Shown: positions 1 to 64,000 of the stretch, one piece after another
How the letters are laid out: the number at the start of each line of letters is the position of its first letter
Numbering within the stretch: position 1 is the stretch's first letter
NCBI RefSeq assembly: GCF_003855155.1
Contig: NZ_CP034073.1
Coordinates: 4,650,001 to 4,714,000, forward strand
DNA from: Shewanella psychromarinicola
Lineage (GTDB): Bacteria > Pseudomonadota > Gammaproteobacteria > Enterobacterales > Shewanellaceae
Direction of reading: 5' to 3'
Length of the DNA stretch: 64,000 nt
The notes under the pieces: model-generated
Databases searched by the model: none
Told to the model about the DNA's origin: nothing
Seen by the model: only the letters and a program-made list of their open reading frames with translations
Made by a program: the position numbers and the translations under genes

Positions 1-638
1 TCAACCAAGCCTGCGTGGAAGCCGGCGCCAGCGAACATACGCGTAAATTACTGGCCACCACAGAAATGGCCGATGTGACGATGGCGCCAGCCGCCGATAT
101 GTTCGAAATGGGCGTTAAGTTACAAGTGGTCAAACGCGGCACATTATTTCCCATGCGCGCCAACAAACTATACGAAATTTATACTCGCTATGACTCAATC
201 GAAGCCATACCAAGCGACGAGCGTGAAAAACTTGAAAAACAAGTATTTCGCTCAAGCCTTGATGATATTTGGGCCGGCACTGTGGCACATTTTAATGAAC
301 GAGATCCCAAACAGATTGAACGCGCTAAAGACAATCCAAAACGTAAAATGGCATTGATTTTCCGTTGGTATTTAGGCTTATCAAGTCGCTGGTCAAACAC
401 GGGTGAAGTGGGTCGCGAGATGGATTATCAAATTTGGGCCGGTCCTTCGCTTGGAGCATTCAATGCGTGGGCTAAAGGCAGCTATTTAGATGATTACACT
501 CAACGTCACGCCGTCGATTTGGCCAAGCATTTAATGCACGGTGCAGCCTATTTAGCTCGAGTGAATTTATTAACGGCACAAGGTGTTAGCCTTCCCGTAG
601 CATTACAGCGCTGGCGCCCAGTAGACCAAATTAAATAA
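1..638 (+). CDS. pfaD: PfaD-type enoyl reductase subunit of polyunsaturated fatty acid synthase (C-terminal part)
   Basis: The reading frame is open from the left edge (first whole codon at base 3), so only about the last 212 residues are present; the family is roughly 540 residues. The visible part matches the C-terminal half of PfaD, the FMN-dependent, 2-nitropropane-dioxygenase-like enoyl reductase that works with PfaA-C in iterative synthesis of long-chain polyunsaturated fatty acids such as EPA. Recognisable stretches are the TTEMADVTMAPAADMFE segment, the GTLFPMRANKLYEIY segment and the tryptophan-rich C-terminus with YQIWAGPSLGAFN. The GTG at 15 is an internal valine codon, not a start. 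The rest of the pfa cluster presumably lies to the left. Assignment is from remembered family sequence, not a search. Confidence 0.88.
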   Translation, partial: NQACVEAGASEHTRKLLATTEMADVTMAPAADMFEMGVKLQVVKRGTLFPMRANKLYEIYTRYDSIEAIPSDEREKLEKQVFRSSLDDIWAGTVAHFNERDPKQIERAKDNPKRKMALIFRWYLGLSSRWSNTGEVGREMDYQIWAGPSLGAFNAWAKGSYLDDYTQRHAVDLAKHLMHGAAYLARVNLLTAQGVSLPVALQRWRPVDQIK

Positions 639-688
639 TAGGCTTATCACGCTTCACCGCGAGATAAGTGATAAAGATAGGAACTAAC

Positions 689-946
689 ATGAGCGATATC
701 CAAAAACTCGATTTTTCGGCGGTTAACGACCCGACACTTGTGTCGTTTAACCAGCAAAAAAACCTGATTAAGCGCATGCTAAAAGGCAATAGTGCGACTT
801 GCACCGACTGCAATAAACCGCTAACACTTCTATTGCCGCCTAATACCAAAAAGGCACCAAAAAATAATAAAGCCCCAGGGATTTATTGCGCTAAAGGCTG
901 CACGGACATCGAGCTAGACATGGAAGCTGTGGCGCTAATGAAATAG
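689..946 (+). CDS. Small cysteine-rich (possible zinc ribbon) protein downstream of pfaD
   Basis: An 85-residue protein starting at ATG 689, preceded by an AGGA-like sequence; an in-frame GTG at 668 has no better ribosome site. Four cysteines sit as CTDC near residue 40 and CAKGC near residue 70, a spacing compatible with a Cys4 zinc ribbon, separated by a Pro/Lys/Asn-rich loop. It begins 50 bases after the pfaD stop on the same strand and ends before a strong terminator, so it is likely the last gene of the pfa transcript. I do not know its function. Involvement in fatty acid synthesis is only suggested by position. Confidence 0.7.
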   Translation: MSDIQKLDFSAVNDPTLVSFNQQKNLIKRMLKGNSATCTDCNKPLTLLLPPNTKKAPKNNKAPGIYCAKGCTDIELDMEAVALMK

Positions 947-982
947 CGTTGATGACATAGCGTTAATGACATAATGCTACCG

Positions 983-1025
983 AAATGGCCCAAACCCTCT
1001 TTAACTAAAGAGGGTTTGGGCCATT
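983..1025 (+). terminator. Intrinsic terminator after pfaD and the small gene
   Basis: A perfect inverted repeat of about 19 bp (arms around GGCCCAAACCCTCTTT and its complement) closes on the loop AACT and runs into a T-rich tract. The stem is long, GC-containing and correctly placed 37 bases after the last stop. The symmetrical A/T flanks mean it could act on both strands, which suits the convergent gene at 1254-1946. Confidence 0.85.
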
Positions 1026-1253
1026 TTTTATCTGTAAGTCAATTACTTGCCAGTTTGCGCCGCAATGTAATACAAGCCAGAGTGATGACCGGTCGTTGTT
1101 CTACATGAGTAAGCGATAACAAAAAAAAGAAATCACAAACGCAGTCAGCGTAAAAAGCCCTGTTTAATCTCTGCTCGGGATAATAAACGGTTATGAAATA
1201 GACTCAATATTCTGCTTTTGACTAACGTATCCCACCCCTAAACCAAGTTGGGG

Positions 1254-1946
1254 TTATTTAGCTTGCCAGCGCGCCACAATATCAGCGGCGCCAGAGGATT
1301 GCGCAATGGTGTTGTCTCCGACTAAAGCGGTTTTAAAATCACTAAATGGCATATTAGCCCACATGCTAAGCTCAAATTGGCTATTGGCTGCCACCTCACC
1401 TACACCTTTAGGTGTTCCTGTCATCACAATGTCACCATCGTTTAAGGTCATAAATTCACGAATGGCGTTAACAATAGCTTGTGGTTGATACATCATTAAT
1501 TGCTGATGCCCCAATTGAGTCACAACGTTATCAATCGTTAACTGAAAACACCCATTATGCATACCTTGAGTAATTGGAATAAAGTCACTAAACAGGGCCG
1601 AACCATCAAAGGCTTTAGCTCGCTCCCAGGGTAGGCCTTGTTTTTTTAACTTAGCTTGCAGTTGCCGCTTAGTCATATCAAGCCCAACTCCAACGGCACT
1701 AAACTGGCCATTACTTACCATAAAACACAACTCGGCTTCATAATGTAAAGGCTCATCCAAATGGCTCCGTAACGTGGTGGTAATAGCTGAATTAGGCTTA
1801 AGAAACACCACCATATCATCAGGTATTTCGTTGCCTAGTTCGTGAATATGTTCTGCATAATTACGCCCAATACAAATAATTTTTGATGGGATGATATGTA
1901 AAACTTGGCCATTAACTTGTGTTAGCGTTACTGATTGTCGATCCAC
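1254..1946 (-). CDS. Fumarylacetoacetate hydrolase family protein
   Basis: This 230-residue protein matches the compact FAH family (YcgM/FAHD1 type), metal-dependent hydrolases or decarboxylases acting on acylpyruvates and related keto acids. Seen in order are CIGRNYAEHIHELG (about 25-38), the KPNSA segment near 50, the metal-ligand motif YEAEL (about 69-73), GLPWERAKAFDGSA (about 104-117) and the C-terminal GDIVMTGTPKGVG signature (about 170-182). The start is the GTG at 1946, which has a well-spaced GAGG five bases upstream; the nearby ATG is out of frame. It stands alone, convergent with the pfa genes, so no pathway context helps. The exact substrate cannot be told from sequence. Confidence 0.85.
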   Translation of the reverse strand: MDRQSVTLTQVNGQVLHIIPSKIICIGRNYAEHIHELGNEIPDDMVVFLKPNSAITTTLRSHLDEPLHYEAELCFMVSNGQFSAVGVGLDMTKRQLQAKLKKQGLPWERAKAFDGSALFSDFIPITQGMHNGCFQLTIDNVVTQLGHQQLMMYQPQAIVNAIREFMTLNDGDIVMTGTPKGVGEVAANSQFELSMWANMPFSDFKTALVGDNTIAQSSGAADIVARWQAK

Positions 1947-2573
1947 ATTAACCTCGAATGATTAGACATATTGAGAACAATTAACCGCTTTAGCAACAAA
2001 AGCATCACGACGTTAACACATCAAGCCTAGTATGATCGCTTGTCTATTAATATGTCACTTCAATTAAGGATAATAGACGGTTATCAACAAACGGTTATCA
2101 ACCAGCCCATTGTTCCGCTATCGAAGTGGTATCGAAGTGCTATCGACTGACAATAGGCCCGCGATTGACGCTTCAATACGCCTTAATAGCAAAAAACCGT
2201 GGCAGGTTTGATAATATGACTAACTTTAAATAAACCCCTGTTTACGCCAATACAGGTAAAGGCTGATATTACAGGCCTGAAATACCCCCCCAGTTTAACG
2301 ATTTAGTCACTCTCTTATTGCGAGTTGAAGTTATGTAAATAACCTCTCTATATTAGCGCCTCTATTTCAATCAACGAGCACCAAATTTTGGTAAGCCCCT
2401 TGATCACAATAGTAAATATCACTATAAAAACAATGATATATTTATATAATTGTATTTACATTTTTTTAACAACGAACTAGTCTAGGTCTGTTGTACACAG
2501 ACAATAAACCTGTTTCATTAACGATTAATACAGTAAGAATGACTGTCAGAAAAATAATAATAAGAGAGACTAA
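1947..2573. other. AT-rich intergenic region between divergent genes
   Basis: No convincing gene is present in these 627 bases. The stretch contains small imperfect direct repeats (two copies of ACGGTTATCAAC near 2081-2102 and two of ATCGAAGTG near 2118-2140) and becomes strongly AT-rich after 2400. It must carry the promoters of both flanking genes, but I could not find a clear sigma-70 or sigma-28 match. Confidence 0.6.
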
Positions 2574-4610
2574 ATGACAATGTTCGAATTGACAATTAAA
2601 CAAAAAATAGCGTTAGGATTTGCCTCTATTGGCTTATTACTGCTTGTTGGAAGTAGTTTTTTTTATCATTCTCTCGATCAAATTCAAACAGCAAATACTA
2701 ATATTGAAACCTTAGCGGTACCCGTTCAAAATAAATCAAATGCATTGCAAATTACCTTATTAAAAATGGCAAAAACAGATAGCTTAGCTTATTCACAAAC
2801 CGGTAATGACAGTATCAATCTCAGCTTCAAACAATTTAATCTATTACAGCAAGAATTCAATAACGTATTAACGACACTATTAGTCAAAGTAGCGGATCAT
2901 CCCACTATGCACCAGTCGTTAATTCAAGCAAAAAGCTCCTATCAGCAGTACGTAAAACAATCGCGCACCATGTTCAGCACTAAACTCGAAATAGAGCAAA
3001 CCCGCACTCACTTCACTACCTTAAAGCAAGATTTTGATAATGCGCGTATAAACGCCAGTAACAATATGATTGATTTGGAACTTATCGAAGCGCCAGTTGA
3101 TGAAGCACCGTTATTAGCAGAAGTCATTGGCGGCGGAGTGCGTATCGACGACATGTTGTTCGCACTTGGCAATACCATAACGGAACTCGGTCGATTAACT
3201 TCTGCCGATACGATTAATATTCATAAACAAGATGTTTCGATGTTATTAGTTAATATTACGGTTAATGGCAACTACTTAACCCAACAAGCTGACCCCTTGG
3301 GTGCAACGTCGCTATTTGCCGATTTTGACACCAACTTACGAGCCATTAAACAGTTCACAGATGAACCGGGCACCTTGTATCTCGCGCAACACAATGTCGT
3401 CAATAAGCAACGCTTAGCAGAGCAAAGTCATCTACAAGCCAACATTTTTTTTGATGCTACGAATCATCAGTTAGATCAATTAGTGACACTCGCGAACGAA
3501 AGATTCAACCAGTTACAAATGGTGGCCATAGATGAAGTGAATACAGCACAAACATTGGCTATTTCAATGGCGGTGATATTTGTATTAATGGCGATCTTTA
3601 TCTATTACTTCACGTCAAAAGCCATGTTAGGCCCTCTGCAAGTCATTAACCGAGCATTATCACGGATCGCCAGCGGTGATTTATCGGGGCGATTAACCAA
3701 GACAAATAATGATGAATTTGGAGCCTTGATGGATAACATCAATAAACTTTCTGACGACCTGACTCATTTATTACAAGCCATTAGTCGTGATGCGCATTTG
3801 CTCGATGAATCCGCTATTCGCTCACAAGAGCAAAGCGAAAAAATATCCCATTCAGCCTCAGGACAAATTAATAATATTAGCCAGGCAAAGCTGCTCGCCG
3901 AACAAATACATCACAGTTCTACTCAGGTCAGTGAGCAAGCCGCGGAATCTGAACAACATGTCAAATTAGCCTCTTTGCAAGGGGTACAAATAAAAAGTAT
4001 TGCTAATAATAATCGCCTCCGCATTGAGACCTTATCAACCAGCTTGCATGACTCAGTTAAGATCATGACAAAACTTAATCAACACAGCGATAATATTGGT
4101 GGAATTTTAACGACCATCAGTGCTATTGCCGATCAAACTAATTTGTTAGCCTTAAATGCGGCTATTGAGGCGGCAAGAGCGGGTGAACATGGGCGTGGCT
4201 TTGCCGTCGTTGCCGACGAGGTACGATCATTAGCGTCTAGAACGCAATTATCAACCGCCAAAATTCAAACCATGATTAACGCTCTACAACAAGAAACAAC
4301 GAATGCCGTCAATGCCATCTCACAAGGACAAATGCAAGCCAGTGAATGTGTTGAACAAAGTCAGTCGTTACACGATGCTATTAAACAAATAGAAACAGCA
4401 TTGAGTACCATTAATGGCATGAGCCAAAGTATTACTCATTCGGCCAATGAACAAGTAAACCATAGCCAATTAATAGAACAAACAATGACTCAAACGGCAG
4501 ATTCAGCCCAACAAAATGCACAAGAATCAACATCAATGACCAATCGAAGCCAACAATTAAATCAATTAGCCCGCTCGCTTACCACCTCCGTTGAACGTTT
4601 TAAGCTATAA
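2574..4610 (+). CDS. Methyl-accepting chemotaxis protein
   Basis: A 678-residue transmembrane chemoreceptor. A first membrane segment lies at about residues 11-30, followed by a large periplasmic domain of about 290 residues, a second membrane helix at about 325-347, a HAMP domain (about 350-400) and a cytoplasmic signalling domain. The signalling tip is unmistakable: [20 protein letters not shown] followed by [14 protein letters not shown], the region that contacts CheA and CheW. The periplasmic domain is helical and I do not recognise its ligand. The start ATG at 2574 follows AGAGAGA. It lies outside the flagellar cluster and has no che neighbours, as is usual for the many receptors of Shewanella-like bacteria. 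Confidence 0.93.
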
Positions 4611-4705
4611 CCATAACGATGATCATTGATGGAATGATTATTGGGTCATTTATGCGGGGTCAGCAATATCAATAATGTGCTGATTAATATTCTCTGCCAG
4701 CGTAC

Positions 4706-5095
4706 TGCGCTACTAGGACGCTGCGCTACTAGGACGCTGCGCTGCTAGATGCTATAAAATCATAGCAGCGAAGCGATACTAGCAGGACGTAGTCCGCCCT
4801 AGCAGCGAAGCGATACTAGCAGGACGTAGTCCGCCCTAGCAGCGAAGCGATACTAGCAGGACGTAGTCCGCCCTAGCAGCGAAGCGATACTAGCAGGACG
4901 TAGTCCGCCCTAGCAGCGAAGCGATACTAGCAGGACGTAGTCCGCCCTAGCAGCGAAGCGATACTAGCAGGACGTAGTCCGCCCTAGCAGCGAAGCGATA
5001 CTAGCAGGACGCAGTCCGCCCTAGCAGCGAAGCGATACTAGCAGGACGCAGTCCGCCCTAGCAGCGAAGCGACCCTAGCAAGACGCAGTCCACCC
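4706..5095. repeat. Composite tandem repeat array (2.5 x 16 bp inverted units, hairpin, 9 x 37 bp units)
   Basis: Bases 4706-4737 hold two 16-bp units TGCGCTACTAGGACGC. A hairpin head follows, with arms CGCTGCTA (4740-4747) and TAGCAGCG (4763-4770) around an AT-rich loop containing CTATAAAATC. From 4763 to 5095 there are nine head-to-tail 37-bp units. Each unit has module A, TAGCAGCGAAGCGA, then ACTAGCA, then module B, GGACGTAGTCCGCCC; the last units read GGACGCAGTCC. Module B contains a small GGAC/GTCC hairpin. The final unit is the most diverged. There are no spacers, so this is not CRISPR. It fills the gap between the receptor gene and the rimK operon, and the same modules recur at 34363-34606. 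Confidence 0.95.
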
Positions 5096-5104
5096 TGCTG
5101 TTTA

Positions 5105-6124
5105 TTAGGCATATTCTTGCATAAAATCGTCAAGATTATCGTTGATGATTTCTATTTCATCGCTGCTAAATTGCGCGATATGAAACAAGGCTTCGCCTTC
5201 ATTCGTAACTGGAATATTACTGTTGCCCACAATAATGCCGTCTGTTGGCGCCAGCAGTTGCGATGGCGATCCTCCAAATGGATTAACGATAGTGGCTAGT
5301 ACCTGGCCTTTAGCCACACGTTCACCTAACTTCAGTTTGATATTCACCAATCCATCAGATTCACTGCGCACCCAATAACTGCGGCTTGCATTGACACTGG
5401 TGATTTTGGTTTTGGTTTTAATTTTACCTTTGGTCATGTTTAAATATCGGATCACATTGATAACACCATTGAGACCAGACTTAATCGACATATCACTGAA
5501 ACGTAGCGCTTCACCCGCCTCATATAAAATACAAGGAATGTTCAAGCTATTAGCATAAGCACGCATTGAGCCTTCACGCGCTTTTGAGGACATAATGACT
5601 GGCGCCCCAAAAGCATTTGCCATATCGAGCATCACTTCATCGTCTGTGTCACAGCGGATCTGTGGCAAATTCTCTCGATAGATAGCACCAGTATGCAAAT
5701 CAATAATATGGGTCGCTCTTTCAACCAAAGAATGAGCAAACAAATACGCTAAACGACTCGCCAACGCACCTTTAGCAGAGCCCGGAAAACAGCGATTTAA
5801 ATCGCGGCGATCCGGTAGATAACGAGATTGTTGAATAAAACCAAATACGTTAACTATGGGCACAATTAACAAGGTTCCGGTTAAGGTTTTAGCATTAACA
5901 CGACCGAGCAAACGTCGACATATTTCAATACCATTTAACTCATCACCATGGATCGCTGCGCAAACCAATAAAACAGGTCCCGCTTTAGTGCCGTGAATAA
6001 CTTCAACGTGCAGATCCATCGGGGTATCGTTATACAGTTTTGCTGCGGGCAATTTGACACTTTTTTGAGTGCCTGCCAGTACGCTAACATCACCAATAAC
6101 AAATGGTTCGTGCTTTCTTGGCAT
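5105..6124 (-). CDS. Succinylglutamate desuccinylase/aspartoacylase family protein
   Basis: A 339-residue zinc-dependent deacylase or carboxypeptidase of the AstE/aspartoacylase (M14-like) family. Zinc-ligand motifs are visible: AAIHGDELNG (about 57-66, His and Glu ligands) and HIIDLHTG (about 136-143, third ligand His), plus the arginine-rich DRRDLNRCFPG segment. The C-terminal 100 residues form a beta-rich domain (ILATIVNPFGG, then a LAPTDGIIVG segment) typical of the family. Its ATG overlaps the rimK stop by one base (TAATG), so the two are translationally coupled. That linkage suggests action on an amide or glutamyl product connected with RimK. The substrate is unproven; simple aspartoacylase activity is the alternative. 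Confidence 0.85.
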   Translation of the reverse strand: MPRKHEPFVIGDVSVLAGTQKSVKLPAAKLYNDTPMDLHVEVIHGTKAGPVLLVCAAIHGDELNGIEICRRLLGRVNAKTLTGTLLIVPIVNVFGFIQQSRYLPDRRDLNRCFPGSAKGALASRLAYLFAHSLVERATHIIDLHTGAIYRENLPQIRCDTDDEVMLDMANAFGAPVIMSSKAREGSMRAYANSLNIPCILYEAGEALRFSDMSIKSGLNGVINVIRYLNMTKGKIKTKTKITSVNASRSYWVRSESDGLVNIKLKLGERVAKGQVLATIVNPFGGSPSQLLAPTDGIIVGNSNIPVTNEGEALFHIAQFSSDEIEIINDNLDDFMQEYA

Positions 6125-7029
6125 TAACCAGCTCCTTTCGTTTTCGGGCTAGTCGATTTAACGTTTTTCTCAATAAACTGAATTATTTTTTCCGCAACAT
6201 CAATCCCGGTGGCTTTCTCAATACCTTCAAGACCCGGTGATGAGTTAACTTCCATCACTAATGGACCGTGTTTAGAACGTAAAATGTCGACACCCGCTAC
6301 ATTGAGTCCCATTGTTTTAGCCGCACGCAATGCCGTTGAACGTTCTTCAGGGGTTAATTTGACAATGCTAGCAGAACCACCACGGTGTAAATTAGACCTA
6401 AACTCACCCGCTAATGCTTGGCGTTTCATCGCGGCAATCACTTTGTCACCAATCACGAAACAACGAATATCTGCGCCACCCGCTTCGGCAATATATTCTT
6501 GCACCATGATGTTGGCTTTTAAGCCCATGAATGCTTCAATAACCGATTCGGCCGCTTTACGGGTTTCAGCCAAAACAACCCCAATGCCTTGAGTACCTTC
6601 AAGTAGCTTGATCACACAAGGGGCACCACCGACCATATCCAATAAATCAGGAATGTCGGCAGGTTTGCTGGCAAAGCCTGTCACGGGTAAACCGATGTTC
6701 TTACGTGACAATAGTTGTAATGAGCGTAATTTATCCCGTGAACGAGTAATGGCAACTGACTCGTTTAGTGGATGCGTTCCCATCATCTCAAACTGGCGCA
6801 ATACCGCTGTGCCATAAAAGGTGACCGATGCGCCAATGCGCGGAATCACCACATCAAATTTTGGCAACTCTTCACCACGGACATGAATACTGGGTGCGTT
6901 CATGTTGATATTCATATAACACTTTAATGGGTCAACAATGTTTATGACATGACCACGAGCTTCTGCAGCTTCTTTTAACCGACGGGTTGAGTATAAATTT
7001 TTGTTTCTGGACATAATAGCAATATGCAT
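6124..7029 (-). CDS. rimK: Ribosomal protein S6 modification protein, ATP-grasp glutamate ligase RimK
   Basis: The 301-residue product is the size of E. coli RimK (300) and carries its landmarks. These are the N-terminal [18 protein letters not shown], the [14 protein letters not shown] segment (about 61-74), the ATP-grasp loop [14 protein letters not shown] (about 142-155), [19 protein letters not shown] (about 176-194) and the magnesium/ATP-binding [14 protein letters not shown] near 260-273. RimK adds glutamate residues to the C-terminus of ribosomal protein S6 using ATP. It is the middle gene of a tight minus-strand operon, three bases after the preceding stop and overlapping the next start by one base. 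Confidence 0.95.
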
Positions 7030-7032
7030 TTG

Positions 7033-7464
7033 TTATTCTCCTGCTAGAAATGACTCTGCTGAATTAACCAAAAAGCGCCCTTGTAATGCTCGGCGTCCCA
7101 ATAACATTCTAAATTTCATGTGATCTCTATTGGTTAAGGTCAGTTCGATATCAAAAAGTTGTTCTCCGATAATAATCGGTGTTTTTATCACGTAGCGTTT
7201 TGTTACATGACCACCGGAGTCACTGACATCTCGGCGATCAAATACAGTAAATTCACAGATAATTTCACGATCTGAATCTTGATCTGGATGAAGCCAGACT
7301 CGAACCCATTTTTGGTTGTTTTTTTGAAACGGTTTTATTTTGAACGCATGTAAACAAGATGTTTTTGCGCCAGTATCCACTTTGATTTTGACTCTTTCGT
7401 TGCCAATATCAGGAAAAGTACCCCATTCACGCCAACCCACAATACCGAGGGAATGTTCAGTCAT
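7033..7464 (-). CDS. RimB-like ATP-dependent zinc protease family protein (retropepsin-like fold)
   Basis: A 143-residue protein of the family annotated as putative ATP-dependent zinc protease (PF05618), which is predicted to have an aspartic-protease-like fold. The key motif is KVDTGAKTSCLHA (about 28-40), resembling the DTG active-site loop of retropepsins; a second half-motif, MLLGRRALQGRFLVN, lies near 119-133. In Pseudomonas the homologue RimB is encoded with rimK and modulates S6 modification. Here it is the first gene of the same arrangement, three bases before rimK, which supports that role. Catalytic activity has to be inferred. The spacer upstream (7465-7918) should hold the operon promoter. 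Confidence 0.82.
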   Translation of the reverse strand: MTEHSLGIVGWREWGTFPDIGNERVKIKVDTGAKTSCLHAFKIKPFQKNNQKWVRVWLHPDQDSDREIICEFTVFDRRDVSDSGGHVTKRYVIKTPIIIGEQLFDIELTLTNRDHMKFRMLLGRRALQGRFLVNSAESFLAGE

Positions 7465-7918
7465 GGTCTATCCTTGCTTGTAGAGGAATATTCATTCCAA
7501 ATGTATAATCTTTCAATAGAATCGATACGTAGCGCGTCTACAACTCGCCTGTTTATTGCACGCTTTAATTTTTAACACCACGCAAACCCGCTAAGTTATT
7601 TGCAAAACAACCCTACTTTAGCCAATTTTAACACCAAGGCTTTATTTATATCAAACTAACATTAACCAAATAAGCAAAAAAAATCTCTATGTCAGTAAGT
7701 TACAACAATATCCCGCCCACTTCCAAACCACTAAAAAAGCACATCAACTCTAGCTTTAAACATGAAAAATACAATTGAAAAATAAATTTGTTCGAATAAC
7801 ACTCACAATATTAATGAGTTAAAAATGCGATGGCTATTTAACTCTACATAAACATTGATTAACATGTAGGCAAATTATCACATCATTATCAGCATCGCTA
7901 TTGTTAAAAGGTTATGCC
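7465..7918. other. AT-rich divergent intergenic region
   Basis: These 454 bases separate the rimK operon (minus) from a DUF2461 gene (plus). They contain no open frame worth calling and no repeat. Promoters for both sides are expected here, but no box is clear enough to annotate. Confidence 0.6.
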
Positions 7919-8590
7919 ATGTTTACTCAACTCAGTTTCAACTTTTTAAACCAACTCAGCACTAACAACGATAGAGAATGGTTTAAAACCAATCAACAGC
8001 AATATGAAGATCAAGTCAGAACACCTGCATTACAATTTATTGAAGCGATGCAAGGACCCATTTTGACCATATCACCACGATTTACCGCAGTAGCCAAAAA
8101 AGTCGGCGGCAGTTTAATGCGTCCGCAACGCGATAGTCGTTTTAGTAAAAATAAAACCCCTTATAAAACCAATGTAGGCATTCAGTTTAGACACTTTCAG
8201 GCAAAAGATGTGCATGCCCCAGGTTTTTATGTCCATATCGCCAATGATGAATGCTTTATTGCCGCTGGGATTTGGCATCCAGAATCAAAAGTACTCAATG
8301 CTATTCGTCATTGTATTGATGAAAACCCCAACGGCTATCAAAAAGCATTAGCACAATTATCTCGAGCAGGATTTGAATTATCAGGCGACAGTTTAATACG
8401 CCCGCCGCGAGGATTTGCTAAAGACCACGCCATGATCGAAGAGCTAAAACGCAAAGATTTTATTGCCATTAAATCGGTAAGTATAGAACAAGTTTGTCGC
8501 AATGATTTTGTCGATTATTGTGCGCAACAATATCAGCATACACTGGCATTGATGGCCTATTTATGTTTTGCATTAGATCTCGACTTTTGA
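7919..8590 (+). CDS. DUF2461 (TIGR02453) family protein
   Basis: A 223-residue protein matching the TIGR02453/DUF2461 family, found widely in bacteria and fungi and without an established biochemical function. Family features are the N-terminal FLNQLSTNNDREWFKTN (about 10-26), the central RDSRFSKNKTPYKTNVGIQF stretch (about 72-91), the GFYVHIANDECFIAAGIW segment and a C-terminal DFVDYCAQQYQ region. The ATG at 7919 is preceded by AAAAGG at a good distance; an upstream TTG at 7901 is less likely. It is monocistronic as far as can be seen. Confidence 0.85.
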   Translation: MFTQLSFNFLNQLSTNNDREWFKTNQQQYEDQVRTPALQFIEAMQGPILTISPRFTAVAKKVGGSLMRPQRDSRFSKNKTPYKTNVGIQFRHFQAKDVHAPGFYVHIANDECFIAAGIWHPESKVLNAIRHCIDENPNGYQKALAQLSRAGFELSGDSLIRPPRGFAKDHAMIEELKRKDFIAIKSVSIEQVCRNDFVDYCAQQYQHTLALMAYLCFALDLDF

Positions 8591-8835
8591 TCCCAAAGAA
8601 ACATTACGACGCTATCATGATGGTGACGTCACTAGGGCGTGTTGATCTTGGAAGATGAATGGTAACCACCAAAGAAGACGGCTCCGATTAACACGGCTAA
8701 TTAACACGGCTAATGAACAACGCTTTTCAATACGACACTCATGGCATCACCCCACTAAAGTCGGGTTGCGTGATAAATAGTGGCTCACATGTTAGCTGTT
8801 TTATTTCATCATTAGAGTTTTAAGTCATCATTTAG

Positions 8836-10296
8836 ATGAGCCGTGTTAAACTAGCAAAAAATAATTTAGTACAGCAAGTTGTTATTTGCTGTCCGGAAAC
8901 ATCAGGTCAATTCATGAGCCATAATATTCCCGCCATGTCTAACGCAACAACATCTGGCGAGACACATGCGCAAGAAATCGCGGCGACAACATCAGCCCAA
9001 AAACGTGCCCTAAGCTACTCGACAACCATTGAGAAACTTTTTAATCAGGTCATGAGTACCAAGATGCCTGCAGATAGAATTATCGGCCAATATTTTCGTG
9101 ATCATAAAAAGCATGGTTCCAAAGATAGACGCGTGATCCGTGAAACTTTATTTGGTCTCTTTCGATGGTGGGGCTGGTTAAGCCAATTAGATTCAAGTCA
9201 AAAGCACACGACTTGGTTTCAACAACTAAGTACTTGTGCGATGTTAGAACAGCATAAGTGGAATGACATCACTCAAGCTTGGAATGATTTTGCTGATTGG
9301 CCTCAAGCCCGCGCCGATAAGACTCTGCTGGAAAATAATGCATCATTAAATGGTAAATTAACTGCCTTTATTGCATTAAGTGGCATCGAAACCAGTCAAA
9401 TAAGCCAATTATTACCACAATGGTTTTGGCAACGTTGTCCTATAGATGCGACTGAACAATATGCGGTTGTAAACGCCATGAGCAGCCGACCGCCTATCTG
9501 GGCTCGAGCGCAAACATTATCAACAGAAAAGGTGATTGAGTCTCTTCGCCAAACGGGTGTTGAAGCAAAAGCGAGCGGTTACTTTTCTGATGCCATAAGT
9601 TTGGGCCATAAGAGTATTAACCTAAATGAAATGGATGCTTATAAACAAGGTTATATTGAAATTCAGGATTTAGCCTCCCAAGTCATTGGCCAAATTTGTC
9701 AGCCAAACAACCATGAACTGTGGTGGGATGCTTGCAGTGGCGCTGGCGGTAAAAGCCTGCAGTTATATTCATTAATGTCGCAGCAAAGCTCAGCCTTTAC
9801 GGGCAGTATTACCGCATCAGATATTCGCCATAAACCGTTGGAAGAGCTGCGTAAACGTGCCAAACGAGCAGGCTTTGATCATATTAATGTCGCACCTTGG
9901 AAGGGTGACATATTACCGGTCGACGCCAATGCTTTTGACGGTGTGTTAGTCGATGCCCCATGTAGCTGCACGGGGACTTGGCGTCGAAATCCAGATATGC
10001 GATGGCTTGATGATGTTAGCGCTATCACAGACAAACCAAAACTACAGTTAGCGATTTTACGTCGCAGCGCTGCGGCAGTAAAAGCAGGTGGCAAGTTGGT
10101 TTATGCAACGTGCTCCTTATCACCGAGCGAAAATGAACAAATTGTAAAAGACTTCTTATCTGCAACATCAGAATTTGAACTTGAACCGGTCACACATCCT
10201 TTTACTGGACAGCTATGTGATATGTTAACCATTTGGCCTCAGCAAGCTGACAGTGATGGTATGTTTGTCGCCAAGATGCGTCGACGTAACGCTTAA
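8836..10296 (+). CDS. RsmB/NOP-family rRNA cytosine-C5 methyltransferase
   Basis: A 486-residue SAM-dependent RNA m5C methyltransferase of the NOL1/NOP2/Sun family. The catalytic domain shows WWDACSGAGGKSLQL (SAM-binding motif I, about 297-311), VDAPCSCTGTWRRNPDMRW with one catalytic cysteine (about 372-390) and YATCSLSPSENEQIV with the other (about 424-438). The N-terminal helical part (RALSYSTTIEKLFNQVM onward) matches the family. The first 50 residues from ATG 8836 look unconserved, and ATGs at 8914 or 8935 could be the true start. It ends just before a bidirectional terminator shared with the che cluster. Target base is not determined; it is not a standard full RsmB. Confidence 0.88.
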   Translation: MSRVKLAKNNLVQQVVICCPETSGQFMSHNIPAMSNATTSGETHAQEIAATTSAQKRALSYSTTIEKLFNQVMSTKMPADRIIGQYFRDHKKHGSKDRRVIRETLFGLFRWWGWLSQLDSSQKHTTWFQQLSTCAMLEQHKWNDITQAWNDFADWPQARADKTLLENNASLNGKLTAFIALSGIETSQISQLLPQWFWQRCPIDATEQYAVVNAMSSRPPIWARAQTLSTEKVIESLRQTGVEAKASGYFSDAISLGHKSINLNEMDAYKQGYIEIQDLASQVIGQICQPNNHELWWDACSGAGGKSLQLYSLMSQQSSAFTGSITASDIRHKPLEELRKRAKRAGFDHINVAPWKGDILPVDANAFDGVLVDAPCSCTGTWRRNPDMRWLDDVSAITDKPKLQLAILRRSAAAVKAGGKLVYATCSLSPSENEQIVKDFLSATSEFELEPVTHPFTGQLCDMLTIWPQQADSDGMFVAKMRRRNA

Positions 10297-10320
10297 GCCA
10301 CTAAAAAGAATGATCCACTA

Positions 10321-10345
10321 AAAAGCCATCATATCGATGGCTTTT
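10321..10345. terminator. Bidirectional terminator between methyltransferase gene and che cluster
   Basis: A 10-bp perfect stem (AAAAGCCATC / GATGGCTTTT) closes on ATATC. T-rich runs follow on both strands. It lies between two convergent genes (stops at 10296 and 10378) and can serve both. Confidence 0.85.
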
Positions 10346-10377
10346 ATATTATTGCGGCACAGACGAACACTGTTGGG

Positions 10378-10776
10378 CTATTTTCTGTGTAGACGAAGTA
10401 TTAATTCAGCTTCTGCTTTAGGTAATTCGCACTCTTGCATTAGCTCTTCAATTCCCGCACCTAGACCGACCATTTTGACAGCTCGTGAATATAATTTGGT
10501 TTGAGGATCTTGTTGACTCGCTTCTTCGATCATATCAAACTGCTTAGCGAGTTTTTGTTCTAACTCGACCACACGCCTACCCACACCAATAGTGCCACTG
10601 CGTAACTCATGTAATTCCCTTTTAACGGCTTCACGCTGACGATCACTTTCTTTAACTAATACGGTAAGTGCGGCGACTTTAGATTTTAATTTACTCGACT
10701 GCTTAAATAAATAAAGAAGCAGACCAAGACATGCAATCACGTACACTAAAGCTGCAATTAGAAATTCATCACCCAT
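10378..10776 (-). CDS. DUF2802 domain protein, last gene of the che cluster
   Basis: A protein of 132 residues from the ATG at 10776, which has AGG upstream; a TTG at 10809 would add 11 residues. One N-terminal transmembrane helix (FLIAALVYVIACLGLLLYLF, about 5-24) is followed by a basic coiled coil (about 28-85) and a small C-terminal helical domain (YSRAVKMVGLGAGIEELMQE, then AEAELILRLHR). This matches DUF2802, a family of unknown function that often closes polar-flagellate che operons. By topology it is an inner-membrane protein with a cytoplasmic coiled coil, but its partner is unknown. It comes 76 bases after the cheW stop and is probably co-transcribed. Confidence 0.8.
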   Translation of the reverse strand: MGDEFLIAALVYVIACLGLLLYLFKQSSKLKSKVAALTVLVKESDRQREAVKRELHELRSGTIGVGRRVVELEQKLAKQFDMIEEASQQDPQTKLYSRAVKMVGLGAGIEELMQECELPKAEAELILRLHRK

Positions 10777-10852
10777 TAATATACCTATGCTGCTGTTACT
10801 CAAAAGCAAAGAGCCAACAGTGACTCGGTTGGCTTTCTTAATAAGACCGCGA

Positions 10853-11347
10853 CTAGATTTGTGTTAACTCTACCCACTCTTCATCAGACAATAACTTATC
10901 CAAATCAACTAAAATCAATAGCTCATTCTCGCGATTACTCACGCCTTGAATAAATTTAGCACTTTCTTCGGTGCCCACATTAGGTGCGTTGTCAATTTCA
11001 GAACGACGTAAATAAACCACTTCTGCAACGCTATCAACCAAAATACCAATGACTTGTTTTTCAGCCTCAATAATCACAATACGAGTTGAATCGTCGATTT
11101 CAGCAGACTGCAAACCAAAACGTGAACGAGTATCAATAACCGTTACTACGTTACCGCGTAGGTTGATAATCCCCAATACATAATAAGGTGCGCCTGGCAC
11201 AGGAGCAATTTCGGTATAGCGTAATACTTCTTGAACTTGCATTACGTTAATACCGTAGGTTTCATTATCTAGCTTAAATGTTACCCATTGTAATACTGCA
11301 TCGTCTTTACTTGCAGCAACCGCTGCTACACTTCTAGAATCGCTCAT
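10853..11347 (-). CDS. cheW: Chemotaxis coupling protein CheW
   Basis: The 164-residue protein is a single CheW SH3-like domain that couples receptors to CheA at the polar array. Conserved segments include WVTFKLDNETYGINVMQVQEVL (shown in two parts in the protein, about 22-43), IAPVPGAPYYVLGIINLRG (about 51-69) and VVTVIDTRSRFGL (about 71-83). It starts two bases after the parP stop, so it belongs to the parC-parP-cheW unit. Length is typical for the Vibrio/Shewanella polar system. Confidence 0.95.
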   Translation of the reverse strand: MSDSRSVAAVAASKDDAVLQWVTFKLDNETYGINVMQVQEVLRYTEIAPVPGAPYYVLGIINLRGNVVTVIDTRSRFGLQSAEIDDSTRIVIIEAEKQVIGILVDSVAEVVYLRRSEIDNAPNVGTEESAKFIQGVSNRENELLILVDLDKLLSDEEWVELTQI

Positions 11348-11349
11348 TG

Positions 11350-12441
11350 TTAACCTCGGTCAATCGAATCCTGACAACCTAAACCTGCATCAAGCATTTT
11401 AATTAATGCTTGAACATTTAAAATGCCACACATTTGTTGTTTTACTACCCCAGCAAGCCACGGACGCTTACCCGGTTTTTCACGCCAATTGACGTGTGAT
11501 TTATCTATTTTAACAGCGTTAACTAGCGACTCGCACGTTAACCCCCATTGACTATCTTCAAGCATCACAAGAAATTGATAATCGACTGTTTGTGCTAATT
11601 CTTGCGAATATTTGTCAGGCATAACCCAAGCACACGTATCAACCACATTTACGTTGCTGTCACGATGGGTTTGCACCCCCATAAACCAAGATGGCCGACC
11701 AATAAGATGATTTATCTTATCAATTTTAATAATCCCACCTAAGCTAACAAGTGGAACCGCCAGCGTTAATCCTGCTATCTTAAAGAATAACACTTGAAAT
11801 TCATCATCAAGTACTTCTTGTAAATCATGGGTAATACTAGGCGGTTGATCCCCGACCTGAGTTTGTGGCCCTGTATGATCTTGCGCCGCAGAATGCTCTA
11901 CCCACTGATCTTGCTTAATGATAACGTCTTTTATATCAGCATGTGAACTTTCGTTATTGTTTATATCGACTAACGACTTGATTTCTTTATCCGTTAGTTC
12001 TGTTTGTTGTGTTTCTGTATTATTCACAACCGTTTTAGGCTCAATATGAGTAATGGCCTGTCGAACACGCTCTGTACTGGCTTTAATCTGTTGCGATAAA
12101 TCGGTTTCTGCTCTAGGTTTAGATACTGCAGATAATAATTTTTCAAGCGCGAGCTTATCGACACTGGTAGTCGGCTCTGCATATTGCCGTTGGTTAGCAA
12201 TAACAGATGAAGCCTTAGACAATATTTGTTGTGAATAATGAGCAGATATAGGTGCGGCTGGTGTGACTGTTCCAGTCGGCTTTTCCTCGGTAATATTTGA
12301 CACGTTATGGCCAATGTCATTAACTGGATCCACAGCAATACGTGGTTTTACCTCAAGGCTTTGTGCAGGAATCGATTTAGGCTGTTCCTGTAATAAAAGA
12401 CTGAAATAATCAAAAACAGTTTCATCAACCGATTTTGACAT
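11350..12441 (-). CDS. parP: ParP, CheW-domain protein of the ParC/ParP polar localisation system
   Basis: A 363-residue protein with a long, low-conservation, Gln/Thr/Ser-rich N-terminal part (about 1-210) and a CheW-like domain at about 215-350 (FKIAGLTLAVPLVSLGGIIK, then VVDTCAWVMP). This is the architecture of ParP, which in Vibrio parahaemolyticus binds CheA and ParC, holding chemosensory arrays at the old pole. Its start overlaps the parC reading frame by 17 bases, and cheW follows directly. The variable N-terminus probably holds the ParC-interaction region (inference). Assignment rests on domain content and neighbours. Confidence 0.87.
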   Translation of the reverse strand: MSKSVDETVFDYFSLLLQEQPKSIPAQSLEVKPRIAVDPVNDIGHNVSNITEEKPTGTVTPAAPISAHYSQQILSKASSVIANQRQYAEPTTSVDKLALEKLLSAVSKPRAETDLSQQIKASTERVRQAITHIEPKTVVNNTETQQTELTDKEIKSLVDINNNESSHADIKDVIIKQDQWVEHSAAQDHTGPQTQVGDQPPSITHDLQEVLDDEFQVLFFKIAGLTLAVPLVSLGGIIKIDKINHLIGRPSWFMGVQTHRDSNVNVVDTCAWVMPDKYSQELAQTVDYQFLVMLEDSQWGLTCESLVNAVKIDKSHVNWREKPGKRPWLAGVVKQQMCGILNVQALIKMLDAGLGCQDSIDRG

Positions 12442-13219
12442 GGGTAAACTCCTGAGAAAATAAAAAATCCAGCAGGCGATTATATGCTTTTACACCTCGG
12501 CTACTGGCTGAATAATGCGAACCGGGTAAATGAGCCAAGCTTGCGTCTCTAAATTTAGTATCAACCGGTATCACGTCATTAGGCCAAAGTGTTGGACCAT
12601 ATTTATCCTGCAAAAATTGTAATGCTATAGGGGAAGCTTTAGTGCGCTTGTCATACATAGTCGGTAATACGGTAAAGCTATAACGGGTTTTCTTAGAGCG
12701 GCCCATAATTTCCATGGTTTTCACCATACGCTCGAGTCCTTTTATAGCCAAAAACTCAGTCTGGACAGGAATAATAATGTGATGACTCGCGGCTAATGCA
12801 TTCACCATTAACACCCCTAACACTGGCGGACAATCGATAATAGCCACATCATATGTATCTTCAAGCAATGCCAATAAGTTGCGCAGCACTAACCCCATGC
12901 CTTCTTGATGGCCTAATGACCGATCAAGTGTTGCTAACGCCATATTAGCCGGAATAATATCGAGGCCCTGTATTTGAGTAGGAATCACATTTTGTAAAAT
13001 AAACTCTTTAGTCAGTTTCTGATGATTCAAAAAAACATCATAAAGCGAACAAGGCACTTCGTCTGAATCAATACCTAAGTAATAGCCCAATGAAGCGTGA
13101 GGATCAGTGTCAATCATCAGCACTCGTTGGCCACGCTTAACCAGTGCTCCGGCTAAACTGGCTACAGTGGTGGTTTTACCTACGCCACCTTTTTGGTTAG
13201 CTACCGTCCATATTTTCAA
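12425..13219 (-). CDS. parC: ParC, ParA-family ATPase for polar chemotaxis array positioning
   Basis: A 264-residue ParA/Soj-type ATPase. It has the deviant Walker A NQKGGVGKTTTVASLAGAL (about 8-26), the LMIDTDPHASLGYYLG segment (about 34-49) and Walker B-like VAIIDCPPVLGVL (about 126-138). In Vibrio the orthologue ParC recruits chemosensory arrays to the cell pole through ParP. Chromosome-partition ParA is excluded by context: no parB follows, and parP and cheW are coupled downstream. The ATG at 13219 begins the protein directly at the P-loop, which is normal for this clade. Confidence 0.93.
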   Translation of the reverse strand: MKIWTVANQKGGVGKTTTVASLAGALVKRGQRVLMIDTDPHASLGYYLGIDSDEVPCSLYDVFLNHQKLTKEFILQNVIPTQIQGLDIIPANMALATLDRSLGHQEGMGLVLRNLLALLEDTYDVAIIDCPPVLGVLMVNALAASHHIIIPVQTEFLAIKGLERMVKTMEIMGRSKKTRYSFTVLPTMYDKRTKASPIALQFLQDKYGPTLWPNDVIPVDTKFRDASLAHLPGSHYSASSRGVKAYNRLLDFLFSQEFTHVKIG

Positions 13220-13264
13220 AAAAGCCTCTCAGGTCATTATAATGATGCTGTTATGGAATACTGA

Positions 13265-13729
13265 CTAGTGTTTGTCTTGTTTATCATCGCGGGTTGTTAC
13301 ACGGATCCCACCGTTAGGTAAACGGATAACCTTAACCCCTTGATCATTTTCTGACATAACGACCTCTTGATCCTTCCATTTAGCAGGAGTATCAATATCG
13401 TACTTAACCTGATCAACTTCAATCAGCTGACCACCATCTAAAGCACCCGGCCCAAACAACGCACTTTGCGCGAGTTCCTTGCCAGCCGACGCTATAATTG
13501 CTTGAGTTTGTTCAGGATGCATAGTTAGCCAATCAGCAATATTCGCTGCTTGATCTTCTGGTACCATCAACAACACTTGAGATGCGGTTAAACGGGCGAC
13601 ATCTTGTTGTAATGAAGCCACTTTTTGATGGGCATCAACATATAAACCTGCTAATACGAAGATCATTATGAAGGATAAAAACAACCCTAGCATTTGCTTA
13701 GTCTTTAACGAGTACTCAGGCTTAGCCAC
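13265..13729 (-). CDS. Uncharacterised single-pass membrane protein encoded between cheB and parC
   Basis: I do not recognise a characterised family. The 154 residues start with a short basic segment ([14 protein letters not shown]), one hydrophobic helix (about 15-33, [15 protein letters not shown]), a short coiled coil ([16 protein letters not shown], about 37-52) and a soluble domain of about 100 residues ending in a charged tail. The positive-inside rule suggests the C-terminal domain is periplasmic. The start codon overlaps the cheB stop by eight bases, implying translational coupling, and parC follows 45 bases later. Conservation of this gene in Shewanella-type che operons is my recollection, not a search result. 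A role in array anchoring is possible but unproven. Confidence 0.75.
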
Positions 13730-14927
13730 GACTAGACTCTTTTAAAATGGCTTCAGCCATATTGTCTAATGAAATAGAGTGAGTCGCGATACCTGTTGAG
13801 AACACCGCTTGAGGCATACCGTATACCACACAGCTTGCTTCATCTTGTGCCCAAATAGTGGCACCAATAGACTTTAACATTCTGGCCCCTTCTCTACCGT
13901 CAGCCCCCATACCCGTTAACACAACAGCCAAAACATCACCGCCAAAAGCTTTAGATGCTGAAGCAAAAGTAATATCAACGGACGGTTTATAATTCATTTC
14001 ATGGGTTCCAGAGACGATTTTCAACCTGCCAGTCGAACCATTTCGCTCAATCATCAGTTGCATGCCTCCGGGTGCTAAATAAGCACAGCCAGGACGCATA
14101 ACATCGCCATTTGCGGCTTCTTTCACATCAATTTTGCACAAGGTATTTAAGCGTGCCGCAAAGGCTGGGGTAAACGCCGCAGGCATGTGCTGGATCAACA
14201 CAATAGGATGAGGATAATTGGCTGGAAATGCCGTTAACACCTTCTGTAATGCGACCGGCCCACCGGTTGATGTCCCAATCAATAATGCTCTATATTGCTT
14301 ACCGCTGGCTCGAATAGACGATACTGAAGACGTTGTTGGATTGGCGGTTTGGCGATCAGCGGGTGCACTCGGTGCACTCGATAGACTGGAACGGGCTGCA
14401 ACTGGTGCGGCATGTGGGGGCAAACGACTACTTAATGGTCGATGAGAGGTATGGGTATCTGCGGCAGTCGTCGTTGCTCTTCGAGGTTGCGGTAATGATG
14501 TAGTCGATAACGAGCTGGAACGATACATCCTGCGTCGACCTAATGCTTTAATTCGTTGTTGTAACAACAGTATCGCATCGTCTTTATTCGTCGCAATATC
14601 CTCAAAGCGTTTTGGCAGAAAATCCAATGCCCCAGCGTCTAACGCATCCAGTGTCGCTTTAGCGCCATCATGAGTTAATGATGAAAACATCAAAATAGGG
14701 GTAGGATTATTCGCCATGATTTCACGAACAGCCGTTATCCCATCCATCACAGGCATCTCAATGTCCATCGTAATGACTTGAGGCTTTAATTTTGCAGCCA
14801 TCTCAACAGCTTCTTTACCATTAACAGCAACGGCAACAACTTCGAGATCAGGATCTTGATTGACAATCTCACTGACTCGACGTCGAAAAAAGCTAGAATC
14901 ATCTACAACTAGTACTTTTATGGCCAT
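13722..14927 (-). CDS. cheB: Chemotaxis response regulator protein-glutamate methylesterase CheB
   Basis: A 401-residue protein with an N-terminal receiver domain ([13 protein letters not shown] at about 5-17; phospho-acceptor region [14 protein letters not shown] near 52-65), a Ser/Pro/Thr-rich linker of about 70 residues (about 140-210) and the methylesterase domain. Catalytic-triad motifs are [11 protein letters not shown] (Ser, about 219-229), [17 protein letters not shown] (His, about 244-260) and [11 protein letters not shown] (Asp, about 338-348). It removes methyl groups from receptor glutamates and deamidates glutamines. The linker is longer than in E. coli CheB (349 residues). It lies 30 bases after cheA. 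Confidence 0.96.
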
Positions 14928-14957
14928 TTAATTCCTTAAATAATGGAACTTTTATTA

Positions 14958-17132
14958 TTACTTTTTACTTTTAGCGTAGTGTTTTAGCAGCCCTGGCACA
15001 TCTAAAATAAGTGCAATGCCACCATCAGATGTAATTGTCGCACCCGCCATTCCAGGCGTACCTTGTAACATACTGCCAAGTGGCTTAATAACAACTTCTT
15101 CTTGTCCAATCAATGCATCAACAACGAAGCCAATCTGCATGGTACCAAGCTGAACAATCACAACATGACCATGCTTCTTATCACCATGCTTAAAGGTTGA
15201 TTTTTTGCTGTGTAACCATTTTTCTAGATAAAATAATGGCACGGCCTTATTACGGAAAATAACCGTCAATTGACCATCAACAATATTGGTTTTTGTTATA
15301 TCTAAATTAAAGATTTCATTCACACTCGTTAACGGCAGTGCAAAGACTTGATTGGACACTTCAATCATCAATGTCGGCATAATCGCCAAGGTTAATGGCA
15401 CTTTGATTTCAAGTATGGTGCCCTTACCTTTCATCGAATCAATATAAACCGTACCGTTAAGTTGGTTGATGCGGGTTTTCACCACATCCATACCCACTCC
15501 ACGGCCTGAAATATCTGAAACTTCAACTTTGGTTGAAAAGCCTGGAGCAAAAATCAGGTTATAAGCTTCGTTATCGGTCATTCTCGCGGCGGCATCTTCA
15601 TCTAACACACCACGACTTATCGCAATCTGTTTTAGCTTCTCAGGGTCCATTCCCGCGCCATCATCCTCAATTTTAAGTAGGATGTGGTCACCTTCTTGGC
15701 TAGCCGATAAGGTAATCGTGCCCGTTCGAGATTTGCCACTTGCTTCACGAGTAATCGGCATTTCGATACCGTGATCGACTGAGTTTCGCACCAAGTGGAC
15801 CAAAGGATCGGCTAACGCCTCAACTAAATTTTTATCAAGATCGGTATCTTCACCAATCATGACTAAATTAATTTCTTTATTTAAGGTGCGGGCCATATCT
15901 CGAACAACACGAGGGAATCGGCCAAACACTTTCTTGATAGGCTGCATGCGGGTCTTCATCACTGCGCCTTGCAAATCAGCAGTGACTAAATCAAGGTTAG
16001 CAAGAGCCTTAGACATTTCCTCATCTTCACGATTAATGCCTAAACTAACCAGTCGGTTACGAACTAAGACCAACTCACCAACCATATTCATGATGTCGTC
16101 TAATCGAGCGGTATCAACACGAACGGTTGTCTCACCTTGCGGAACAGAAGGCGCTTTAGGAGCAACTGCCGGGGCAGATGCCGCTACCGGTTTAACAACT
16201 GGCGTTGCCGTCGATTTTACCACTGGGGGAGCGACCACTTTATTAGACTCTACAGCGGTAGTTGATTGTGGTTTAACTACCGGCGCGGTACCTTTACCGT
16301 GTAATTCATCTAAAAGACGTTCAAATTCATCGTCAGTGAATTCATCAGAATCAACAAGAGGTTCAGCAACAGGCGGGGTAGCTGGCTTAGCTGAAACTAC
16401 CGCTTCTGATTTAGCTTTAAACGAGCCTGAACCATGTAATTCATCTAACAATGCTTCAAATTCATCATCAGTAATGTCGTCACTACTATTGGTTACCGCA
16501 GACGTTGAATCGATATTGGCTTTTTTACTATCAGAAGCTTTAGATGAAGCAGGGCTTTTGCCTGTACCATGTAAAGCATCAAGTAAAGCTTCAAATTCAG
16601 ACTCATCAATTTCATCAATACTGCCTGAGCCGGATATTTGCGCTGAGGGCGTACTCATTTCTTCGATGGATTCAGGCTGGTTAAACTCAACAACATTTTC
16701 AATTGGTTCTGGCTCTCCTGCCGTCATTTCTGAAGGTAATGGCGCACCTGAACTTAATAATTTGAGTTTAGCGAGTAACGCAGGATCAGCGGAGTCTTGT
16801 TGCTGTCCCTGCTGAGTTTGAGCAAACATGGTATTAATCGCATCAACCGCTTGCAAAATAATATCCATTAACTCTGAATTTACGCCGCGTTTGCGGGTGC
16901 GTAAAAGGTCGAAGGTATTTTCAGCTTCATGACAAACATCAACCATTGGACCCAGACTTAAAAAACCAGCCCCACCTTTAACGGTGTGAAATCCACGGAA
17001 AATAGCATTAAGTAAATCACTGTCATCAGGATTATTTTCAAGAGTAACGAGCTGCTCCTGTAGAAGCTCTAAAATCTCACCAGCTTCAATTAAAAAGTCC
17101 TGGAGTATCTCTTCATCAACATCAAAAGACAT
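14958..17132 (-). CDS. cheA: Chemotaxis histidine kinase CheA
   Basis: A 724-residue kinase. P1 carries the phosphorylated histidine in FRGFHTVKGGAGFL (His49). There is no recognisable P2; instead residues about 130-330 are a low-complexity Ala/Pro/Thr/Val linker carrying three copies of an acidic motif of the form EFEALLDELHG, with their phenylalanines at 180, 225 and 270. Then follow the P3 dimerisation helices (RLDDIMNMVGELVLVRNRL), the P4 ATPase domain (HLVRNSVDHGIE N-box, DDGAGMD G1, DISGRGVGMDVV G2) and a CheW-like P5. In Vibrio a CheA region outside the classic domains binds ParP, and this linker is a candidate for it. It sits 15 bases after cheZ. Confidence 0.96.
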   Translation of the reverse strand: MSFDVDEEILQDFLIEAGEILELLQEQLVTLENNPDDSDLLNAIFRGFHTVKGGAGFLSLGPMVDVCHEAENTFDLLRTRKRGVNSELMDIILQAVDAINTMFAQTQQGQQQDSADPALLAKLKLLSSGAPLPSEMTAGEPEPIENVVEFNQPESIEEMSTPSAQISGSGSIDEIDESEFEALLDALHGTGKSPASSKASDSKKANIDSTSAVTNSSDDITDDEFEALLDELHGSGSFKAKSEAVVSAKPATPPVAEPLVDSDEFTDDEFERLLDELHGKGTAPVVKPQSTTAVESNKVVAPPVVKSTATPVVKPVAASAPAVAPKAPSVPQGETTVRVDTARLDDIMNMVGELVLVRNRLVSLGINREDEEMSKALANLDLVTADLQGAVMKTRMQPIKKVFGRFPRVVRDMARTLNKEINLVMIGEDTDLDKNLVEALADPLVHLVRNSVDHGIEMPITREASGKSRTGTITLSASQEGDHILLKIEDDGAGMDPEKLKQIAISRGVLDEDAAARMTDNEAYNLIFAPGFSTKVEVSDISGRGVGMDVVKTRINQLNGTVYIDSMKGKGTILEIKVPLTLAIMPTLMIEVSNQVFALPLTSVNEIFNLDITKTNIVDGQLTVIFRNKAVPLFYLEKWLHSKKSTFKHGDKKHGHVVIVQLGTMQIGFVVDALIGQEEVVIKPLGSMLQGTPGMAGATITSDGGIALILDVPGLLKHYAKSKK
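16290..16610 (-). repeat. Three 45-residue-spaced motif copies in the CheA linker
   Basis: The motif E-F-E-(A/R)-L-L-D-(A/E)-L-H-G occurs three times in CheA, each followed by a Gly/Ser/Lys turn and preceded by a Ser/Asp-rich acidic run. The phenylalanine codons are exactly 135 bases apart. The sequence between copies is diverged, so this is an old duplication or selected spacing rather than a recent tandem repeat. Confidence 0.85.
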
Positions 17133-17147
17133 TAAATTGACTCCTAA

Positions 17148-17885
17148 TTAGAAACCCAGACTTGAAAGCAGATCATCTACTTCATCTTGACCAGTTACCA
17201 CATCTTCACGCCGTTCAGCATGCATAATGGGACCTTCTGCTTCTATTTTATTATCGTTTATAGTAGGCAATAATTCGCTAGCATTATCACCAAACACCGT
17301 TAGCATTGAAACCAAATTAGTTTCTACTTCACGAACTAAATCAATCACTCGACGGATCATTTGGCCTGTCAAATCTTGAAAGTCTTGTGCCATTAAAATT
17401 TGATTTAACAGCTCGCGAAGGCGATTAGAGTCATGCTCGCTATGCGACATAAACTGTTGAACATCATGACAAAGTGACTTAAATTCACCTAATTCTATAT
17501 CACGACGCATCAATTTATCCCACATGGGCGTCACTGATTGTATATTGCTAATGATGGTATCGGCCAAAGGAAGACATTCTTCAACTGCATCCATGGTTTT
17601 ATTTGCAGCTTGTTCTGTCATATCGATAACATAGTTCAACCTTTCTCTAGCATCCGGTATTTCGGTATTCGCTAATTCAGATAAACGGTTATCAACTTGG
17701 AAATCTTTTAGTGCACTGTGGAGTTGTCGAGTTAACTTACCGACTTCTTCAAAAAGCTCACGCTGTAATGGCGTTGCAAGCTCTCTGATGTAATCATCAG
17801 CTTCTGCTTGATTACCCGAGGTAAGCAATTCAACAAGTTCTTGGGCTTGTTCAAGAGTGACCAAGCCAGATATTGATGCCTGCAT
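17148..17885 (-). CDS. cheZ: CheY-P phosphatase CheZ
   Basis: A 245-residue, almost wholly helical protein. The catalytic region ILMAQDFQDLTGQMIRRV (about 161-178) contains the glutamine that activates water in CheZ, with the aspartates around it. The C-terminal peptide DEVDDLLSSLGF is the CheY-binding tail. It dephosphorylates CheY-P to reset motor switching. It lies directly between cheY and cheA, with spacers of 13 and 15 bases. Confidence 0.95.
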   Translation of the reverse strand: MQASISGLVTLEQAQELVELLTSGNQAEADDYIRELATPLQRELFEEVGKLTRQLHSALKDFQVDNRLSELANTEIPDARERLNYVIDMTEQAANKTMDAVEECLPLADTIISNIQSVTPMWDKLMRRDIELGEFKSLCHDVQQFMSHSEHDSNRLRELLNQILMAQDFQDLTGQMIRRVIDLVREVETNLVSMLTVFGDNASELLPTINDNKIEAEGPIMHAERREDVVTGQDEVDDLLSSLGF

Positions 17886-17898
17886 GACTTATCCTTGC

Positions 17899-18282
17899 TT
17901 ATGCGAGTCGTTCAAAGATTTTATCTAACTTTTCTTTTAACGTAGCGGCGGTGAAAGGTTTTACTACATAACCATTTACACCTGCTTGCGCTGCAGCAAT
18001 AATTTGTTCACGCTTAGCTTCAGCGGTTACCATCAATACAGGTAAATGCTTTAACGAATCATCAGCACGAATGGCTCTAAGTAAATCAATACCTTGCATT
18101 CCAGGCATGTTCCAGTCTGTTACTACAAAATCAAAATCGCCTTTTTGTAACATTGGTAGGGCTGTTGAGCCATCATCTGCTTCTTGAGTATTATTATATC
18201 CCAAGTCTCGCAACAAGTTCTTAATGATACGCCTCATTGTTGAAAAATCGTCAACAATAAGAATCTTCATATTCTTGTCCAA
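17899..18282 (-). CDS. cheY: Chemotaxis response regulator CheY
   Basis: A single receiver domain of 127 residues that binds FliM when phosphorylated. Residues visible are the acidic pair in [12 protein letters not shown], the phospho-acceptor aspartate in [13 protein letters not shown], the conserved threonine in LMVTAEA and lysine in VVKPF. The start is called at a TTG (18282): GGAGG lies exactly five bases before it, whereas the first ATG at 18270 would be 17 bases away. The product then begins [12 protein letters not shown]. It follows fliA by 44 bases and begins the cheYZAB block. Confidence 0.94.
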
Positions 18283-18326
18283 GGTTTCCTCCGGTGAGCT
18301 GACTCTCGTTCGCTCTATATAAGTTA

Positions 18327-19046
18327 TTATTCTTGTGTCCAATGCTTGAGTTTGGCTTTTAACCTGAGCATTGCCTGACTTAATATCTGGCTTACTCGCG
18401 ATTCGCTAACGTCAAGGATTGCACCAATTTCTTTTAAATTTAATGCTTCGTCATAATATAACGACAGCACTAACGCATCTCTTTCTGACAATGTCTTAAT
18501 TGCTTCAACCAAAGCAGATTGAAATTGAATTTCAGCAAGCGAGTCAAAGGTTTCATCTGGCGATTCGTTGTCTGTGATTAACACATCTTGCGCAACACCA
18601 AGATCTTCTATACCGATGATTTTACCAACAGAAACATCATTTAAGATGTGATGGTATTCATCAAGCGACATATCAAGTTTTTCAGCAATTTCAGTATCGT
18701 GAGCATCACGTCCAAGTTTCTGCCCTAATTCATCAACCACTTGTGCAACCCGGCGATTATTACGATGAACTGAGCGTGGAACCCAGTCACCTCGGCGAAT
18801 TTCATCTATCATTGCACCACGAATTCGGATACCAGCAAAGGTTTCAAATTTGGCCCCTTTACTATCATCAAATTTTGATGAGGCCTCAAGCAACCCCATC
18901 ATCCCAGCTTGTAATAAGTCATCAAGTTGCACCGATGCTGGTAATCTTGCCAGCATATGATGAGCAATTTTTTTTACCAGCGGTGCATACTGTTCAACAA
19001 TAGATGTTTTGTTATCGAACTGAGTATACGCTGCGGCTTTATTCAC
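18327..19046 (-). CDS. fliA: Flagellar sigma factor FliA (sigma-28)
   Basis: A sigma factor of 239 residues, the same length as E. coli FliA. Region 2 is seen in [20 protein letters not shown] and [20 protein letters not shown]; region 4 in [27 protein letters not shown] (read in two parts) near the C-terminus. The start is the GTG at 19046, preceded by AAGGAAG; its GTGAATAA overlaps the flhG stop by eight bases. FliA transcribes late flagellar genes and is held by FlgM, encoded at 63409-63738. The promoters at 47316 and 63343 match its consensus. Confidence 0.96.
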
Positions 19047-19920
19047 CCGTTCTTCCTTCTTGTATCGGTTTACGTTGTACAAGACGTTCAACAAAGAATT
19101 CTAAATGGCCGCCGGGCTGTTGTGGCACCGGCCAAGTCATAATTTTATTGGCTAATCCATGGTAAGCAATAGCTGAAGGAGATTTAGGATACGCTTCAAC
19201 AACTAACTTTTGCTTACGAACCGCTTTACGTAAATTCTCATCAAAGGGTATTGATGCAACCAACTCTAAAGCAACATCTAAAAATCTATCGGTCACTTTA
19301 CTCAGTTTTGCAAATAATTCCATACCTTCTCGCAAACTACGCACCATATTTGCCACAATTTTGAAGTGGAACACACCATGTTCACGACTTAAAATTTTAA
19401 TCAGCGCATAAGCATCGGTAATCGATGTCGGCTCGTCGCAAACAACAATTAATACATCCTGTGATGCACGAGAAAAACTCAGCACCATATCTGATATTCC
19501 GGCTGCAGTATCAACAATTAAAATATCGAACTGAGTACGCATTTCACTAAATGCACGGATAAGTCCAGCATGTTGTGCTTGCGTCAATTCTACCATCGCT
19601 TGAGAACCTGACGTAGCAGGAACAATACCGATCCCTTTAGGTCCGCGCACAATGATGTCATCTAATTCGGCATCACCGGACAAAACATGAGATAAATTTT
19701 TCTCAGCCCGTATCCCCAGCATGACATCGACGTTGGCTAACCCTAAATCGGCATCAAGTACTAATACGCGTTTGCCTTTTTCAGCTAATGCAACGGCGGT
19801 ATTAATTGACACACTGGTTTTGCCCACTCCGCCTTTACCACCGGATACGGCAATTACTTTAACTTTATCGTTATTTGGTTGATTCATCATACGTAAACCA
19901 CTTGCTTGATCCCGTGTCAT
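19039..19920 (-). CDS. flhG: Flagellar number regulator FlhG (FleN, MinD-like ATPase)
   Basis: A 293-residue MinD/ParA-type ATPase from ATG 19920, four bases after the flhF stop; longer in-frame starts at 19950 and 19992 would overlap flhF. Motifs are VIAVSGGKGGVGKTSVS (deviant Walker A, about 21-37), VLVLDADLGLANVDVMLG (about 52-69) and ILIVDTAAGISD (Walker B, about 127-138). FlhG restrains FlhF and FlrA to keep a single polar flagellum. The N-terminal MTRDQASGLRMMNQ matches the activation-helix (DQAxxLR) motif used by FlhG to stimulate FlhF GTPase activity. Confidence 0.95.
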   Translation of the reverse strand: MTRDQASGLRMMNQPNNDKVKVIAVSGGKGGVGKTSVSINTAVALAEKGKRVLVLDADLGLANVDVMLGIRAEKNLSHVLSGDAELDDIIVRGPKGIGIVPATSGSQAMVELTQAQHAGLIRAFSEMRTQFDILIVDTAAGISDMVLSFSRASQDVLIVVCDEPTSITDAYALIKILSREHGVFHFKIVANMVRSLREGMELFAKLSKVTDRFLDVALELVASIPFDENLRKAVRKQKLVVEAYPKSPSAIAYHGLANKIMTWPVPQQPGGHLEFFVERLVQRKPIQEGRTGE

Positions 19921-19924
19921 AACT

Positions 19925-21310
19925 TTACTCAAATGCATAGGCGTTGTCATTAGACCACGCTGTGTCTTGTGACGATTGTTGTTCTGTTTCATTTAATGCC
20001 GCCAGAGCCTGCTTAGCCAACTCTAGGGTATCAGCCACTTTCATGTCCTCAGGAACACGTTGGCCGTCAGTAACATAGCTCAATGGTAACTCATTTTGAA
20101 TCAATACGCTCAAAGCACCTGCAATTGATATTGATTCATCTAACTTGGTTAAAATCGCACCCGCTAATGGGATCCGTTTAAAATGCTCAACCGCATCTTG
20201 CAATACGCGACGTTGACCGGTCGCCGACAAGACTAAGTAGCTCCTAATTGGAATTCTACTATTGGCTGTTAAATTATCTAATTGCTGATATAAACGCATA
20301 TCTCGCTGCCCCATACCCGCCGTATCAATTAACACTAACTTACGATTTCTAAACTGATAAAGAATTTGTTCTAATTCAGTTAAATCATGAGCTTGTTTAA
20401 CCGGACAGCCCATTATTTTGCCATAAGTGGCTAATTGCTCATAGGCGCCAATACGGTAATGATCTGTGGTAATCAATGCTACCTGCTCTGGTCCATGATG
20501 GGCGGCAAATCGGGCGGCAATTTTAGCTAAAGAAGTCGTTTTACCAACACCCGTAGGACCCACAAATGCCACAACACCACCCCGTTTGACAATATCATCG
20601 CCTTGGTTGTCGAGTAAGTTGGCTAAACTTTGCGGTAATGCGCGCACTAAATCTGCTGGGGTGTAATGTTGGCTTAATCCCGCTAGTTTAGCAGCTACTG
20701 CCGGAGAAAACTCTGCGGCAATCAATTTACTTTCAAGCATTGCTCCCACAGGATCGGTGCGCTTTTTTTGGTCTTTCATTAACGATGAAACTTGATGAGT
20801 TAATAAGCTACGTAATGAAGCCATTTCTTCACGCAGATCATCCATATCGCCTGAGTGGTTTTTATTATTTTTTGTTGGTTTGTCAGAGACGGATTGCGGT
20901 GGCAAGTTCGACGCGGGTTTAGCCGACTTTGCACCTTGTAATTGGCGAGCCCATTCAGGTAACTCTGGCTCGTCTTGTTGCACGGACATTTGTTGTGTCA
21001 TGCGATTGTGTTGTTTTTCAAGTAATGCCTGTAACGAATCTGCTGCCGCAGGAGGATTGACCTTCGATTGGGCTTTTATGGCAGGTTTAGCGCCTAAAGA
21101 CACCTTGTCTTCGCTCACATCCATAAAACCCGTGGTCGGCGCTTGTGAAGCGATAGCGGCTTTAGGTTCGTCATAATCTACAGCAGCGACAATCTCGATT
21201 CCGCCAGTGACTTTTTTATTCGACATAATGACAGCGTCAGAACCCAACATTTCTTTTACTTGAGCCAATGCCGCGCGCATATCTTTGGCAAAAAATCGTT
21301 TAATTTTCAC
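19925..21310 (-). CDS. flhF: SRP-type GTPase FlhF, polar flagellum placement
   Basis: A 461-residue protein. The basic N-terminal B domain (MKIKRFFAKDMRAALAQVKE) is followed by a long variable linker (about 60-190), an N domain and an SRP-like G domain. G-domain motifs are VAFVGPTGVGKTTSLAKIAA (about 244-263), TTDHYRIGAYEQL (about 275-287), LIDTAGMGQRD (about 327-337) and TKLDES (about 387-392). FlhF marks the pole where the first MS-ring assembles. It is coupled to flhG downstream and follows flhA by 29 bases. Confidence 0.95.
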   Translation of the reverse strand: MKIKRFFAKDMRAALAQVKEMLGSDAVIMSNKKVTGGIEIVAAVDYDEPKAAIASQAPTTGFMDVSEDKVSLGAKPAIKAQSKVNPPAAADSLQALLEKQHNRMTQQMSVQQDEPELPEWARQLQGAKSAKPASNLPPQSVSDKPTKNNKNHSGDMDDLREEMASLRSLLTHQVSSLMKDQKKRTDPVGAMLESKLIAAEFSPAVAAKLAGLSQHYTPADLVRALPQSLANLLDNQGDDIVKRGGVVAFVGPTGVGKTTSLAKIAARFAAHHGPEQVALITTDHYRIGAYEQLATYGKIMGCPVKQAHDLTELEQILYQFRNRKLVLIDTAGMGQRDMRLYQQLDNLTANSRIPIRSYLVLSATGQRRVLQDAVEHFKRIPLAGAILTKLDESISIAGALSVLIQNELPLSYVTDGQRVPEDMKVADTLELAKQALAALNETEQQSSQDTAWSNDNAYAFE

Positions 21311-21339
21311 TTATGCACCTCTATAAACTGACGTTATCA

Positions 21340-23439
21340 CTATTGGCCTACAGCAGAAACAATTCTAATTTGTTTCTCGTCCGGTATTTCTTGGTAAGAA
21401 ATCACGCGTAAATTGGGAATAGTGTATTTAACAAATCGTGACAGCGTTGACCTGAGCATGCCAGATGTCAATAAAATGGCTGGTTGTCCTACCATTTCTT
21501 GCTTCTGTGCAGCGTCTAATAATGACTGTTGCATACGCTCTGCAAGACCCGGTTCAATATTAGGACCTTCACCGCCGGTCGCCTGCATAGACTTATGCAA
21601 CATCTGTTCCAACTCTGGCGCCAATGTAATGACGGGGATTTCAAGTTCTGGTCCAGAGATTTCTTGCACTATCATACGTTTTAGCGCAATCCGCACTGCT
21701 GCGGTTAATACTTCGGTGTCATTACTCTTGGTGCCGTATTCTAACAAGGTTTGCACTATGGTGCGTAAATCACGTACCGATACCCCTTCATTGAGTAGGT
21801 TTTGCATCACTTTAACCACAGATCCCAGCGGCATAATATCGGGAACAAAACCATCGACTAATTTAGGTGAGTTTTTGCCCAACATGTCTATTAACTGCTG
21901 CACTTCTTCATAACCTAACAGCTTGGCCGCATTATTACTGAGTAATTGGCTGATATGTGTCGCCACAACCGTTGCGGTATCGACGACGGTATAGCCTAAT
22001 GTTTGTGCCTGTTCACGTTGCTCTGGGGCTATCCATACCGCCTCTAAACCAAAAGCGGGGTCGTGAGTTTCAATGCCATCAAGCTTACCGTAAACTTGGC
22101 CTGGATTAATCGCTAACTCGCAATCATGTCTCACTTCTGCCTCACCGACCACCACGCCCATTAACGAAATGCGATACGCATTAGGGGATAAATCCAAATT
22201 GTCACGAATATGCACCGCTGGCACTAAAAAACCTAACTCTTGTGACAATTTCTTACGTACGCCTTTGATCCTGCCTAATAATTCACCACCTTGAGACTTG
22301 TCGACTAATGGAATTAGGCGATAACCAACCTCAAGCCCTATGGTATCAACATGGCGTACATCGTCCCAACTTAACTCTTTAGGTTCTTTATTCTTAGTCT
22401 CAACCGGCCCTTTTGTGGCTAAGGTAAGTGCAGCTTGTTTATTGTCAACATTACGCTTGTAAACAAAGTACGCGGCAGCTGCGGTAATGGCTGCGAAAGT
22501 CAAAAACGCAAAATGAGGCATACCTGGCACAACACCCATGACAAATAATAATCCAGCAGCAATGGCTAATGATTTATGACTGTCAAACATCTGACTGAAC
22601 ATCATTTGGCCCATATCGCCTGACTCGTTTTGACGAGTCACCAATAAAGCCGCGGCAATGGATAATAATAAACCGGGGATCTGCGCGACTAAACCATCAC
22701 CAATGGTTAATAACGTATAAATTTCTACGGCGCTAGAAAAATCGAGATCGTGCTGCACAATACCAATAATAAAGCCACCTAAGATATTGATGACTAAGAT
22801 CATAATACCGGCGATAGCATCACCTTTTACAAATTTTGACGCCCCGTCCATCGCACCATAAAAGTCAGCTTCTCGGGTCACTTCTTCACGGCGAATACCG
22901 GCTTGTTCTTGGGTCAGCGTACCGGCATTTAAATCGGCATCAATGGCCATTTGCTTACCTGGCATGGCATCTAAGGTAAAGCGAGCGCTTACCTCAGAAA
23001 TACGCCCCGCACCTTTGGTCACTACCGCAAAGTTAATGATGATCAAGATAAGGAATACCACTAAACCGACAGCATAGTTACCCCCAATCACCACTGAGCC
23101 GAACGCTTCGATCACTTTACCAGCGGCATCACCACCATTATGGCCTTCGAGCAATACAATCCGGGTAGAGGCAACGTTAAGGGCAAGCCTTAATAACGTA
23201 GCCACCAGTAATACGGTAGGAAATGCAGCAAAATCAAGAGGTCTATCCGTATAAATGGCAACGAGTAGTACGACTAAAGCTAAAGCAATATTGAATGAAA
23301 ATAGGATGTCGAGCAAAAAAGCTGGAATGGGCAACACCACCATTCCAAGCGCCGCGAGCACGATTAAAGGCGTACCAATGCCCTTAAATGTCGACGGTCT
23401 TATTTGTTTAAATTGCCCGAAAGCGGCTTTTGCATCCAT
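21340..23439 (-). CDS. flhA: Flagellar type III export gate protein FlhA
   Basis: A protein of 699 residues from ATG 23439; an in-frame TTG nine bases earlier would sit inside the AAGGG ribosome site, so it is rejected. Eight hydrophobic helices occupy about 20-320, with the conserved cytoplasmic FHIPEP loop (GRISEVSARFTLDAMPGKQM, about 148-167). The rest is the large cytosolic domain that docks chaperone-substrate complexes and forms the nonameric ring. It heads the flhA-flhF-flhG-fliA unit, and its own sigma-54 box lies 68 bases upstream. Confidence 0.96.
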   Translation of the reverse strand: MDAKAAFGQFKQIRPSTFKGIGTPLIVLAALGMVVLPIPAFLLDILFSFNIALALVVLLVAIYTDRPLDFAAFPTVLLVATLLRLALNVASTRIVLLEGHNGGDAAGKVIEAFGSVVIGGNYAVGLVVFLILIIINFAVVTKGAGRISEVSARFTLDAMPGKQMAIDADLNAGTLTQEQAGIRREEVTREADFYGAMDGASKFVKGDAIAGIMILVINILGGFIIGIVQHDLDFSSAVEIYTLLTIGDGLVAQIPGLLLSIAAALLVTRQNESGDMGQMMFSQMFDSHKSLAIAAGLLFVMGVVPGMPHFAFLTFAAITAAAAYFVYKRNVDNKQAALTLATKGPVETKNKEPKELSWDDVRHVDTIGLEVGYRLIPLVDKSQGGELLGRIKGVRKKLSQELGFLVPAVHIRDNLDLSPNAYRISLMGVVVGEAEVRHDCELAINPGQVYGKLDGIETHDPAFGLEAVWIAPEQREQAQTLGYTVVDTATVVATHISQLLSNNAAKLLGYEEVQQLIDMLGKNSPKLVDGFVPDIMPLGSVVKVMQNLLNEGVSVRDLRTIVQTLLEYGTKSNDTEVLTAAVRIALKRMIVQEISGPELEIPVITLAPELEQMLHKSMQATGGEGPNIEPGLAERMQQSLLDAAQKQEMVGQPAILLTSGMLRSTLSRFVKYTIPNLRVISYQEIPDEKQIRIVSAVGQ

Positions 23440-23506
23440 TGAGGTCAACCCTTCATGTAGTCTATTGCGAAATAATGTACTGTTATTTGACGCTAATAGA
23501 CTGACG

Positions 23507-23523
23507 AAGCAAAAACTAAGCCA
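23507..23523 (-). promoter_or_regulatory. Sigma-54 promoter for flhA
   Basis: On the minus strand the sequence reads TGGCTT-AGTTT-TTGCTT, with GG and GC exactly ten bases apart. The -12 box is consensus; the -24 box keeps TGGC. It lies in the 125-base gap between flhA and flhB. Confidence 0.75.
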
Positions 23524-23573
23524 AAACTAAGACAGAGGGAGTCATTTAACGACATAAGCGAATTGAGTGGCGA

Positions 23574-24707
23574 TTAATGCTTCAAATCATCAGGAATGGG
23601 CTGACTAAGTGGGATAGCTTTAGGACGACGACCTTTACCTTTTTGATATTGCCTAAGCTGAAATACATAGGCAAGTACTTGTGCGACCGCGGTAAATAAG
23701 CCTTCTGGCACTTGTTGATCAATCTTAGTGGTGTGGTAAATAGCACGAGCTAATGGCGGGGCCGATACAATAGCAACATTATGTTCGCGAGCAATTTCAC
23801 GTATTCTAAAGGCAACGTCATCGACACCTTTGGCGATTAAAAATGGCGCAGAAGAGCGACTTACATCGTATTTTACCGCCACAGCATAATGCTCTGGGTT
23901 AACCACAATCACATCAGCGTTAGGCACTTCGGTCATCATACGCCGTTGCGCCATCTCCTGCTGCATTTGTCTAATTTTGCCTTTAACTTCAGGCTTACCT
24001 TCAGAATCTTTATACTCATCTTTAATTTCTTGCTTGGTCATTTTTAATTGTTTCTTGTGATTCCAAATTTGAAATGGCACATCAATAATAACAATCAATA
24101 ACATCGAACTGCACAGTACGATAAACATCCAAATGAGCAACTCTAAAGAATGATAGACATTGCCAGGTAAGTGATCGCTAGACAGGGTCAAAATATCAAT
24201 GAAATAAAATCTTAGTAGGAAGTAAGCGGATAATGCCACCACCGCAAATTTAGCAATACCTTTAGTCAGTTCAACCAATGCTTGGGTACCAAACATACGC
24301 TTAAAACCGTTCATGGGGTTTAACTTACTGCCTTTAGGCATAAAGGCTTTGACTGAAAAAGAGATCCCACCTAAAACAATATTGCCCAAAAAAGCCACAA
24401 ATGCCAGTAAAGCAATAAAGCTAATTAACGGCCCAGCAAGCTCGTTCCCCACTACGCCCCATACACGAAACATGGAGTTGGTATCAAAAATTTGGTCGCG
24501 TTCCATGGTAAATAGTTGTTTCATTATGGTATGGATACCTTTGGCAATAGCCGGTCCTGTCATCGAAAATCCAACCGATGCGGCCAATAATACTGCTGCG
24601 GTACCTAATTCTTTAGAACGGGCGACTTGGCCTTTTTCACGGGCTTGTTCAAGTCGCTTCTCGGTGGGTTCTTCATCGCGTTCTTGACTACTGTCATTTT
24701 CTGCCAT
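23574..24707 (-). CDS. flhB: Flagellar export switch protein FlhB
   Basis: A 377-residue integral membrane protein with four helices (about 35-55, 90-115, 145-170, 185-212) and a cytoplasmic domain that controls the switch from rod/hook to filament export. The N-terminal EKRLEQAREKGQVARSKEL matches the family. The autocleavage loop reads NPEH (270-273) in the context ADVIVVNPEHYAVAVKYD, instead of the usual NPTH; Asn-Pro, between which cleavage occurs, is kept. It follows fliR by nine bases and ends the fliLMNOPQR-flhB run. Confidence 0.95.
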   Translation of the reverse strand: MAENDSSQERDEEPTEKRLEQAREKGQVARSKELGTAAVLLAASVGFSMTGPAIAKGIHTIMKQLFTMERDQIFDTNSMFRVWGVVGNELAGPLISFIALLAFVAFLGNIVLGGISFSVKAFMPKGSKLNPMNGFKRMFGTQALVELTKGIAKFAVVALSAYFLLRFYFIDILTLSSDHLPGNVYHSLELLIWMFIVLCSSMLLIVIIDVPFQIWNHKKQLKMTKQEIKDEYKDSEGKPEVKGKIRQMQQEMAQRRMMTEVPNADVIVVNPEHYAVAVKYDVSRSSAPFLIAKGVDDVAFRIREIAREHNVAIVSAPPLARAIYHTTKIDQQVPEGLFTAVAQVLAYVFQLRQYQKGKGRRPKAIPLSQPIPDDLKH

Positions 24708-24716
24708 CTGTGCCCC

Positions 24717-25520
24717 CTAAAATACCACTGAGCCATCACGTTGACATTCAAGCTGCAGCACATCACACATAAGTAGTTGCGCAGCCGACCAAACTTCATC
24801 AAAATGCGCCATAATCGGTCCCAATGTTAACCACAAAATCAGCAAACCACAGACCATGGTAACTGGGAAACCAATAGAGAAAATATTCAACTGCGGCGAT
24901 GCGCGAGTCATTACACCAAAGGATAAGTTAATTAATAACAAGGCAGTAATAGCTGAGATTGACATTGTCAGCGCAGCGCCAAACATGAAACCGCCCCAAT
25001 CGGCAAGGGCGCGATAATTGGCGATTGATATACCTTGATTTGATATCGGAATGGTTTCAAAACTCGCCACCAGCATCCGAAACATCAATAAATGGCCGTC
25101 AACAGCCAAAAAGATAAGCGTTGCCAATAACAAAAATAAGTTACCCACTACGGGTGTTTGCGCCCCAGAACCAGGATCAACCATTGAAGCAAAACCTAAA
25201 CTGGTCTGCATACCAATAATTTGCCCTGTTAACACAAAGGTTTGCATGGCCATTAAGGTCACAAAACCCATTGTCACCCCAATTAATATTTGCTGAACAA
25301 TCACAAAAACGGAACTTAATGCCAGTAATTCGACATTTACAACTGGGGGTAAAATAGGTGCAACAGCCACGGTAATGGCCACGGATAACAAGAGTCGAAC
25401 CCTAGCCGGCGTGGTATTTGCGCCAAAGACCACCATCACCATGAGCATGGATGAAATACGAAAAAACGGCAAAAGATAAGCAGCAATTGTTTGACTGATT
25501 TCATCAAACAAAATATCCAT
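24717..25520 (-). CDS. fliR: Flagellar type III export gate protein FliR
   Basis: A 267-residue, very hydrophobic protein with about six helices, typical of FliR (about 260). Family marks are FFRISSMLMVMVVFG near 20-34, PARVRLLLSVAITVAVAP near 38-55 and GFASMVDPGSG near 117-127. FliR forms the core export channel with FliP and FliQ. It follows fliQ by three bases. Confidence 0.95.
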   Translation of the reverse strand: MDILFDEISQTIAAYLLPFFRISSMLMVMVVFGANTTPARVRLLLSVAITVAVAPILPPVVNVELLALSSVFVIVQQILIGVTMGFVTLMAMQTFVLTGQIIGMQTSLGFASMVDPGSGAQTPVVGNLFLLLATLIFLAVDGHLLMFRMLVASFETIPISNQGISIANYRALADWGGFMFGAALTMSISAITALLLINLSFGVMTRASPQLNIFSIGFPVTMVCGLLILWLTLGPIMAHFDEVWSAAQLLMCDVLQLECQRDGSVVF

Positions 25521-25523
25521 AAC

Positions 25524-25793
25524 TTACCCTATCACTTGTGGAATGAGATTCACCATCTCGAAAAAGAAATCCATCATGGTTTGCACCAGCCAATGGCCTA
25601 AGTACATCAACGCGAATAACGTCATCATTAAACGCGGTAAAAAGCTTAAGGTTTGCTCGTTAATGGAGGTCGCGGCCTGAAACACCGCCACAATTAAACC
25701 GACAAATAAGCCGGGCAAAATAATCGCTGCCACGATCAGTACGATAACGGACAATGCTTCTCGAAAAACATCAACTAGCGATTCTGGAGACAT
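25524..25793 (-). CDS. fliQ: Flagellar type III export gate protein FliQ
   Basis: An 89-residue protein with two hydrophobic hairpin helices (about 16-38 and 50-75), the standard FliQ size and layout. PGLFVGLIVAVFQAATSINEQT, read in two parts at about 26-47, is the diagnostic segment. It completes the FliP5Q4R1 channel. It lies twelve bases after fliP and three before fliR. Confidence 0.95.
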   Translation of the reverse strand: MSPESLVDVFREALSVIVLIVAAIILPGLFVGLIVAVFQAATSINEQTLSFLPRLMMTLFALMYLGHWLVQTMMDFFFEMVNLIPQVIG

Positions 25794-25805
25794 AACTTTA
25801 GCGCC

Positions 25806-26567
25806 TTATATTCCAAAGCTGTTCGCTAAAGTCCCCATGACAAGACCCCAACCATCAACGAGTACAAACAACATAATTTTAAACGGTAATGACACGATCA
25901 TCGGTGACAACATCATCATACCCATAGCCATCAAAATACTGGCGACAACCAAATCGAGGACTAAAAAGGGCACAAACAACATAAAACCTATTTGAAATGC
26001 CGTTTTAAGCTCGCTGGTGATAAATGCAGGGATCACCACACTAATAGGCGTTTGTTCTGGAGATTGAATATCTTTATATCCGGATATTTCGATGAAGGTT
26101 TGTAAATCGGTGGTCCTAACTTGCGACAGCATAAATGATTTAATAGGCTCTTTTCCAACATCATAAGCCTGAGTTAATGTTAACGTTTCATTAATATAAG
26201 GCTCTACAGCTTCAGCATAAATTTTATCGAATACCGGCGCCATAATAAAGAAAGTCATAAACAAACTAATCCCAATCAGCACTTGATTCGACGGTGTTTG
26301 CTGTAACCCTAAAGCTTGTCTTAATATCGATAACACCACAATAATACGGGTAAAGGAGGTGAGCATTATCACCATCGCAGGGATAAAACTCATTGCTGTC
26401 ATTAGCAATAAAATCTGCATGGTTACCGAATATTCAGTTGTTCCATCTGCAGCTGTGGTGACCGTTAACGCAGGTAACACCCCGTCTTGTGCCATTGCTG
26501 AGGGCGATAAAACCAATGCCACTAGCGCCATTACCGCCAACACCAACACGCTTGTGTACTTATTCAT
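25806..26567 (-). CDS. fliP: Flagellar type III export gate protein FliP
   Basis: A 253-residue protein with a cleavable N-terminal signal ([26 protein letters not shown], read in two parts, cut after SAMA) and four membrane helices. Family motifs are [20 protein letters not shown] (about 59-78), [17 protein letters not shown] (about 83-99) and the C-terminal [16 protein letters not shown]. The ATG overlaps the fliO stop by one base (TAATG). Confidence 0.96.
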
Positions 26568-26977
26568 TATTGCTGTTCCTTGGCTTGTTTTAGGCGACTG
26601 GCAAACGAAGAAATAGGAACATCGACGGAGGTGGCTAACTTATCAATAATATTAATTTGTTGCGAGGTCACACCAAGAAGATATTGTTGGCCGTTGACCT
26701 CCACCAGTACGACTTTCTCACGCTGGCCTATAGGGGTAACGGCAATTGTTTTAATCACACCGCCATTTGAAGGCACTAATTTAAGCCGTTTGACAATGTA
26801 AGCTAACAAAAAGATAAGCGCTAATACGGCAATTAACCCACCAACCATATTGGCTAATGTTGCGGCATTAGACACTTCAGAGGGATGAGCTAACGGGTTA
26901 TTCGTTAGAGTGCTAGACACTTCAGGGGCGCTCAATGCCTCACTCATGACGCTGAGCATTAGTATCACATTAGCCAC
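26567..26977 (-). CDS. fliO: Flagellar biosynthesis protein FliO
   Basis: A 136-residue protein with an N-terminal signal-like segment, one membrane helix at about 43-65 ([20 protein letters not shown]) and a cytoplasmic domain with the FliO core [19 protein letters not shown]. FliO helps assemble the FliP ring. It follows fliN by 88 bases and is coupled to fliP. Confidence 0.92.
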
Positions 26978-27065
26978 TGCTATTCCTTGTAATGTGTAAC
27001 CAAATCAGCAAAGATCAACACTATCCCAACCTTTGCTATATTATTGTTTTATTTAGTTAATCGAG

Positions 27066-27449
27066 TTATTTAAGTTTTTTGATCCGTTCTGTCTGGCTAA
27101 TAACATCCGTCAAACGGATACCAAACTTATCATTAACGACCACCACTTCACCATGGGCAATCAAGGTTCCATTGACCATCACGTCCAGTGGCTCACCCGC
27201 TACACGGTCAAGTTCGACCACCGAACCTTGATTCAGCTGAAGTAGATTACGGATGCTGATAAAACTGCGTCCCACTTCCATAGAAATGGTCACCGGAATA
27301 TCTAATATGCCATCTAACTTTGCCGCTTCTTCTTTAGAAATAGGTTTGGAATCATCGACTAACTCATCAAGCTCAACTTGTTCCGCTTCTTCTATAGCCT
27401 GCTCAGCCATTGCGGCAGCCCAGTCATCGCCTGTATCTTCTGTGCTCAT
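27066..27449 (-). CDS. fliN: Flagellar motor switch protein FliN
   Basis: A 127-residue protein. After an acidic, Glu-rich N-terminal 40 residues comes the SpoA domain (about 50-125): VTISMEVGRSFISIRNLLQL, LDRVAGEPLDVMVNG, GEVVVVNDKFGIRLTDVIS. It forms the lower C-ring with FliM. It starts ten bases after fliM. Confidence 0.96.
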   Translation of the reverse strand: MSTEDTGDDWAAAMAEQAIEEAEQVELDELVDDSKPISKEEAAKLDGILDIPVTISMEVGRSFISIRNLLQLNQGSVVELDRVAGEPLDVMVNGTLIAHGEVVVVNDKFGIRLTDVISQTERIKKLK

Positions 27450-27459
27450 TTACTTCACC

Positions 27460-28488
27460 TTATAACTCTGAAATATCACGCGACTTGCCTTTGCGAGTCA
27501 CTAATTGCAGCTCTGTTTTAACCGTTTCTGGCCGTGGGATTTTTTCACTGATTTTTACCGCTAAATTATCGCGCGATTTACCCATTTTACAACGATAAGT
27601 CGGCAAATCCTCAATTTTCATCATAATGTGTTCAGGTAATTCAATCGGGATTATATCGCCCGCTTTAAAGCCCATAACATCGCGTAATGTCACTTCATGT
27701 TCAACAACATTGACATCAATGCCCACTTTCACGTCCATGATTTCATCACGTAATGCTTGCGACCAGCGCATATCCGTATCTTGTTTATCACTTTGAACAC
27801 CGGCATCGAGTAATTCACGGATTGGCTCAATCATTGAATACGGCATTGTGATATGAAAATCACCGCCACCACCGTCAACTTCGATGTGAAATGAGTTAAT
27901 CACCACCACTTCGGTCGGACTGACAATGTTCGCCATCGCAGGGTTCACTTCAGAGTCGAGGTATTCAAACTCCACATCCATTACCGGCGACCATGCTTCT
28001 TTGTAATCTTCAAAAATGATTTTGAGCAATAACTGTACAATTCGACGTTCTGTTGGGGTAAATTCACGGCCTTCAATTTTGGCATGAAAACGACCATCGC
28101 CACCAAAGAAGTTATCGACAAGAATAAAGACTAATCTTGCTTCCATGGTGATTAACGCGGTGCCTTTAAGTGGACTAAAACGCACCATATTTAAACTGGT
28201 TGGCACAAATAGAGTATGCACGTACTCGCCAAACTTAAGCATTTGTACGCCATTGATCGACACTTCGGCCGCACGGCGCATCATGTTAAACATACTGATG
28301 CGTAAATGTCGTGCAAATCGTTCATTAACGATTTCAAGCGTAGGCATACGGCCACGCACAATTCGGTCTTGAGATGAGAAATCATAAGACTGCGCATCAG
28401 CACTATTTTGTTCTATTTCATCATCATCGACATCATCAACACCATGTAATAGCGCATCAATTTCATCTTGGCTTAATAAATCACTCAC
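27460..28488 (-). CDS. fliM: Flagellar motor switch protein FliM
   Basis: A 342-residue protein. The N-terminal LLSQDEIDALLHG is the CheY-P binding peptide. The middle CheC-like domain contains RHLRISMFNMMRRAAEVS and LVDNFFGGDGRFHAK, and the C-terminal SpoA domain binds FliN. It is the CheY target in the C-ring. Full length is close to other polar systems. Confidence 0.96.
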   Translation of the reverse strand: MSDLLSQDEIDALLHGVDDVDDDEIEQNSADAQSYDFSSQDRIVRGRMPTLEIVNERFARHLRISMFNMMRRAAEVSINGVQMLKFGEYVHTLFVPTSLNMVRFSPLKGTALITMEARLVFILVDNFFGGDGRFHAKIEGREFTPTERRIVQLLLKIIFEDYKEAWSPVMDVEFEYLDSEVNPAMANIVSPTEVVVINSFHIEVDGGGGDFHITMPYSMIEPIRELLDAGVQSDKQDTDMRWSQALRDEIMDVKVGIDVNVVEHEVTLRDVMGFKAGDIIPIELPEHIMMKIEDLPTYRCKMGKSRDNLAVKISEKIPRPETVKTELQLVTRKGKSRDISEL

Positions 28489-28526
28489 ATCATCGCCTTA
28501 GCAGTTAATGTTTTTTTGGTTATTGG

Positions 28527-29042
28527 TTATTGCATTACAAAGCCAGTAAACAGGACTTTTTCAACGACTGTCCCCCCTGTTACTGGTTGCAATGTATTTT
28601 GAACATTAAGTAACGCTAACTGACGTAACTCATCTTTACCGGCTTGGGTACTCAGTTTTTGCACATCTGCGGCACTAAAAGTGGTTAATAATGCATCCTC
28701 AATCAATGGGATATGTTTTTTTATAAGCACGCTATCATCTTCGCCACGCACCATTAATTGGACTTTAATTTCAACCAGCCTCGCGCGATCAACACCCGGT
28801 AAATTAAACAGAAAAGGTCTTGGCATGCCAACATATTCAGCTCCTGCACTTACTGTTGGTGCTTTTGTTTCAGTAGCGGTATCTGCGGGAGAGGCAGGCT
28901 CGCTTGAACCCATAAAAAACCACAATCCGCCCCCAATGAGCAAAACCAACACTAAACCAATACCACCAAAGATGATCAGCTTATTGGATTTGTTACCGCC
29001 TTCTGGGACTTCGTTTAATTCTAATTCTTGTTCAGCCATCAT
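28527..29042 (-). CDS. fliL: Flagellar basal body-associated protein FliL
   Basis: A 171-residue single-pass inner-membrane protein: cytoplasmic acidic tail (about 1-20), helix LIIFGGIGLVLVLLIGGGLW (about 23-42), a short Thr/Ala/Glu linker and a periplasmic domain ending VVEKVLFTGFVMQ. FliL rings surround stators and support motor output. Two adjacent ATGs (29042, 29039) are possible starts; the ribosome site (GGGA) is weak. It heads fliLMNOPQR-flhB and is separated from fliK by a 12-bp repeat tract. Confidence 0.92.
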   Translation of the reverse strand: MMAEQELELNEVPEGGNKSNKLIIFGGIGLVLVLLIGGGLWFFMGSSEPASPADTATETKAPTVSAGAEYVGMPRPFLFNLPGVDRARLVEIKVQLMVRGEDDSVLIKKHIPLIEDALLTTFSAADVQKLSTQAGKDELRQLALLNVQNTLQPVTGGTVVEKVLFTGFVMQ

Positions 29043-29062
29043 GGTCCCAAATCAACATTGTG

Positions 29063-29122
29063 ATTAACATTATAATTAACATTATAATTAACATTATAAT
29101 TAACATTATAATTAACATTATA
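29063..29122. repeat. Five 12-bp tandem repeats upstream of fliL
   Basis: Five perfect head-to-tail copies of ATTAACATTATA run from 29063 to 29122, in the 138-base gap between fliK and fliL. The tract begins only 21 bases before the fliL start codon, so copy number changes would alter the fliL leader. Confidence 0.95.
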
Positions 29123-29180
29123 ATTTAGCTAAATAACTCGCTATTGTTACGAAGTCATATTGTTGCCATAGGTTACCTGC

Positions 29181-30758
29181 TTAAGCATAATAATCTATAG
29201 CTGAATGTAAACTCCTTGATGGATTTGTCAGCAAGCTGACCTCTTGTGTTGAAATTTCATCCAATTGGCGGCCTTCCCCACTATGATCTCCTGATTGTTC
29301 ATGCTGCTGTTCGCTACCGCCATCGCCTTGGGACACATGACTGTCGGTCAATTGTAATCCTTCTTGCGCAAGCATCTCACGTAATCGTGGCATAGCTTGC
29401 TCAACGATATCTCGGGTTTGCGACTGGGCAACATGAAACTGCACTTGAGTTTGATCGCCTTGGATTTGAATTTTAATCGTTAAATGTCCAAGTTCGGCTG
29501 GATCAAGCCGAATTTCAGCTTGTTGAACACCATTACTTACCATAGTGATTAACTGCTGTTTCATCACCGGAGAAAAACGCTGGATCATCTCTTGCATCTG
29601 AGCGCCAGCTTCTCCTTGCGGTCTTATCGATAACTGGAATTGCGGCACATCACTTTTATTGACCGAGGTAAAGCTATTATGATTTTGTAAGGTCTTATTA
29701 TCAGTTTCACTGACATCAGCCACAGCATCTAAGCCAAAATTAGCTGGGGTTAAGTGGGTTGAAGGCTCACCGGAGGCGCGCTTTATCGCTAAGGAGTCTA
29801 ATACCACTGAAAAATCAGCTTTTGCCAGTACTTTGGCATTATCAGTATCTACTTGAACATTGCTATTAATGCGATCGTTATCACCTAAAATAGTCTTGGG
29901 ATCGACGTTCATCGCTGAAGTCGCTTCAACTGAAGCGGCAGAGCGACTAAGCCCAGAGCTAAAAGGACCCGTCATATCTGATTTAACGGCTGCAGAATTA
30001 AGTGCAGAGTTAACATCGGTAGCACTCGCTTTACCTTGAATCACCACGCTGGTGGCGACTGATTTATCAATTTGGTTTTGTTGTTCACTATTAAGCTTTC
30101 TGTCTATATCAGCCTCCACCATAGCTAAAATAGACTCATCAATAACCGGTGCTTGTAGATTAAAATCACTAATTAATACGTTTAAAGCTTGAGGGTCTAA
30201 CGCTTGTAAATCTTTTACCGATAAATCAGCAAATGCCATTAAGTTGTCTAGTTCTTCAGCGCTAAGCTGAGAAAGAGCCTCTTTGGCATTGATAGAATCT
30301 GCCGGTAAATCAATAGTATCAGTAAATAACTCACTAACACCGACATCATTATTGGTCTTTTCAACAACAGCACTGTTTGGCGCTTCTGCCGAAAATGTTG
30401 TGTCAAAATAAACCTCAGATTGTTCGACATGTGGTAATTCTTTTCCGCCAGAGGAATGACGTTTATTGATTGAATCCGCCATATTAAGTTGAGCAAAAAT
30501 CATTTCAACATCAGCATTTTCGTCTGTAGACAGCTCACTTGCGATGCCAGCATTTGCTTTCCCCGCTTCAGCATCAAACGACACCTGCGCCGTATTAGCG
30601 TTACGCCGTAAAATAAGACCGGATTCGCTCGCTTGATTAAAAGCAGATAAAAATGTTTTATTTTCAACACCTTGCACGTTTACTTTCGTGCTCGCATCGG
30701 CAGGTTTACTGCTATTGCCAAGTAAGATATTGTTCATCTGCTGCATAATCTGCTCCAC
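29181..30758 (-). CDS. fliK: Flagellar hook-length control protein FliK
   Basis: A 525-residue protein. Most of it (about 20-390) is low-complexity Asp/Ala/Ser-rich ruler sequence. The C-terminal Flg_hook domain (about 395-475) has the family signature VQQAEIRLDPAELGHLTIKI and QVQFHVAQSQTRDIVEQAMP, and a Gln/His/Ser-rich tail follows. It measures hook length and triggers the FlhB switch. A perfect sigma-54 box lies 169 bases upstream. An alternative start four codons in (MQQMNN) is possible. Confidence 0.93.
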   Translation of the reverse strand: MEQIMQQMNNILLGNSSKPADASTKVNVQGVENKTFLSAFNQASESGLILRRNANTAQVSFDAEAGKANAGIASELSTDENADVEMIFAQLNMADSINKRHSSGGKELPHVEQSEVYFDTTFSAEAPNSAVVEKTNNDVGVSELFTDTIDLPADSINAKEALSQLSAEELDNLMAFADLSVKDLQALDPQALNVLISDFNLQAPVIDESILAMVEADIDRKLNSEQQNQIDKSVATSVVIQGKASATDVNSALNSAAVKSDMTGPFSSGLSRSAASVEATSAMNVDPKTILGDNDRINSNVQVDTDNAKVLAKADFSVVLDSLAIKRASGEPSTHLTPANFGLDAVADVSETDNKTLQNHNSFTSVNKSDVPQFQLSIRPQGEAGAQMQEMIQRFSPVMKQQLITMVSNGVQQAEIRLDPAELGHLTIKIQIQGDQTQVQFHVAQSQTRDIVEQAMPRLREMLAQEGLQLTDSHVSQGDGGSEQQHEQSGDHSGEGRQLDEISTQEVSLLTNPSRSLHSAIDYYA

Positions 30759-30926
30759 TCAATTAAACAAGGTTAGGTGATATATCGTCTAAAAACAGCT
30801 AGGTCATCACCCTCTATACGACACATATTTGTCTGTTCAATTATATGTATAAGGTGATTGCAAAAGCCTCGTAATAAGCTCGCCACCGTCGCTTCACTGA
30901 CGATTTTTATTTCAATTAATAATATT

Positions 30927-30943
30927 AAGCAATTTAAGTGCCA
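30927..30943 (-). promoter_or_regulatory. Sigma-54 promoter for fliK
   Basis: On the minus strand TGGCAC-TTAAA-TTGCTT matches the sigma-54 -24/-12 consensus at every conserved position. It lies between the fliJ-side 12-bp repeat array and fliK, giving a leader of roughly 160 bases. Confidence 0.88.
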
Positions 30944-31119
30944 ACACATGGTGGTTCGATGATCTTTGCATAATAGACAACCAAGCAAAACATCAGCGAA
31001 CCAGCAAGCGCATCATGATATTTTGATGTGAGCAGATCGCGACTTGTCAAACTTGCCATTTCTTGCAACTAAGGCGTCTTCACGAGTTAATAGGAGCGTC
31101 AATAGTGAGTCTATTGCAA

Positions 31120-31401
31120 GTCGATAAATGGTCATTAACAAGGTCATTAGCAAGGTCATTAGCAAGGTCATTAGCAAGGTCATTAGCAAGGTCATTAGCA
31201 AGGTCATTAGCAAGGTCATTAGCAAGGTCATTAGCAAGGTCATTAGCAAGGTCATTAGCAAGTCGATAAATGGTCATTAACAAGATTGTTAGCAAGATCA
31301 TTAGCAAGGTCATTAGCAAGGTCATTAGCAAGGTCATTAGCAAGGTCATTAGCAAGTCGATAAATGGTCATTAACAAGATTGTTAGCAAGGTCATTAGCA
31401 A
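31120..31401. repeat. 12-bp tandem repeat array between fliJ and fliK with higher-order blocks
   Basis: The basic unit is GGTCATTAGCAA. Three blocks each open with GTCGATAAAT followed by the variant GGTCATTAACAA, at 31120, 31262 and 31356. Block 1 has 11 units in all, block 2 has seven (with variants GATTGTTAGCAA and GATCATTAGCAA), and block 3 has three. The second and third blocks share the same variant order, which points to block-level duplication on top of unit slippage. The array ends ten bases from the fliJ stop. Open frames through it exist only because 12 is divisible by three. Confidence 0.95.
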
Positions 31402-31410
31402 GACAAAGGG

Positions 31411-31857
31411 TTATTTAAGTTTTCGGCGAAAATACTGTTGCATCGCAAATTCATCTGAGTTTTTTTGTTCAAGTTTAGCTTCTATTGCCATAGCCTTCTT
31501 GGCTTTTTGCTTTAATAACATGTCGACCGCTTTACGTTTTTGTTGTGTTTCTTGCCAATGAACTTGACGATAGCCAACTTGTTTTTCGGCATCTTGAACC
31601 GCGCCAACCTGCTGTGTTATTGCATTATCTACTTGACGAATAAATTGATGGAATTGATGGTATTGGTTTGCGCGTAACGTGGTTCCTGTGTGTCCTTCCA
31701 TCTGTTTCATATAATCTAAGCGATAGTTGTTTAATGCATCCAGCTGACCTTGGCGTTTTTGCTTCTCAAATTGAGCCGACTTAAGCTGTAAAGCAGCTTG
31801 ATCTTCGGCAGAAGTGGCTAACTTCAATACCGTCAATAGTGGATCAGTTCGAGTCAT
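31411..31857 (-). CDS. fliJ: Flagellar export chaperone FliJ
   Basis: A 148-residue protein predicted to be one long antiparallel coiled coil, Gln/Lys-rich, as in FliJ (about 147 residues). It begins MTRTDPLLTVLKLA and contains YRLDYMKQMEGH near 43-54. FliJ links the FliI hexamer to FlhA. It lies five bases after fliI and ends the fliEFGHIJ run. Confidence 0.92.
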   Translation of the reverse strand: MTRTDPLLTVLKLATSAEDQAALQLKSAQFEKQKRQGQLDALNNYRLDYMKQMEGHTGTTLRANQYHQFHQFIRQVDNAITQQVGAVQDAEKQVGYRQVHWQETQQKRKAVDMLLKQKAKKAMAIEAKLEQKNSDEFAMQQYFRRKLK

Positions 31858-31862
31858 TTACG

Positions 31863-33203
31863 TTATCCCTGACACTGCGCGGCTATTTGAGTCAACATGA
31901 CTCGACTCTCTTCAAACGTCACTGGTTCTTTAAATCCCTGACGCAAAAAGGCATTCATTGCAGGTTGTAAGCGGATCGCATTATCAATCCTAGGATCGCT
32001 GCCCTGAGAGTAGGCACCAATTGAAATAAGGTCTCGATTCTGTTGATACAGAGAATACATCTGTTTAACTCTGCGCATGGCTTCTAGGTGTTCATCACTG
32101 ATCACCATGGGTGCTACGCGGCTAATCGATGCTTCCACATCGATGGCAGGATAATGACCCGAATCGGCAAGTTGACGAGATAACACAATGTGGCCATCTA
32201 AAATAGCGCGAGAAGCATCAGCAATGGGATCTTGTTGATCATCACCTTCAGTTAAAACAGTGTAAAAAGCCGTAATAGAACCTTGCCCAGCACCGCCATT
32301 ACCCGCCCGTTCAACCAAACGCGGTAACTTAGCGAATACGGAAGGGGGATATCCTTTGGTTGCTGGCGGCTCTCCTACCGCAAGAGCCACTTCGCGTTGT
32401 GCTTGTGCATAACGCGTCAAACTGTCCATTAGCAACAAAACATCGTAACCTAAATCTCTGAAATACTCAGCAATACGAGTGGATGTTTCACAAGCCCGTA
32501 AGCGCATTAAGGGAGACGTATCTGCCGGTGCGGCCACAACAACTGCGCGCGCACGACCTTCTTTACCCAAAATTTCTTCAATAAATTCTTTAACTTCACG
32601 ACCACGTTCGCCCACTAAACCCACCACAATAATGTCGGCTTTAGAACCTCGCGTCATCATGCCAAGCAGCACACTTTTACCCACACCAGAACCGGCAAAC
32701 AAGCCCATACGCTGGCCTTTACCGACCGTTAACATCGAATTGATTGCACGAACGCCGACATCTAAAGGTTCGGTAATCGCTCGTCGAGATAATGGGTTAA
32801 TATAAGGGCCATGACGTGAAGCATATTGATCAGTATTAAGCGGTCCTAAACCGTCTAATGGCAAGCCACTACCGTCTAACACTCTGCCTAATAATGATAA
32901 GCCAACATTTAATCCAGATTGTTCACCTAACGGCTTAACGCGCGCGCCGGGCAACACCCCTCTGAGTTCTTCAATAGGCATTAAGTACAGTAATGTGTCA
33001 TCAAACCCGATAACCTCTGCCACCAAATCACCCACCATGGTTTCGATAGAGCATAAACTACCAATAGGTGCACGACATCCGGTCGCCTCGAGCGTTAAAC
33101 CAACAACCCTAACTAACTGCCCGCTTGCCACTGGTCGCAGCGGTAATACGTGTTTATGATGCACAGCAAATTTGTTAAGTAGTCGATGTTGACGAGTGCT
33201 CAT
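31863..33203 (-). CDS. fliI: Flagellum-specific ATPase FliI
   Basis: A 446-residue ATPase related to the F1 beta subunit. Motifs are [17 protein letters not shown] (Walker A), [32 protein letters not shown] (Walker B region) and the C-terminal MLTQIAAQC. The start is the ATG at 33203, preceded by AAGGAA; longer in-frame starts reach into fliH and lack a ribosome site. It overlaps the fliH 3' end by 29 bases. Confidence 0.96.
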
Positions 33204-34308
33204 CGGTATTTCCTTGGGATAGGTCTTTCGTCTGTTGCGAAGTATCATCCGCTTTATCTGTTGGGACAGTATCAGCTTGTACACTTGTGTCGAGCGTTGC
33301 ACTTGTCTGTGGATCCACAATGGGATCCGGCGCATCAATGTGTTGAGTCACCGGTTCAGCATCCGTATCAACAGTATGACTTTGGCTATTCTGGTCATTA
33401 TCAGCACGGTTTGTACTGTCGATGGTGTCGGTAAGCTCAGGGGGTTGTTGATGTTCACTCAAATTATCGACTGAAGTGGTTTGATATTGTGGATGAGTTG
33501 CTTTTTGTTGTTGCACATTCTTAGCTAACTGATTCGACTGGGCGTCTAATTCACTAAACACTTGGTTAATACGTTGCTCAACACGTAAATCGACAGATGA
33601 ACGCACACTTTCAATGATACAGTCACCATTTGATAATGACGGATCGATATCAATTTGCCACTGATTTTTGTCCAGTTGTTCCGCACTGTAACATTGGTTA
33701 ACGATTTCAGCATCGGCTTGATTCAAGCGCAATTTAACCCGTTGTTCTTTCAGTGGCAGCGCATCAACACCTTGACGTAATGCCAATAATATATGTTCTG
33801 GATGCGTCTTAAGTTCATGGCCAATCACCGACTTGGCTAAGCTTATTGTCATTGCCAACAGTTCAGCTTCAATTTCGTTATCTAATATAGAGAGTGGCCG
33901 CTCAAATTGGTTAATAATTTGATTAAGTTGCTCAACAAGTTCATTAACTTTCGTTTGCCCGGCCTCCAATCCTTGCTGCTCGCCTTGAGCGAACCCTTGT
34001 TGGTGACCTTGCTCCAGTCCCTCTAAGCGCCCTTGCTCTAATCCTTGTTGATGGCCTTCTTGTTTGCCTTGCTCAAGCCCTTCTTGCTCCGCGGCTGCGC
34101 GAATGTCTTCAATTTGCGCCATGGTCGGTGGTGCCATGGACTTCTCGGCACCAGCAACTGGAGTAGGCGTGTGCGCCTCAGAAAACTTACCAAACATGTT
34201 TGACGGTTCTAAACTACTATCTTTAGTCATATCAGGTAATTGCCAATGCCTAAATGCTTGCTCATCATCCGTATTGAGCGTATTTTTAGGCGATTTTGAT
34301 TCTGGCAT
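33175..34308 (-). CDS. fliH: Flagellar export protein FliH, with a glycine-repeat segment and long acidic tail
   Basis: A 377-residue regulator of FliI. Residues about 73-118 are a run of Glu/Gln-rich GxxxG-type repeats (units such as QGLEQG and EGLEQG), the known helix-packing repeat of FliH but longer than usual. The conserved domain (about 120-255) includes [20 protein letters not shown] and the C-terminal [14 protein letters not shown]. About 110 further residues, Thr/Asp/Gln/Ser-rich and acidic, form a disordered tail; E. coli FliH is only 228 residues. Its 3' end overlaps fliI. The repeat array at 34363-34606 separates it from fliG. Confidence 0.92.
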
Positions 34309-34362
34309 AATTCATCACTTATGTTGTTGAAAACATTGTTCAAAAGCAAGGTTCAAGGACCT

Positions 34363-34606
34363 AGGGCGGACTGCGTCCTTCGAGGGCGCTTCGCTGCTAG
34401 ATTCTATAAAATCTTAGTAGCGAAGCGTCCTAGCAGCAAAGCGTCCTAGCAGCGAAGCGTCCTAGCAGCAAAGCGTCCTAGCAGCAAAGCGTCCTAGCAG
34501 CAAAGCGTCCTAGCAGCAAAGCGTCCTAGCAGCAAAGCGTCCTAGCAGCAAAGCGTCCTAGCAGCGAAGCGTCCTAGCAGCGAAGCGTCCTAGCAGCGAA
34601 GCAGCG
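34363..34606. repeat. 16-bp tandem repeat array with hairpin head between fliG and fliH
   Basis: From 34363 the sequence AGGGCGGACTGCGTCC is the complement of module B of the 4.7-5.1 kb array. A hairpin spans 34387-34427: CGCTTCGCTGCTAGATT pairs with the complementary right arm around CTATAA with one mismatch and one bulge. From 34415 to 34606 run twelve 16-bp units of the form TAGCAGCAAAGCGTCC or TAGCAGCGAAGCGTCC. The array occupies most of the 330-base gap between fliG and fliH, inside the fliEFGHIJ operon. Confidence 0.95.
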
Positions 34607-34638
34607 CTCTCGGTAATGGCTTGGATATAGATACTGAG

Positions 34639-35694
34639 TTATAAGAACTCGTCGCCACCAGTTCCGCCTAACATGATTTCACCGCTGTCACTGAGGCGCC
34701 GAGCAATAGCCAGAATCTCTTTTTGTGCCACTTCTACTTCACTAATACGAATTGGCCCCATGGCTTCTAAGTCGTCACGAAGTAATTCTGCTGCACGTTT
34801 AGACATATTACCCAGAATTTTCTCTTTCAAACCTTCATCAGCACCTTTAAGTGCTTTCATCAGAATATCTTGCTGCACTTCACGTAACAAGGCTTGAACG
34901 CCACGGTCATCAACGTCAATTAAGTTCTCAAATACAAACATCATGTCTTGTATTTGTTGCGCCATTTCTTCGTCAGACTCACGCATGGTTTCCATTATCT
35001 GGCTCTCAACACCCGTATCGAGATAGTTCATAATATTGGCAGCCGCTTTTAGGCCGCCCATTTTGGCTGCTTGCGTTCCACCTTGACCCGCGAATTGTTT
35101 TTCCATAATGTCATTCAACTCTTGCAAAGCCGCTGGCTGAACCTCTTCAAGGTTAGCAATACGCATCATCAAATCTAAACGGGTATTTTCTGGAAACTGG
35201 CTAAAAATCTCAGCGGCTTGATCTGGGTCTAAATATGACAACACAATGGTTTGAATTTGCGGATGTTCGTTTTGGATAATCGTCGCCACTTGGCGGGCAT
35301 CCATCCATTTTAACGAATCAAGCCCTTTAGCCCCGCTGCCCATGATAATTTGTTCAATCAAGTTGCCCGCTTTATCTTCACCTAACGCCGCGGTTAACGC
35401 TTTACGGACGAATTCTTCGCTGTTAAAGCCAATTGACGAGAATTTTTGGATATCATCTAAGAATAACTTGTGAACCCCAATGACTTTATCTTGACCAAAC
35501 TCATCCATCGCCGCCATCGCCATACCCACTTTTTGCACCTGCTTAGGTTCTAAGTGTTTTAAAATTGACGCCGCATCCGCTTCATTCAAACTGAGCAGTA
35601 AAATGGCAGTTTTCTCAACACCAGTAACCGAATCCAGGTCAAATCCCGTAGCTTTTTCTGCTTTTTCTACGCTTTCTTTTTTTTCATTAGCCAT
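34639..35694 (-). CDS. fliG: Flagellar motor switch protein FliG
   Basis: A 351-residue rotor protein. Conserved stretches include VEKTAILLLSLNEADAA (about 26-42, written V/EKTAILLLS), QIQTIVLSYLDPDQAAEIF with the EHPQ motif before it (about 148-170), and the C-terminal torque helix DDLEAMGPIRISEVEVAQKE. The charged residues of FliG-C that meet MotA/PomA are present. The N-terminus is extended by a short basic/acidic tail. Its start overlaps the fliF stop by eight bases. Confidence 0.96.
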   Translation of the reverse strand: MANEKKESVEKAEKATGFDLDSVTGVEKTAILLLSLNEADAASILKHLEPKQVQKVGMAMAAMDEFGQDKVIGVHKLFLDDIQKFSSIGFNSEEFVRKALTAALGEDKAGNLIEQIIMGSGAKGLDSLKWMDARQVATIIQNEHPQIQTIVLSYLDPDQAAEIFSQFPENTRLDLMMRIANLEEVQPAALQELNDIMEKQFAGQGGTQAAKMGGLKAAANIMNYLDTGVESQIMETMRESDEEMAQQIQDMMFVFENLIDVDDRGVQALLREVQQDILMKALKGADEGLKEKILGNMSKRAAELLRDDLEAMGPIRISEVEVAQKEILAIARRLSDSGEIMLGGTGGDEFL

Positions 35695-37378
35695 TGTCTT
35701 GTAACCAGTTCTTAATTACTTGCGTGGAAAGCTCTGGCTCATTGGCCACGATTGCTCTAATTGCTTTAATCATATCATCATCTTTATGCAGATTAGGTAT
35801 ATGAATTGACCCATCATCGGCATAACTGTATTCCGCCTCTTTAGTATTAAGCATACCTAAGGTATCGGCTGCATACTGATCTTCAATTTCAGCTAATTCA
35901 TGTCCAGGATGAACATCATCGGGCATCTTAATCCCATTAGGATTGGTTAGCTTCTTCAGCATAGGTCGAACCACGGCCAGAATGAGCACTAAAATAACAA
36001 TCGCACCTAAAGCCAGTCTAATCGCACGCCAAAACCAAGGCTGCTCCCACATATCCGGTTCTGGTAACGCTTCAATTAACTGATCCATAAAGGGAACCGT
36101 TACCACTTCAAGCACATCACCGCGTTGGGTGCTAAAGCCTACCGCGCCTTCTAAAAGACGACGAATATTGGTTAATTCTTGTTCTGTTCTCGGCACGCGA
36201 GTGACCTGACCATTGTCGTCCATTTGCCCAGGTTTAAAGTTAATCGCAACTGACACACTGACGCGGCGAACCACACCAATTTGCTGACGAGTGTGACTAA
36301 TCGTGGTGTCTAACTCATAATTACGCGTGGCTTCTTTTGAAAAATTACCTGACACAGTTGAGCTTGTCGCCTCACCCGCCACTTGCGGAATATCGGACTC
36401 CGTCGGCGGTTGATTGCTTAACGCACCAGGAATACCGCCAGAGCTTTGACCCGATGAGTTTCGCTCAATGGTCATTTCGCTGCGAACAGCGGGTAAGTCA
36501 GGAGAATAGCGCTTTGCAGTTTGCTCTACTGCGGTAAAGTTCATATTGACATCGACTTGAGAAGTAAAGTTCTCAGGTCCTAAAATAGGCATCAATATTG
36601 ATTCAATTTTTTTACGGTATTCTGCTTCTTGTTGTTGCACGAGATCTTGTTCACGACGGGCTCGAGCAGAGGTACCATCTTGACTACCAGAATTCAGTAA
36701 ACGACCATTTGAGTCCGTCACCGTCACGCGAGAAGGCACCAGTCCTTGCACCGCCGAGCCAACAATATCAACAATCGCATCGATCTCTTCTTGGCCTAAT
36801 CCACCACGACGAACGCTCACCACCACGGTTGCACTTGGTTTAGAGGCATTACGAGCAAAAACGTTTTGTTTTGGTAGCGCTAGAATAACTTTGGCACGAC
36901 TAATACTTTTTAATTCTTCGATAGCCCGAGCCAAGTTTAATTCTTGGCTGAGTTTTAAGCGAGCTTGCTCCATGCGTTGGCTGACACCAAATCCGCTATC
37001 TTGGCTTAAGTAATCATTAGCTTGGGTGTTACTTTGAACACCTGCTCGGCTGAGTAATAACTTAACATCTTGATATTTGTCTTCAGGCACTTTCACCACA
37101 TCGACATTTATTTGATAATCGATTTGATTTTTATCAAGTACATCCAAGACTTGGATCATCTCAGTTGTTTCCATTTTACCCAGTGGACGATACTCAGGCT
37201 CTTGGGCCCACATCATCACAAAAACAGCCATAGCAAGACATATCGCTAATGCCAAGATCATGATCACTTGGCGCATCATATCGGCGCCACCAATGCCGCC
37301 AAGAAGCCCAGACGGGTTCTCTTGTCGTACGCCGGTATCAGCGGTTGAATTTGAACCTACCATTAAGTCTGTGCTCAC
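35687..37378 (-). CDS. fliF: Flagellar MS-ring protein FliF
   Basis: A 563-residue protein with two membrane helices (about 35-60 and 450-472), ring-building motifs in the periplasm (SRAKVILALPKQNVFARN, then the KPSATVVVSVRRG segment) and a cytoplasmic C-terminus ending LSTQVIKNWLQDNG that binds FliG. The MS-ring is the first structure built and the base for the export gate. It follows fliE by 47 bases. Confidence 0.96.
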   Translation of the reverse strand: MSTDLMVGSNSTADTGVRQENPSGLLGGIGGADMMRQVIMILALAICLAMAVFVMMWAQEPEYRPLGKMETTEMIQVLDVLDKNQIDYQINVDVVKVPEDKYQDVKLLLSRAGVQSNTQANDYLSQDSGFGVSQRMEQARLKLSQELNLARAIEELKSISRAKVILALPKQNVFARNASKPSATVVVSVRRGGLGQEEIDAIVDIVGSAVQGLVPSRVTVTDSNGRLLNSGSQDGTSARARREQDLVQQQEAEYRKKIESILMPILGPENFTSQVDVNMNFTAVEQTAKRYSPDLPAVRSEMTIERNSSGQSSGGIPGALSNQPPTESDIPQVAGEATSSTVSGNFSKEATRNYELDTTISHTRQQIGVVRRVSVSVAINFKPGQMDDNGQVTRVPRTEQELTNIRRLLEGAVGFSTQRGDVLEVVTVPFMDQLIEALPEPDMWEQPWFWRAIRLALGAIVILVLILAVVRPMLKKLTNPNGIKMPDDVHPGHELAEIEDQYAADTLGMLNTKEAEYSYADDGSIHIPNLHKDDDMIKAIRAIVANEPELSTQVIKNWLQDNG

Positions 37379-37425
37379 AATACTTACCTGCTATATCTGA
37401 TGTTGTTATTTTATTTGATCTGCGA

Positions 37426-37767
37426 CTAAACAGGCATATTCATGATTTCTTTATAAGCATCGACAAGTTTATTACGTACCTGCACCGTTGCTTCAAAGGC
37501 AACGCCAGCTTTTTCACGCGCAATAACCGTATCAGACAAGCTAACCGTGGTGTCACCCATATCTAAACGCGAGGCTAAACTTGACGAGGCTTGTTGTAGT
37601 TCATTGACGCTACCCACCGCCTGAGACAGCAACTGGCTGAAATCAGCACCGGTAGTGTTATTGACTTGCTGGGATAAATTAGGACGAATTGATGAACCAA
37701 TAGAAGGGGCTATTTCGCCACGAAGTGACTGCATTTCTTGCATTAATGGATTTGCGCTAATCTGCAC
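37426..37767 (-). CDS. fliE: Flagellar hook-basal body protein FliE
   Basis: A 113-residue protein. The C-terminal half carries the FliE signature: VIAREKAGVAFEATVQVRNK and LVDAYKEIMNMPV. FliE joins the MS-ring to the proximal rod. It is the first gene of fliEFGHIJ, with a sigma-54 box 56 bases upstream. Confidence 0.95.
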   Translation of the reverse strand: MQISANPLMQEMQSLRGEIAPSIGSSIRPNLSQQVNNTTGADFSQLLSQAVGSVNELQQASSSLASRLDMGDTTVSLSDTVIAREKAGVAFEATVQVRNKLVDAYKEIMNMPV

Positions 37768-37822
37768 GATGTAACTCCCTTTCGTCGACTTTTTGACGAC
37801 AACAATAACTGATAATAATTTA

Positions 37823-37839
37823 TAGCAATTTAGATGCCA
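37823..37839 (-). promoter_or_regulatory. Sigma-54 promoter for fliEFGHIJ
   Basis: On the minus strand TGGCAT-CTAAA-TTGCTA, with GG and GC ten bases apart. It is placed 56 bases before fliE in the fliE-flrC gap. Confidence 0.8.
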
Positions 37840-37922
37840 ATATTACAATTAGTAGGCGATAGGTATAAAACAATTAGAAAACAATTAGAAAATAGGCAGG
37901 CAAAAGGCAACAATAGGCAGGC

Positions 37923-37960
37923 AAAAGTAACCTATTTACCATATAAAATAGGTCACTTTT
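37923..37960 (-). terminator. Terminator after flrC
   Basis: The arms AAAAGTAACCTATTT and AAATAGGTCACTTTT pair with one mismatch around an eight-base loop, and T-rich sequence follows on the minus strand. It separates flrBC from the fliE promoter. Confidence 0.7.
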
Positions 37961-38041
37961 TGTCTTAATTATAAAATAAAACTTTAAAATCAATCAATTA
38001 AATAAGCTTGAACAAATAATCAATTAGCACAGGCATTGGCA

Positions 38042-39391
38042 CTAAGCAGGTAATTGGATCCCCATATCGCGCATTTTTGCCATTTTATAACGTAACGTAC
38101 GAGCACTGATCCCGAGTTTTTCAGCGACCATTTTCCGACTACCCTGACATTGATTTAGGGTTTCTAAAATAATCACATGCTCTTGGGCTTTTAATTCGCC
38201 ACCTAAGCCTTCTAATTCGGCAGACTTATCAGTGTCAACATATTCTGGTGCCACTAACGCCACATCGCCAGAGTCTAAAATAATATCATTAACGCCAATA
38301 TCATCATTAACCCGCAATATCAGTGCCCGTTGAATAACATTGTCTAACTCTCGCACATTACCCGGCCAGCGATGGGTTAATAAACGCCGAGTAGCACCGT
38401 CATCCAGCTGTGGCACTGAGGTCATATTAAGTGCTTTAGCATGTTTAATAATTAAATGCCGCGCCAGCGGTAAAATATCGGCAGGGCGTTGATGCAGCGC
38501 AGGCCACGTTAACGGGAATACATTAATTCGGTAATATAAATCTTCTCTAAACTCACCCGAGGTGGCCAGCGCTTTAAGATCGCGGTTTGAGGTTGCCAGT
38601 ACGCGAACATTCAGTTTAATGGTTTTACGGCCACCTAAACGCTCAACCTCACGTTCTTGTAACACCCGCAATAACTTAGCTTGTAACCCCAGCTCCATCT
38701 CAGATATTTCATCAAGTAATATGGTGCCACCTTGGGCTTGTTCAAACTTACCAGGGCATGCCTGATAAGCCCCAGTAAACGCGCCTTTTTCATAACCAAA
38801 CAAGGTCGCTTCTAACATATTCTCGGGTATTGCAGCGCAATTAATCGCAATAAACGGCTGGTCATGGCGTTGGCTATGTTGGTGAATATAGCGCGCCAGC
38901 ACTTCTTTACCTGAGCCACTCGGCCCCATGATCATTACCGATGCATCAGATACTGCCACACGCTGAGCCAGCGACAACAAGGCTAAACTTTTCTCATCGG
39001 CAACCACAGGCTTATCGTGGTTTTGCTTTAAGGGTAAATAGCGTGACACCTGATTCAACAACACTTCAGGCGCAAATGGTTTAGCAAGGTAATCCACCGC
39101 GCCTAATTTCATTGCACTAACCGCACTGTTAATAGTGGCATAAGCGGTCATTAATAATACCGGCAGTTTAGGTTGGTGCTGCTGCAAATAACCCAGCAAC
39201 CCCATGCCACCAATACCGTCCATTTGCACATCGCTAATCACCATATCAAAATGGGTTACTTTTAAGGCCAAAATAGCCTCTTCAGCACTGCCAACATCAA
39301 CACAGTCGTAATGGGCGAGCATTAGCGTATCGAGTAATGCCTCACGTAAATCAGCATCATCTTCAACTAATAAAATATTGGCTTCAGCCAC
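38042..39391 (-). CDS. flrC: Sigma-54-dependent flagellar response regulator FlrC
   Basis: A 449-residue activator. The receiver domain has the acidic pocket EDDAD and the phospho-acceptor in MVISDVQMDGIGG (about 50-62). The AAA+ domain has Walker A GPSGSGKEVLARYIH, the sigma-54 contact loop GAFTGA and Walker B GGTILLDEISEME. A C-terminal Fis-type helix-turn-helix includes SRKMVAEKLGISARTLRYKM. Phosphorylated by FlrB, it activates class III flagellar genes. It overlaps flrB by eight bases. Confidence 0.95.
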   Translation of the reverse strand: MAEANILLVEDDADLREALLDTLMLAHYDCVDVGSAEEAILALKVTHFDMVISDVQMDGIGGMGLLGYLQQHQPKLPVLLMTAYATINSAVSAMKLGAVDYLAKPFAPEVLLNQVSRYLPLKQNHDKPVVADEKSLALLSLAQRVAVSDASVMIMGPSGSGKEVLARYIHQHSQRHDQPFIAINCAAIPENMLEATLFGYEKGAFTGAYQACPGKFEQAQGGTILLDEISEMELGLQAKLLRVLQEREVERLGGRKTIKLNVRVLATSNRDLKALATSGEFREDLYYRINVFPLTWPALHQRPADILPLARHLIIKHAKALNMTSVPQLDDGATRRLLTHRWPGNVRELDNVIQRALILRVNDDIGVNDIILDSGDVALVAPEYVDTDKSAELEGLGGELKAQEHVIILETLNQCQGSRKMVAEKLGISARTLRYKMAKMRDMGIQLPA

Positions 39392-40601
39392 GCATCACCT
39401 CCTGATCACTTGCTTTGCTAATGTGCGGAAAGCTCAATCGAATATGACAACCCATTCCAGGTTTACACGACAACTGTATTTGTCCGCCATGGTTATGCAC
39501 TACCGACTGAACAACCGCTAAGCCCAATCCTGTACCTTGACTTTTAGTGGTAAAAAAAGGTTCAAGTATTTGTTGTTGCATTGACGGTTCGAGCCCTTTG
39601 CCATTATCGATAACATCGAGTAATAGTCCATCAGCGGTTTCACTGGCGCTGACTTTTATTTTTGTTGCGCCCGCTTCAATGCTATTCATCACCAAATTGT
39701 TCACTGCTGAACTGAGTGCATTAGCATTGGCAAGCATCAATGAATTTGAGGTGTCTTCAGCCACAAGCTGACAGTGTTTTTTATCTGCAATAGGCTCGCA
39801 ATTGGCCATAACCTGTCCAATAATCTCATCCATTGTAACCGATTCAGCCATTCCCTCTTGACGTCCCTTTGCCATGAGTAACATGTCATTTACTTGACGC
39901 TCTAGCTCATTTAATCGGTCAACCAATTTAGATTGAAACTTACTTCGTGCTGAGTCTGATAATTTGGAACTGCCAAGATTAGAGGCATACAGCAAAGCCG
40001 CAGATAATGGGGTGCGCACCTGATGTGCTAATGTCGCCACCATTTTGCCTAACGCCGATAAACGTTGTAAATGAGATAAGTTTTTCTGCAATAAGCGGGT
40101 TTCGGTTAGATCGGTTAATACAATCAACTGCCCCGGCTCTGGCGCTAATGGGGTAATGGCTAATTTTACCCTGCGACCATTTTTAAGCGACACTTCATGG
40201 CCGTCATCATCTTGTGGCGCAAATGCACGATGGATAATATCAAACCAACGCGAACCTTGCAGCGGTCGCCCGAGAAGTTCGGTTGCAACAGGATTAGCAA
40301 GCGTTACCACGCCGTCGCCATCAATGATCACCACGCCAGATGGCATGGCTTGAAGAATATGCGCCATTTGATTAGACATATTAGCGGCCTTACTAGAATA
40401 AGGGCTGATAACAGGAGTAGCAATAGCCGCGCTAGAATGGGCAACGCCTTTACGAAGCACACTAGTTTTTCGTTGTAGCACTGAATAAGCGCCAATAGCA
40501 GACGATTGAATCTCTGCATCAGTTGTGATGCTAGACGAAGCTGACGCAGACAATCCAAAATCTGGATTATCTGTATGTGTTAACGCTCGTGCTGAATACA
40601 T
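39384..40601 (-). CDS. flrB: Flagellar sensor histidine kinase FlrB
   Basis: A 405-residue kinase without membrane helices, so cytoplasmic. There is a Ser/Thr-rich N-terminal 75 residues, a PAS domain (about 80-180, MPSGVVIIDGDGVVTLANP), the H-box LGKMVATLAHQVRTPLSAAL (about 188-207) and the ATPase domain with LVMNSIEAGA (N-box), DVIDNGKGLEP and KSQGTGLGLAVVQSVV. It phosphorylates FlrC. The N-terminal 70 residues look unconserved, so the start could be later, but the sigma-54 box 38 bases upstream fits the one given. Confidence 0.93.
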   Translation of the reverse strand: MYSARALTHTDNPDFGLSASASSSITTDAEIQSSAIGAYSVLQRKTSVLRKGVAHSSAAIATPVISPYSSKAANMSNQMAHILQAMPSGVVIIDGDGVVTLANPVATELLGRPLQGSRWFDIIHRAFAPQDDDGHEVSLKNGRRVKLAITPLAPEPGQLIVLTDLTETRLLQKNLSHLQRLSALGKMVATLAHQVRTPLSAALLYASNLGSSKLSDSARSKFQSKLVDRLNELERQVNDMLLMAKGRQEGMAESVTMDEIIGQVMANCEPIADKKHCQLVAEDTSNSLMLANANALSSAVNNLVMNSIEAGATKIKVSASETADGLLLDVIDNGKGLEPSMQQQILEPFFTTKSQGTGLGLAVVQSVVHNHGGQIQLSCKPGMGCHIRLSFPHISKASDQEVMRG

Positions 40602-40638
40602 GGTCGCTCCGTCAAAAGAATAACATTTAACTAGCTTA

Positions 40639-40655
40639 ATGCATTTACTGTGCCA
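40639..40655 (-). promoter_or_regulatory. Sigma-54 promoter for flrBC
   Basis: On the minus strand TGGCAC-AGTAA-ATGCAT has a perfect -24 box and one change in -12, with correct ten-base GG-GC spacing. FlrA-dependent transcription of flrBC is known in Vibrio cholerae, and this position fits it. Confidence 0.72.
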
Positions 40656-40751
40656 AACAATTTATTTGCTGATTACTGATAAATAGTGTGTGAATACTGA
40701 AAAAATCTGAACTGACATTAACCTAACAATAAAACCTAACAATAAAAACAA

Positions 40752-40777
40752 AAAAACACACTCAATGGTGTGTTTTT
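40752..40777 (-). terminator. Terminator after flrA
   Basis: The arms AAAAACACAC and GTGTGTTTTT pair perfectly around a six-base loop. A long T run follows on the minus strand. It separates flrA from flrBC. Confidence 0.85.
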
Positions 40778-40810
40778 ATGATTTAGGTCAATGGTATAGT
40801 GTTGGTAATT

Positions 40811-40923
40811 GTTTTTAGCTATGGTTTTTAGCTATGGTTTTTAGTTATGGTTTTCAGCTATGGTTCTCAGCTATCGTTTCTAGTAATAGCGTTTAATAAT
40901 AGCGTTTCTAGAAATAGCGTTTA
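40811..40923. repeat. Degenerate 14-15 bp tandem repeats after flrA
   Basis: About eight imperfect copies related to TTTTTAGCTATGG drift across the array into TTTAATAATAGCG forms. The array runs right up to the flrA stop codon. Confidence 0.8.
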
Positions 40924-40924
40924 G

Positions 40925-42355
40925 TTAGTCTTTACCTAAACCATATTTACGCATTTTTTCAACTAATGTGGTACGACGAATACCCAACATTTCAGCCGCT
41001 CTTGCTACAACACTGTCTTGCTGCTCAAGTGCTTGACGGATCATGTCAATTTCTAATTCCGCCAGTAAGTCTTTTAAATTAACCCCTTCAGGCGGCAATT
41101 CACTCGGAAACCGCGTTTCAGGTATTTCTACAGGCTCTTCATCACTGAATATCGACGCTAACGCATCCCGCTCTAACTGCTCTTCACTGACTTCTACACA
41201 GTATTCTGGTACATCAATATAACGATACTTATGCGGTAAATCGTTAACATCGACCAATCCGCCAGGAAACAAAATCGTTAACCGCTCAATCAAGTTCGAT
41301 AATTCACGCACATTACCAGACCAATTATGTTCTTTTAGCGATTCAATGGCTCGTTGGGTGAAACGAACCTTACCACGCCCCTCATTAAATACTCGACTGA
41401 CTAACTCATGAAGTAATAAGGGCACATCATCACGTCGCTCGCTTAGTGCAGGCATCTCAATTGGGAACACATTGAGTCGATAATATAAATCTTCACGAAA
41501 TGAGTTGTCTATAATCATGGTTTCAAGATCGCGATGCGTCGCCGCAATAATGCGAACATCAGCGGCAATCGTTTTGCTACCACCCACACGTTCAAAAACG
41601 CGCTCTTGTAATACCCGTAATAATTTCACTTGCATTTGCAGTGGCATATCACCTACTTCATCTAGAAATAGCGTGCCACCTTCAGCTAATTCAAAACGGC
41701 CTTTACGGGCTGATATAGCACCTGTAAAAGAGCCCTTTTCATGGCCGAATAATTCGCTTTCAAGTAACTCAGCAGGGATAGCACCACAATTAACCGGAAT
41801 AAATGGCCCATCACGTCGTTCAGATAAATAATGGATATTACGCGCCACCACTTCTTTACCTGTACCCGATTGACCCAGCACGATGACGGTCGCATCAGAA
41901 CTTGACACCTGGTTAATCAAATGGCGAACTTTAGCAATGCCTTCACTGCGGCCCACTAAGCTGCGAAATAACTTGGTTTGATTACCACTGGTTAAGGTGT
42001 GTTGTCTTTTTGCTTGGCCAAACACTTGACAGAAATGCAGCAGCTCAGTCAATTGTGGATAATTTATCGGTTCTTCGATAGTCCCGAGCAGATTTGATAA
42101 ACTTGCATCGGTATCACCCAGTAACAACATAGGTTGCCAAGGCACAATGGCGGCAATATTTTTGATCCTGTCTGAGACAATGTCATCCGTCAAAATAACA
42201 ACGGCGCGATAGCGAGATTGCTCGATTAAGGTTGTAAAAGATTCATTAGAGACAATTTCACACTGCTCGCCTAAAAATTCGAAAATGCAGCACAAACGAG
42301 TCACGCGCTCTGATGGGGTACCGACAATTAAAATACTTTGTTCTATTTGCATCAT
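40925..42355 (-). CDS. flrA: Master flagellar activator FlrA (sigma-54-dependent, FleQ-like)
   Basis: A 476-residue activator. The N-terminal FleQ-type domain (about 1-110) is receiver-like but lacks the acidic pocket, so it is not expected to be phosphorylated. The AAA+ domain has GQSGTGKEVVARNIH (Walker A), the sigma-54 contact loop as GSFTGA rather than GAFTGA, and GGTLFLDEVGDMP (Walker B). The Fis-like C-terminus includes ARAAEMLGIRRTTLVEKM. It starts the hierarchy by activating flrBC and early genes, and in relatives it responds to c-di-GMP and FlhG. It is a monocistronic gene closed by its own terminator. Confidence 0.95.
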   Translation of the reverse strand: MMQIEQSILIVGTPSERVTRLCCIFEFLGEQCEIVSNESFTTLIEQSRYRAVVILTDDIVSDRIKNIAAIVPWQPMLLLGDTDASLSNLLGTIEEPINYPQLTELLHFCQVFGQAKRQHTLTSGNQTKLFRSLVGRSEGIAKVRHLINQVSSSDATVIVLGQSGTGKEVVARNIHYLSERRDGPFIPVNCGAIPAELLESELFGHEKGSFTGAISARKGRFELAEGGTLFLDEVGDMPLQMQVKLLRVLQERVFERVGGSKTIAADVRIIAATHRDLETMIIDNSFREDLYYRLNVFPIEMPALSERRDDVPLLLHELVSRVFNEGRGKVRFTQRAIESLKEHNWSGNVRELSNLIERLTILFPGGLVDVNDLPHKYRYIDVPEYCVEVSEEQLERDALASIFSDEEPVEIPETRFPSELPPEGVNLKDLLAELEIDMIRQALEQQDSVVARAAEMLGIRRTTLVEKMRKYGLGKD

Positions 42356-42787
42356 TCAGAAGGCCAAAAGCTCTTGTTATAGGTATTTATTCGGGATGAT
42401 TATGCCGCACACAGCAACAAAAACCAAAGTACATTGTTGCCATAAATACTGACAACAATACTGGCAAAAATTACAACACTGGGGCTATTCTAGCATTTTT
42501 CCTAAAACAGGATCGTTAATCTGTTAAATACAGTTAAGAAAAACGAACTCGGTCATAAATATTGTATTATCAGCTCAGCATAAGCAAGCATCAGTGACAT
42601 TTTATCTACAACAGATAGCATTTTCAGCTAAGAGTGATGATTTTTTAGCCAAAATTAATTTTAGACCACGTTAAAATAACCAATATGATAAACATAAACC
42701 CACTAAACGTTAACGCGTTCATTTTTCCCACACAACAAAAAAGACGCTAAGCGTCTTTTTTAGTTTGATGCAGCATTATAGCCATTT
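42356..42787. other. Intergenic region upstream of flrA
   Basis: These 432 bases separate fliS from flrA and have no gene. They hold the fliS terminator at the left end and AT-rich sequence in which the flrA promoter must lie. I could not pick out a sigma-54 box, which agrees with flrA being sigma-70 dependent in relatives. Confidence 0.6.
42737..42761 (-). terminator. Terminator after fliS
   Basis: An 11-bp perfect stem (AAAAAAGACGC / GCGTCTTTTTT) closes on TAA and carries A/T runs on both sides. It lies 27 bases after the fliS stop. Confidence 0.9.
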
Positions 42788-43192
42788 TTAACTGGCTTCA
42801 GAGGTTAACTCATGCATGTCTTGCGGAATGGCATCCCAGCCTTCTTTAATTGTTCTGAGTAAAGCAGAAACCTCTTCGAGCATATCCACATCATTAGCCA
42901 CATTAGCCTCAGATAATCGTCTCAACATATATTCATAAAGTGAGTCTAGATTAGCAGATATTTCGGTGCCAGCATCCATATCTAAGCTACCACTCAGTCC
43001 AGCAATAATACTAATTGCTTTACCGATATTTTCTCCTTTTTGCGCATGACTTTTCTGCTGAATGGCATATTTAGCTTGTGCAATACGCTGCAATGCGCCT
43101 TCAAACATCATTTGTATAATGCGATGCGGTGAAGCCACCGCAATTTCGCTTTCTAGCGAAACTTTTCGATATGACCGTAGCGAGCTTCTCAT
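42788..43192 (-). CDS. fliS: Flagellin export chaperone FliS
   Basis: A 134-residue helical protein. The family signature is clear: SPHRIIQMMFEGALQRIAQA (about 21-40) and LDSLYEYMLRRLSEANVAND (about 82-101). It caps the flagellin C-terminus in the cytosol before export. It follows the fliT-like gene by six bases. Confidence 0.95.
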   Translation of the reverse strand: MRSSLRSYRKVSLESEIAVASPHRIIQMMFEGALQRIAQAKYAIQQKSHAQKGENIGKAISIIAGLSGSLDMDAGTEISANLDSLYEYMLRRLSEANVANDVDMLEEVSALLRTIKEGWDAIPQDMHELTSEAS

Positions 43193-43198
43193 AAATAC

Positions 43199-43543
43199 CT
43201 ACCTATCTGAATCTATACTTTTATAAACATCAAGTTGACGTTGGTTTTTCTTTCCTAGATGTATCTCAGAATGCAAACTATTCATGACTAACTTTGCTTT
43301 CACCTCAAGACTCAATGTCAGCTCTAATTGGTGTTCCAAATAATCTCTTTGCGTAAACGAATAGTCGGCAATCAAAACATTCAATAAGTTTTGACGCTTA
43401 ACAACCAATTCTTGCAAATTTAATACCAACTCATCAAACTCTTCTAGGTCATTTTTGCTTTTTAACCTGTTCAATACCGTCTTGCATTGTTCGCTAATGG
43501 CATCCAAATTATCAATTAACACTTGTTGTTCTGTGGTCGTCAT
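43199..43543 (-). CDS. FliT-like flagellar chaperone candidate
   Basis: A 114-residue, all-helical, Leu/Gln/Asp-rich protein with no membrane segment. Sequence similarity to FliT is weak by eye. However, its size, helical character and place between fliD and fliS match FliT, the export chaperone of the filament cap FliD. Orthologues in this position are usually called FliT or flagellar protein of unknown function. It lies 69 bases after fliD. Confidence 0.7.
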   Translation of the reverse strand: MTTTEQQVLIDNLDAISEQCKTVLNRLKSKNDLEEFDELVLNLQELVVKRQNLLNVLIADYSFTQRDYLEHQLELTLSLEVKAKLVMNSLHSEIHLGKKNQRQLDVYKSIDSDR

Positions 43544-43612
43544 ATAATTGTCAACTCGCTGTTCTCTTTTAAACAGATTGATTAAACCGGTAGCATTCGA
43601 TTAAACATTGGA

Positions 43613-44977
43613 TTAATCATTTTGTCTCACAAGCCCAGGGAGAGAATCCAATCGCGATTGTAAATTGTCACTTTGGGTGCTCAATTGACCGACAATCAAA
43701 TCCATATAGTTATACTGTTTAAATAAGCGGTCTTCAAATGCTGACATTTTTCGGGCAAATGCTTCTCGCTGATCGCTCAAGCGATCTAAGCGATTATCAA
43801 GGGAGGTATCACGGCTATCAATAATAGATCCAGTGCCAACATACGAATCAAGGTAACCGTCTAACTTTGCCGCCACCCCGGTATCTTCAGTGGTAAACAT
43901 TTCTTTAATGCCAGCAACATTATTTTTCAACGCTTCGGTTAAAATATCATCATTAATTTCTAAAGTGCCGCTGCGCGTCGTGGTAATGCCGATGGAGGCC
44001 AGAGACAAATTACCATTAGAGGTAGAAAATGCCGATGAAATCACCCCTCTTAACTGGCTTTGGATCCCGCGAGGCAAGGAGTCTCCTTGTAAAGCTGCCG
44101 CTTGCTCGGTAGCGGCATTATAACTGGTCAAATCAGCAATAGTTTTTGACATGGCATTATATGACTCAACAAATGCTTTTATACCTGTTTTGACTGAACT
44201 GGTGCTTTGGGCAACCGTCAATGTGGTTAACTTAGCAATATCGGCATCTTTTAGATTAAGGGTCACCCCATCAATCGCATTATCAACGGTATTACTACTG
44301 GAGGTGAGTTTTAAGCCATCGATATAGATAATCGAATCTTTAGCGGGTTGTAGTTCGGTCATGACAAAAGTATCGGCAAGCACTGTGCCCGCGCCAGTAT
44401 CGGTTGCGGTGACACTCATATTATTAGCGGTGCCGGTTTTGTTAGAGGTGAGGACTAACTGGGCGCCGGCATCACTGTTCACTATGGTGGCGGTCACGCC
44501 AACATTGTCGTCAGCAGCATTTATTTTAGTCACCAGCGATTGCAGGGTATCGTCTGTGGTCACCGCAATATCAAAGCTTTCACCATCAACGGCAAAGTTT
44601 AACGAGCCTTCATCTAAAGGCGCAGTTACATCAGTTACGGCTAAAGAGCCAACTTTTTGACTTTGGGCTAGTTGCTCAACGGCAACATTATAGCTGCCTG
44701 ACACAGCATCATTACTCACAGAGGCACTTAAATAAGTACTTTGTGAAAGTTTCACGCTCTGACTGTCGAATGAATCTGTTTTGGACAGAAAACTTAAGCT
44801 ATCTTGAAATTCCGACAACACGCTTTTTAATGAGCCCAAGGCTGATATTTCAGCAGTAATGGCACCCTCTGTGGAGTCAAATCGTGCCACCTTAGGAGCC
44901 TGCTCTGAGGTAACTAAAGCGGATACAATACCGTTAATGTCAAGACCCGATCCCAGTCCAACCGATGTTAACCCCAT
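43613..44977 (-). CDS. fliD: Flagellar filament cap protein FliD
   Basis: A 454-residue protein. The N-terminus has VGLGSGLDINGIVSALVTSE and the C-terminus a coiled coil (RDTSLDNRLDRLSDQREAFA) ending YMDLIVGQLSTQSDNLQ. These terminal regions polymerise as the pentameric cap. The central region (about 80-280) is Thr/Ala/Asp-rich and variable, as usual. It belongs to the flaG-fliD-fliT-fliS run. Confidence 0.95.
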   Translation of the reverse strand: MGLTSVGLGSGLDINGIVSALVTSEQAPKVARFDSTEGAITAEISALGSLKSVLSEFQDSLSFLSKTDSFDSQSVKLSQSTYLSASVSNDAVSGSYNVAVEQLAQSQKVGSLAVTDVTAPLDEGSLNFAVDGESFDIAVTTDDTLQSLVTKINAADDNVGVTATIVNSDAGAQLVLTSNKTGTANNMSVTATDTGAGTVLADTFVMTELQPAKDSIIYIDGLKLTSSSNTVDNAIDGVTLNLKDADIAKLTTLTVAQSTSSVKTGIKAFVESYNAMSKTIADLTSYNAATEQAAALQGDSLPRGIQSQLRGVISSAFSTSNGNLSLASIGITTTRSGTLEINDDILTEALKNNVAGIKEMFTTEDTGVAAKLDGYLDSYVGTGSIIDSRDTSLDNRLDRLSDQREAFARKMSAFEDRLFKQYNYMDLIVGQLSTQSDNLQSRLDSLPGLVRQND

Positions 44978-45053
44978 ATTTACCTCAATTTATCTCATAA
45001 AAAGCGTAGTCAAATTTTCAAGTTAATTAGCGAATAAGCGAATTAGCTATCAT

Positions 45054-45551
45054 TTAGGCTTGAGTTTTCAGCAACAAGCCCTTTACATCTTGCAATTTTT
45101 GCGCCAACTCCAAAGCTTCTTCGCTGGGAATTTGGCGTATAATGTCACCGGTGTCAATATCCATCACTTTAACAATCGCGGAGCCGGAATCTTCGTCAAC
45201 CGAAAATGCGAGGCCTTTATTCATTAATGTCACCACCTCAGACAACTGCTCAACCACTTCAGCCAATACTTCAGCCTCGGATTGTTGGTCTTTATCCGCA
45301 ACGGATTGTTCAGTTTCAATTACCGTTTCAGTTTCCGCCTTGGCCAGCGCCACTTTGTCGGCTTCTGCAACATAAGTGTTTTTTTCAACCGTTAACGGCG
45401 CAGCAACACTTGTATCAGAGGTATCAGATGTAGCATCTAATCCGGTTTCATGTCTATTGAGTGCAACTACAGGCCTATTTGTTGCAGAGGGGCTTACAGG
45501 TGAATGTGTAATACCCAGTAAATTATTATCCATAACATCCTCTCTCATCAT
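45054..45551 (-). CDS. flaG: FlaG family protein
   Basis: A protein of 165 residues from ATG 45551 (GAGGG six bases upstream). A second ATG at 45533 with GAGG is equally possible, and a GTG at 45575 less so. The C-terminal 75 residues are the FlaG domain: LSEVVTLMNKGLAFSVDEDS, then VKVMDIDTGDIIRQIPSEEA. The N-terminal 90 residues are low-complexity Ala/Thr/Glu. FlaG influences filament length in several bacteria. It lies between flagellin and fliD. Confidence 0.9.
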   Translation of the reverse strand: MMREDVMDNNLLGITHSPVSPSATNRPVVALNRHETGLDATSDTSDTSVAAPLTVEKNTYVAEADKVALAKAETETVIETEQSVADKDQQSEAEVLAEVVEQLSEVVTLMNKGLAFSVDEDSGSAIVKVMDIDTGDIIRQIPSEEALELAQKLQDVKGLLLKTQA

Positions 45552-45682
45552 TGTACTCCCTCTAACGTGTTTCACGTTGGGACTACTTGGTCAACAAAGC
45601 AACATTACCCCTTCACAAGAGTTACCACCCTATATAGCTCTATTAATTTATGTGCATATGTAATTTATATGCGTAAGTAACA

Positions 45683-45716
45683 AAAAGGAAGATCCAACAG
45701 TGTGAATCTTCCTTTT
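45683..45716 (-). terminator. Terminator after flaB
   Basis: The arms AAAAGGAAGAT and ATCTTCCTTTT pair perfectly around a 12-base loop, with TTTTTGTTA after it on the minus strand. It lies 70 bases after the second flagellin stop. Confidence 0.85.
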
Positions 45717-45784
45717 CCATTTGACGCTATGTTACTGATCCACTCAGTCAATTACTATCAAGCTGCTATTCACTCACTGAGTGA

Positions 45785-47236
45785 TTAAAGTAGCGACAAT
45801 GCCACTTGTGGTAACTGATTCGCCTGCGCAAGCATTGAAGATGAGGCTTGCGATAGAATTTGCTGCTTACTGAGTTCAGCACTTTCTGAGGCAAAGTCGA
45901 CATCTTGAATACGGCTACGTGCGTCAGACACGTTATTTTGAATACTACTTAAGTTATTAAGAGTAAAGTCCATGCGGTTTTGCACAGCACCTAACTCGGC
46001 GCGCTGACTATCAATCCCAGCAATGGCGCCATCAATAATGTCAATGGCACTTTGCGCGCCGGATGCAGTACCAATATCAACCGTGCTAACACCCGCAAAT
46101 ACACCTGCCGCTTCACCGGTTATTTCAGCTGGACCAGCTGTACCTGTTAGCGTAAAGCTGTCAGCTGAACTTAATGTAATGGCACCTGCCGCGGTTGCTA
46201 CAACACCGGCGGTGGTTACGTCAGTAGCTGCTGATGCTGTACCGTCTGCAGCAACGTTCTTTAACTCCAATGCACCTGATGTATTTGATGCCAGCGATGT
46301 AAAGTTAATATCGGCACCGGTAGAACTGGTGATAGTCAGGGTACCGTTATCCAAATTTGCAGTTACGCCAGTATCACCAGAGGTATCATTTATCGCGGTT
46401 GCAAGTGCTTCATTAGAGCTAATACCGGTTAAATCTAAAGAAGCTGTTTTCCCTGCACCACCATCAACATTCATGATTAACGAAGTATCAAATGAAGCAG
46501 TTAAATTAGCCTGAACATTGGTTTGAGCAGAAGCGGTTACGCCCGTTCCGGCTTGGTTGATTTTGGCAACCAGCTCAGTGGCAGTATCTTCATCTACTGA
46601 CGTTATTTTCGTAGCGCTAGTACCTTGAGTAATAGTTAACTCTTCACCCGTTGAACCATTGGTGCCAGCCGCGGCGGCAACAAGCCCTCCACCAAATAGA
46701 CTACCTTTTGCATCACTTTGATATGCCCCAATACTGGTGGCAGATACCGATTTTAGTGACACATTAATGGTTTGGTTGGCTTCAGAACCGACTTGAAATG
46801 CTTGCGTACCATAAGAGCCATCGAGTAAGTTTTGGCCACCAAATGAGGTAGTTTCAGCAATACGGGTTAACTCAGCTTGTAATGAATTCACTTCTTTTTG
46901 CATAGCTGCACGGTCATCAGATGAGTTTGAACCGTTGGCAGACTGCAAAGACAAGTCACGCATCCGCTGTAAAATGTTGGTTGACTCACCCATGGCACCT
47001 TCGGCGGTTTGTGCAATCGAAATACCATCGTTAGCGTTACGCATGGCCACACCAATACCATTAATTTGGCTGGTCATACGATTGGCAATTTGCATACCGG
47101 CAGCATCATCTTTGGCGCTGTTGATGCGTAGACCTGAAGCAAGGCGTTCCATCGATGTAGAAGTAGCACTTTGCGCTTGATTTAAATTGCCCTGGGCTTT
47201 CATTGAAGTGACGTTAGTATTTACTGAAATAGCCAT
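45785..47236 (-). CDS. flaB: Flagellin (second copy)
   Basis: A 483-residue flagellin. The conserved N-terminal D0/D1 (about 1-175, [40 protein letters not shown]) and C-terminal D1/D0 (about 400-483, [20 protein letters not shown], ending LPQVALSLL) flank a central, Ala/Thr/Gly/Asp-rich region of about 220 residues. That insert makes it much longer than the roughly 270-residue flagellins I recall for Shewanella oneidensis. A strong sigma-28 promoter lies upstream. It is almost identical to the neighbouring copy in the central region. Confidence 0.96.
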
Positions 47237-47315
47237 GATTTAATTCCTCGTATTCCTGACTGTAGACATTGCCTGTCTGTATTAAGCCAGGCGGATCATA
47301 TTGGTTACACTTATG

Positions 47316-47342
47316 CTAACGGCAATAAACGGAGGAACTTTA
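47316..47342 (-). promoter_or_regulatory. Sigma-28 (FliA) promoter for flaB
   Basis: On the minus strand TAAAGTTC, an 11-base spacer, then GCCGTTAG. Against the consensus TAAAGTTT/GCCGATAA this is 7/8 and 6/8 with exact spacing. It lies about 80 bases before the flaB start. Confidence 0.85.
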
Positions 47343-47382
47343 GTTTTTTTGACAACATTTTTATTTTACAGTAACAAAAAGA

Positions 47383-47412
47383 AAATAGGCCCCTTAACAA
47401 AGGGGCCTATTT
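47383..47412 (-). terminator. Terminator after flaA
   Basis: The arms AAATAGGCCCCTT and AAGGGGCCTATTT form a 13-bp perfect stem with a four-base loop, followed by a T-rich stretch on the minus strand. It separates the two flagellin genes, which are therefore independent transcripts. Confidence 0.92.
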
Positions 47413-47438
47413 AACTATAGAAAATACTATTTTACTCA

Positions 47439-48896
47439 TTAACCACCGAGTAAAGATAACGCGACCTGTGGCAATTGATTGGCCTGCGCCAACATAGACG
47501 ATGAGGCTTGCGATAGAATTTGCTGCTTACTGAGTTCAGCACTTTCTGAAGCAAAGTCAACATCTTGAATACGACTACGCGCATCGGTGACGTTATTTTG
47601 AATACTACTCAGATTGTTAATGGTAAAGTCCATTCGGTTTTGCACTGCACCTAAGCCAGCACGAGAACTGTCAATCCCGGCAATGGCGCCATCAATGATG
47701 TCAATGGCACTTTGCGCGCCGGATGCAGTACCTATATTAACTGTGCTAACACCCGCAAATACACCTGCCGCTTCACCGGTTATTTCAGCTGGACCCGCTG
47801 TACCTGTTAGCGTAAAGCTGTCAGCTGAACTTAATGTAATGGCACCTGCCGCGGTTGCTACAACACCGGCGGTGGTTACGTCAGTAGCTGCTGATGCTGT
47901 ACCGTCTGCAGCAACGTTCTTTAACTCCAATGCACCTGTTGTATTTGATGCCAGCGATGTGAAGTTAATATCGGCACCGGTAGAACTGGTGATAGTCAGG
48001 GTACCGTTATCCAAATTTGCAGTTACGCCAGTATCACCAGAGGTATCATTTATCGCGGTTGCAAGGTCAGCGTTAGAGCTAATACCGGTTAAATTTAAAG
48101 ACGCTGTTTTCCCGCTACCACCATCAACATTCATGATTAACGAAGTATCAAATGCAGCAGTTAAATTAGCTTGGACTGTCGTTTCAGCAGAAGCGGTTAC
48201 GCCCGTTCCGGCTTGGTTAATTTTGGAGACCAACTCAGTGGCAGTATCTTCATCTACTGACACTATATTCGTAGTGCTAGTACCTTGAGTAATGGTTAAC
48301 GTTTCACCCGTTGAACCATTTGTGCCAGCCGCGGCGGCAACAAGCCCTCCACCAAATAGACTACCTGCAGCGTTACTTTGATACGCCCCAATACTGGTGG
48401 CAGATACCGATTTCAGTGACACATCAATGGTTTGATTGGCATCAGAACCGACCTGAAATGACTGAGTACCATAAGAACCATCGAGTAAATTCTGGCCACC
48501 AAATGAGGTAGTTTCAGCAATACGGGTTAACTCAGCTTGTAATGAATTCACTTCTTTTTGCATAGCTGCACGGTCATCAGATGAGTTTGAACCGTTGGCA
48601 GATTGCAATGATAAGTCACGCATCCGTTGCAATATATTGGTCGACTCATTCATGGCGCCTTCAGCAGTTTGTGCAATCGAAATACCATCGTTGGCATTAC
48701 GAATGGCGACGCCAATACCGTTAATCTGACTGGTCATACGATTGGCGATTTGCATACCAGCAGCATCATCTTTAGCGCTGTTGATGCGCAGACCTGACGC
48801 TAAACGCTCCATGGAGGTTGAAGTAGCGGTTTGCGCTTTATTTAAATTGCCCTGGGCTTTCATGGATGTAACGTTGGTATTAACTGAAATAGCCAT
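47439..48896 (-). CDS. flaA: Flagellin (first copy, next to flgL)
   Basis: A 485-residue flagellin with the same architecture as its neighbour: D0/D1 at both ends, a large Ala/Thr/Gly-rich centre, and a two-glycine extension at the C-terminus. Differences from the other copy cluster near the two ends (for example NKAQTATS versus NQAQSATS, and SSRAGLG versus SQRAELG). It is preceded by AAGAGGA at the ATG and by a candidate sigma-28 promoter. The name flaA follows the position convention (adjacent to flgL) and is tentative. Confidence 0.96.
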
Positions 48897-48943
48897 AATA
48901 TTGAATCCTCTTCTTAGTTGAACGCCAAGACTCGGAGCTTGGC

Positions 48944-48970
48944 TAAACGGTTAATCATGCAAACTGTTTA
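48944..48970 (-). promoter_or_regulatory. Weak candidate sigma-28 promoter for flaA
   Basis: On the minus strand TAAACAGT, an 11-base spacer, then ACCGTTTA. It keeps TAAA and CCG with correct spacing but matches only about 10 of 16 consensus bases. No sigma-54 box is present in this gap. Real use of this site is uncertain. Confidence 0.35.
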
Positions 48971-49049
48971 AGGTGTATGAACTTATCGATAGATACTGAC
49001 TTAAGGCCAAGCAAAACTGACCAAGCATAAGAACCTATCTACATTATGT

Positions 49050-50255
49050 TTATATATAATCAAATAAACTGGTCGAGCTGATTTTACTGAACACACTCGA
49101 TACGGCATTGAGCGCTAATTGTTGCTTTTCAAATTCGGTAATGGCCGAGGCAAGATCTAAATCTTCTAGTCTTGATAATGCCGAGGTGTTAATCAATTTT
49201 TCATCAGTATGATTGTCGCTATACTGTTGCAGCGCTTTAAGGCTGTTGCCCGTAACGCTGCGTTGCTGACTCATTTGATTGACGCCACTATCAATGTTAT
49301 TCAATAGTTGTGCCAACTCTGATTTACCGGCAGGGGTTTGGGCGTCATCGCCGCTTTCAAATAATGCGATAGCCTTGCTGAAGGTCTCGAAAATACTGAC
49401 TTGTGGCTGTTCTTTAATGCTGAAACTATCGTTTGCTTTAGGCTCGCCGTCTATTTTGACTGCCATGCCGTTAACGCTGACCGGCACAGATGCATCAAAA
49501 GCCGTTACCGTAGTAACCGGGGGGGCCGCGCTGTCGGTTACTGAAACATTAAGCCCGCCTGCACCGTCGTCGGCGAAGCTAAAGCTATAAGAACCAGTAG
49601 TATAGGTTGTCGAGTCAGTAACCTTGGCGCTAGTTACGACAAAATCACCTTGCTGGGTTGACGAATAATTGACGCCGTAATCGCCCATGGCATTGGCGGC
49701 GTTCATAAATGCCGCATCGCCTGACACATTGGTATTAACTTGCACCCCTGCGGCAATATTGCTTTTACGAGTACCTGAGTCACCGCTGTACACCACTTGA
49801 TCGTTATTATCCAAAGCAAACGGCGTACTGTTGGTTTTATTACCGGCAAAGATATAATTACCTGATTCATCTTTGGTGTTGGCAATGGACATTAATTGCT
49901 CAAGACTTTGACGCATGTCATCGGCAATCACTTGCCGCTCGGCAGTCGTCATGCTGCCGTTGGCGCCGCGGAGCACTAACTCTTTCATGCTGCCAGCCAA
50001 GGTATCGGCTTGGCCTAACTGGCTTTCGGCTTGTTGAATATGACTGGTGGCGTAATCAATGTTTTTTACAAACTGGTCTACCAAAGCATTTTTTTGCTTT
50101 AAGTTATCAATACCAATGGCAGCGACAGGGTCATCGCCGGCGGTGTTAACCCTTTTGCCGCTGGAAATTTGCGCCATGATGGTGTTGGTGGCAGATTGTT
50201 TTTCTAAAATGCTATTGGTGTTTTGTTGAAACATTTGTCCGGTAGAAATTCTCAT
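49050..50255 (-). CDS. flgL: Flagellar hook-filament junction protein FlgL
   Basis: A 401-residue, flagellin-like junction protein. The N-terminus is MRISTGQMFQQNTNSILEKQ and the C-terminus LDLASAITEFEKQQLALNAV, both coiled-coil regions. The central region is variable (Thr/Ser/Gly). It starts ten bases after flgK and ends the flgF-L unit. Confidence 0.95.
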   Translation of the reverse strand: MRISTGQMFQQNTNSILEKQSATNTIMAQISSGKRVNTAGDDPVAAIGIDNLKQKNALVDQFVKNIDYATSHIQQAESQLGQADTLAGSMKELVLRGANGSMTTAERQVIADDMRQSLEQLMSIANTKDESGNYIFAGNKTNSTPFALDNNDQVVYSGDSGTRKSNIAAGVQVNTNVSGDAAFMNAANAMGDYGVNYSSTQQGDFVVTSAKVTDSTTYTTGSYSFSFADDGAGGLNVSVTDSAAPPVTTVTAFDASVPVSVNGMAVKIDGEPKANDSFSIKEQPQVSIFETFSKAIALFESGDDAQTPAGKSELAQLLNNIDSGVNQMSQQRSVTGNSLKALQQYSDNHTDEKLINTSALSRLEDLDLASAITEFEKQQLALNAVSSVFSKISSTSLFDYI

Positions 50256-50265
50256 GATTTATCTC

Positions 50266-52185
50266 CTAGCGAACCGAGCTGAATAAAGTATCGAAAATGG
50301 TTTGGGCTGTTGTCATAATTCTGGCGGAGGCTTGATAAGATTGTTGGAAGCGCATTAAGTTTGCGGCTTCTTCATCAAGGTTGACACCTGACTCACTTTG
50401 AACACGGTTGCTAGCTTGTTGATATATGGCCGTGGCGGAGCTAACGCGCACTTCAGCAGATTTAGTTTGGCTGCCGATATCGAGTTTAGTATTTTCAAAT
50501 ACGCTGGTTAATGTGCCCGTGCCGTTATTCATTAGTTTGCTATTTGATAAGCTCGCCATTGCTACCGCATTGCTGTTGTCACCTTCGGCCAATGACAAAT
50601 CAAACGTAAAGCTGTCGGCGGTAGCGGTACCATTACGGGTAATATCGAAATCCATACCAAAAGCGTTGATATTGTTATTTGTGATAGCGCCTGTGCCTAA
50701 TGAGGCACCAGCGGCATTAAAAGATTCATATGTGTTCGCAGCAGTATCAAGTTGGAAGGTAATAGATGATCCGATACCTTGAAAGCCACCAGCAGATGAA
50801 TCCATGCTATTTAAGCTAATGGCCGTGTTACCTGAGTTAGCAGTGGCCGATGTTAAGGTCGGCCCTGCGGCGGCAATGCCTTTAGGGTCGGTCATCACCA
50901 CTTTTAAGCCTGCAGCGCCACCCGCAGTTGGGCGAATTTCAAACTTGTCGCCATCGGCCATTGCGCCACTGGCAATGTTAATGCTAAAACCTGCACCGCC
51001 AGTAAGTTGACTGCCTGATAATACCAACGGTGACACTTTGCCGGTTTGAGTATCTTTCAGTTGGTAGTTATTTGTTGCCGAGATAAAGCTCAACTCATAA
51101 CTGCCACCCGATAACGCGCCAACATCATCAATATTGACTGACACTCCTGTTGCAGTGCCTTTATTGGTTGAAAACGCCCCTACCCGGCTTAATGCCATTA
51201 ACGGATCGTTAATATCAGTAAAAATGTTACTGCCAACCTCACCATTTAAATCAATTCCTTTTGATTGCATTCCATTAAAGGTGTCTGCCACCCCAAGTGC
51301 TAATTGGCCAAGTTCAGTACTGGCGGGTATTAAGGTGTCGTCCCGAAAAGAAAATAATGCGCCTAATTGGCCGCCCAATTTAGACGGATCGACATTAAGG
51401 GTTTTATCGCCAATGGAGGCATTAATGCGCGGCTCATTGGGATAAGGGTCGCCGGCACTCATGCCCATCGACATTGACACTTCACCCGACACCAACATCA
51501 TTGAGCCGCCAAGCATAATGGACTTGGCACCTGTGTCTAACGGGATCACATTGACCTGGGCATATTCGCTCAGTTCTAGAATGAGAGCACCTTGCTTGTC
51601 TAGCACTTGGCTGTCTTGATCTTGAGATTTCATCAACTCTACATTGAGGCTGCCTAGCTCTTTACCAATCTCATTAATACGAGTAGTAATGGCTTCAATT
51701 TGGCTATTGGTTTGTTTCACCTGGCCATCAAGTTGTGATTGCATTTGATTTAGGCCATTGGCCAACTGCTGCGCCGAACTAAGGCTGCTACTGCGAATAC
51801 CAAGGTCGCTGGGTAAATCGGCGACACTATTAATGCTGGCAAAAAAGTTATTCAAATTTTCGGGCACCATTTGGCCCACTTGAGCATAAATTTGGTCTAG
51901 TTCGCTTAACTTACTGTAAGAGGTTTCAGCCGCGCTCATACTAGTTTGGCCAATCCGTAACTCACGTGCGGCAAATTCGTTATAAACACGTTTAACATCG
52001 GACACATACGTGCCGGTGCCATAAAAATTATTGCCCAAGTGTTGAGATTGTGATGACGCCTGAGTCGCGACTTGCCTGTTATAACCTTCAGTATTGGCAT
52101 TAGCGATGTTATTACTGGTGACGCCTAATTGTGCTTGGGATGCTTGAATACCTGTGCGAGCGATATTGAGTAAGTCAATCGACAT
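50266..52185 (-). CDS. flgK: Flagellar hook-filament junction protein FlgK
   Basis: A 639-residue protein. The N-terminus MSIDLLNIARTGIQASQAQL and NNIANANTEGYNRQVA is the rod/hook family signature, and the C-terminus NLDEEAANLMRFQQSYQASA matches FlgK. Between them lies a long beta-rich region (about 330-560). Its ATG overlaps the flgJ stop by one base. It sits next to flgL, as in all such clusters. Confidence 0.95.
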   Translation of the reverse strand: MSIDLLNIARTGIQASQAQLGVTSNNIANANTEGYNRQVATQASSQSQHLGNNFYGTGTYVSDVKRVYNEFAARELRIGQTSMSAAETSYSKLSELDQIYAQVGQMVPENLNNFFASINSVADLPSDLGIRSSSLSSAQQLANGLNQMQSQLDGQVKQTNSQIEAITTRINEIGKELGSLNVELMKSQDQDSQVLDKQGALILELSEYAQVNVIPLDTGAKSIMLGGSMMLVSGEVSMSMGMSAGDPYPNEPRINASIGDKTLNVDPSKLGGQLGALFSFRDDTLIPASTELGQLALGVADTFNGMQSKGIDLNGEVGSNIFTDINDPLMALSRVGAFSTNKGTATGVSVNIDDVGALSGGSYELSFISATNNYQLKDTQTGKVSPLVLSGSQLTGGAGFSINIASGAMADGDKFEIRPTAGGAAGLKVVMTDPKGIAAAGPTLTSATANSGNTAISLNSMDSSAGGFQGIGSSITFQLDTAANTYESFNAAGASLGTGAITNNNINAFGMDFDITRNGTATADSFTFDLSLAEGDNSNAVAMASLSNSKLMNNGTGTLTSVFENTKLDIGSQTKSAEVRVSSATAIYQQASNRVQSESGVNLDEEAANLMRFQQSYQASARIMTTAQTIFDTLFSSVR

Positions 52186-53375
52186 TATTGAGTCTCCACA
52201 GGTAATACAGATTTAAGGCCTTCTTTTACCGACTTCATCACATTGATGACTTTATCGGCATATTGAGGGTCGGTGGCGTAGCCGGCTTTTTGCAACGCTT
52301 TAATAAATTGAGTCGGCTCAGCGGCCACTTTGCGCGCATCTTGATAACGATCGCCTTGGCTAATAAACGACACAAAGTCATTAAAGCTCTGCTCAAGGTT
52401 GTCATACATTCTGAAATCCGCTTTTTGTTGCACCGCAATGCCCTTTTCAAATTCCAATGTATTGACTGAGGTTTTCTCACCTTGCCAACGTTTGTCTGCT
52501 TTGATATTAAATAAGTTATGACTCATGGTGCCGTCGTTACGACGTACCACTTTTTGGCCCCAACCCGTTTCTAACGCGGATTGAGCAATTAACACTTCTG
52601 CAGAGGTTCCCAAAGATTTAGCCGCTTTTTCAGCGTGGGGATATAACACTGAGATAAAATGCTCAGGGCTGGTAAATTGACTCACCATAATGCCTTTATC
52701 TTTTGGCACAGTAACATCTGCCTGCGGCAAACCTTTGCCTGCTTGCGCTGCTTGACTGGCTAATTGTTCACCGCGTAACACACTCGCTAATTGCTCACGG
52801 TCTAACACACTGGATAACGGTTTAGCCTCTAACGCATTAGAAAGCTGGGTCGACATAGGTCGCATAGATTCGGCGTTATCTATAACAGAATGGGCAATAA
52901 CAGAATGGCCGATAATAGAATGCGATGCTGCTATTTGATCTTTTGGCGCAATGGCATCAAGGGTGTCGTTATCTAATGCCGTTGGCGGCGCTGCAAACAT
53001 ACTCGGATTAACTTTATAATCGCTATTGCCACGCAATACCGATGCTGGCGTAACGGCGCTATCTTCAGGGTCTAGTTGCTGCATCATCATCTCAGCTAGC
53101 CCTAACATGCCTTTATTTGATAGATCGACCGACATTTGCTCATCGCGCATTTTTTCAAAAAACGCGGTGGTTTCACTGTTCATTGGACTGTCTGACTTAA
53201 ACGCGGCATTGGCATCTCGCATGCTTTTCATTAGCATTTGAATAAAAATACCTTCAAATTGCTTAGCCGCTTCTTTAAGTGCCCCCTTCTCGTCTTTCTG
53301 GGCCTGGACGCGAAGTGAATCTAGTCCTCCTAGATCCAAAAAGTTCGATGAAGCTGACAACTTATCCATAGTCAT
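52185..53375 (-). CDS. flgJ: Flagellar rod assembly protein and peptidoglycan hydrolase FlgJ
   Basis: A 396-residue bifunctional protein. The N-terminal rod-cap domain (about 30-115) has EAAKQFEGIFIQMLMKSMRD. The C-terminal glucosaminidase domain (about 235-390) has LIAQSALETGWGQKVV with the catalytic Glu and SHNLFNIKADKRW. The two are joined by a linker of about 110 residues, longer than in Salmonella FlgJ (about 316 residues total), that carries two short coding repeats. It opens the cell wall for the rod. It lies 11 bases after flgI. Confidence 0.95.
   Translation of the reverse strand: MTMDKLSASSNFLDLGGLDSLRVQAQKDEKGALKEAAKQFEGIFIQMLMKSMRDANAAFKSDSPMNSETTAFFEKMRDEQMSVDLSNKGMLGLAEMMMQQLDPEDSAVTPASVLRGNSDYKVNPSMFAAPPTALDNDTLDAIAPKDQIAASHSIIGHSVIAHSVIDNAESMRPMSTQLSNALEAKPLSSVLDREQLASVLRGEQLASQAAQAGKGLPQADVTVPKDKGIMVSQFTSPEHFISVLYPHAEKAAKSLGTSAEVLIAQSALETGWGQKVVRRNDGTMSHNLFNIKADKRWQGEKTSVNTLEFEKGIAVQQKADFRMYDNLEQSFNDFVSFISQGDRYQDARKVAAEPTQFIKALQKAGYATDPQYADKVINVMKSVKEGLKSVLPVETQ
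52759..52926 (-). repeat. Two coding minisatellites in the flgJ linker
   Basis: Bases 52759-52812 are two 27-bp copies, giving two similar peptide units around EQLASVLR. Bases 52882-52926 are three 15-bp copies of the type ATAACAGAATGGGCA, giving repeated HSVI-type peptides. Both unit lengths are multiples of three, so copy changes keep the frame. They fall in the spacer between the rod-cap and hydrolase domains. Confidence 0.85.
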
Positions 53376-53386
53376 TCCGACAATTA

Positions 53387-54493
53387 TTAGATGATGATAA
53401 GTTCACCATGCAAAGCGCCTGCCATTTTTAACGCTTCGAGTATGGCAAGGACATCAGATGGGGCTGCGCCCACTAAATTCACGGCTCTGACGAGTTCATC
53501 AAGTGTGGTGCCTGGGTTAAACATAAACATGCGACGATCTTTTTCTGACACGTCAATCGTACTGTTGGCGGTAACAACCGTATCCCCGCCCGCTAATGCG
53601 TTAGGTTGTGACACTTGGGTGGCTTCGGCAATGGTGACTGTTAATCCGCCGTGGGTCACCGCGGCTGGCAATAACTTAACGTTTTGGCCAACCACTATGG
53701 TGCCAGTACGTGAGTTAACAATCACTTTGGCAGATTCTTCTGCCGGTATAACGTCGATGTTTTCTAATACCGATAAAAATGACACTCGCTGTGATGCATC
53801 CCGTGGCGCACTCACTTGAATAGAGGTGGCATCAATGGCCTTGGCCATATCGGGGCCGAGTAAATTATTAATCGCATCTGCGGTGCGTTTAGCGGTAGAA
53901 AAATCAGCACGACGTAAATTGAAGGTAAGGTAATCACCGCTGGCAAAGGGACTGACCACGCTGCGCTCGACAATGGCACCACTGGGAATGCGGCCGACCG
54001 TTGGGGTATTTTGGATCACCAATGAGCCATCAAGCCCTTCAGCGCTAAAACCACTGACAATTAAGCTGCCCTGAGCAATGGCATAGACATTGTCGTCCAC
54101 CCCTTTTAGGAAGGTTTGTAATAAGGTGCCGCCACGTAAACTTTTTGCTTGGCCTAAACTGGACACAGTAATGTCAAGTTTTTGACCCGGTTTAATAAAG
54201 GCTGGCATTTCTGCATGCACCGCAACGACAGCGATGTTTTTTGAGCTAGCACGAACCGAATCAGGTAAATTGATGCCGAAGTTTTTCAGCATGGTGCTAA
54301 ATGTTTGTTCGGTATAACGGGTACTTTCCCCCGTACCAGGCAAACCGACCACCAGCCCATAACCGACTAATTGGTTACTTCGCACCCCTTGAATACTGGC
54401 GATGTCTTTAATCCGCTCTGCATGTACAGAGGCGGTTAACATCAATATCGACGCGACTAACGATACAGTCGCAACAATCAGTTTAGTTTTCAT
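53387..54493 (-). CDS. flgI: Flagellar P-ring protein FlgI
   Basis: A 368-residue periplasmic protein with a signal peptide (about 1-25, [21 protein letters not shown] region). Conserved stretches are [38 protein letters not shown] and the C-terminal [20 protein letters not shown]. It forms the P-ring in peptidoglycan. It lies 10 bases after flgH. Confidence 0.96.
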
Positions 54494-54503
54494 CCATTAC
54501 TCC

Positions 54504-55178
54504 TTAAAAAGGCCACCACTCACTCATAAAGAATGAACTCAGCCAACCGACTTTTTGGGCATCAGCAAACGTACCTGTGCCGCTATACTGAATGCGAGCG
54601 TTAGCCACTCGTGTCGAATCGATAGTATTATCTGGGTTAATGTCTTCGCTGCGGATCATCCCTGTGATGCGAATAAATTCATCACCGTTATTGATCGAAA
54701 TCCATTTTTCGCCACGGATCACTAAGTTGCCGTTACTGAGCACCTGAATGACATTGGCTGAAATACTGCCATTTAAACTGTTTGATTGGTCAGCATCAGA
54801 CTCGCGCTTGGTATTCATGCTGTCGCCGTAACCCAAATCAATTGGGACGCCGCTTATGGAAATGTTTTTGCCGCCGGCATATATTGGTTCAACGCTTAAA
54901 TCAGTGTCTTTTTTGATTTCGTTATTGGCGCTTTTCGATGCTTGGGTTGATTCTTTTAAGGTCACCGTAATAATGTCACCGACGCGATGAGCACGAATAT
55001 CGGAATACAAGCTTGATGCTTGGCTATCAAGATAAATAGATCCCGTTGCCGCCACTTGTGTCGGTATCGTATCTGGGTATACCGGCGCATAAAATGGGTC
55101 ATCTTCAATGGGTTTCTTGGGCGTAGAACTACAGCCAATTAATAACACCACTGACGCTAACGCAATGTATTTAATCAT
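54504..55178 (-). CDS. flgH: Flagellar L-ring lipoprotein FlgH
   Basis: A 224-residue lipoprotein. The signal ends in the lipobox LIGC (Cys16). Family stretches are [40 protein letters not shown] and [11 protein letters not shown]. The C-terminus ends [11 protein letters not shown]. It forms the outer-membrane L-ring. It lies nine bases after flgG. Confidence 0.96.
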
Positions 55179-55187
55179 CTTAACGCC

Positions 55188-55976
55188 TTAGAGATTCTGA
55201 TTAATATAAGACAGCATTTGATCAACCGCCGAGATCACTTTGGAGTTCATCTCGTAAATACGTTGTCCTTGAATAAGGTTGACCAATTCCTCAGTCACAT
55301 TCACGTTAGAGGTTTCCAGTGCCCCTTGGCGAATAGAACCTAAACCGTCTTGGGATGCCGTACCTTGGATAGGCGTGCCACTGGCACCCGTTTCGGTATA
55401 CAAGTTTTGTCCTAAGGGATCTAAACCTGACGGATTAATAAAATCGGTCATGGTTAACTGGCCAATCACCTGACTAGCAGCAGTACCTGGCGTTTGCACA
55501 GACACTTCACCCGATGCGGATACGGTAATACTGGAGGAATCATCGGGAATAGTGATCGGCGGCTGAACCACATAGCCTGAACCTGGGGTAACAATCTGAC
55601 CGGTATCATCCAAGCTAAACTGACCATTACGGGTATAAGCAGCAGTACCATCTGGCATTTGCACTTCAAAAAAGCCTGAACCTTCAATCATTAAATCTAA
55701 TGAGTTATCGGTGGTGAGCATGTTGCCTTGGGTAAACATTTTTTGGGTAGCAACCACCTTAGTACCAGCACCAATATTTAAGCCATTGGGTAACTTGCTG
55801 TTGTCTGAGCTAATGCCACCGGCTTGATTAACGGTTTGATAAAGTAGGTCTTCAAATACCGCACGGCTTTTCTTAAATCCGACAGTACTGGCGTTAGCCA
55901 CGTTATTAGAAATAACCGCAATGTTGGTTTGCTGGGCATCTACACCTGTTTTACTTATCCATAACGCTGGATGCAT
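55188..55976 (-). CDS. flgG: Flagellar distal rod protein FlgG
   Basis: A 262-residue rod protein, the standard FlgG length. The N-terminus has LWISKTGVDAQQTNIAVISN and NNVANASTVGFKKSR; the C-terminus has ALETSNVNVTEELVNLIQGQ and the EMNSKVISAVDQML region. It lies 15 bases after flgF. Confidence 0.96.
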   Translation of the reverse strand: MHPALWISKTGVDAQQTNIAVISNNVANASTVGFKKSRAVFEDLLYQTVNQAGGISSDNSKLPNGLNIGAGTKVVATQKMFTQGNMLTTDNSLDLMIEGSGFFEVQMPDGTAAYTRNGQFSLDDTGQIVTPGSGYVVQPPITIPDDSSSITVSASGEVSVQTPGTAASQVIGQLTMTDFINPSGLDPLGQNLYTETGASGTPIQGTASQDGLGSIRQGALETSNVNVTEELVNLIQGQRIYEMNSKVISAVDQMLSYINQNL

Positions 55977-55991
55977 AATAATTACTCCTAA

Positions 55992-56732
55992 CTAGATTCT
56001 CATCAAAGAAGCTGACGCCTTATCAATTTCTTCAGCGTTCTTCATCATTTTGACTTGCATTTCATATCGACGTTGAATATCGATCATGGCGACCATTTCT
56101 TGCACTGAATTGACATTACTGCCTTCAACTGCGCCACTGACAACTTCAACCCCGGGGTCCTTTGGCGCATCGCCACCGGCAATAAGGCGGAACAAACCAT
56201 CTTCGCCGCGCATCATGTTCTCGTTACCAGGATTAACTAATTTAATCCTCGCCACTTCTTCGACCACTTCGGCCGTCGCCCCTTGAGGCCTAACTGAAAT
56301 AATACCGTTGGCCGAAATTTCTACTTTCTCAATTGGGATAGGCAACACAATAGGACCGGAATTGCCCATCACTGGACGATTGCTGCTATTTAACAGCAAA
56401 CCGGTACTGTCAAATTTCAAACTGCCTGCACGGGTGTAAGCTTCTGAACCGTCAGCCGCTTGTACGGCAACCCAGCCATCGCCTTTAACTGCGATATCAA
56501 GGTCGCGACCAGTGGTTTGAATGGGACCGCCGTTAAAGTTACTGCCGGGGCTTTCCATCATCGCAAATACTCGCGTAGGCAAGCCTTCACCAAAGGCCTG
56601 CATTGAACGGGCTTGGACCATGTCTGCTTTAAATCCATCAGTATTGGCGTTGGCAAGATTGTTAGCACTTACTGCTAAGGCATTCATACCTTGCTTTGCG
56701 CCACTCATGGCAATATAAAGAAATTTGTCCAT
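55992..56732 (-). CDS. flgF: Flagellar proximal rod protein FlgF
   Basis: A 246-residue rod protein. The start is ATG 56732, six bases after GGAG; an upstream TTG at 56747 overlaps that site. Motifs are NALAVSANNLANANTDGFKA at the N-terminus and GSNVNSVQEMVAMIDIQRRY at the C-terminus. It heads the flgF-L operon, which has its own sigma-54 box and is separated from flgE by a terminator. Confidence 0.95.
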   Translation of the reverse strand: MDKFLYIAMSGAKQGMNALAVSANNLANANTDGFKADMVQARSMQAFGEGLPTRVFAMMESPGSNFNGGPIQTTGRDLDIAVKGDGWVAVQAADGSEAYTRAGSLKFDSTGLLLNSSNRPVMGNSGPIVLPIPIEKVEISANGIISVRPQGATAEVVEEVARIKLVNPGNENMMRGEDGLFRLIAGGDAPKDPGVEVVSGAVEGSNVNSVQEMVAMIDIQRRYEMQVKMMKNAEEIDKASASLMRI

Positions 56733-56780
56733 TTGTTGCTCCGTCAAACTTTCTGCAAAAACAATTTATATACACAGAAT

Positions 56781-56797
56781 AAGCAAGCATCATGCCA
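56781..56797 (-). promoter_or_regulatory. Sigma-54 promoter for flgFGHIJKL
   Basis: On the minus strand TGGCAT-GATGC-TTGCTT, one base from consensus, with correct spacing. It lies 49 bases before the flgF start. A 13-bp direct repeat (GAGGACTAATAAT, two copies near 56920-56945) sits upstream. Confidence 0.85.
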
Positions 56798-56962
56798 ATG
56801 AGTTTTAAGGCGGATTATGGAGATGTAATAGATTGAATAGATTGAATCAGTTAAGAATTAACATTAACGAATAACTCATGAGTGTCAAAAAAGCATCAAA
56901 TAACACCAGGGGATAATAACGAGGACTAATAATGAGGACTAATAATGAAGGGGTAAAGGCAA

Positions 56963-56988
56963 GGTGTTGCCGTAAACGGCAACACCTA
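56963..56988 (-). terminator. Hairpin terminator after flgE
   Basis: The arms AGGTGTTGCCG and CGGCAACACCT pair perfectly over a four-base loop. The T tract after it on the minus strand is short, so termination may be partial. It lies between flgE and the flgF promoter. Confidence 0.7.
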
Positions 56989-57006
56989 TCATGGCGTGTG
57001 GTTAAC

Positions 57007-58380
57007 TTAGCGGATCTGTAATATGGTTTGGTTTAAGGTATTGTTCACTTCAAGGGTACGCGAGTTAGCTTGGAAGTTACGCTGAGCCGAGATTAAATCC
57101 ACCAGCTCGGTGGTTAACTCAACGTTTGACTGTTCAAGCGCAGAAGATTTTATATCACCAAAGGTACCACTATTGGCCTCTCCCGCTAATGCTGCACCTG
57201 ATTCGATACTGGCTTTCCAAGACGTGTTACCCACTTGAGTGAGTCCTTGCTCATTGGCAAAACGCACTAATGCCACCCGTGATAATGGCACCGTTGAGCC
57301 ATTACTGTAGCTTGCGGTCACTAAACCATCAGCGCCAATACCTACGTTAGTCAATCGGCCAACGGTAATACCATCTTGGGCTAATTTAGTCACTTCAAAC
57401 GGAGAAGCATACTGGGTTGGATTATCAAACTTTATATTAAGAGTTTGAGTACCATCGGCCTCAGGGCCTAAAGTATTTGCACCCGCAGTGCCTAATGACT
57501 CAGTGGTAATCGAAGCGGGGTTGCTGCTTATATTCGCACCTACTGAGTTAAAGGTAAGCACTGCACCTGACCATGTTCCTACTCCATCCGGGTTAGTCGC
57601 TTCTGCCAATGCATTACCATCTTTGTTACCATCATCATCAGTATCTGTTTCATAACTGCCAGCAACAGTCGTGTCAACAGGCTTTCCATCAACCGCATAA
57701 AAGGCCACCCAATTACTTTCGCCAGTATATGACCCCTGCTCAGGCTTAATAAAGTAACTGGTCATAATATGTGACTCACCTAGCGAATCATAAATCGTCA
57801 CCGAGGTGGAATTATTAAAGGTGTCAGAATCTTTAGGATTAAAGTTAGCTGGGTCTAATGCTGTCTCACCCACATTAAGATTCATCTGTATTTCAACTGT
57901 TGACGATTTTACTGGGCTGCCCGCTTTATCTGGGATCTCAATGGGTTTGGTGGTGGTTAAGCTCACCGACGTTGAATTACCATCTGCATCCACGGGAAAA
58001 CCTTGTAAAAAGTTACCTGCTGAGTCAACCATGTAATTGCCTGAATCAACTTTAAATGCACCCGCGCGAGTAAATGATTGATCTTTAGTGCCTAATTCTG
58101 ACGAGGTAACAAAGAAACCCCCACCACTTATCGCCATATCTAGCGAGTTACTGGTAAATTGCAAGCTACCTTGATGAAACTGTTGCGCAACTTGTGAGGT
58201 GGTGGCACCGCCGCCCACTGCGGTTTTACCGTTGGAAAAAATAGAATTAGCATACACGTCGGCAAACTCTGTTCGAGACTCTTTAAAGCCAATAGTATTC
58301 ACGTTGGCGATGTTATTCGCGGTGGTATTTAAGTCTTTTTGCGCGGCAGCAATACCACTCAGTGCGATATTAAATGACAT
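57007..58380 (-). CDS. flgE: Flagellar hook protein FlgE
   Basis: A 457-residue hook subunit. The N-terminus MSFNIALSGIAAAQKDLNTT and NNIANVNTIGFKESR, and the C-terminus QSNVELTTELVDLISAQRNF, are the family signatures. The central surface domain is Asp/Thr/Gly-rich and longer than in E. coli (402). It lies 60 bases after flgD. Confidence 0.96.
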   Translation of the reverse strand: MSFNIALSGIAAAQKDLNTTANNIANVNTIGFKESRTEFADVYANSIFSNGKTAVGGGATTSQVAQQFHQGSLQFTSNSLDMAISGGGFFVTSSELGTKDQSFTRAGAFKVDSGNYMVDSAGNFLQGFPVDADGNSTSVSLTTTKPIEIPDKAGSPVKSSTVEIQMNLNVGETALDPANFNPKDSDTFNNSTSVTIYDSLGESHIMTSYFIKPEQGSYTGESNWVAFYAVDGKPVDTTVAGSYETDTDDDGNKDGNALAEATNPDGVGTWSGAVLTFNSVGANISSNPASITTESLGTAGANTLGPEADGTQTLNIKFDNPTQYASPFEVTKLAQDGITVGRLTNVGIGADGLVTASYSNGSTVPLSRVALVRFANEQGLTQVGNTSWKASIESGAALAGEANSGTFGDIKSSALEQSNVELTTELVDLISAQRNFQANSRTLEVNNTLNQTILQIR

Positions 58381-58440
58381 GTTTCACCTCTCACAATTAA
58401 TTCATTTATGATGACAGCCAACTGTTTGTTGATGGCCGTA

Positions 58441-59226
58441 TTATGTTTCAGATACTGCGAGTACGTCAGATAACTTAATTCCACCTACTCCACGCAAATT
58501 CAAAATAGCGCCTGTCGCCACAGTGCCCAATGACACACTGGTAACATGGGCATAAGTCGATACGGCTAAATCTTCCGACGTTCCGTCCACTTTACCGCTA
58601 GCCTTAATGGCGTAATTACCGGCTTCTGCGGGTTGGCCATCTGAATCTAAACCATCCCACGTCACATCAACATTGCCGCCTTTACTGCCATCAATATTAA
58701 AGCTCTTAATCAGCTGACCCGACTCATCTTCAATTCTGACCGAAATAGATTCGATGGTTGATGGCGTACTGATCACCCCTTTAATTTCCGAGTTTTCAGT
58801 AGAAATAGCCCCAGTATCAGAAGGAATAAGCACTTTACGGCCCACTAAACCAGAAGCTTGCAATGCTTGGCTAGAACTCATCACAGTATTGAGGTTAAGA
58901 ATTTCATCATTAAGATTTGAAATACCATCGACTGTGGAAAATGATGCCATTTGGGCAATCATTTGATCATTATCAACCGGTTTAAAGGGATCTTGCATCG
59001 ACAACTGTTGACTGAGTAAAGCAAAGAAATCATCTTGCTTTAACATCTGATCTTTTGCTTCAGGTATCGCACTTTCTTCAGGTAAGCGAATTCCGTCAAG
59101 AAAAGGATTACCTTTGGTCGTGGTGGTCGTATTTGCCTGCACAGAATTTTTGGTTGTAGCACTTGTGTTTGAAGCACTACTGGACTGTTGCGGTAAAGAC
59201 TGACTGTAAGAGTTAACGAGGCTCAT
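58441..59226 (-). CDS. flgD: Flagellar hook assembly scaffold FlgD
   Basis: A 261-residue hook-cap protein. The N-terminal Ser/Thr/Gln tail leads to QDDFFALLSQQLSMQDPFKP (about 64-83), the FlgD signature. The middle contains GLVGRKVLIPSD, and a FlgD-type Ig/tudor domain includes VDVTWDGLDSDGQPAEAGNY. It lies 23 bases after flgC. Confidence 0.95.
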   Translation of the reverse strand: MSLVNSYSQSLPQQSSSASNTSATTKNSVQANTTTTTKGNPFLDGIRLPEESAIPEAKDQMLKQDDFFALLSQQLSMQDPFKPVDNDQMIAQMASFSTVDGISNLNDEILNLNTVMSSSQALQASGLVGRKVLIPSDTGAISTENSEIKGVISTPSTIESISVRIEDESGQLIKSFNIDGSKGGNVDVTWDGLDSDGQPAEAGNYAIKASGKVDGTSEDLAVSTYAHVTSVSLGTVATGAILNLRGVGGIKLSDVLAVSET

Positions 59227-59249
59227 TGTTACCTCCTTGAATAATCATG

Positions 59250-59666
59250 CTATTTACCCATCCTTAACGTCTGTTGCAACATAGACTTAGTTGCATCAGC
59301 CACCTGAACGTTCATTTGATAAGAGCGTGATGCAGAAATCATATCGGCCATTTCTTCCATCACATTGACATTAGGTTTGTAAATAAAACCATCACCATCC
59401 GCCATTGGATGGTCTGGCGAGTATTCTTTTAATAATGGTTTGTTACTTTCGACAATGCCTTTAACGCTGACGCCAGGCGAACTGTCTTGCTGGCTATTGG
59501 CTTTTAGCATTTCGGCCTCAAAAACAGGATGACGTGCACGATAGGTTTTATCGACACTGCTTGACACCGAATCAGCATTGGCAATATTACTGGCGGTTGT
59601 ATTCAAACGCACTGACTGCGCTGACATACCCGAACCAGACACATTGAAAATATTAAATAAACTCAT
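59250..59666 (-). CDS. flgC: Flagellar proximal rod protein FlgC
   Basis: A 138-residue rod protein. It has LNTTASNIANADSVSSSVDK, the KPNVNVMEEMADMISASRSY region and a C-terminus QVADATKSMLQQTLRMGK. Length and motifs are standard. It starts two bases after the flgB stop. Confidence 0.96.
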   Translation of the reverse strand: MSLFNIFNVSGSGMSAQSVRLNTTASNIANADSVSSSVDKTYRARHPVFEAEMLKANSQQDSSPGVSVKGIVESNKPLLKEYSPDHPMADGDGFIYKPNVNVMEEMADMISASRSYQMNVQVADATKSMLQQTLRMGK

Positions 59667-59668
59667 GG

Positions 59669-60067
59669 TTAGTCACCTCTCAATGCTTTGCGCATGCCAG
59701 TAAATTTGCTCTCAAGAAAGCCTAATGACATTTGATATTCGAGCGAATTTTGCATAAATGCTGCTTGTTCTTTCTGGGTATCGACGGTATTACCATCGCC
59801 AGTATCGGCCTGATTTGGCATTCGATATTGAACATGTTGTTGACTTAACGCCGTTAAATCAAAATGTTTGTCTGTGGTTTGACTCATACTCAAGCCTTGT
59901 TGATGCGAGCTTGCCGATTTCATGGCGGCAGCAAAATTAACATCTTGAGCTTTATAATGAGGAGTATTGGCATTGGCGATATTACTTGAAATTACTTCTG
60001 CTCTTTGAGCTCGAATGCCCAAAGAATATTGGTGAACACCTAATGCATTATCGAAATTAATCGCCAT
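59669..60067 (-). CDS. flgB: Flagellar proximal rod protein FlgB
   Basis: A 132-residue rod protein from ATG 60067, which has GGAGG seven bases upstream; a longer frame to 60106 would reach the sigma-54 box and is rejected. Motifs are ISSNIANANTPHYKAQDVNF at the N-terminus and FMQNSLEYQMSLGFLESKF at the C-terminus. It is the first gene of flgBCDE. Confidence 0.95.
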   Translation of the reverse strand: MAINFDNALGVHQYSLGIRAQRAEVISSNIANANTPHYKAQDVNFAAAMKSASSHQQGLSMSQTTDKHFDLTALSQQHVQYRMPNQADTGDGNTVDTQKEQAAFMQNSLEYQMSLGFLESKFTGMRKALRGD

Positions 60068-60100
60068 AAAATTGCCTCCATCAGCTAACTGATAGTAATA

Positions 60101-60117
60101 AAGCAAGGGTTATGCCA
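60101..60117 (-). promoter_or_regulatory. Sigma-54 promoter for flgBCDE
   Basis: On the minus strand TGGCAT-AACCC-TTGCTT, one base from consensus with exact spacing. It lies 34 bases before the flgB start. Confidence 0.87.
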
Positions 60118-60155
60118 ACAATTTAATTTTTAAACGAATAAAAGACAAAAACAAA

Positions 60156-60177
60156 CATGCCGACGAATGCCGGCATG
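60156..60177 (-). terminator. Terminator after cheR
   Basis: The arms CATGCCG and CGGCATG pair over an eight-base loop. A T-rich run (TTTGTTTTTG) follows on the minus strand. It separates cheVR from the flgB promoter. Confidence 0.82.
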
Positions 60178-60203
60178 ATAAATAGCTTAACTTGTTATTT
60201 TAT

Positions 60204-61037
60204 CTATATTTTCTTTTGGTAATAAATACCAGGATTACAGCGAACCATAGTAAACTCATCACTTAAGCCTGCTAGAGATTCTGACGCACCCAAGAATAAA
60301 ATACCTTTGGGATTAAGTGCGGCAGCAAATTGCCGCAAAATTTTAGTCTTTGCCTCTGGCCCAAAATAAATCAATACATTACGGCAAAAAATAATATCGT
60401 ACTTACCTAATAAGCTATAACTTTCAAGTAAATTATGTGCTCTAAAGTTAACTAAACGCTTAACATTATCTTTCACTGTCATGTTGCCCGACGGTAAAGC
60501 ATCAAAAAACTGACGTTTACGCTCTTCAGACAAGCCACGAGCCAGCGCTAAACCATCATATTCAGCATTCTTACAGCGCTCTAACATTGATGGTGACAAG
60601 TCCGTTGCCTGAATCGTCGCGCCGCCCGGTAAAGCACCGGGTTTACGCTGTTGATATTCCAACACTGTCATCGACAAAGAGTAAGGTTCTTGCCCAGAAG
60701 AACATGCCGCAGACCATATTTTTAACGGTCTGCCAAGCTTACTGTATTCAGGCAATAGAGTATTATTAAGTAATTCAAACGGATAACGGTCTCGAAACCA
60801 TAAGGTTTCATTGGTGGTCATTGCATCTATCACTTCAGCACGCAGCTGACGTTCTATCGGTTTCATCGACTTTTTAACCACCTCAGACAAAGAAGGTAAA
60901 TTATGCTTCCCCATCAACGGCGCTAAACGACTGCGGACTAAATATTGTTTATTCTCACCTAACACAATACCGCTATGCTGCTCTAAAAACAGCCTAAATT
61001 GATTGTACTCTGCTTCAGCAAGTGATTTATCTGTCAC
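60204..61037 (-). CDS. cheR: Chemotaxis protein methyltransferase CheR
   Basis: A 277-residue SAM-dependent methyltransferase that methylates receptor glutamates. Seen are the N-terminal helical domain (about 1-80), TTNETLWFRDRYPFELL (about 74-90), the SAM motif WSAACSSGQEPYSLSM (about 107-122) and YDIIFCRNVLIYF (about 213-225). It follows cheV by 60 bases, with a perfect inverted repeat between them. Confidence 0.96.
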   Translation of the reverse strand: MTDKSLAEAEYNQFRLFLEQHSGIVLGENKQYLVRSRLAPLMGKHNLPSLSEVVKKSMKPIERQLRAEVIDAMTTNETLWFRDRYPFELLNNTLLPEYSKLGRPLKIWSAACSSGQEPYSLSMTVLEYQQRKPGALPGGATIQATDLSPSMLERCKNAEYDGLALARGLSEERKRQFFDALPSGNMTVKDNVKRLVNFRAHNLLESYSLLGKYDIIFCRNVLIYFGPEAKTKILRQFAAALNPKGILFLGASESLAGLSDEFTMVRCNPGIYYQKKI

Positions 61038-61066
61038 ATTAACTTCCTAATATGTGGCCAATGAGC

Positions 61067-61100
61067 TAAGCCTCTAATATTGTTCAATATTAGAGGCTTA
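61067..61100 (-). terminator. Perfect 15-bp inverted repeat between cheV and cheR
   Basis: The arms TAAGCCTCTAATATT and AATATTAGAGGCTTA pair without mismatch over a four-base loop. The right arm includes the cheV stop codon. After the stem the minus strand reads TAGCTCATTGG, which is not a T tract, so it may be a partial terminator, an attenuator or an mRNA-stability hairpin. Confidence 0.55.
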
Positions 61101-62018
61101 TAAACTCAAATGTTTGTTAACCGCTGAGGCTAATTCATCGGGGTTAAACTTAGCAATAAAATCGTTAGCACCTACTTTTTCTACCATTGCTTGGTTAAAC
61201 ACACCACTTAATGATGTGTGTAGAACTACTTTTATGTTCTTTAATTTTGGATCATCACGAATTTCAGCAGTTAAAGTATAACCGTCCATTTCTGGCATTT
61301 CGATATCTGAAATAATCAGCGGGATCTCAACTGAGACATCATCCATTTCAGCGGCAATATTTTTCAGCATGATCAACGCTTCTTTACCATCTTTAGCGGT
61401 ATCGATTTGCAGATTTAACGACTCTAACGAACGAATAATTTGTTTGCGTGCCACCGTAGAATCATCAATAACCATAATATGATAATGCTGTTCTTTATCG
61501 ATAGTTAACGTCTCACTGACTTCTTTACTGATAGAGGTCTTAACAGGTGAAATTTCATCAAGAATTTTTTCAACATCCAAAATTTCAACCAGCTCACCTT
61601 CAATCTCAGTCACAGCCGTTAAATATGAAGAACGTCCTGAACCTTGGGGCGGCGGCAAAATAGATTCCCAATTCATATTGATGATACGCTCAACAGAACT
61701 GACCAAAAAGCCTTGAACACTGCGGTTATATTCGGAAATGATAACAAAGCAATTTTCAGTTGATGTCAGTGGACGCCCACCGGTTGCTGCACTTAAATCG
61801 ATAATAGAAATGGTTTCCCCACGAATATGCGCAACACCTTTAACATAGGGGTTTAGCTTAGGTAGCCTTGTCAGTGGAGGACATTGTAATACCTCTTTTA
61901 CTTTAAATACGTTAATACCAAAGCGTTGACGACCGTTAAGCTTAAACAGTAACAGCTCTAATCTGTTTTGTCCGACAAGCTGGGTACGTTTATTTACTGA
62001 TTCTAAAATGCTCGACAT
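61098..62018 (-). CDS. cheV: Chemotaxis coupling/response regulator CheV
   Basis: A 306-residue fusion of a CheW domain (about 20-155; FGINVFKVKEVLQ, PYVKGVAHIRGETISIIDLS) and a receiver domain (about 178-304; MVIDDSTVARK, LIISDIEMPEMDGYTL with the phospho-acceptor Asp, HTSLSG, and the FIAKFNPDEL loop). CheV adds an adjustable coupler to receptor arrays. It is transcribed with cheR and lies divergent from flgA. Confidence 0.96.
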   Translation of the reverse strand: MSSILESVNKRTQLVGQNRLELLLFKLNGRQRFGINVFKVKEVLQCPPLTRLPKLNPYVKGVAHIRGETISIIDLSAATGGRPLTSTENCFVIISEYNRSVQGFLVSSVERIINMNWESILPPPQGSGRSSYLTAVTEIEGELVEILDVEKILDEISPVKTSISKEVSETLTIDKEQHYHIMVIDDSTVARKQIIRSLESLNLQIDTAKDGKEALIMLKNIAAEMDDVSVEIPLIISDIEMPEMDGYTLTAEIRDDPKLKNIKVVLHTSLSGVFNQAMVEKVGANDFIAKFNPDELASAVNKHLSL

Positions 62019-62626
62019 AACACAGCCTTGTAGTTAACTGTTACTCAAAAGGATAAAATTGTTGGTTAACATTATAGTGAACCTTGGTTTAATATAATAC
62101 GCTTGCTAGCTATTTTAACCTCAACCTGGATAAGAGAGGGGATAAATCGTTAAAAATGGGTTTATTTCAAGTCTGCAATATCAAACATGCCATGTGTTTT
62201 GCTAATAAAGGTGCACTCACATGTTAACAATAGTGTTAGTCGCCGCGCCAATAGCGGGCCTATTGTGAGTCGATACAAGGTGAATAGCCGAACAAAGGGC
62301 CATTTGATAACCGTTACTGTCTCTAATTTACCCCCAATTTACCCCCAATTGAGGTTTTCATCAGACGAACATGACACATTCTGGGCAAACCATCAGCAGC
62401 CTAGCAAATACCTATCAAATTATTGAATTAAAAGTGGGCATGCAACTTGCTTTAACTTTTACTAAGTTAACACTTACAGTGAACTGACACTTTTTTGACG
62501 AAAGGGAAATGTTATTATCATGCCCTCACCTCATTTTTAGCTTATTGCGTATGCAGAGATTACTCGCATATTTTTCGTTCTCCAAAGTATAGGTGCATTC
62601 TGGCAACACAAGCTAGGATCTTCATT
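62019..62626. other. Divergent regulatory region between cheV and flgA
   Basis: These 608 bases contain no convincing gene; an open frame at 62187-62426 lacks a ribosome site and family resemblance. There is a TATAAT hexamer on the cheV strand near 62075 and a short direct repeat TTACCCCCAAT (two copies near 62329-62350). The flgA sigma-54 box is at 62436-62452. Confidence 0.65.
62436..62452 (+). promoter_or_regulatory. Sigma-54 promoter for flgA
   Basis: GGGCAT-GCAAC-TTGCTT, with a consensus -12 box and GG-GC spacing of ten. It lies about 175 bases before the flgA start. Confidence 0.75.
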
Positions 62627-63334
62627 ATGAAAGTATTTTTTTTATGTTTTTTGTGCTCAATGACGCTTTCTTTGCCAGCATTTGCTAGCGAAGAGATAGT
62701 AACACCTAAACTATCGGCCATTTATACGTTAGCTAAAGAGGTGGTCGCAAAAAAAATTGATGCCGACGCCAACGCTAAGGTGCAAATTACCCCACAAAAT
62801 CTTGAAGGTCGTCTTAGTCCACCGCGCTGCTATCCACCGATTAATGCCGAACTCGCCAGTGAAAGAGCCATTAGTCGAAATAACATGGTAAAACTAAGTT
62901 GTATCAGCCCAGACTATGACTATCCATGGCAAATGTATCTCTCTGTTCGAGTTGAAATACAATACCCTGTCGTGGTGGCTAACCAGCTACTGTCTCCAGA
63001 CCAAATTATTGCTCCACATCACTTAAACATCATGTATGTTGACCAATATAGTTTAAGAGGCCACTTTTTTTCTGATACCCACACATTAATCGGTTCGCGA
63101 GTGAAACGTCGCGTGGCAAAAGACTCACCTGTATTGAGTAATAACCTGTGTTTTGTGTGCAAAGGTGACTCGGTTTCCATCTACGCTAGAACCGCTAATG
63201 TTCAAATAAAAACCCTTGGTGAAGCACTGCGTGACGGCAATCTTGATGACGTCATCAGGGTGAAAAACAGTAACACGAGTAAACAATTTGATGCGGTGGT
63301 GGTTGGGGTTGGCGAAGTTGAAGTAAGAATGTAA
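62627..63334 (+). CDS. flgA: Flagellar P-ring chaperone FlgA
   Basis: A 235-residue periplasmic protein from ATG 62627 with a signal peptide cut after about residue 20 (LPAFAS). A longer frame from 62495 is rejected because the signal would be buried. The SAF-type domain shows VVVANQLLSPDQIIAPHHLN and the C-terminus has GDSVSIYARTANVQIKTLGE, then VRVKNSNTSKQFDAVVVG in family form. It helps FlgI assemble. flgM follows 74 bases downstream with its own promoter. Confidence 0.94.
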   Translation: MKVFFLCFLCSMTLSLPAFASEEIVTPKLSAIYTLAKEVVAKKIDADANAKVQITPQNLEGRLSPPRCYPPINAELASERAISRNNMVKLSCISPDYDYPWQMYLSVRVEIQYPVVVANQLLSPDQIIAPHHLNIMYVDQYSLRGHFFSDTHTLIGSRVKRRVAKDSPVLSNNLCFVCKGDSVSIYARTANVQIKTLGEALRDGNLDDVIRVKNSNTSKQFDAVVVGVGEVEVRM

Positions 63335-63342
63335 ACTAGGAC

Positions 63343-63369
63343 TAAAGTTTTTTCCAACAGTGCCGATAA
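63343..63369 (+). promoter_or_regulatory. Sigma-28 (FliA) promoter for flgM
   Basis: TAAAGTTT, an 11-base spacer (TTTCCAACAGT), then GCCGATAA: a perfect match to the FliA consensus in sequence and spacing. It begins nine bases after the flgA stop and 66 bases before flgM. Confidence 0.95.
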
Positions 63370-63408
63370 TCTGTTTGAAGAACCTAATACATTACGCTGG
63401 AGCCTCCA

Positions 63409-63738
63409 ATGGCAATTGACATTAAGCATAACACTGCGGCTAATACCCAAATGCGCACTGCACGTGACACGCAGTCTGCTAAGCAATCTAATACTGCTGT
63501 GGCTCAAAAATCCGCGGCACCGGTTAAAGCCGATTCCGTTAGCATCACCGCTCAAGCTCACCAGCTTCAGAGCGCGCAAGCAAAAATGGAAGCGACACCT
63601 GAAGTTGACCAAAAAAAGGTCGCAGAAATTAAGCTCGCTATCTCTGAAGGACGCTATAAAGTCGACCCAGAAAAGCTTGCTGCGAATATTGCCAGCTTTG
63701 AAGCAGAGCTAAGCAGTCTATCGTTTGACAAAGAGTAG
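63409..63738 (+). CDS. flgM: Anti-sigma-28 factor FlgM
   Basis: A 109-residue, largely disordered protein rich in Ala/Gln/Lys. The N-terminal part is variable; the C-terminal FliA-binding part has DQKKVAEIKLAISEGRYKVD and PEKLAANIASFEAEL, the FlgM signature. The ATG at 63409 follows GGAG. It is exported after hook completion, freeing FliA. Its own perfect FliA promoter makes a feedback loop. Confidence 0.95.
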   Translation: MAIDIKHNTAANTQMRTARDTQSAKQSNTAVAQKSAAPVKADSVSITAQAHQLQSAQAKMEATPEVDQKKVAEIKLAISEGRYKVDPEKLAANIASFEAELSSLSFDKE

Positions 63739-63839
63739 CCGTTAAACGTTACTCTTTAATTTGTTTTAACGACACACAGATAATAGGTGCTAACTTGCAT
63801 CATAGATAAGTGTCAGTTAACAAAACCAATGAGTAATTT

Positions 63840-64000
63840 ATGACAGAGCTAAATGAAGAGCTAAATAAACAACCAAGCGAACAACCAAACGATGAGCTAC
63901 GTGCACTGTTAGAGACCCAAAATCAGACCTTAGCACAGCTAAAACTGCTTATTGTTGAAGAAAAAGCCGCATTAACAAACCAAGATGCCGACAAACTACT
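63840..64000 (+). CDS. flgN: FlgN-type flagellar export chaperone (N-terminal part)
   Basis: Starting at ATG 63840, 53 codons are open to the window edge, beginning MTELNEELNKQPSEQPNDEL and continuing with LRALLETQNQTLAQLKLLIV, a helical segment typical of FlgN, the chaperone for FlgK and FlgL. Its place right after flgM agrees with the usual flgA-flgM-flgN order. The rest lies outside the window. Confidence 0.82.
   Translation, partial: MTELNEELNKQPSEQPNDELRALLETQNQTLAQLKLLIVEEKAALTNQDADKL

Follow-up and report, generated by a model that had tools for sequence, protein, structure and literature searches.

REPs are common in bacteria and their mode of spread is still argued over. The BOX elements of Streptococcus pneumoniae are modular and vary in how many middle units they contain, as does the repeat family described here, and differ from it in being built of other modules without a CTAG joint or GNA loop. 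The sections of PMC8266576 that deal with group 3 REPs describe a Marinomonas REP with a 5-bp palindrome two bases from its tag and a Stenotrophomonas REP with a 3-nt loop, note that loop positions matter in this group, and propose that the cleavage dinucleotide CT pairs with the AG of the tag; in one system of that study binding largely tolerates mutations of the tag. GTAG-1 and GTAG-2 are reported from S. sediminis, S. halifaxensis, S. pealeana, S. woodyi and S. piezotolerans in the main text of PMC3733652, which does not mention a CTAG tag. Searches of the open-licence PMC literature, supplements aside, listed no description of Shewanella repeats that combine CTAG joints with GNA loops.

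The repeat that we describe here from Shewanella psychromarinicola is REP-like in plan, with CTAG in place of the GTAG or CGTC tag. It has the short palindromic unit (mostly 12-20 nt plus CTAG), the extragenic copies and the inverted doublet around a spacer that characterise REPs and REPINs, and it lacks a GTAG or CGTC tag at one end and a RAYT gene flanked by its repeats; because both the tag and a linked enzyme were looked for and neither was present we do not file it in the GTAG/RAYT family. Short perfect stems, small loops and a tetranucleotide tag bring it close to the GTAG REPs and REPtrons, group 3 especially, as these are portrayed in the sections of PMC8266576 cited above, but unlike GTAG REPtrons the Shewanella family has CTAG on both sides of the module and no linked RAYT. 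With the REPINs of Pseudomonas fluorescens SBW25, in the part of PMC3116915 that concerns their arrangement, it shares inverted doublets around a spacer, extragenic position and some tandem clusters, but here the spacer (the head) is strongly conserved, single modules and not only doublets are multiplied and no RAYT lies beside the clusters. It is also REP-like without a dedicated transposase, as the main text of PMC3733652 reports for CGTC REPs, which differ according to the same text in their tag, in having 8-9 bp stems and 4-5 nt loops and in occurring mostly as head-to-head dimers with grouped elements rare.

The DNA analysed here (the window) is a stretch of 64,000 nucleotides, positions 4,650,001-4,714,000 within one 5,134,849-base contig, and contains two arrays of this family, one of them in the 330-bp gap between fliG and fliH. 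Their features and the two adjoining genes, in window coordinates, are as follows.

4705..4748, minus strand: first array, 16-bp TNC units to the left of its head (TRF period 16, 2.8 copies)
4735..4775, plus strand: first array, head with arms (core at genome 4654745-4654761)
4763..5096, plus strand: first array, 37-bp units (TRF period 37, 9.0 copies)
33175..34308, minus strand: intact fliH, downstream of the array in transcription (NCBIfam NF004267, 367.8 bits, cut-off 293)
34361..34384, minus strand: inverted copy of module B (TNC orientation) on the left side of the head, with stem GGAC/GTCC and, on the minus strand, loop GCA
34387..34427, plus strand: head with two arms forming a long hairpin in the fliG-fliH gap (core CTAGATTCTATAAAATC at 34397-34413)
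34415..34602, plus strand: tandem array of 16-bp CTAG-jointed units (TRF period 16, 11.8 copies, 97% match)
34639..35694, minus strand: intact fliG, upstream of the array in transcription (NCBIfam TIGR00207, 320.5 bits, cut-off 226.7)

The initial annotation had noticed in the fliG-fliH gap the head of the first array, an inverted module B and a 16-bp unit complementary at 14 of 16 bases to units of the first array, and all three observations are borne out. The heads at 34387-34427 and 4735-4775 are identical at 37 of 41 bases, the next-best ungapped match in the window reaching 24 of 41; the inverted module at 34361-34384 is 92% complementary to the first-array units 5001-5024 and 5038-5061; and, at 15 of 16 positions in its GAA form or 14 of 16 in its AAA form, the reverse-complemented 16-bp unit of the fliG-fliH array agrees with those to the left of the first head. 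Four of the 11 units in the fliG-fliH array have the loop GAA and seven AAA, and the 37-bp unit of the first array is made of a 17-bp and a 20-bp CTAG module with GNA loops (CTAG spacing 20+17). Within the window AGCRAAGCG occurs 22 times, compared with a mean of 1.31 and a largest count of 6 in 100 shuffles.

The initial annotation had read the two loci, alike in their composite structure, as a dispersed element, and the genome-wide counts support this. The head CTAGATNCTATAAAATC has 100 matches in the genome at up to two mismatches (reversed-pattern control 1) and CTAGCAGCRAAGCG has 284 at up to one mismatch (reversed-pattern control 6). A slightly wider pattern, applied to stretches taken around the matches, gave 105 heads, 102 of them outside ORFs of 80 aa or more; the other three are almost without surrounding modules and may be chance matches. 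Reduction by hand, leaving out these three, left about 59 places, of which by a simple ORF rule 21 are convergent, 29 co-directional, 6 divergent and 3 of unknown arrangement. The heads show no replichore bias (17 plus and 15 minus on the right, 16 plus and 11 minus on the left) and cluster at 2.43-2.45 Mb; this cluster brought integron attC sites into consideration, and the ORFs there are presumably ordinary chromosomal genes, going by their translations. A few arrays without a head also exist, for example at the loci L032, L043 and L050. At another locus of the same genome (L097, 1372885-1373374) CTAG arrays with four heads directly follow a stretch that recurs many times in relatives at up to 99% identity and in which a ribosomal RNA operon probably ends.

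Outside this genome the named matches to the head pattern came from Shewanella in 16 of 16 stretches, own-genome records perhaps lying outside that scan. Modules were found in 53 of 117 Shewanella genomes, with 199 copies in the host genome and 41 and 33 in the next two, as counted with CTAGCAGCGNAGCG, which fits the host's own module type and may undercount others. Among 16 genomes from other genera of the same order three had one head match each (with one mismatch) and the reversed control matched in five, so that these hits are at chance level and were set aside. One query of the fliG-fliH array against plasmids and one of the first array against phages returned no match.

The head marks a point of inversion for the modules around it. 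Within 150 bp upstream of heads we counted 242 TNC against 22 GNA motifs and within 150 bp downstream 279 GNA against 102 TNC, the downstream TNC coming at least partly from neighbouring heads. Modules lie within 45 bp of 104 distinct heads in 93 cases upstream, 44 downstream and 42 on both sides. This is the layout of a REPIN whose spacer is conserved, and fewer than half of the heads show it in full over such a short distance.

In order to describe the modules themselves we looked at the spacing of CTAG and at the hairpins between the joints. The 664 CTAG-to-CTAG spacers include 168, 96, 110, 40 and 38 of 12, 13, 16, 18 and 20 nt respectively, and in CTAG-dense stretches 219 of 415 triloop hairpins with a stem of at least 4 pairs have the loop C(GAA)G, C(GCA)G or C(GTA)G, whereas elsewhere in the sampled DNA C(GAA)G makes up 29 of 1,098; tandem copies inflate both the spacer and the hairpin counts. 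When distinct modules only are considered, 53 of 79 triloop hairpins (stem of at least 3) in the host genome have a GNA loop, with shuffled sequence giving 2.9 GNA and 20.2 other loops (23.1), and in relatives, whose loci were chosen for matching the family and are not an independent sample, there are 29 GNA and 32 other loops, with 2.1 and 14.8 after shuffling. The usual module reads CTAG, two bases, stem, GNA, stem, and the stems vary from module to module (GGAC, GTGAC, GACC, CGC, CAGC and GCC among others). In 154 distinct modules centred on GNA the second stem pair is Watson-Crick in 134 (shuffled mean 68.7, maximum 82) and the third in 76 (shuffled mean 37.0, maximum 49), while sliding the partner as a control gave 4 to 30 for the second pair and 9 to 50 for the third. 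The fourth pair is unsupported, the slid control (90) exceeding the true count (53 of 153), so that co-variation is supported for the inner pairs only. Arrays at three loci of other Shewanella (L173, L174 and L176) use extra modules, namely runs of CTAG spaced by three bases and a long module AAGGACGAAGTCCGCTCTC..GCGAG..GCGAGTTC.

Over 17 arrays the tandem periods are 7, 16, 20, 37, 38, 39, 47, 61, 66 and 68 bp and are sums of CTAG-module lengths (16, 20, 17+20, 17+22, 16+7+24, 22+7+20+17 and others); the array detector required a repeated CTAG spacing, and a separate TRF run gives the same periods. The earlier proposal that the element can expand in two unit lengths thus holds as far as lengthening is concerned, the number of unit lengths being larger than two. 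Multiplication of the AAA unit at fliG-fliH means that lengthening does not need the GNA loop, and slippage or unequal recombination is its likely cause.

Comparison with relatives, all of them other species, shows sites that are empty, short or long. Neither head nor module was found within 600 bp after fliG in any of the 29 relatives whose loci were examined, these being the closest of 116 with a FliG; the FliG of the relative G102 is 94% identical to that of the host. The empty site that the initial annotation had suggested looking for at the fliG-fliH junction is found as an absence of the head in other species, the exact insertion edges being unrecovered. In one relative an 11-base piece CTAGCAGCGAA follows fliG (L138) and was left out of the module count, and in another (G060, locus L132) the gap is 416 bp long and holds a different, longer insertion with inverted sequence, so the fliG-fliH gap seems to accept inserts.

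At other loci, an own array of 821 bp (1383269-1384089) corresponds in six relatives to 16, 19, 100, 253, 272 and 275 bp between matching flanks, with no modules in any of the six. A MITE of a DDE transposon would have terminal inverted repeats with a target duplication; no duplication was readable at the sole empty site with near flanks, and the CTAG flanking the modules could be read as one. All six relatives compared have a counterpart of the array at 1385708 in the same position and with other modules, in degraded form in G094, and the array at 1381953 has one likewise in all five relatives in which both flanks were matched; the longest of the seven arrays compared at 1385708 belongs to G041, a relative whose genome is one contig with 41 module copies and lacks any Y1 match. 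The 37-bp unit of the own array at 1897 is present 17 times, and the S. frigidimarina record (L062) has at that place the head and one module. The distance between the flanks of the window's first array is about 2.2 to 2.4 kb in three relatives, which rules it out as a clean empty site. The case that had been named against the dispersed element, unrelated sequence at both loci in related strains and no other copies in the genome, is thus found in part: sequence in relatives is unrelated at fliG-fliH and differently laid out at the first array, but about 100 other heads are present genome-wide.

Folded as single-stranded DNA the stretch 34361-34430, which includes the head, is more stable than its shuffles (z -5.5 on the plus strand, -5.0 on the minus strand) and the tandem parts fold worse than theirs (z +2.7 to +4.2). 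The GNA loop is known for unusually stable DNA mini-hairpins, GCGAAGC being reported to melt at up to 78 C in the part of PMC4686876 that treats these loops. The energy model that we used shows no such advantage for GCGAAGC; energy models favour the GNA strand by 0.4 kcal/mol in five of nine modules and give no advantage or the reverse in the other four. As the loop that is kept is the one that stabilises DNA, conservation probably acts at the level of DNA and not RNA.

The position of the fliG-fliH copy raises the question as to whether it serves the operon. The array had been placed inside fliEFGHIJ, with a possible effect on fliHIJ expression or RNA processing, and the gene run is confirmed by NCBIfam, which names fliJ, fliI, fliH, fliG, fliF and fliE, each over a cut-off, with fliG and fliH intact by length and family match. 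Two 12-bp tandem repeats lie nearby, about 23 copies of GGTCATTAGCAA in the gap beside fliJ (31130-31402 of the window), with stops in all three frames of the minus strand, and one at 29050-29125. A regulatory element acting between fliG and fliH to terminate, cleave or stabilise the transcript would fit the place of the array within this run and the strong hairpin that the head region forms on both DNA strands; we nevertheless consider it very unlikely, as the head is missing from this junction in 29 of 29 relatives, RNA of the gap folds no better than its shuffles (z +2.18), a terminator scan of the gap found no terminator-like site, and heads in co-directional gaps sit 15 times on the strand of the genes and 14 times on the opposite one, ignoring gene direction. 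An Rfam search of 34300-34700 gave nothing above the gathering score, its two microRNA hits being weak and falling far short of the cut-off (E 0.45 and 0.48). An effect on fliHIJ may still exist and gains no support from the fold or the terminator scan, and the fli-operon copy is most likely a tolerated passenger. The probability of chance similarity or an assembly artefact is close to nil: although assemblies can miscount tandem repeats, and exact unit numbers would need reads, the reversed-pattern and shuffle controls lie far below the observed counts, modules recur among Shewanella genomes and common loci carry them in independent assemblies, by which this reading is refuted for the family. 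Also improbable, if less so, is an ordinary GTAG REP family moved in trans by a RAYT or IS200-type transposase of the host genome. The genome does contain 11 Y1_Tnp matches, including a 232-aa protein whose best NCBIfam match is a REP-associated tyrosine transposase, below cut-off (69.1 against 80 bits), but the tag of the family is CTAG, and the gene for this protein (L076, 1456-2154) is flanked instead by GGGGTCAGAGTAAA repeats, as are the relatives' loci L180, L181 and L187, resembling the TIRtrons described in the main text of PMC3733652, where the TIRtron motif is given as GGGGWSAS. A REP-associated transposase, which the initial annotation had proposed to search for, was not found linked to the repeat: the 19 inspected Y1 loci (10 of the 11 own and all nine found in ten relatives) include none with a neighbouring head and one with modules, two in number. 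Six of the 11 own matches (L069-L073 and L075) carry one or two internal stops, and one more is a fragment with a stop. Y1_Tnp matches occur in 68 of the 117 genomes and do not track the number of modules, being present in 20 of the 29 genomes that have at least five CTAGCAGCGNAGCG copies and in 48 of the 88 others (Fisher p 0.20).

On balance we lean towards a REP-like CTAG family that likely spread, in the case of fliG-fliH, as a folded single-stranded doublet and was likely lengthened at its CTAG joints. The modules are inverted repeats around a GNA loop and stand back to back around a common head, and the copy would have reached the gap in folded single-stranded form through an enzyme acting from elsewhere that may recognise CTAG together with the mini-hairpin. 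Our favoured guess is an HUH-type enzyme, since the CT cleavage step and the AG guide bases that have been put forward for other REPs are both present within CTAG. Lengthening in place likely came about by slippage or unequal crossing-over between CTAG joints. The empty sites in relatives, the conserved head, the kept loop and the resemblance to those group 3 REPs covered in the cited sections of PMC8266576 favour such a single-strand route. It is weakened by the absence of a replichore bias, which a lagging-strand route could show, by the lack of a linked enzyme and by the poor folding of the tandem parts. Further points against the reading as a whole are that a GNA module lies within 45 bp downstream of only 44 of the 104 distinct heads, that non-GNA loops are as many as GNA loops in relatives (32 to 29), that the fourth stem pair loses to its slid control, that the insertion edges at fliG-fliH are unrecovered and that energy models withhold an advantage from the GNA strand in four of nine modules. 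The strongest rival holds that nothing transposes: replication slippage, template switching and gene conversion between CTAG microhomologies, provoked by the head hairpin, would alone create the modules and relocate them. We judge this unlikely while giving it appreciable weight, for the periods are sums of module lengths, the AAA unit is multiplied, nine of the 29 module-rich genomes have no Y1_Tnp match at all and such a genome, G041, holds the longest array at 1385708; against this, whole heads with arms at about 59 places are hard to obtain from slippage alone, as is an 821-bp array at a site that in six relatives measures 16 to 275 bp and is free of modules.

Beyond the spread of this one copy, we tentatively raise as possible, if doubtful, that the family is a third super-family of REPs, CTAG-tagged and without a linked transposase, in which only a shape is copied, namely the CTAG joint with a DNA mini-hairpin closed by a GNA triloop. 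Were this true, the CTAG joint would be both guide and cut site, modules could be cut out, swapped and stacked like links, and at the same old loci each Shewanella species would get a set of modules peculiar to it. The stems of the family change and its loop and joint are kept, and its sites are empty, short or long among comparable species. As some genomes hold many copies without any Y1 match, Shewanella offers a natural test of whether the spread of REPs needs a RAYT.
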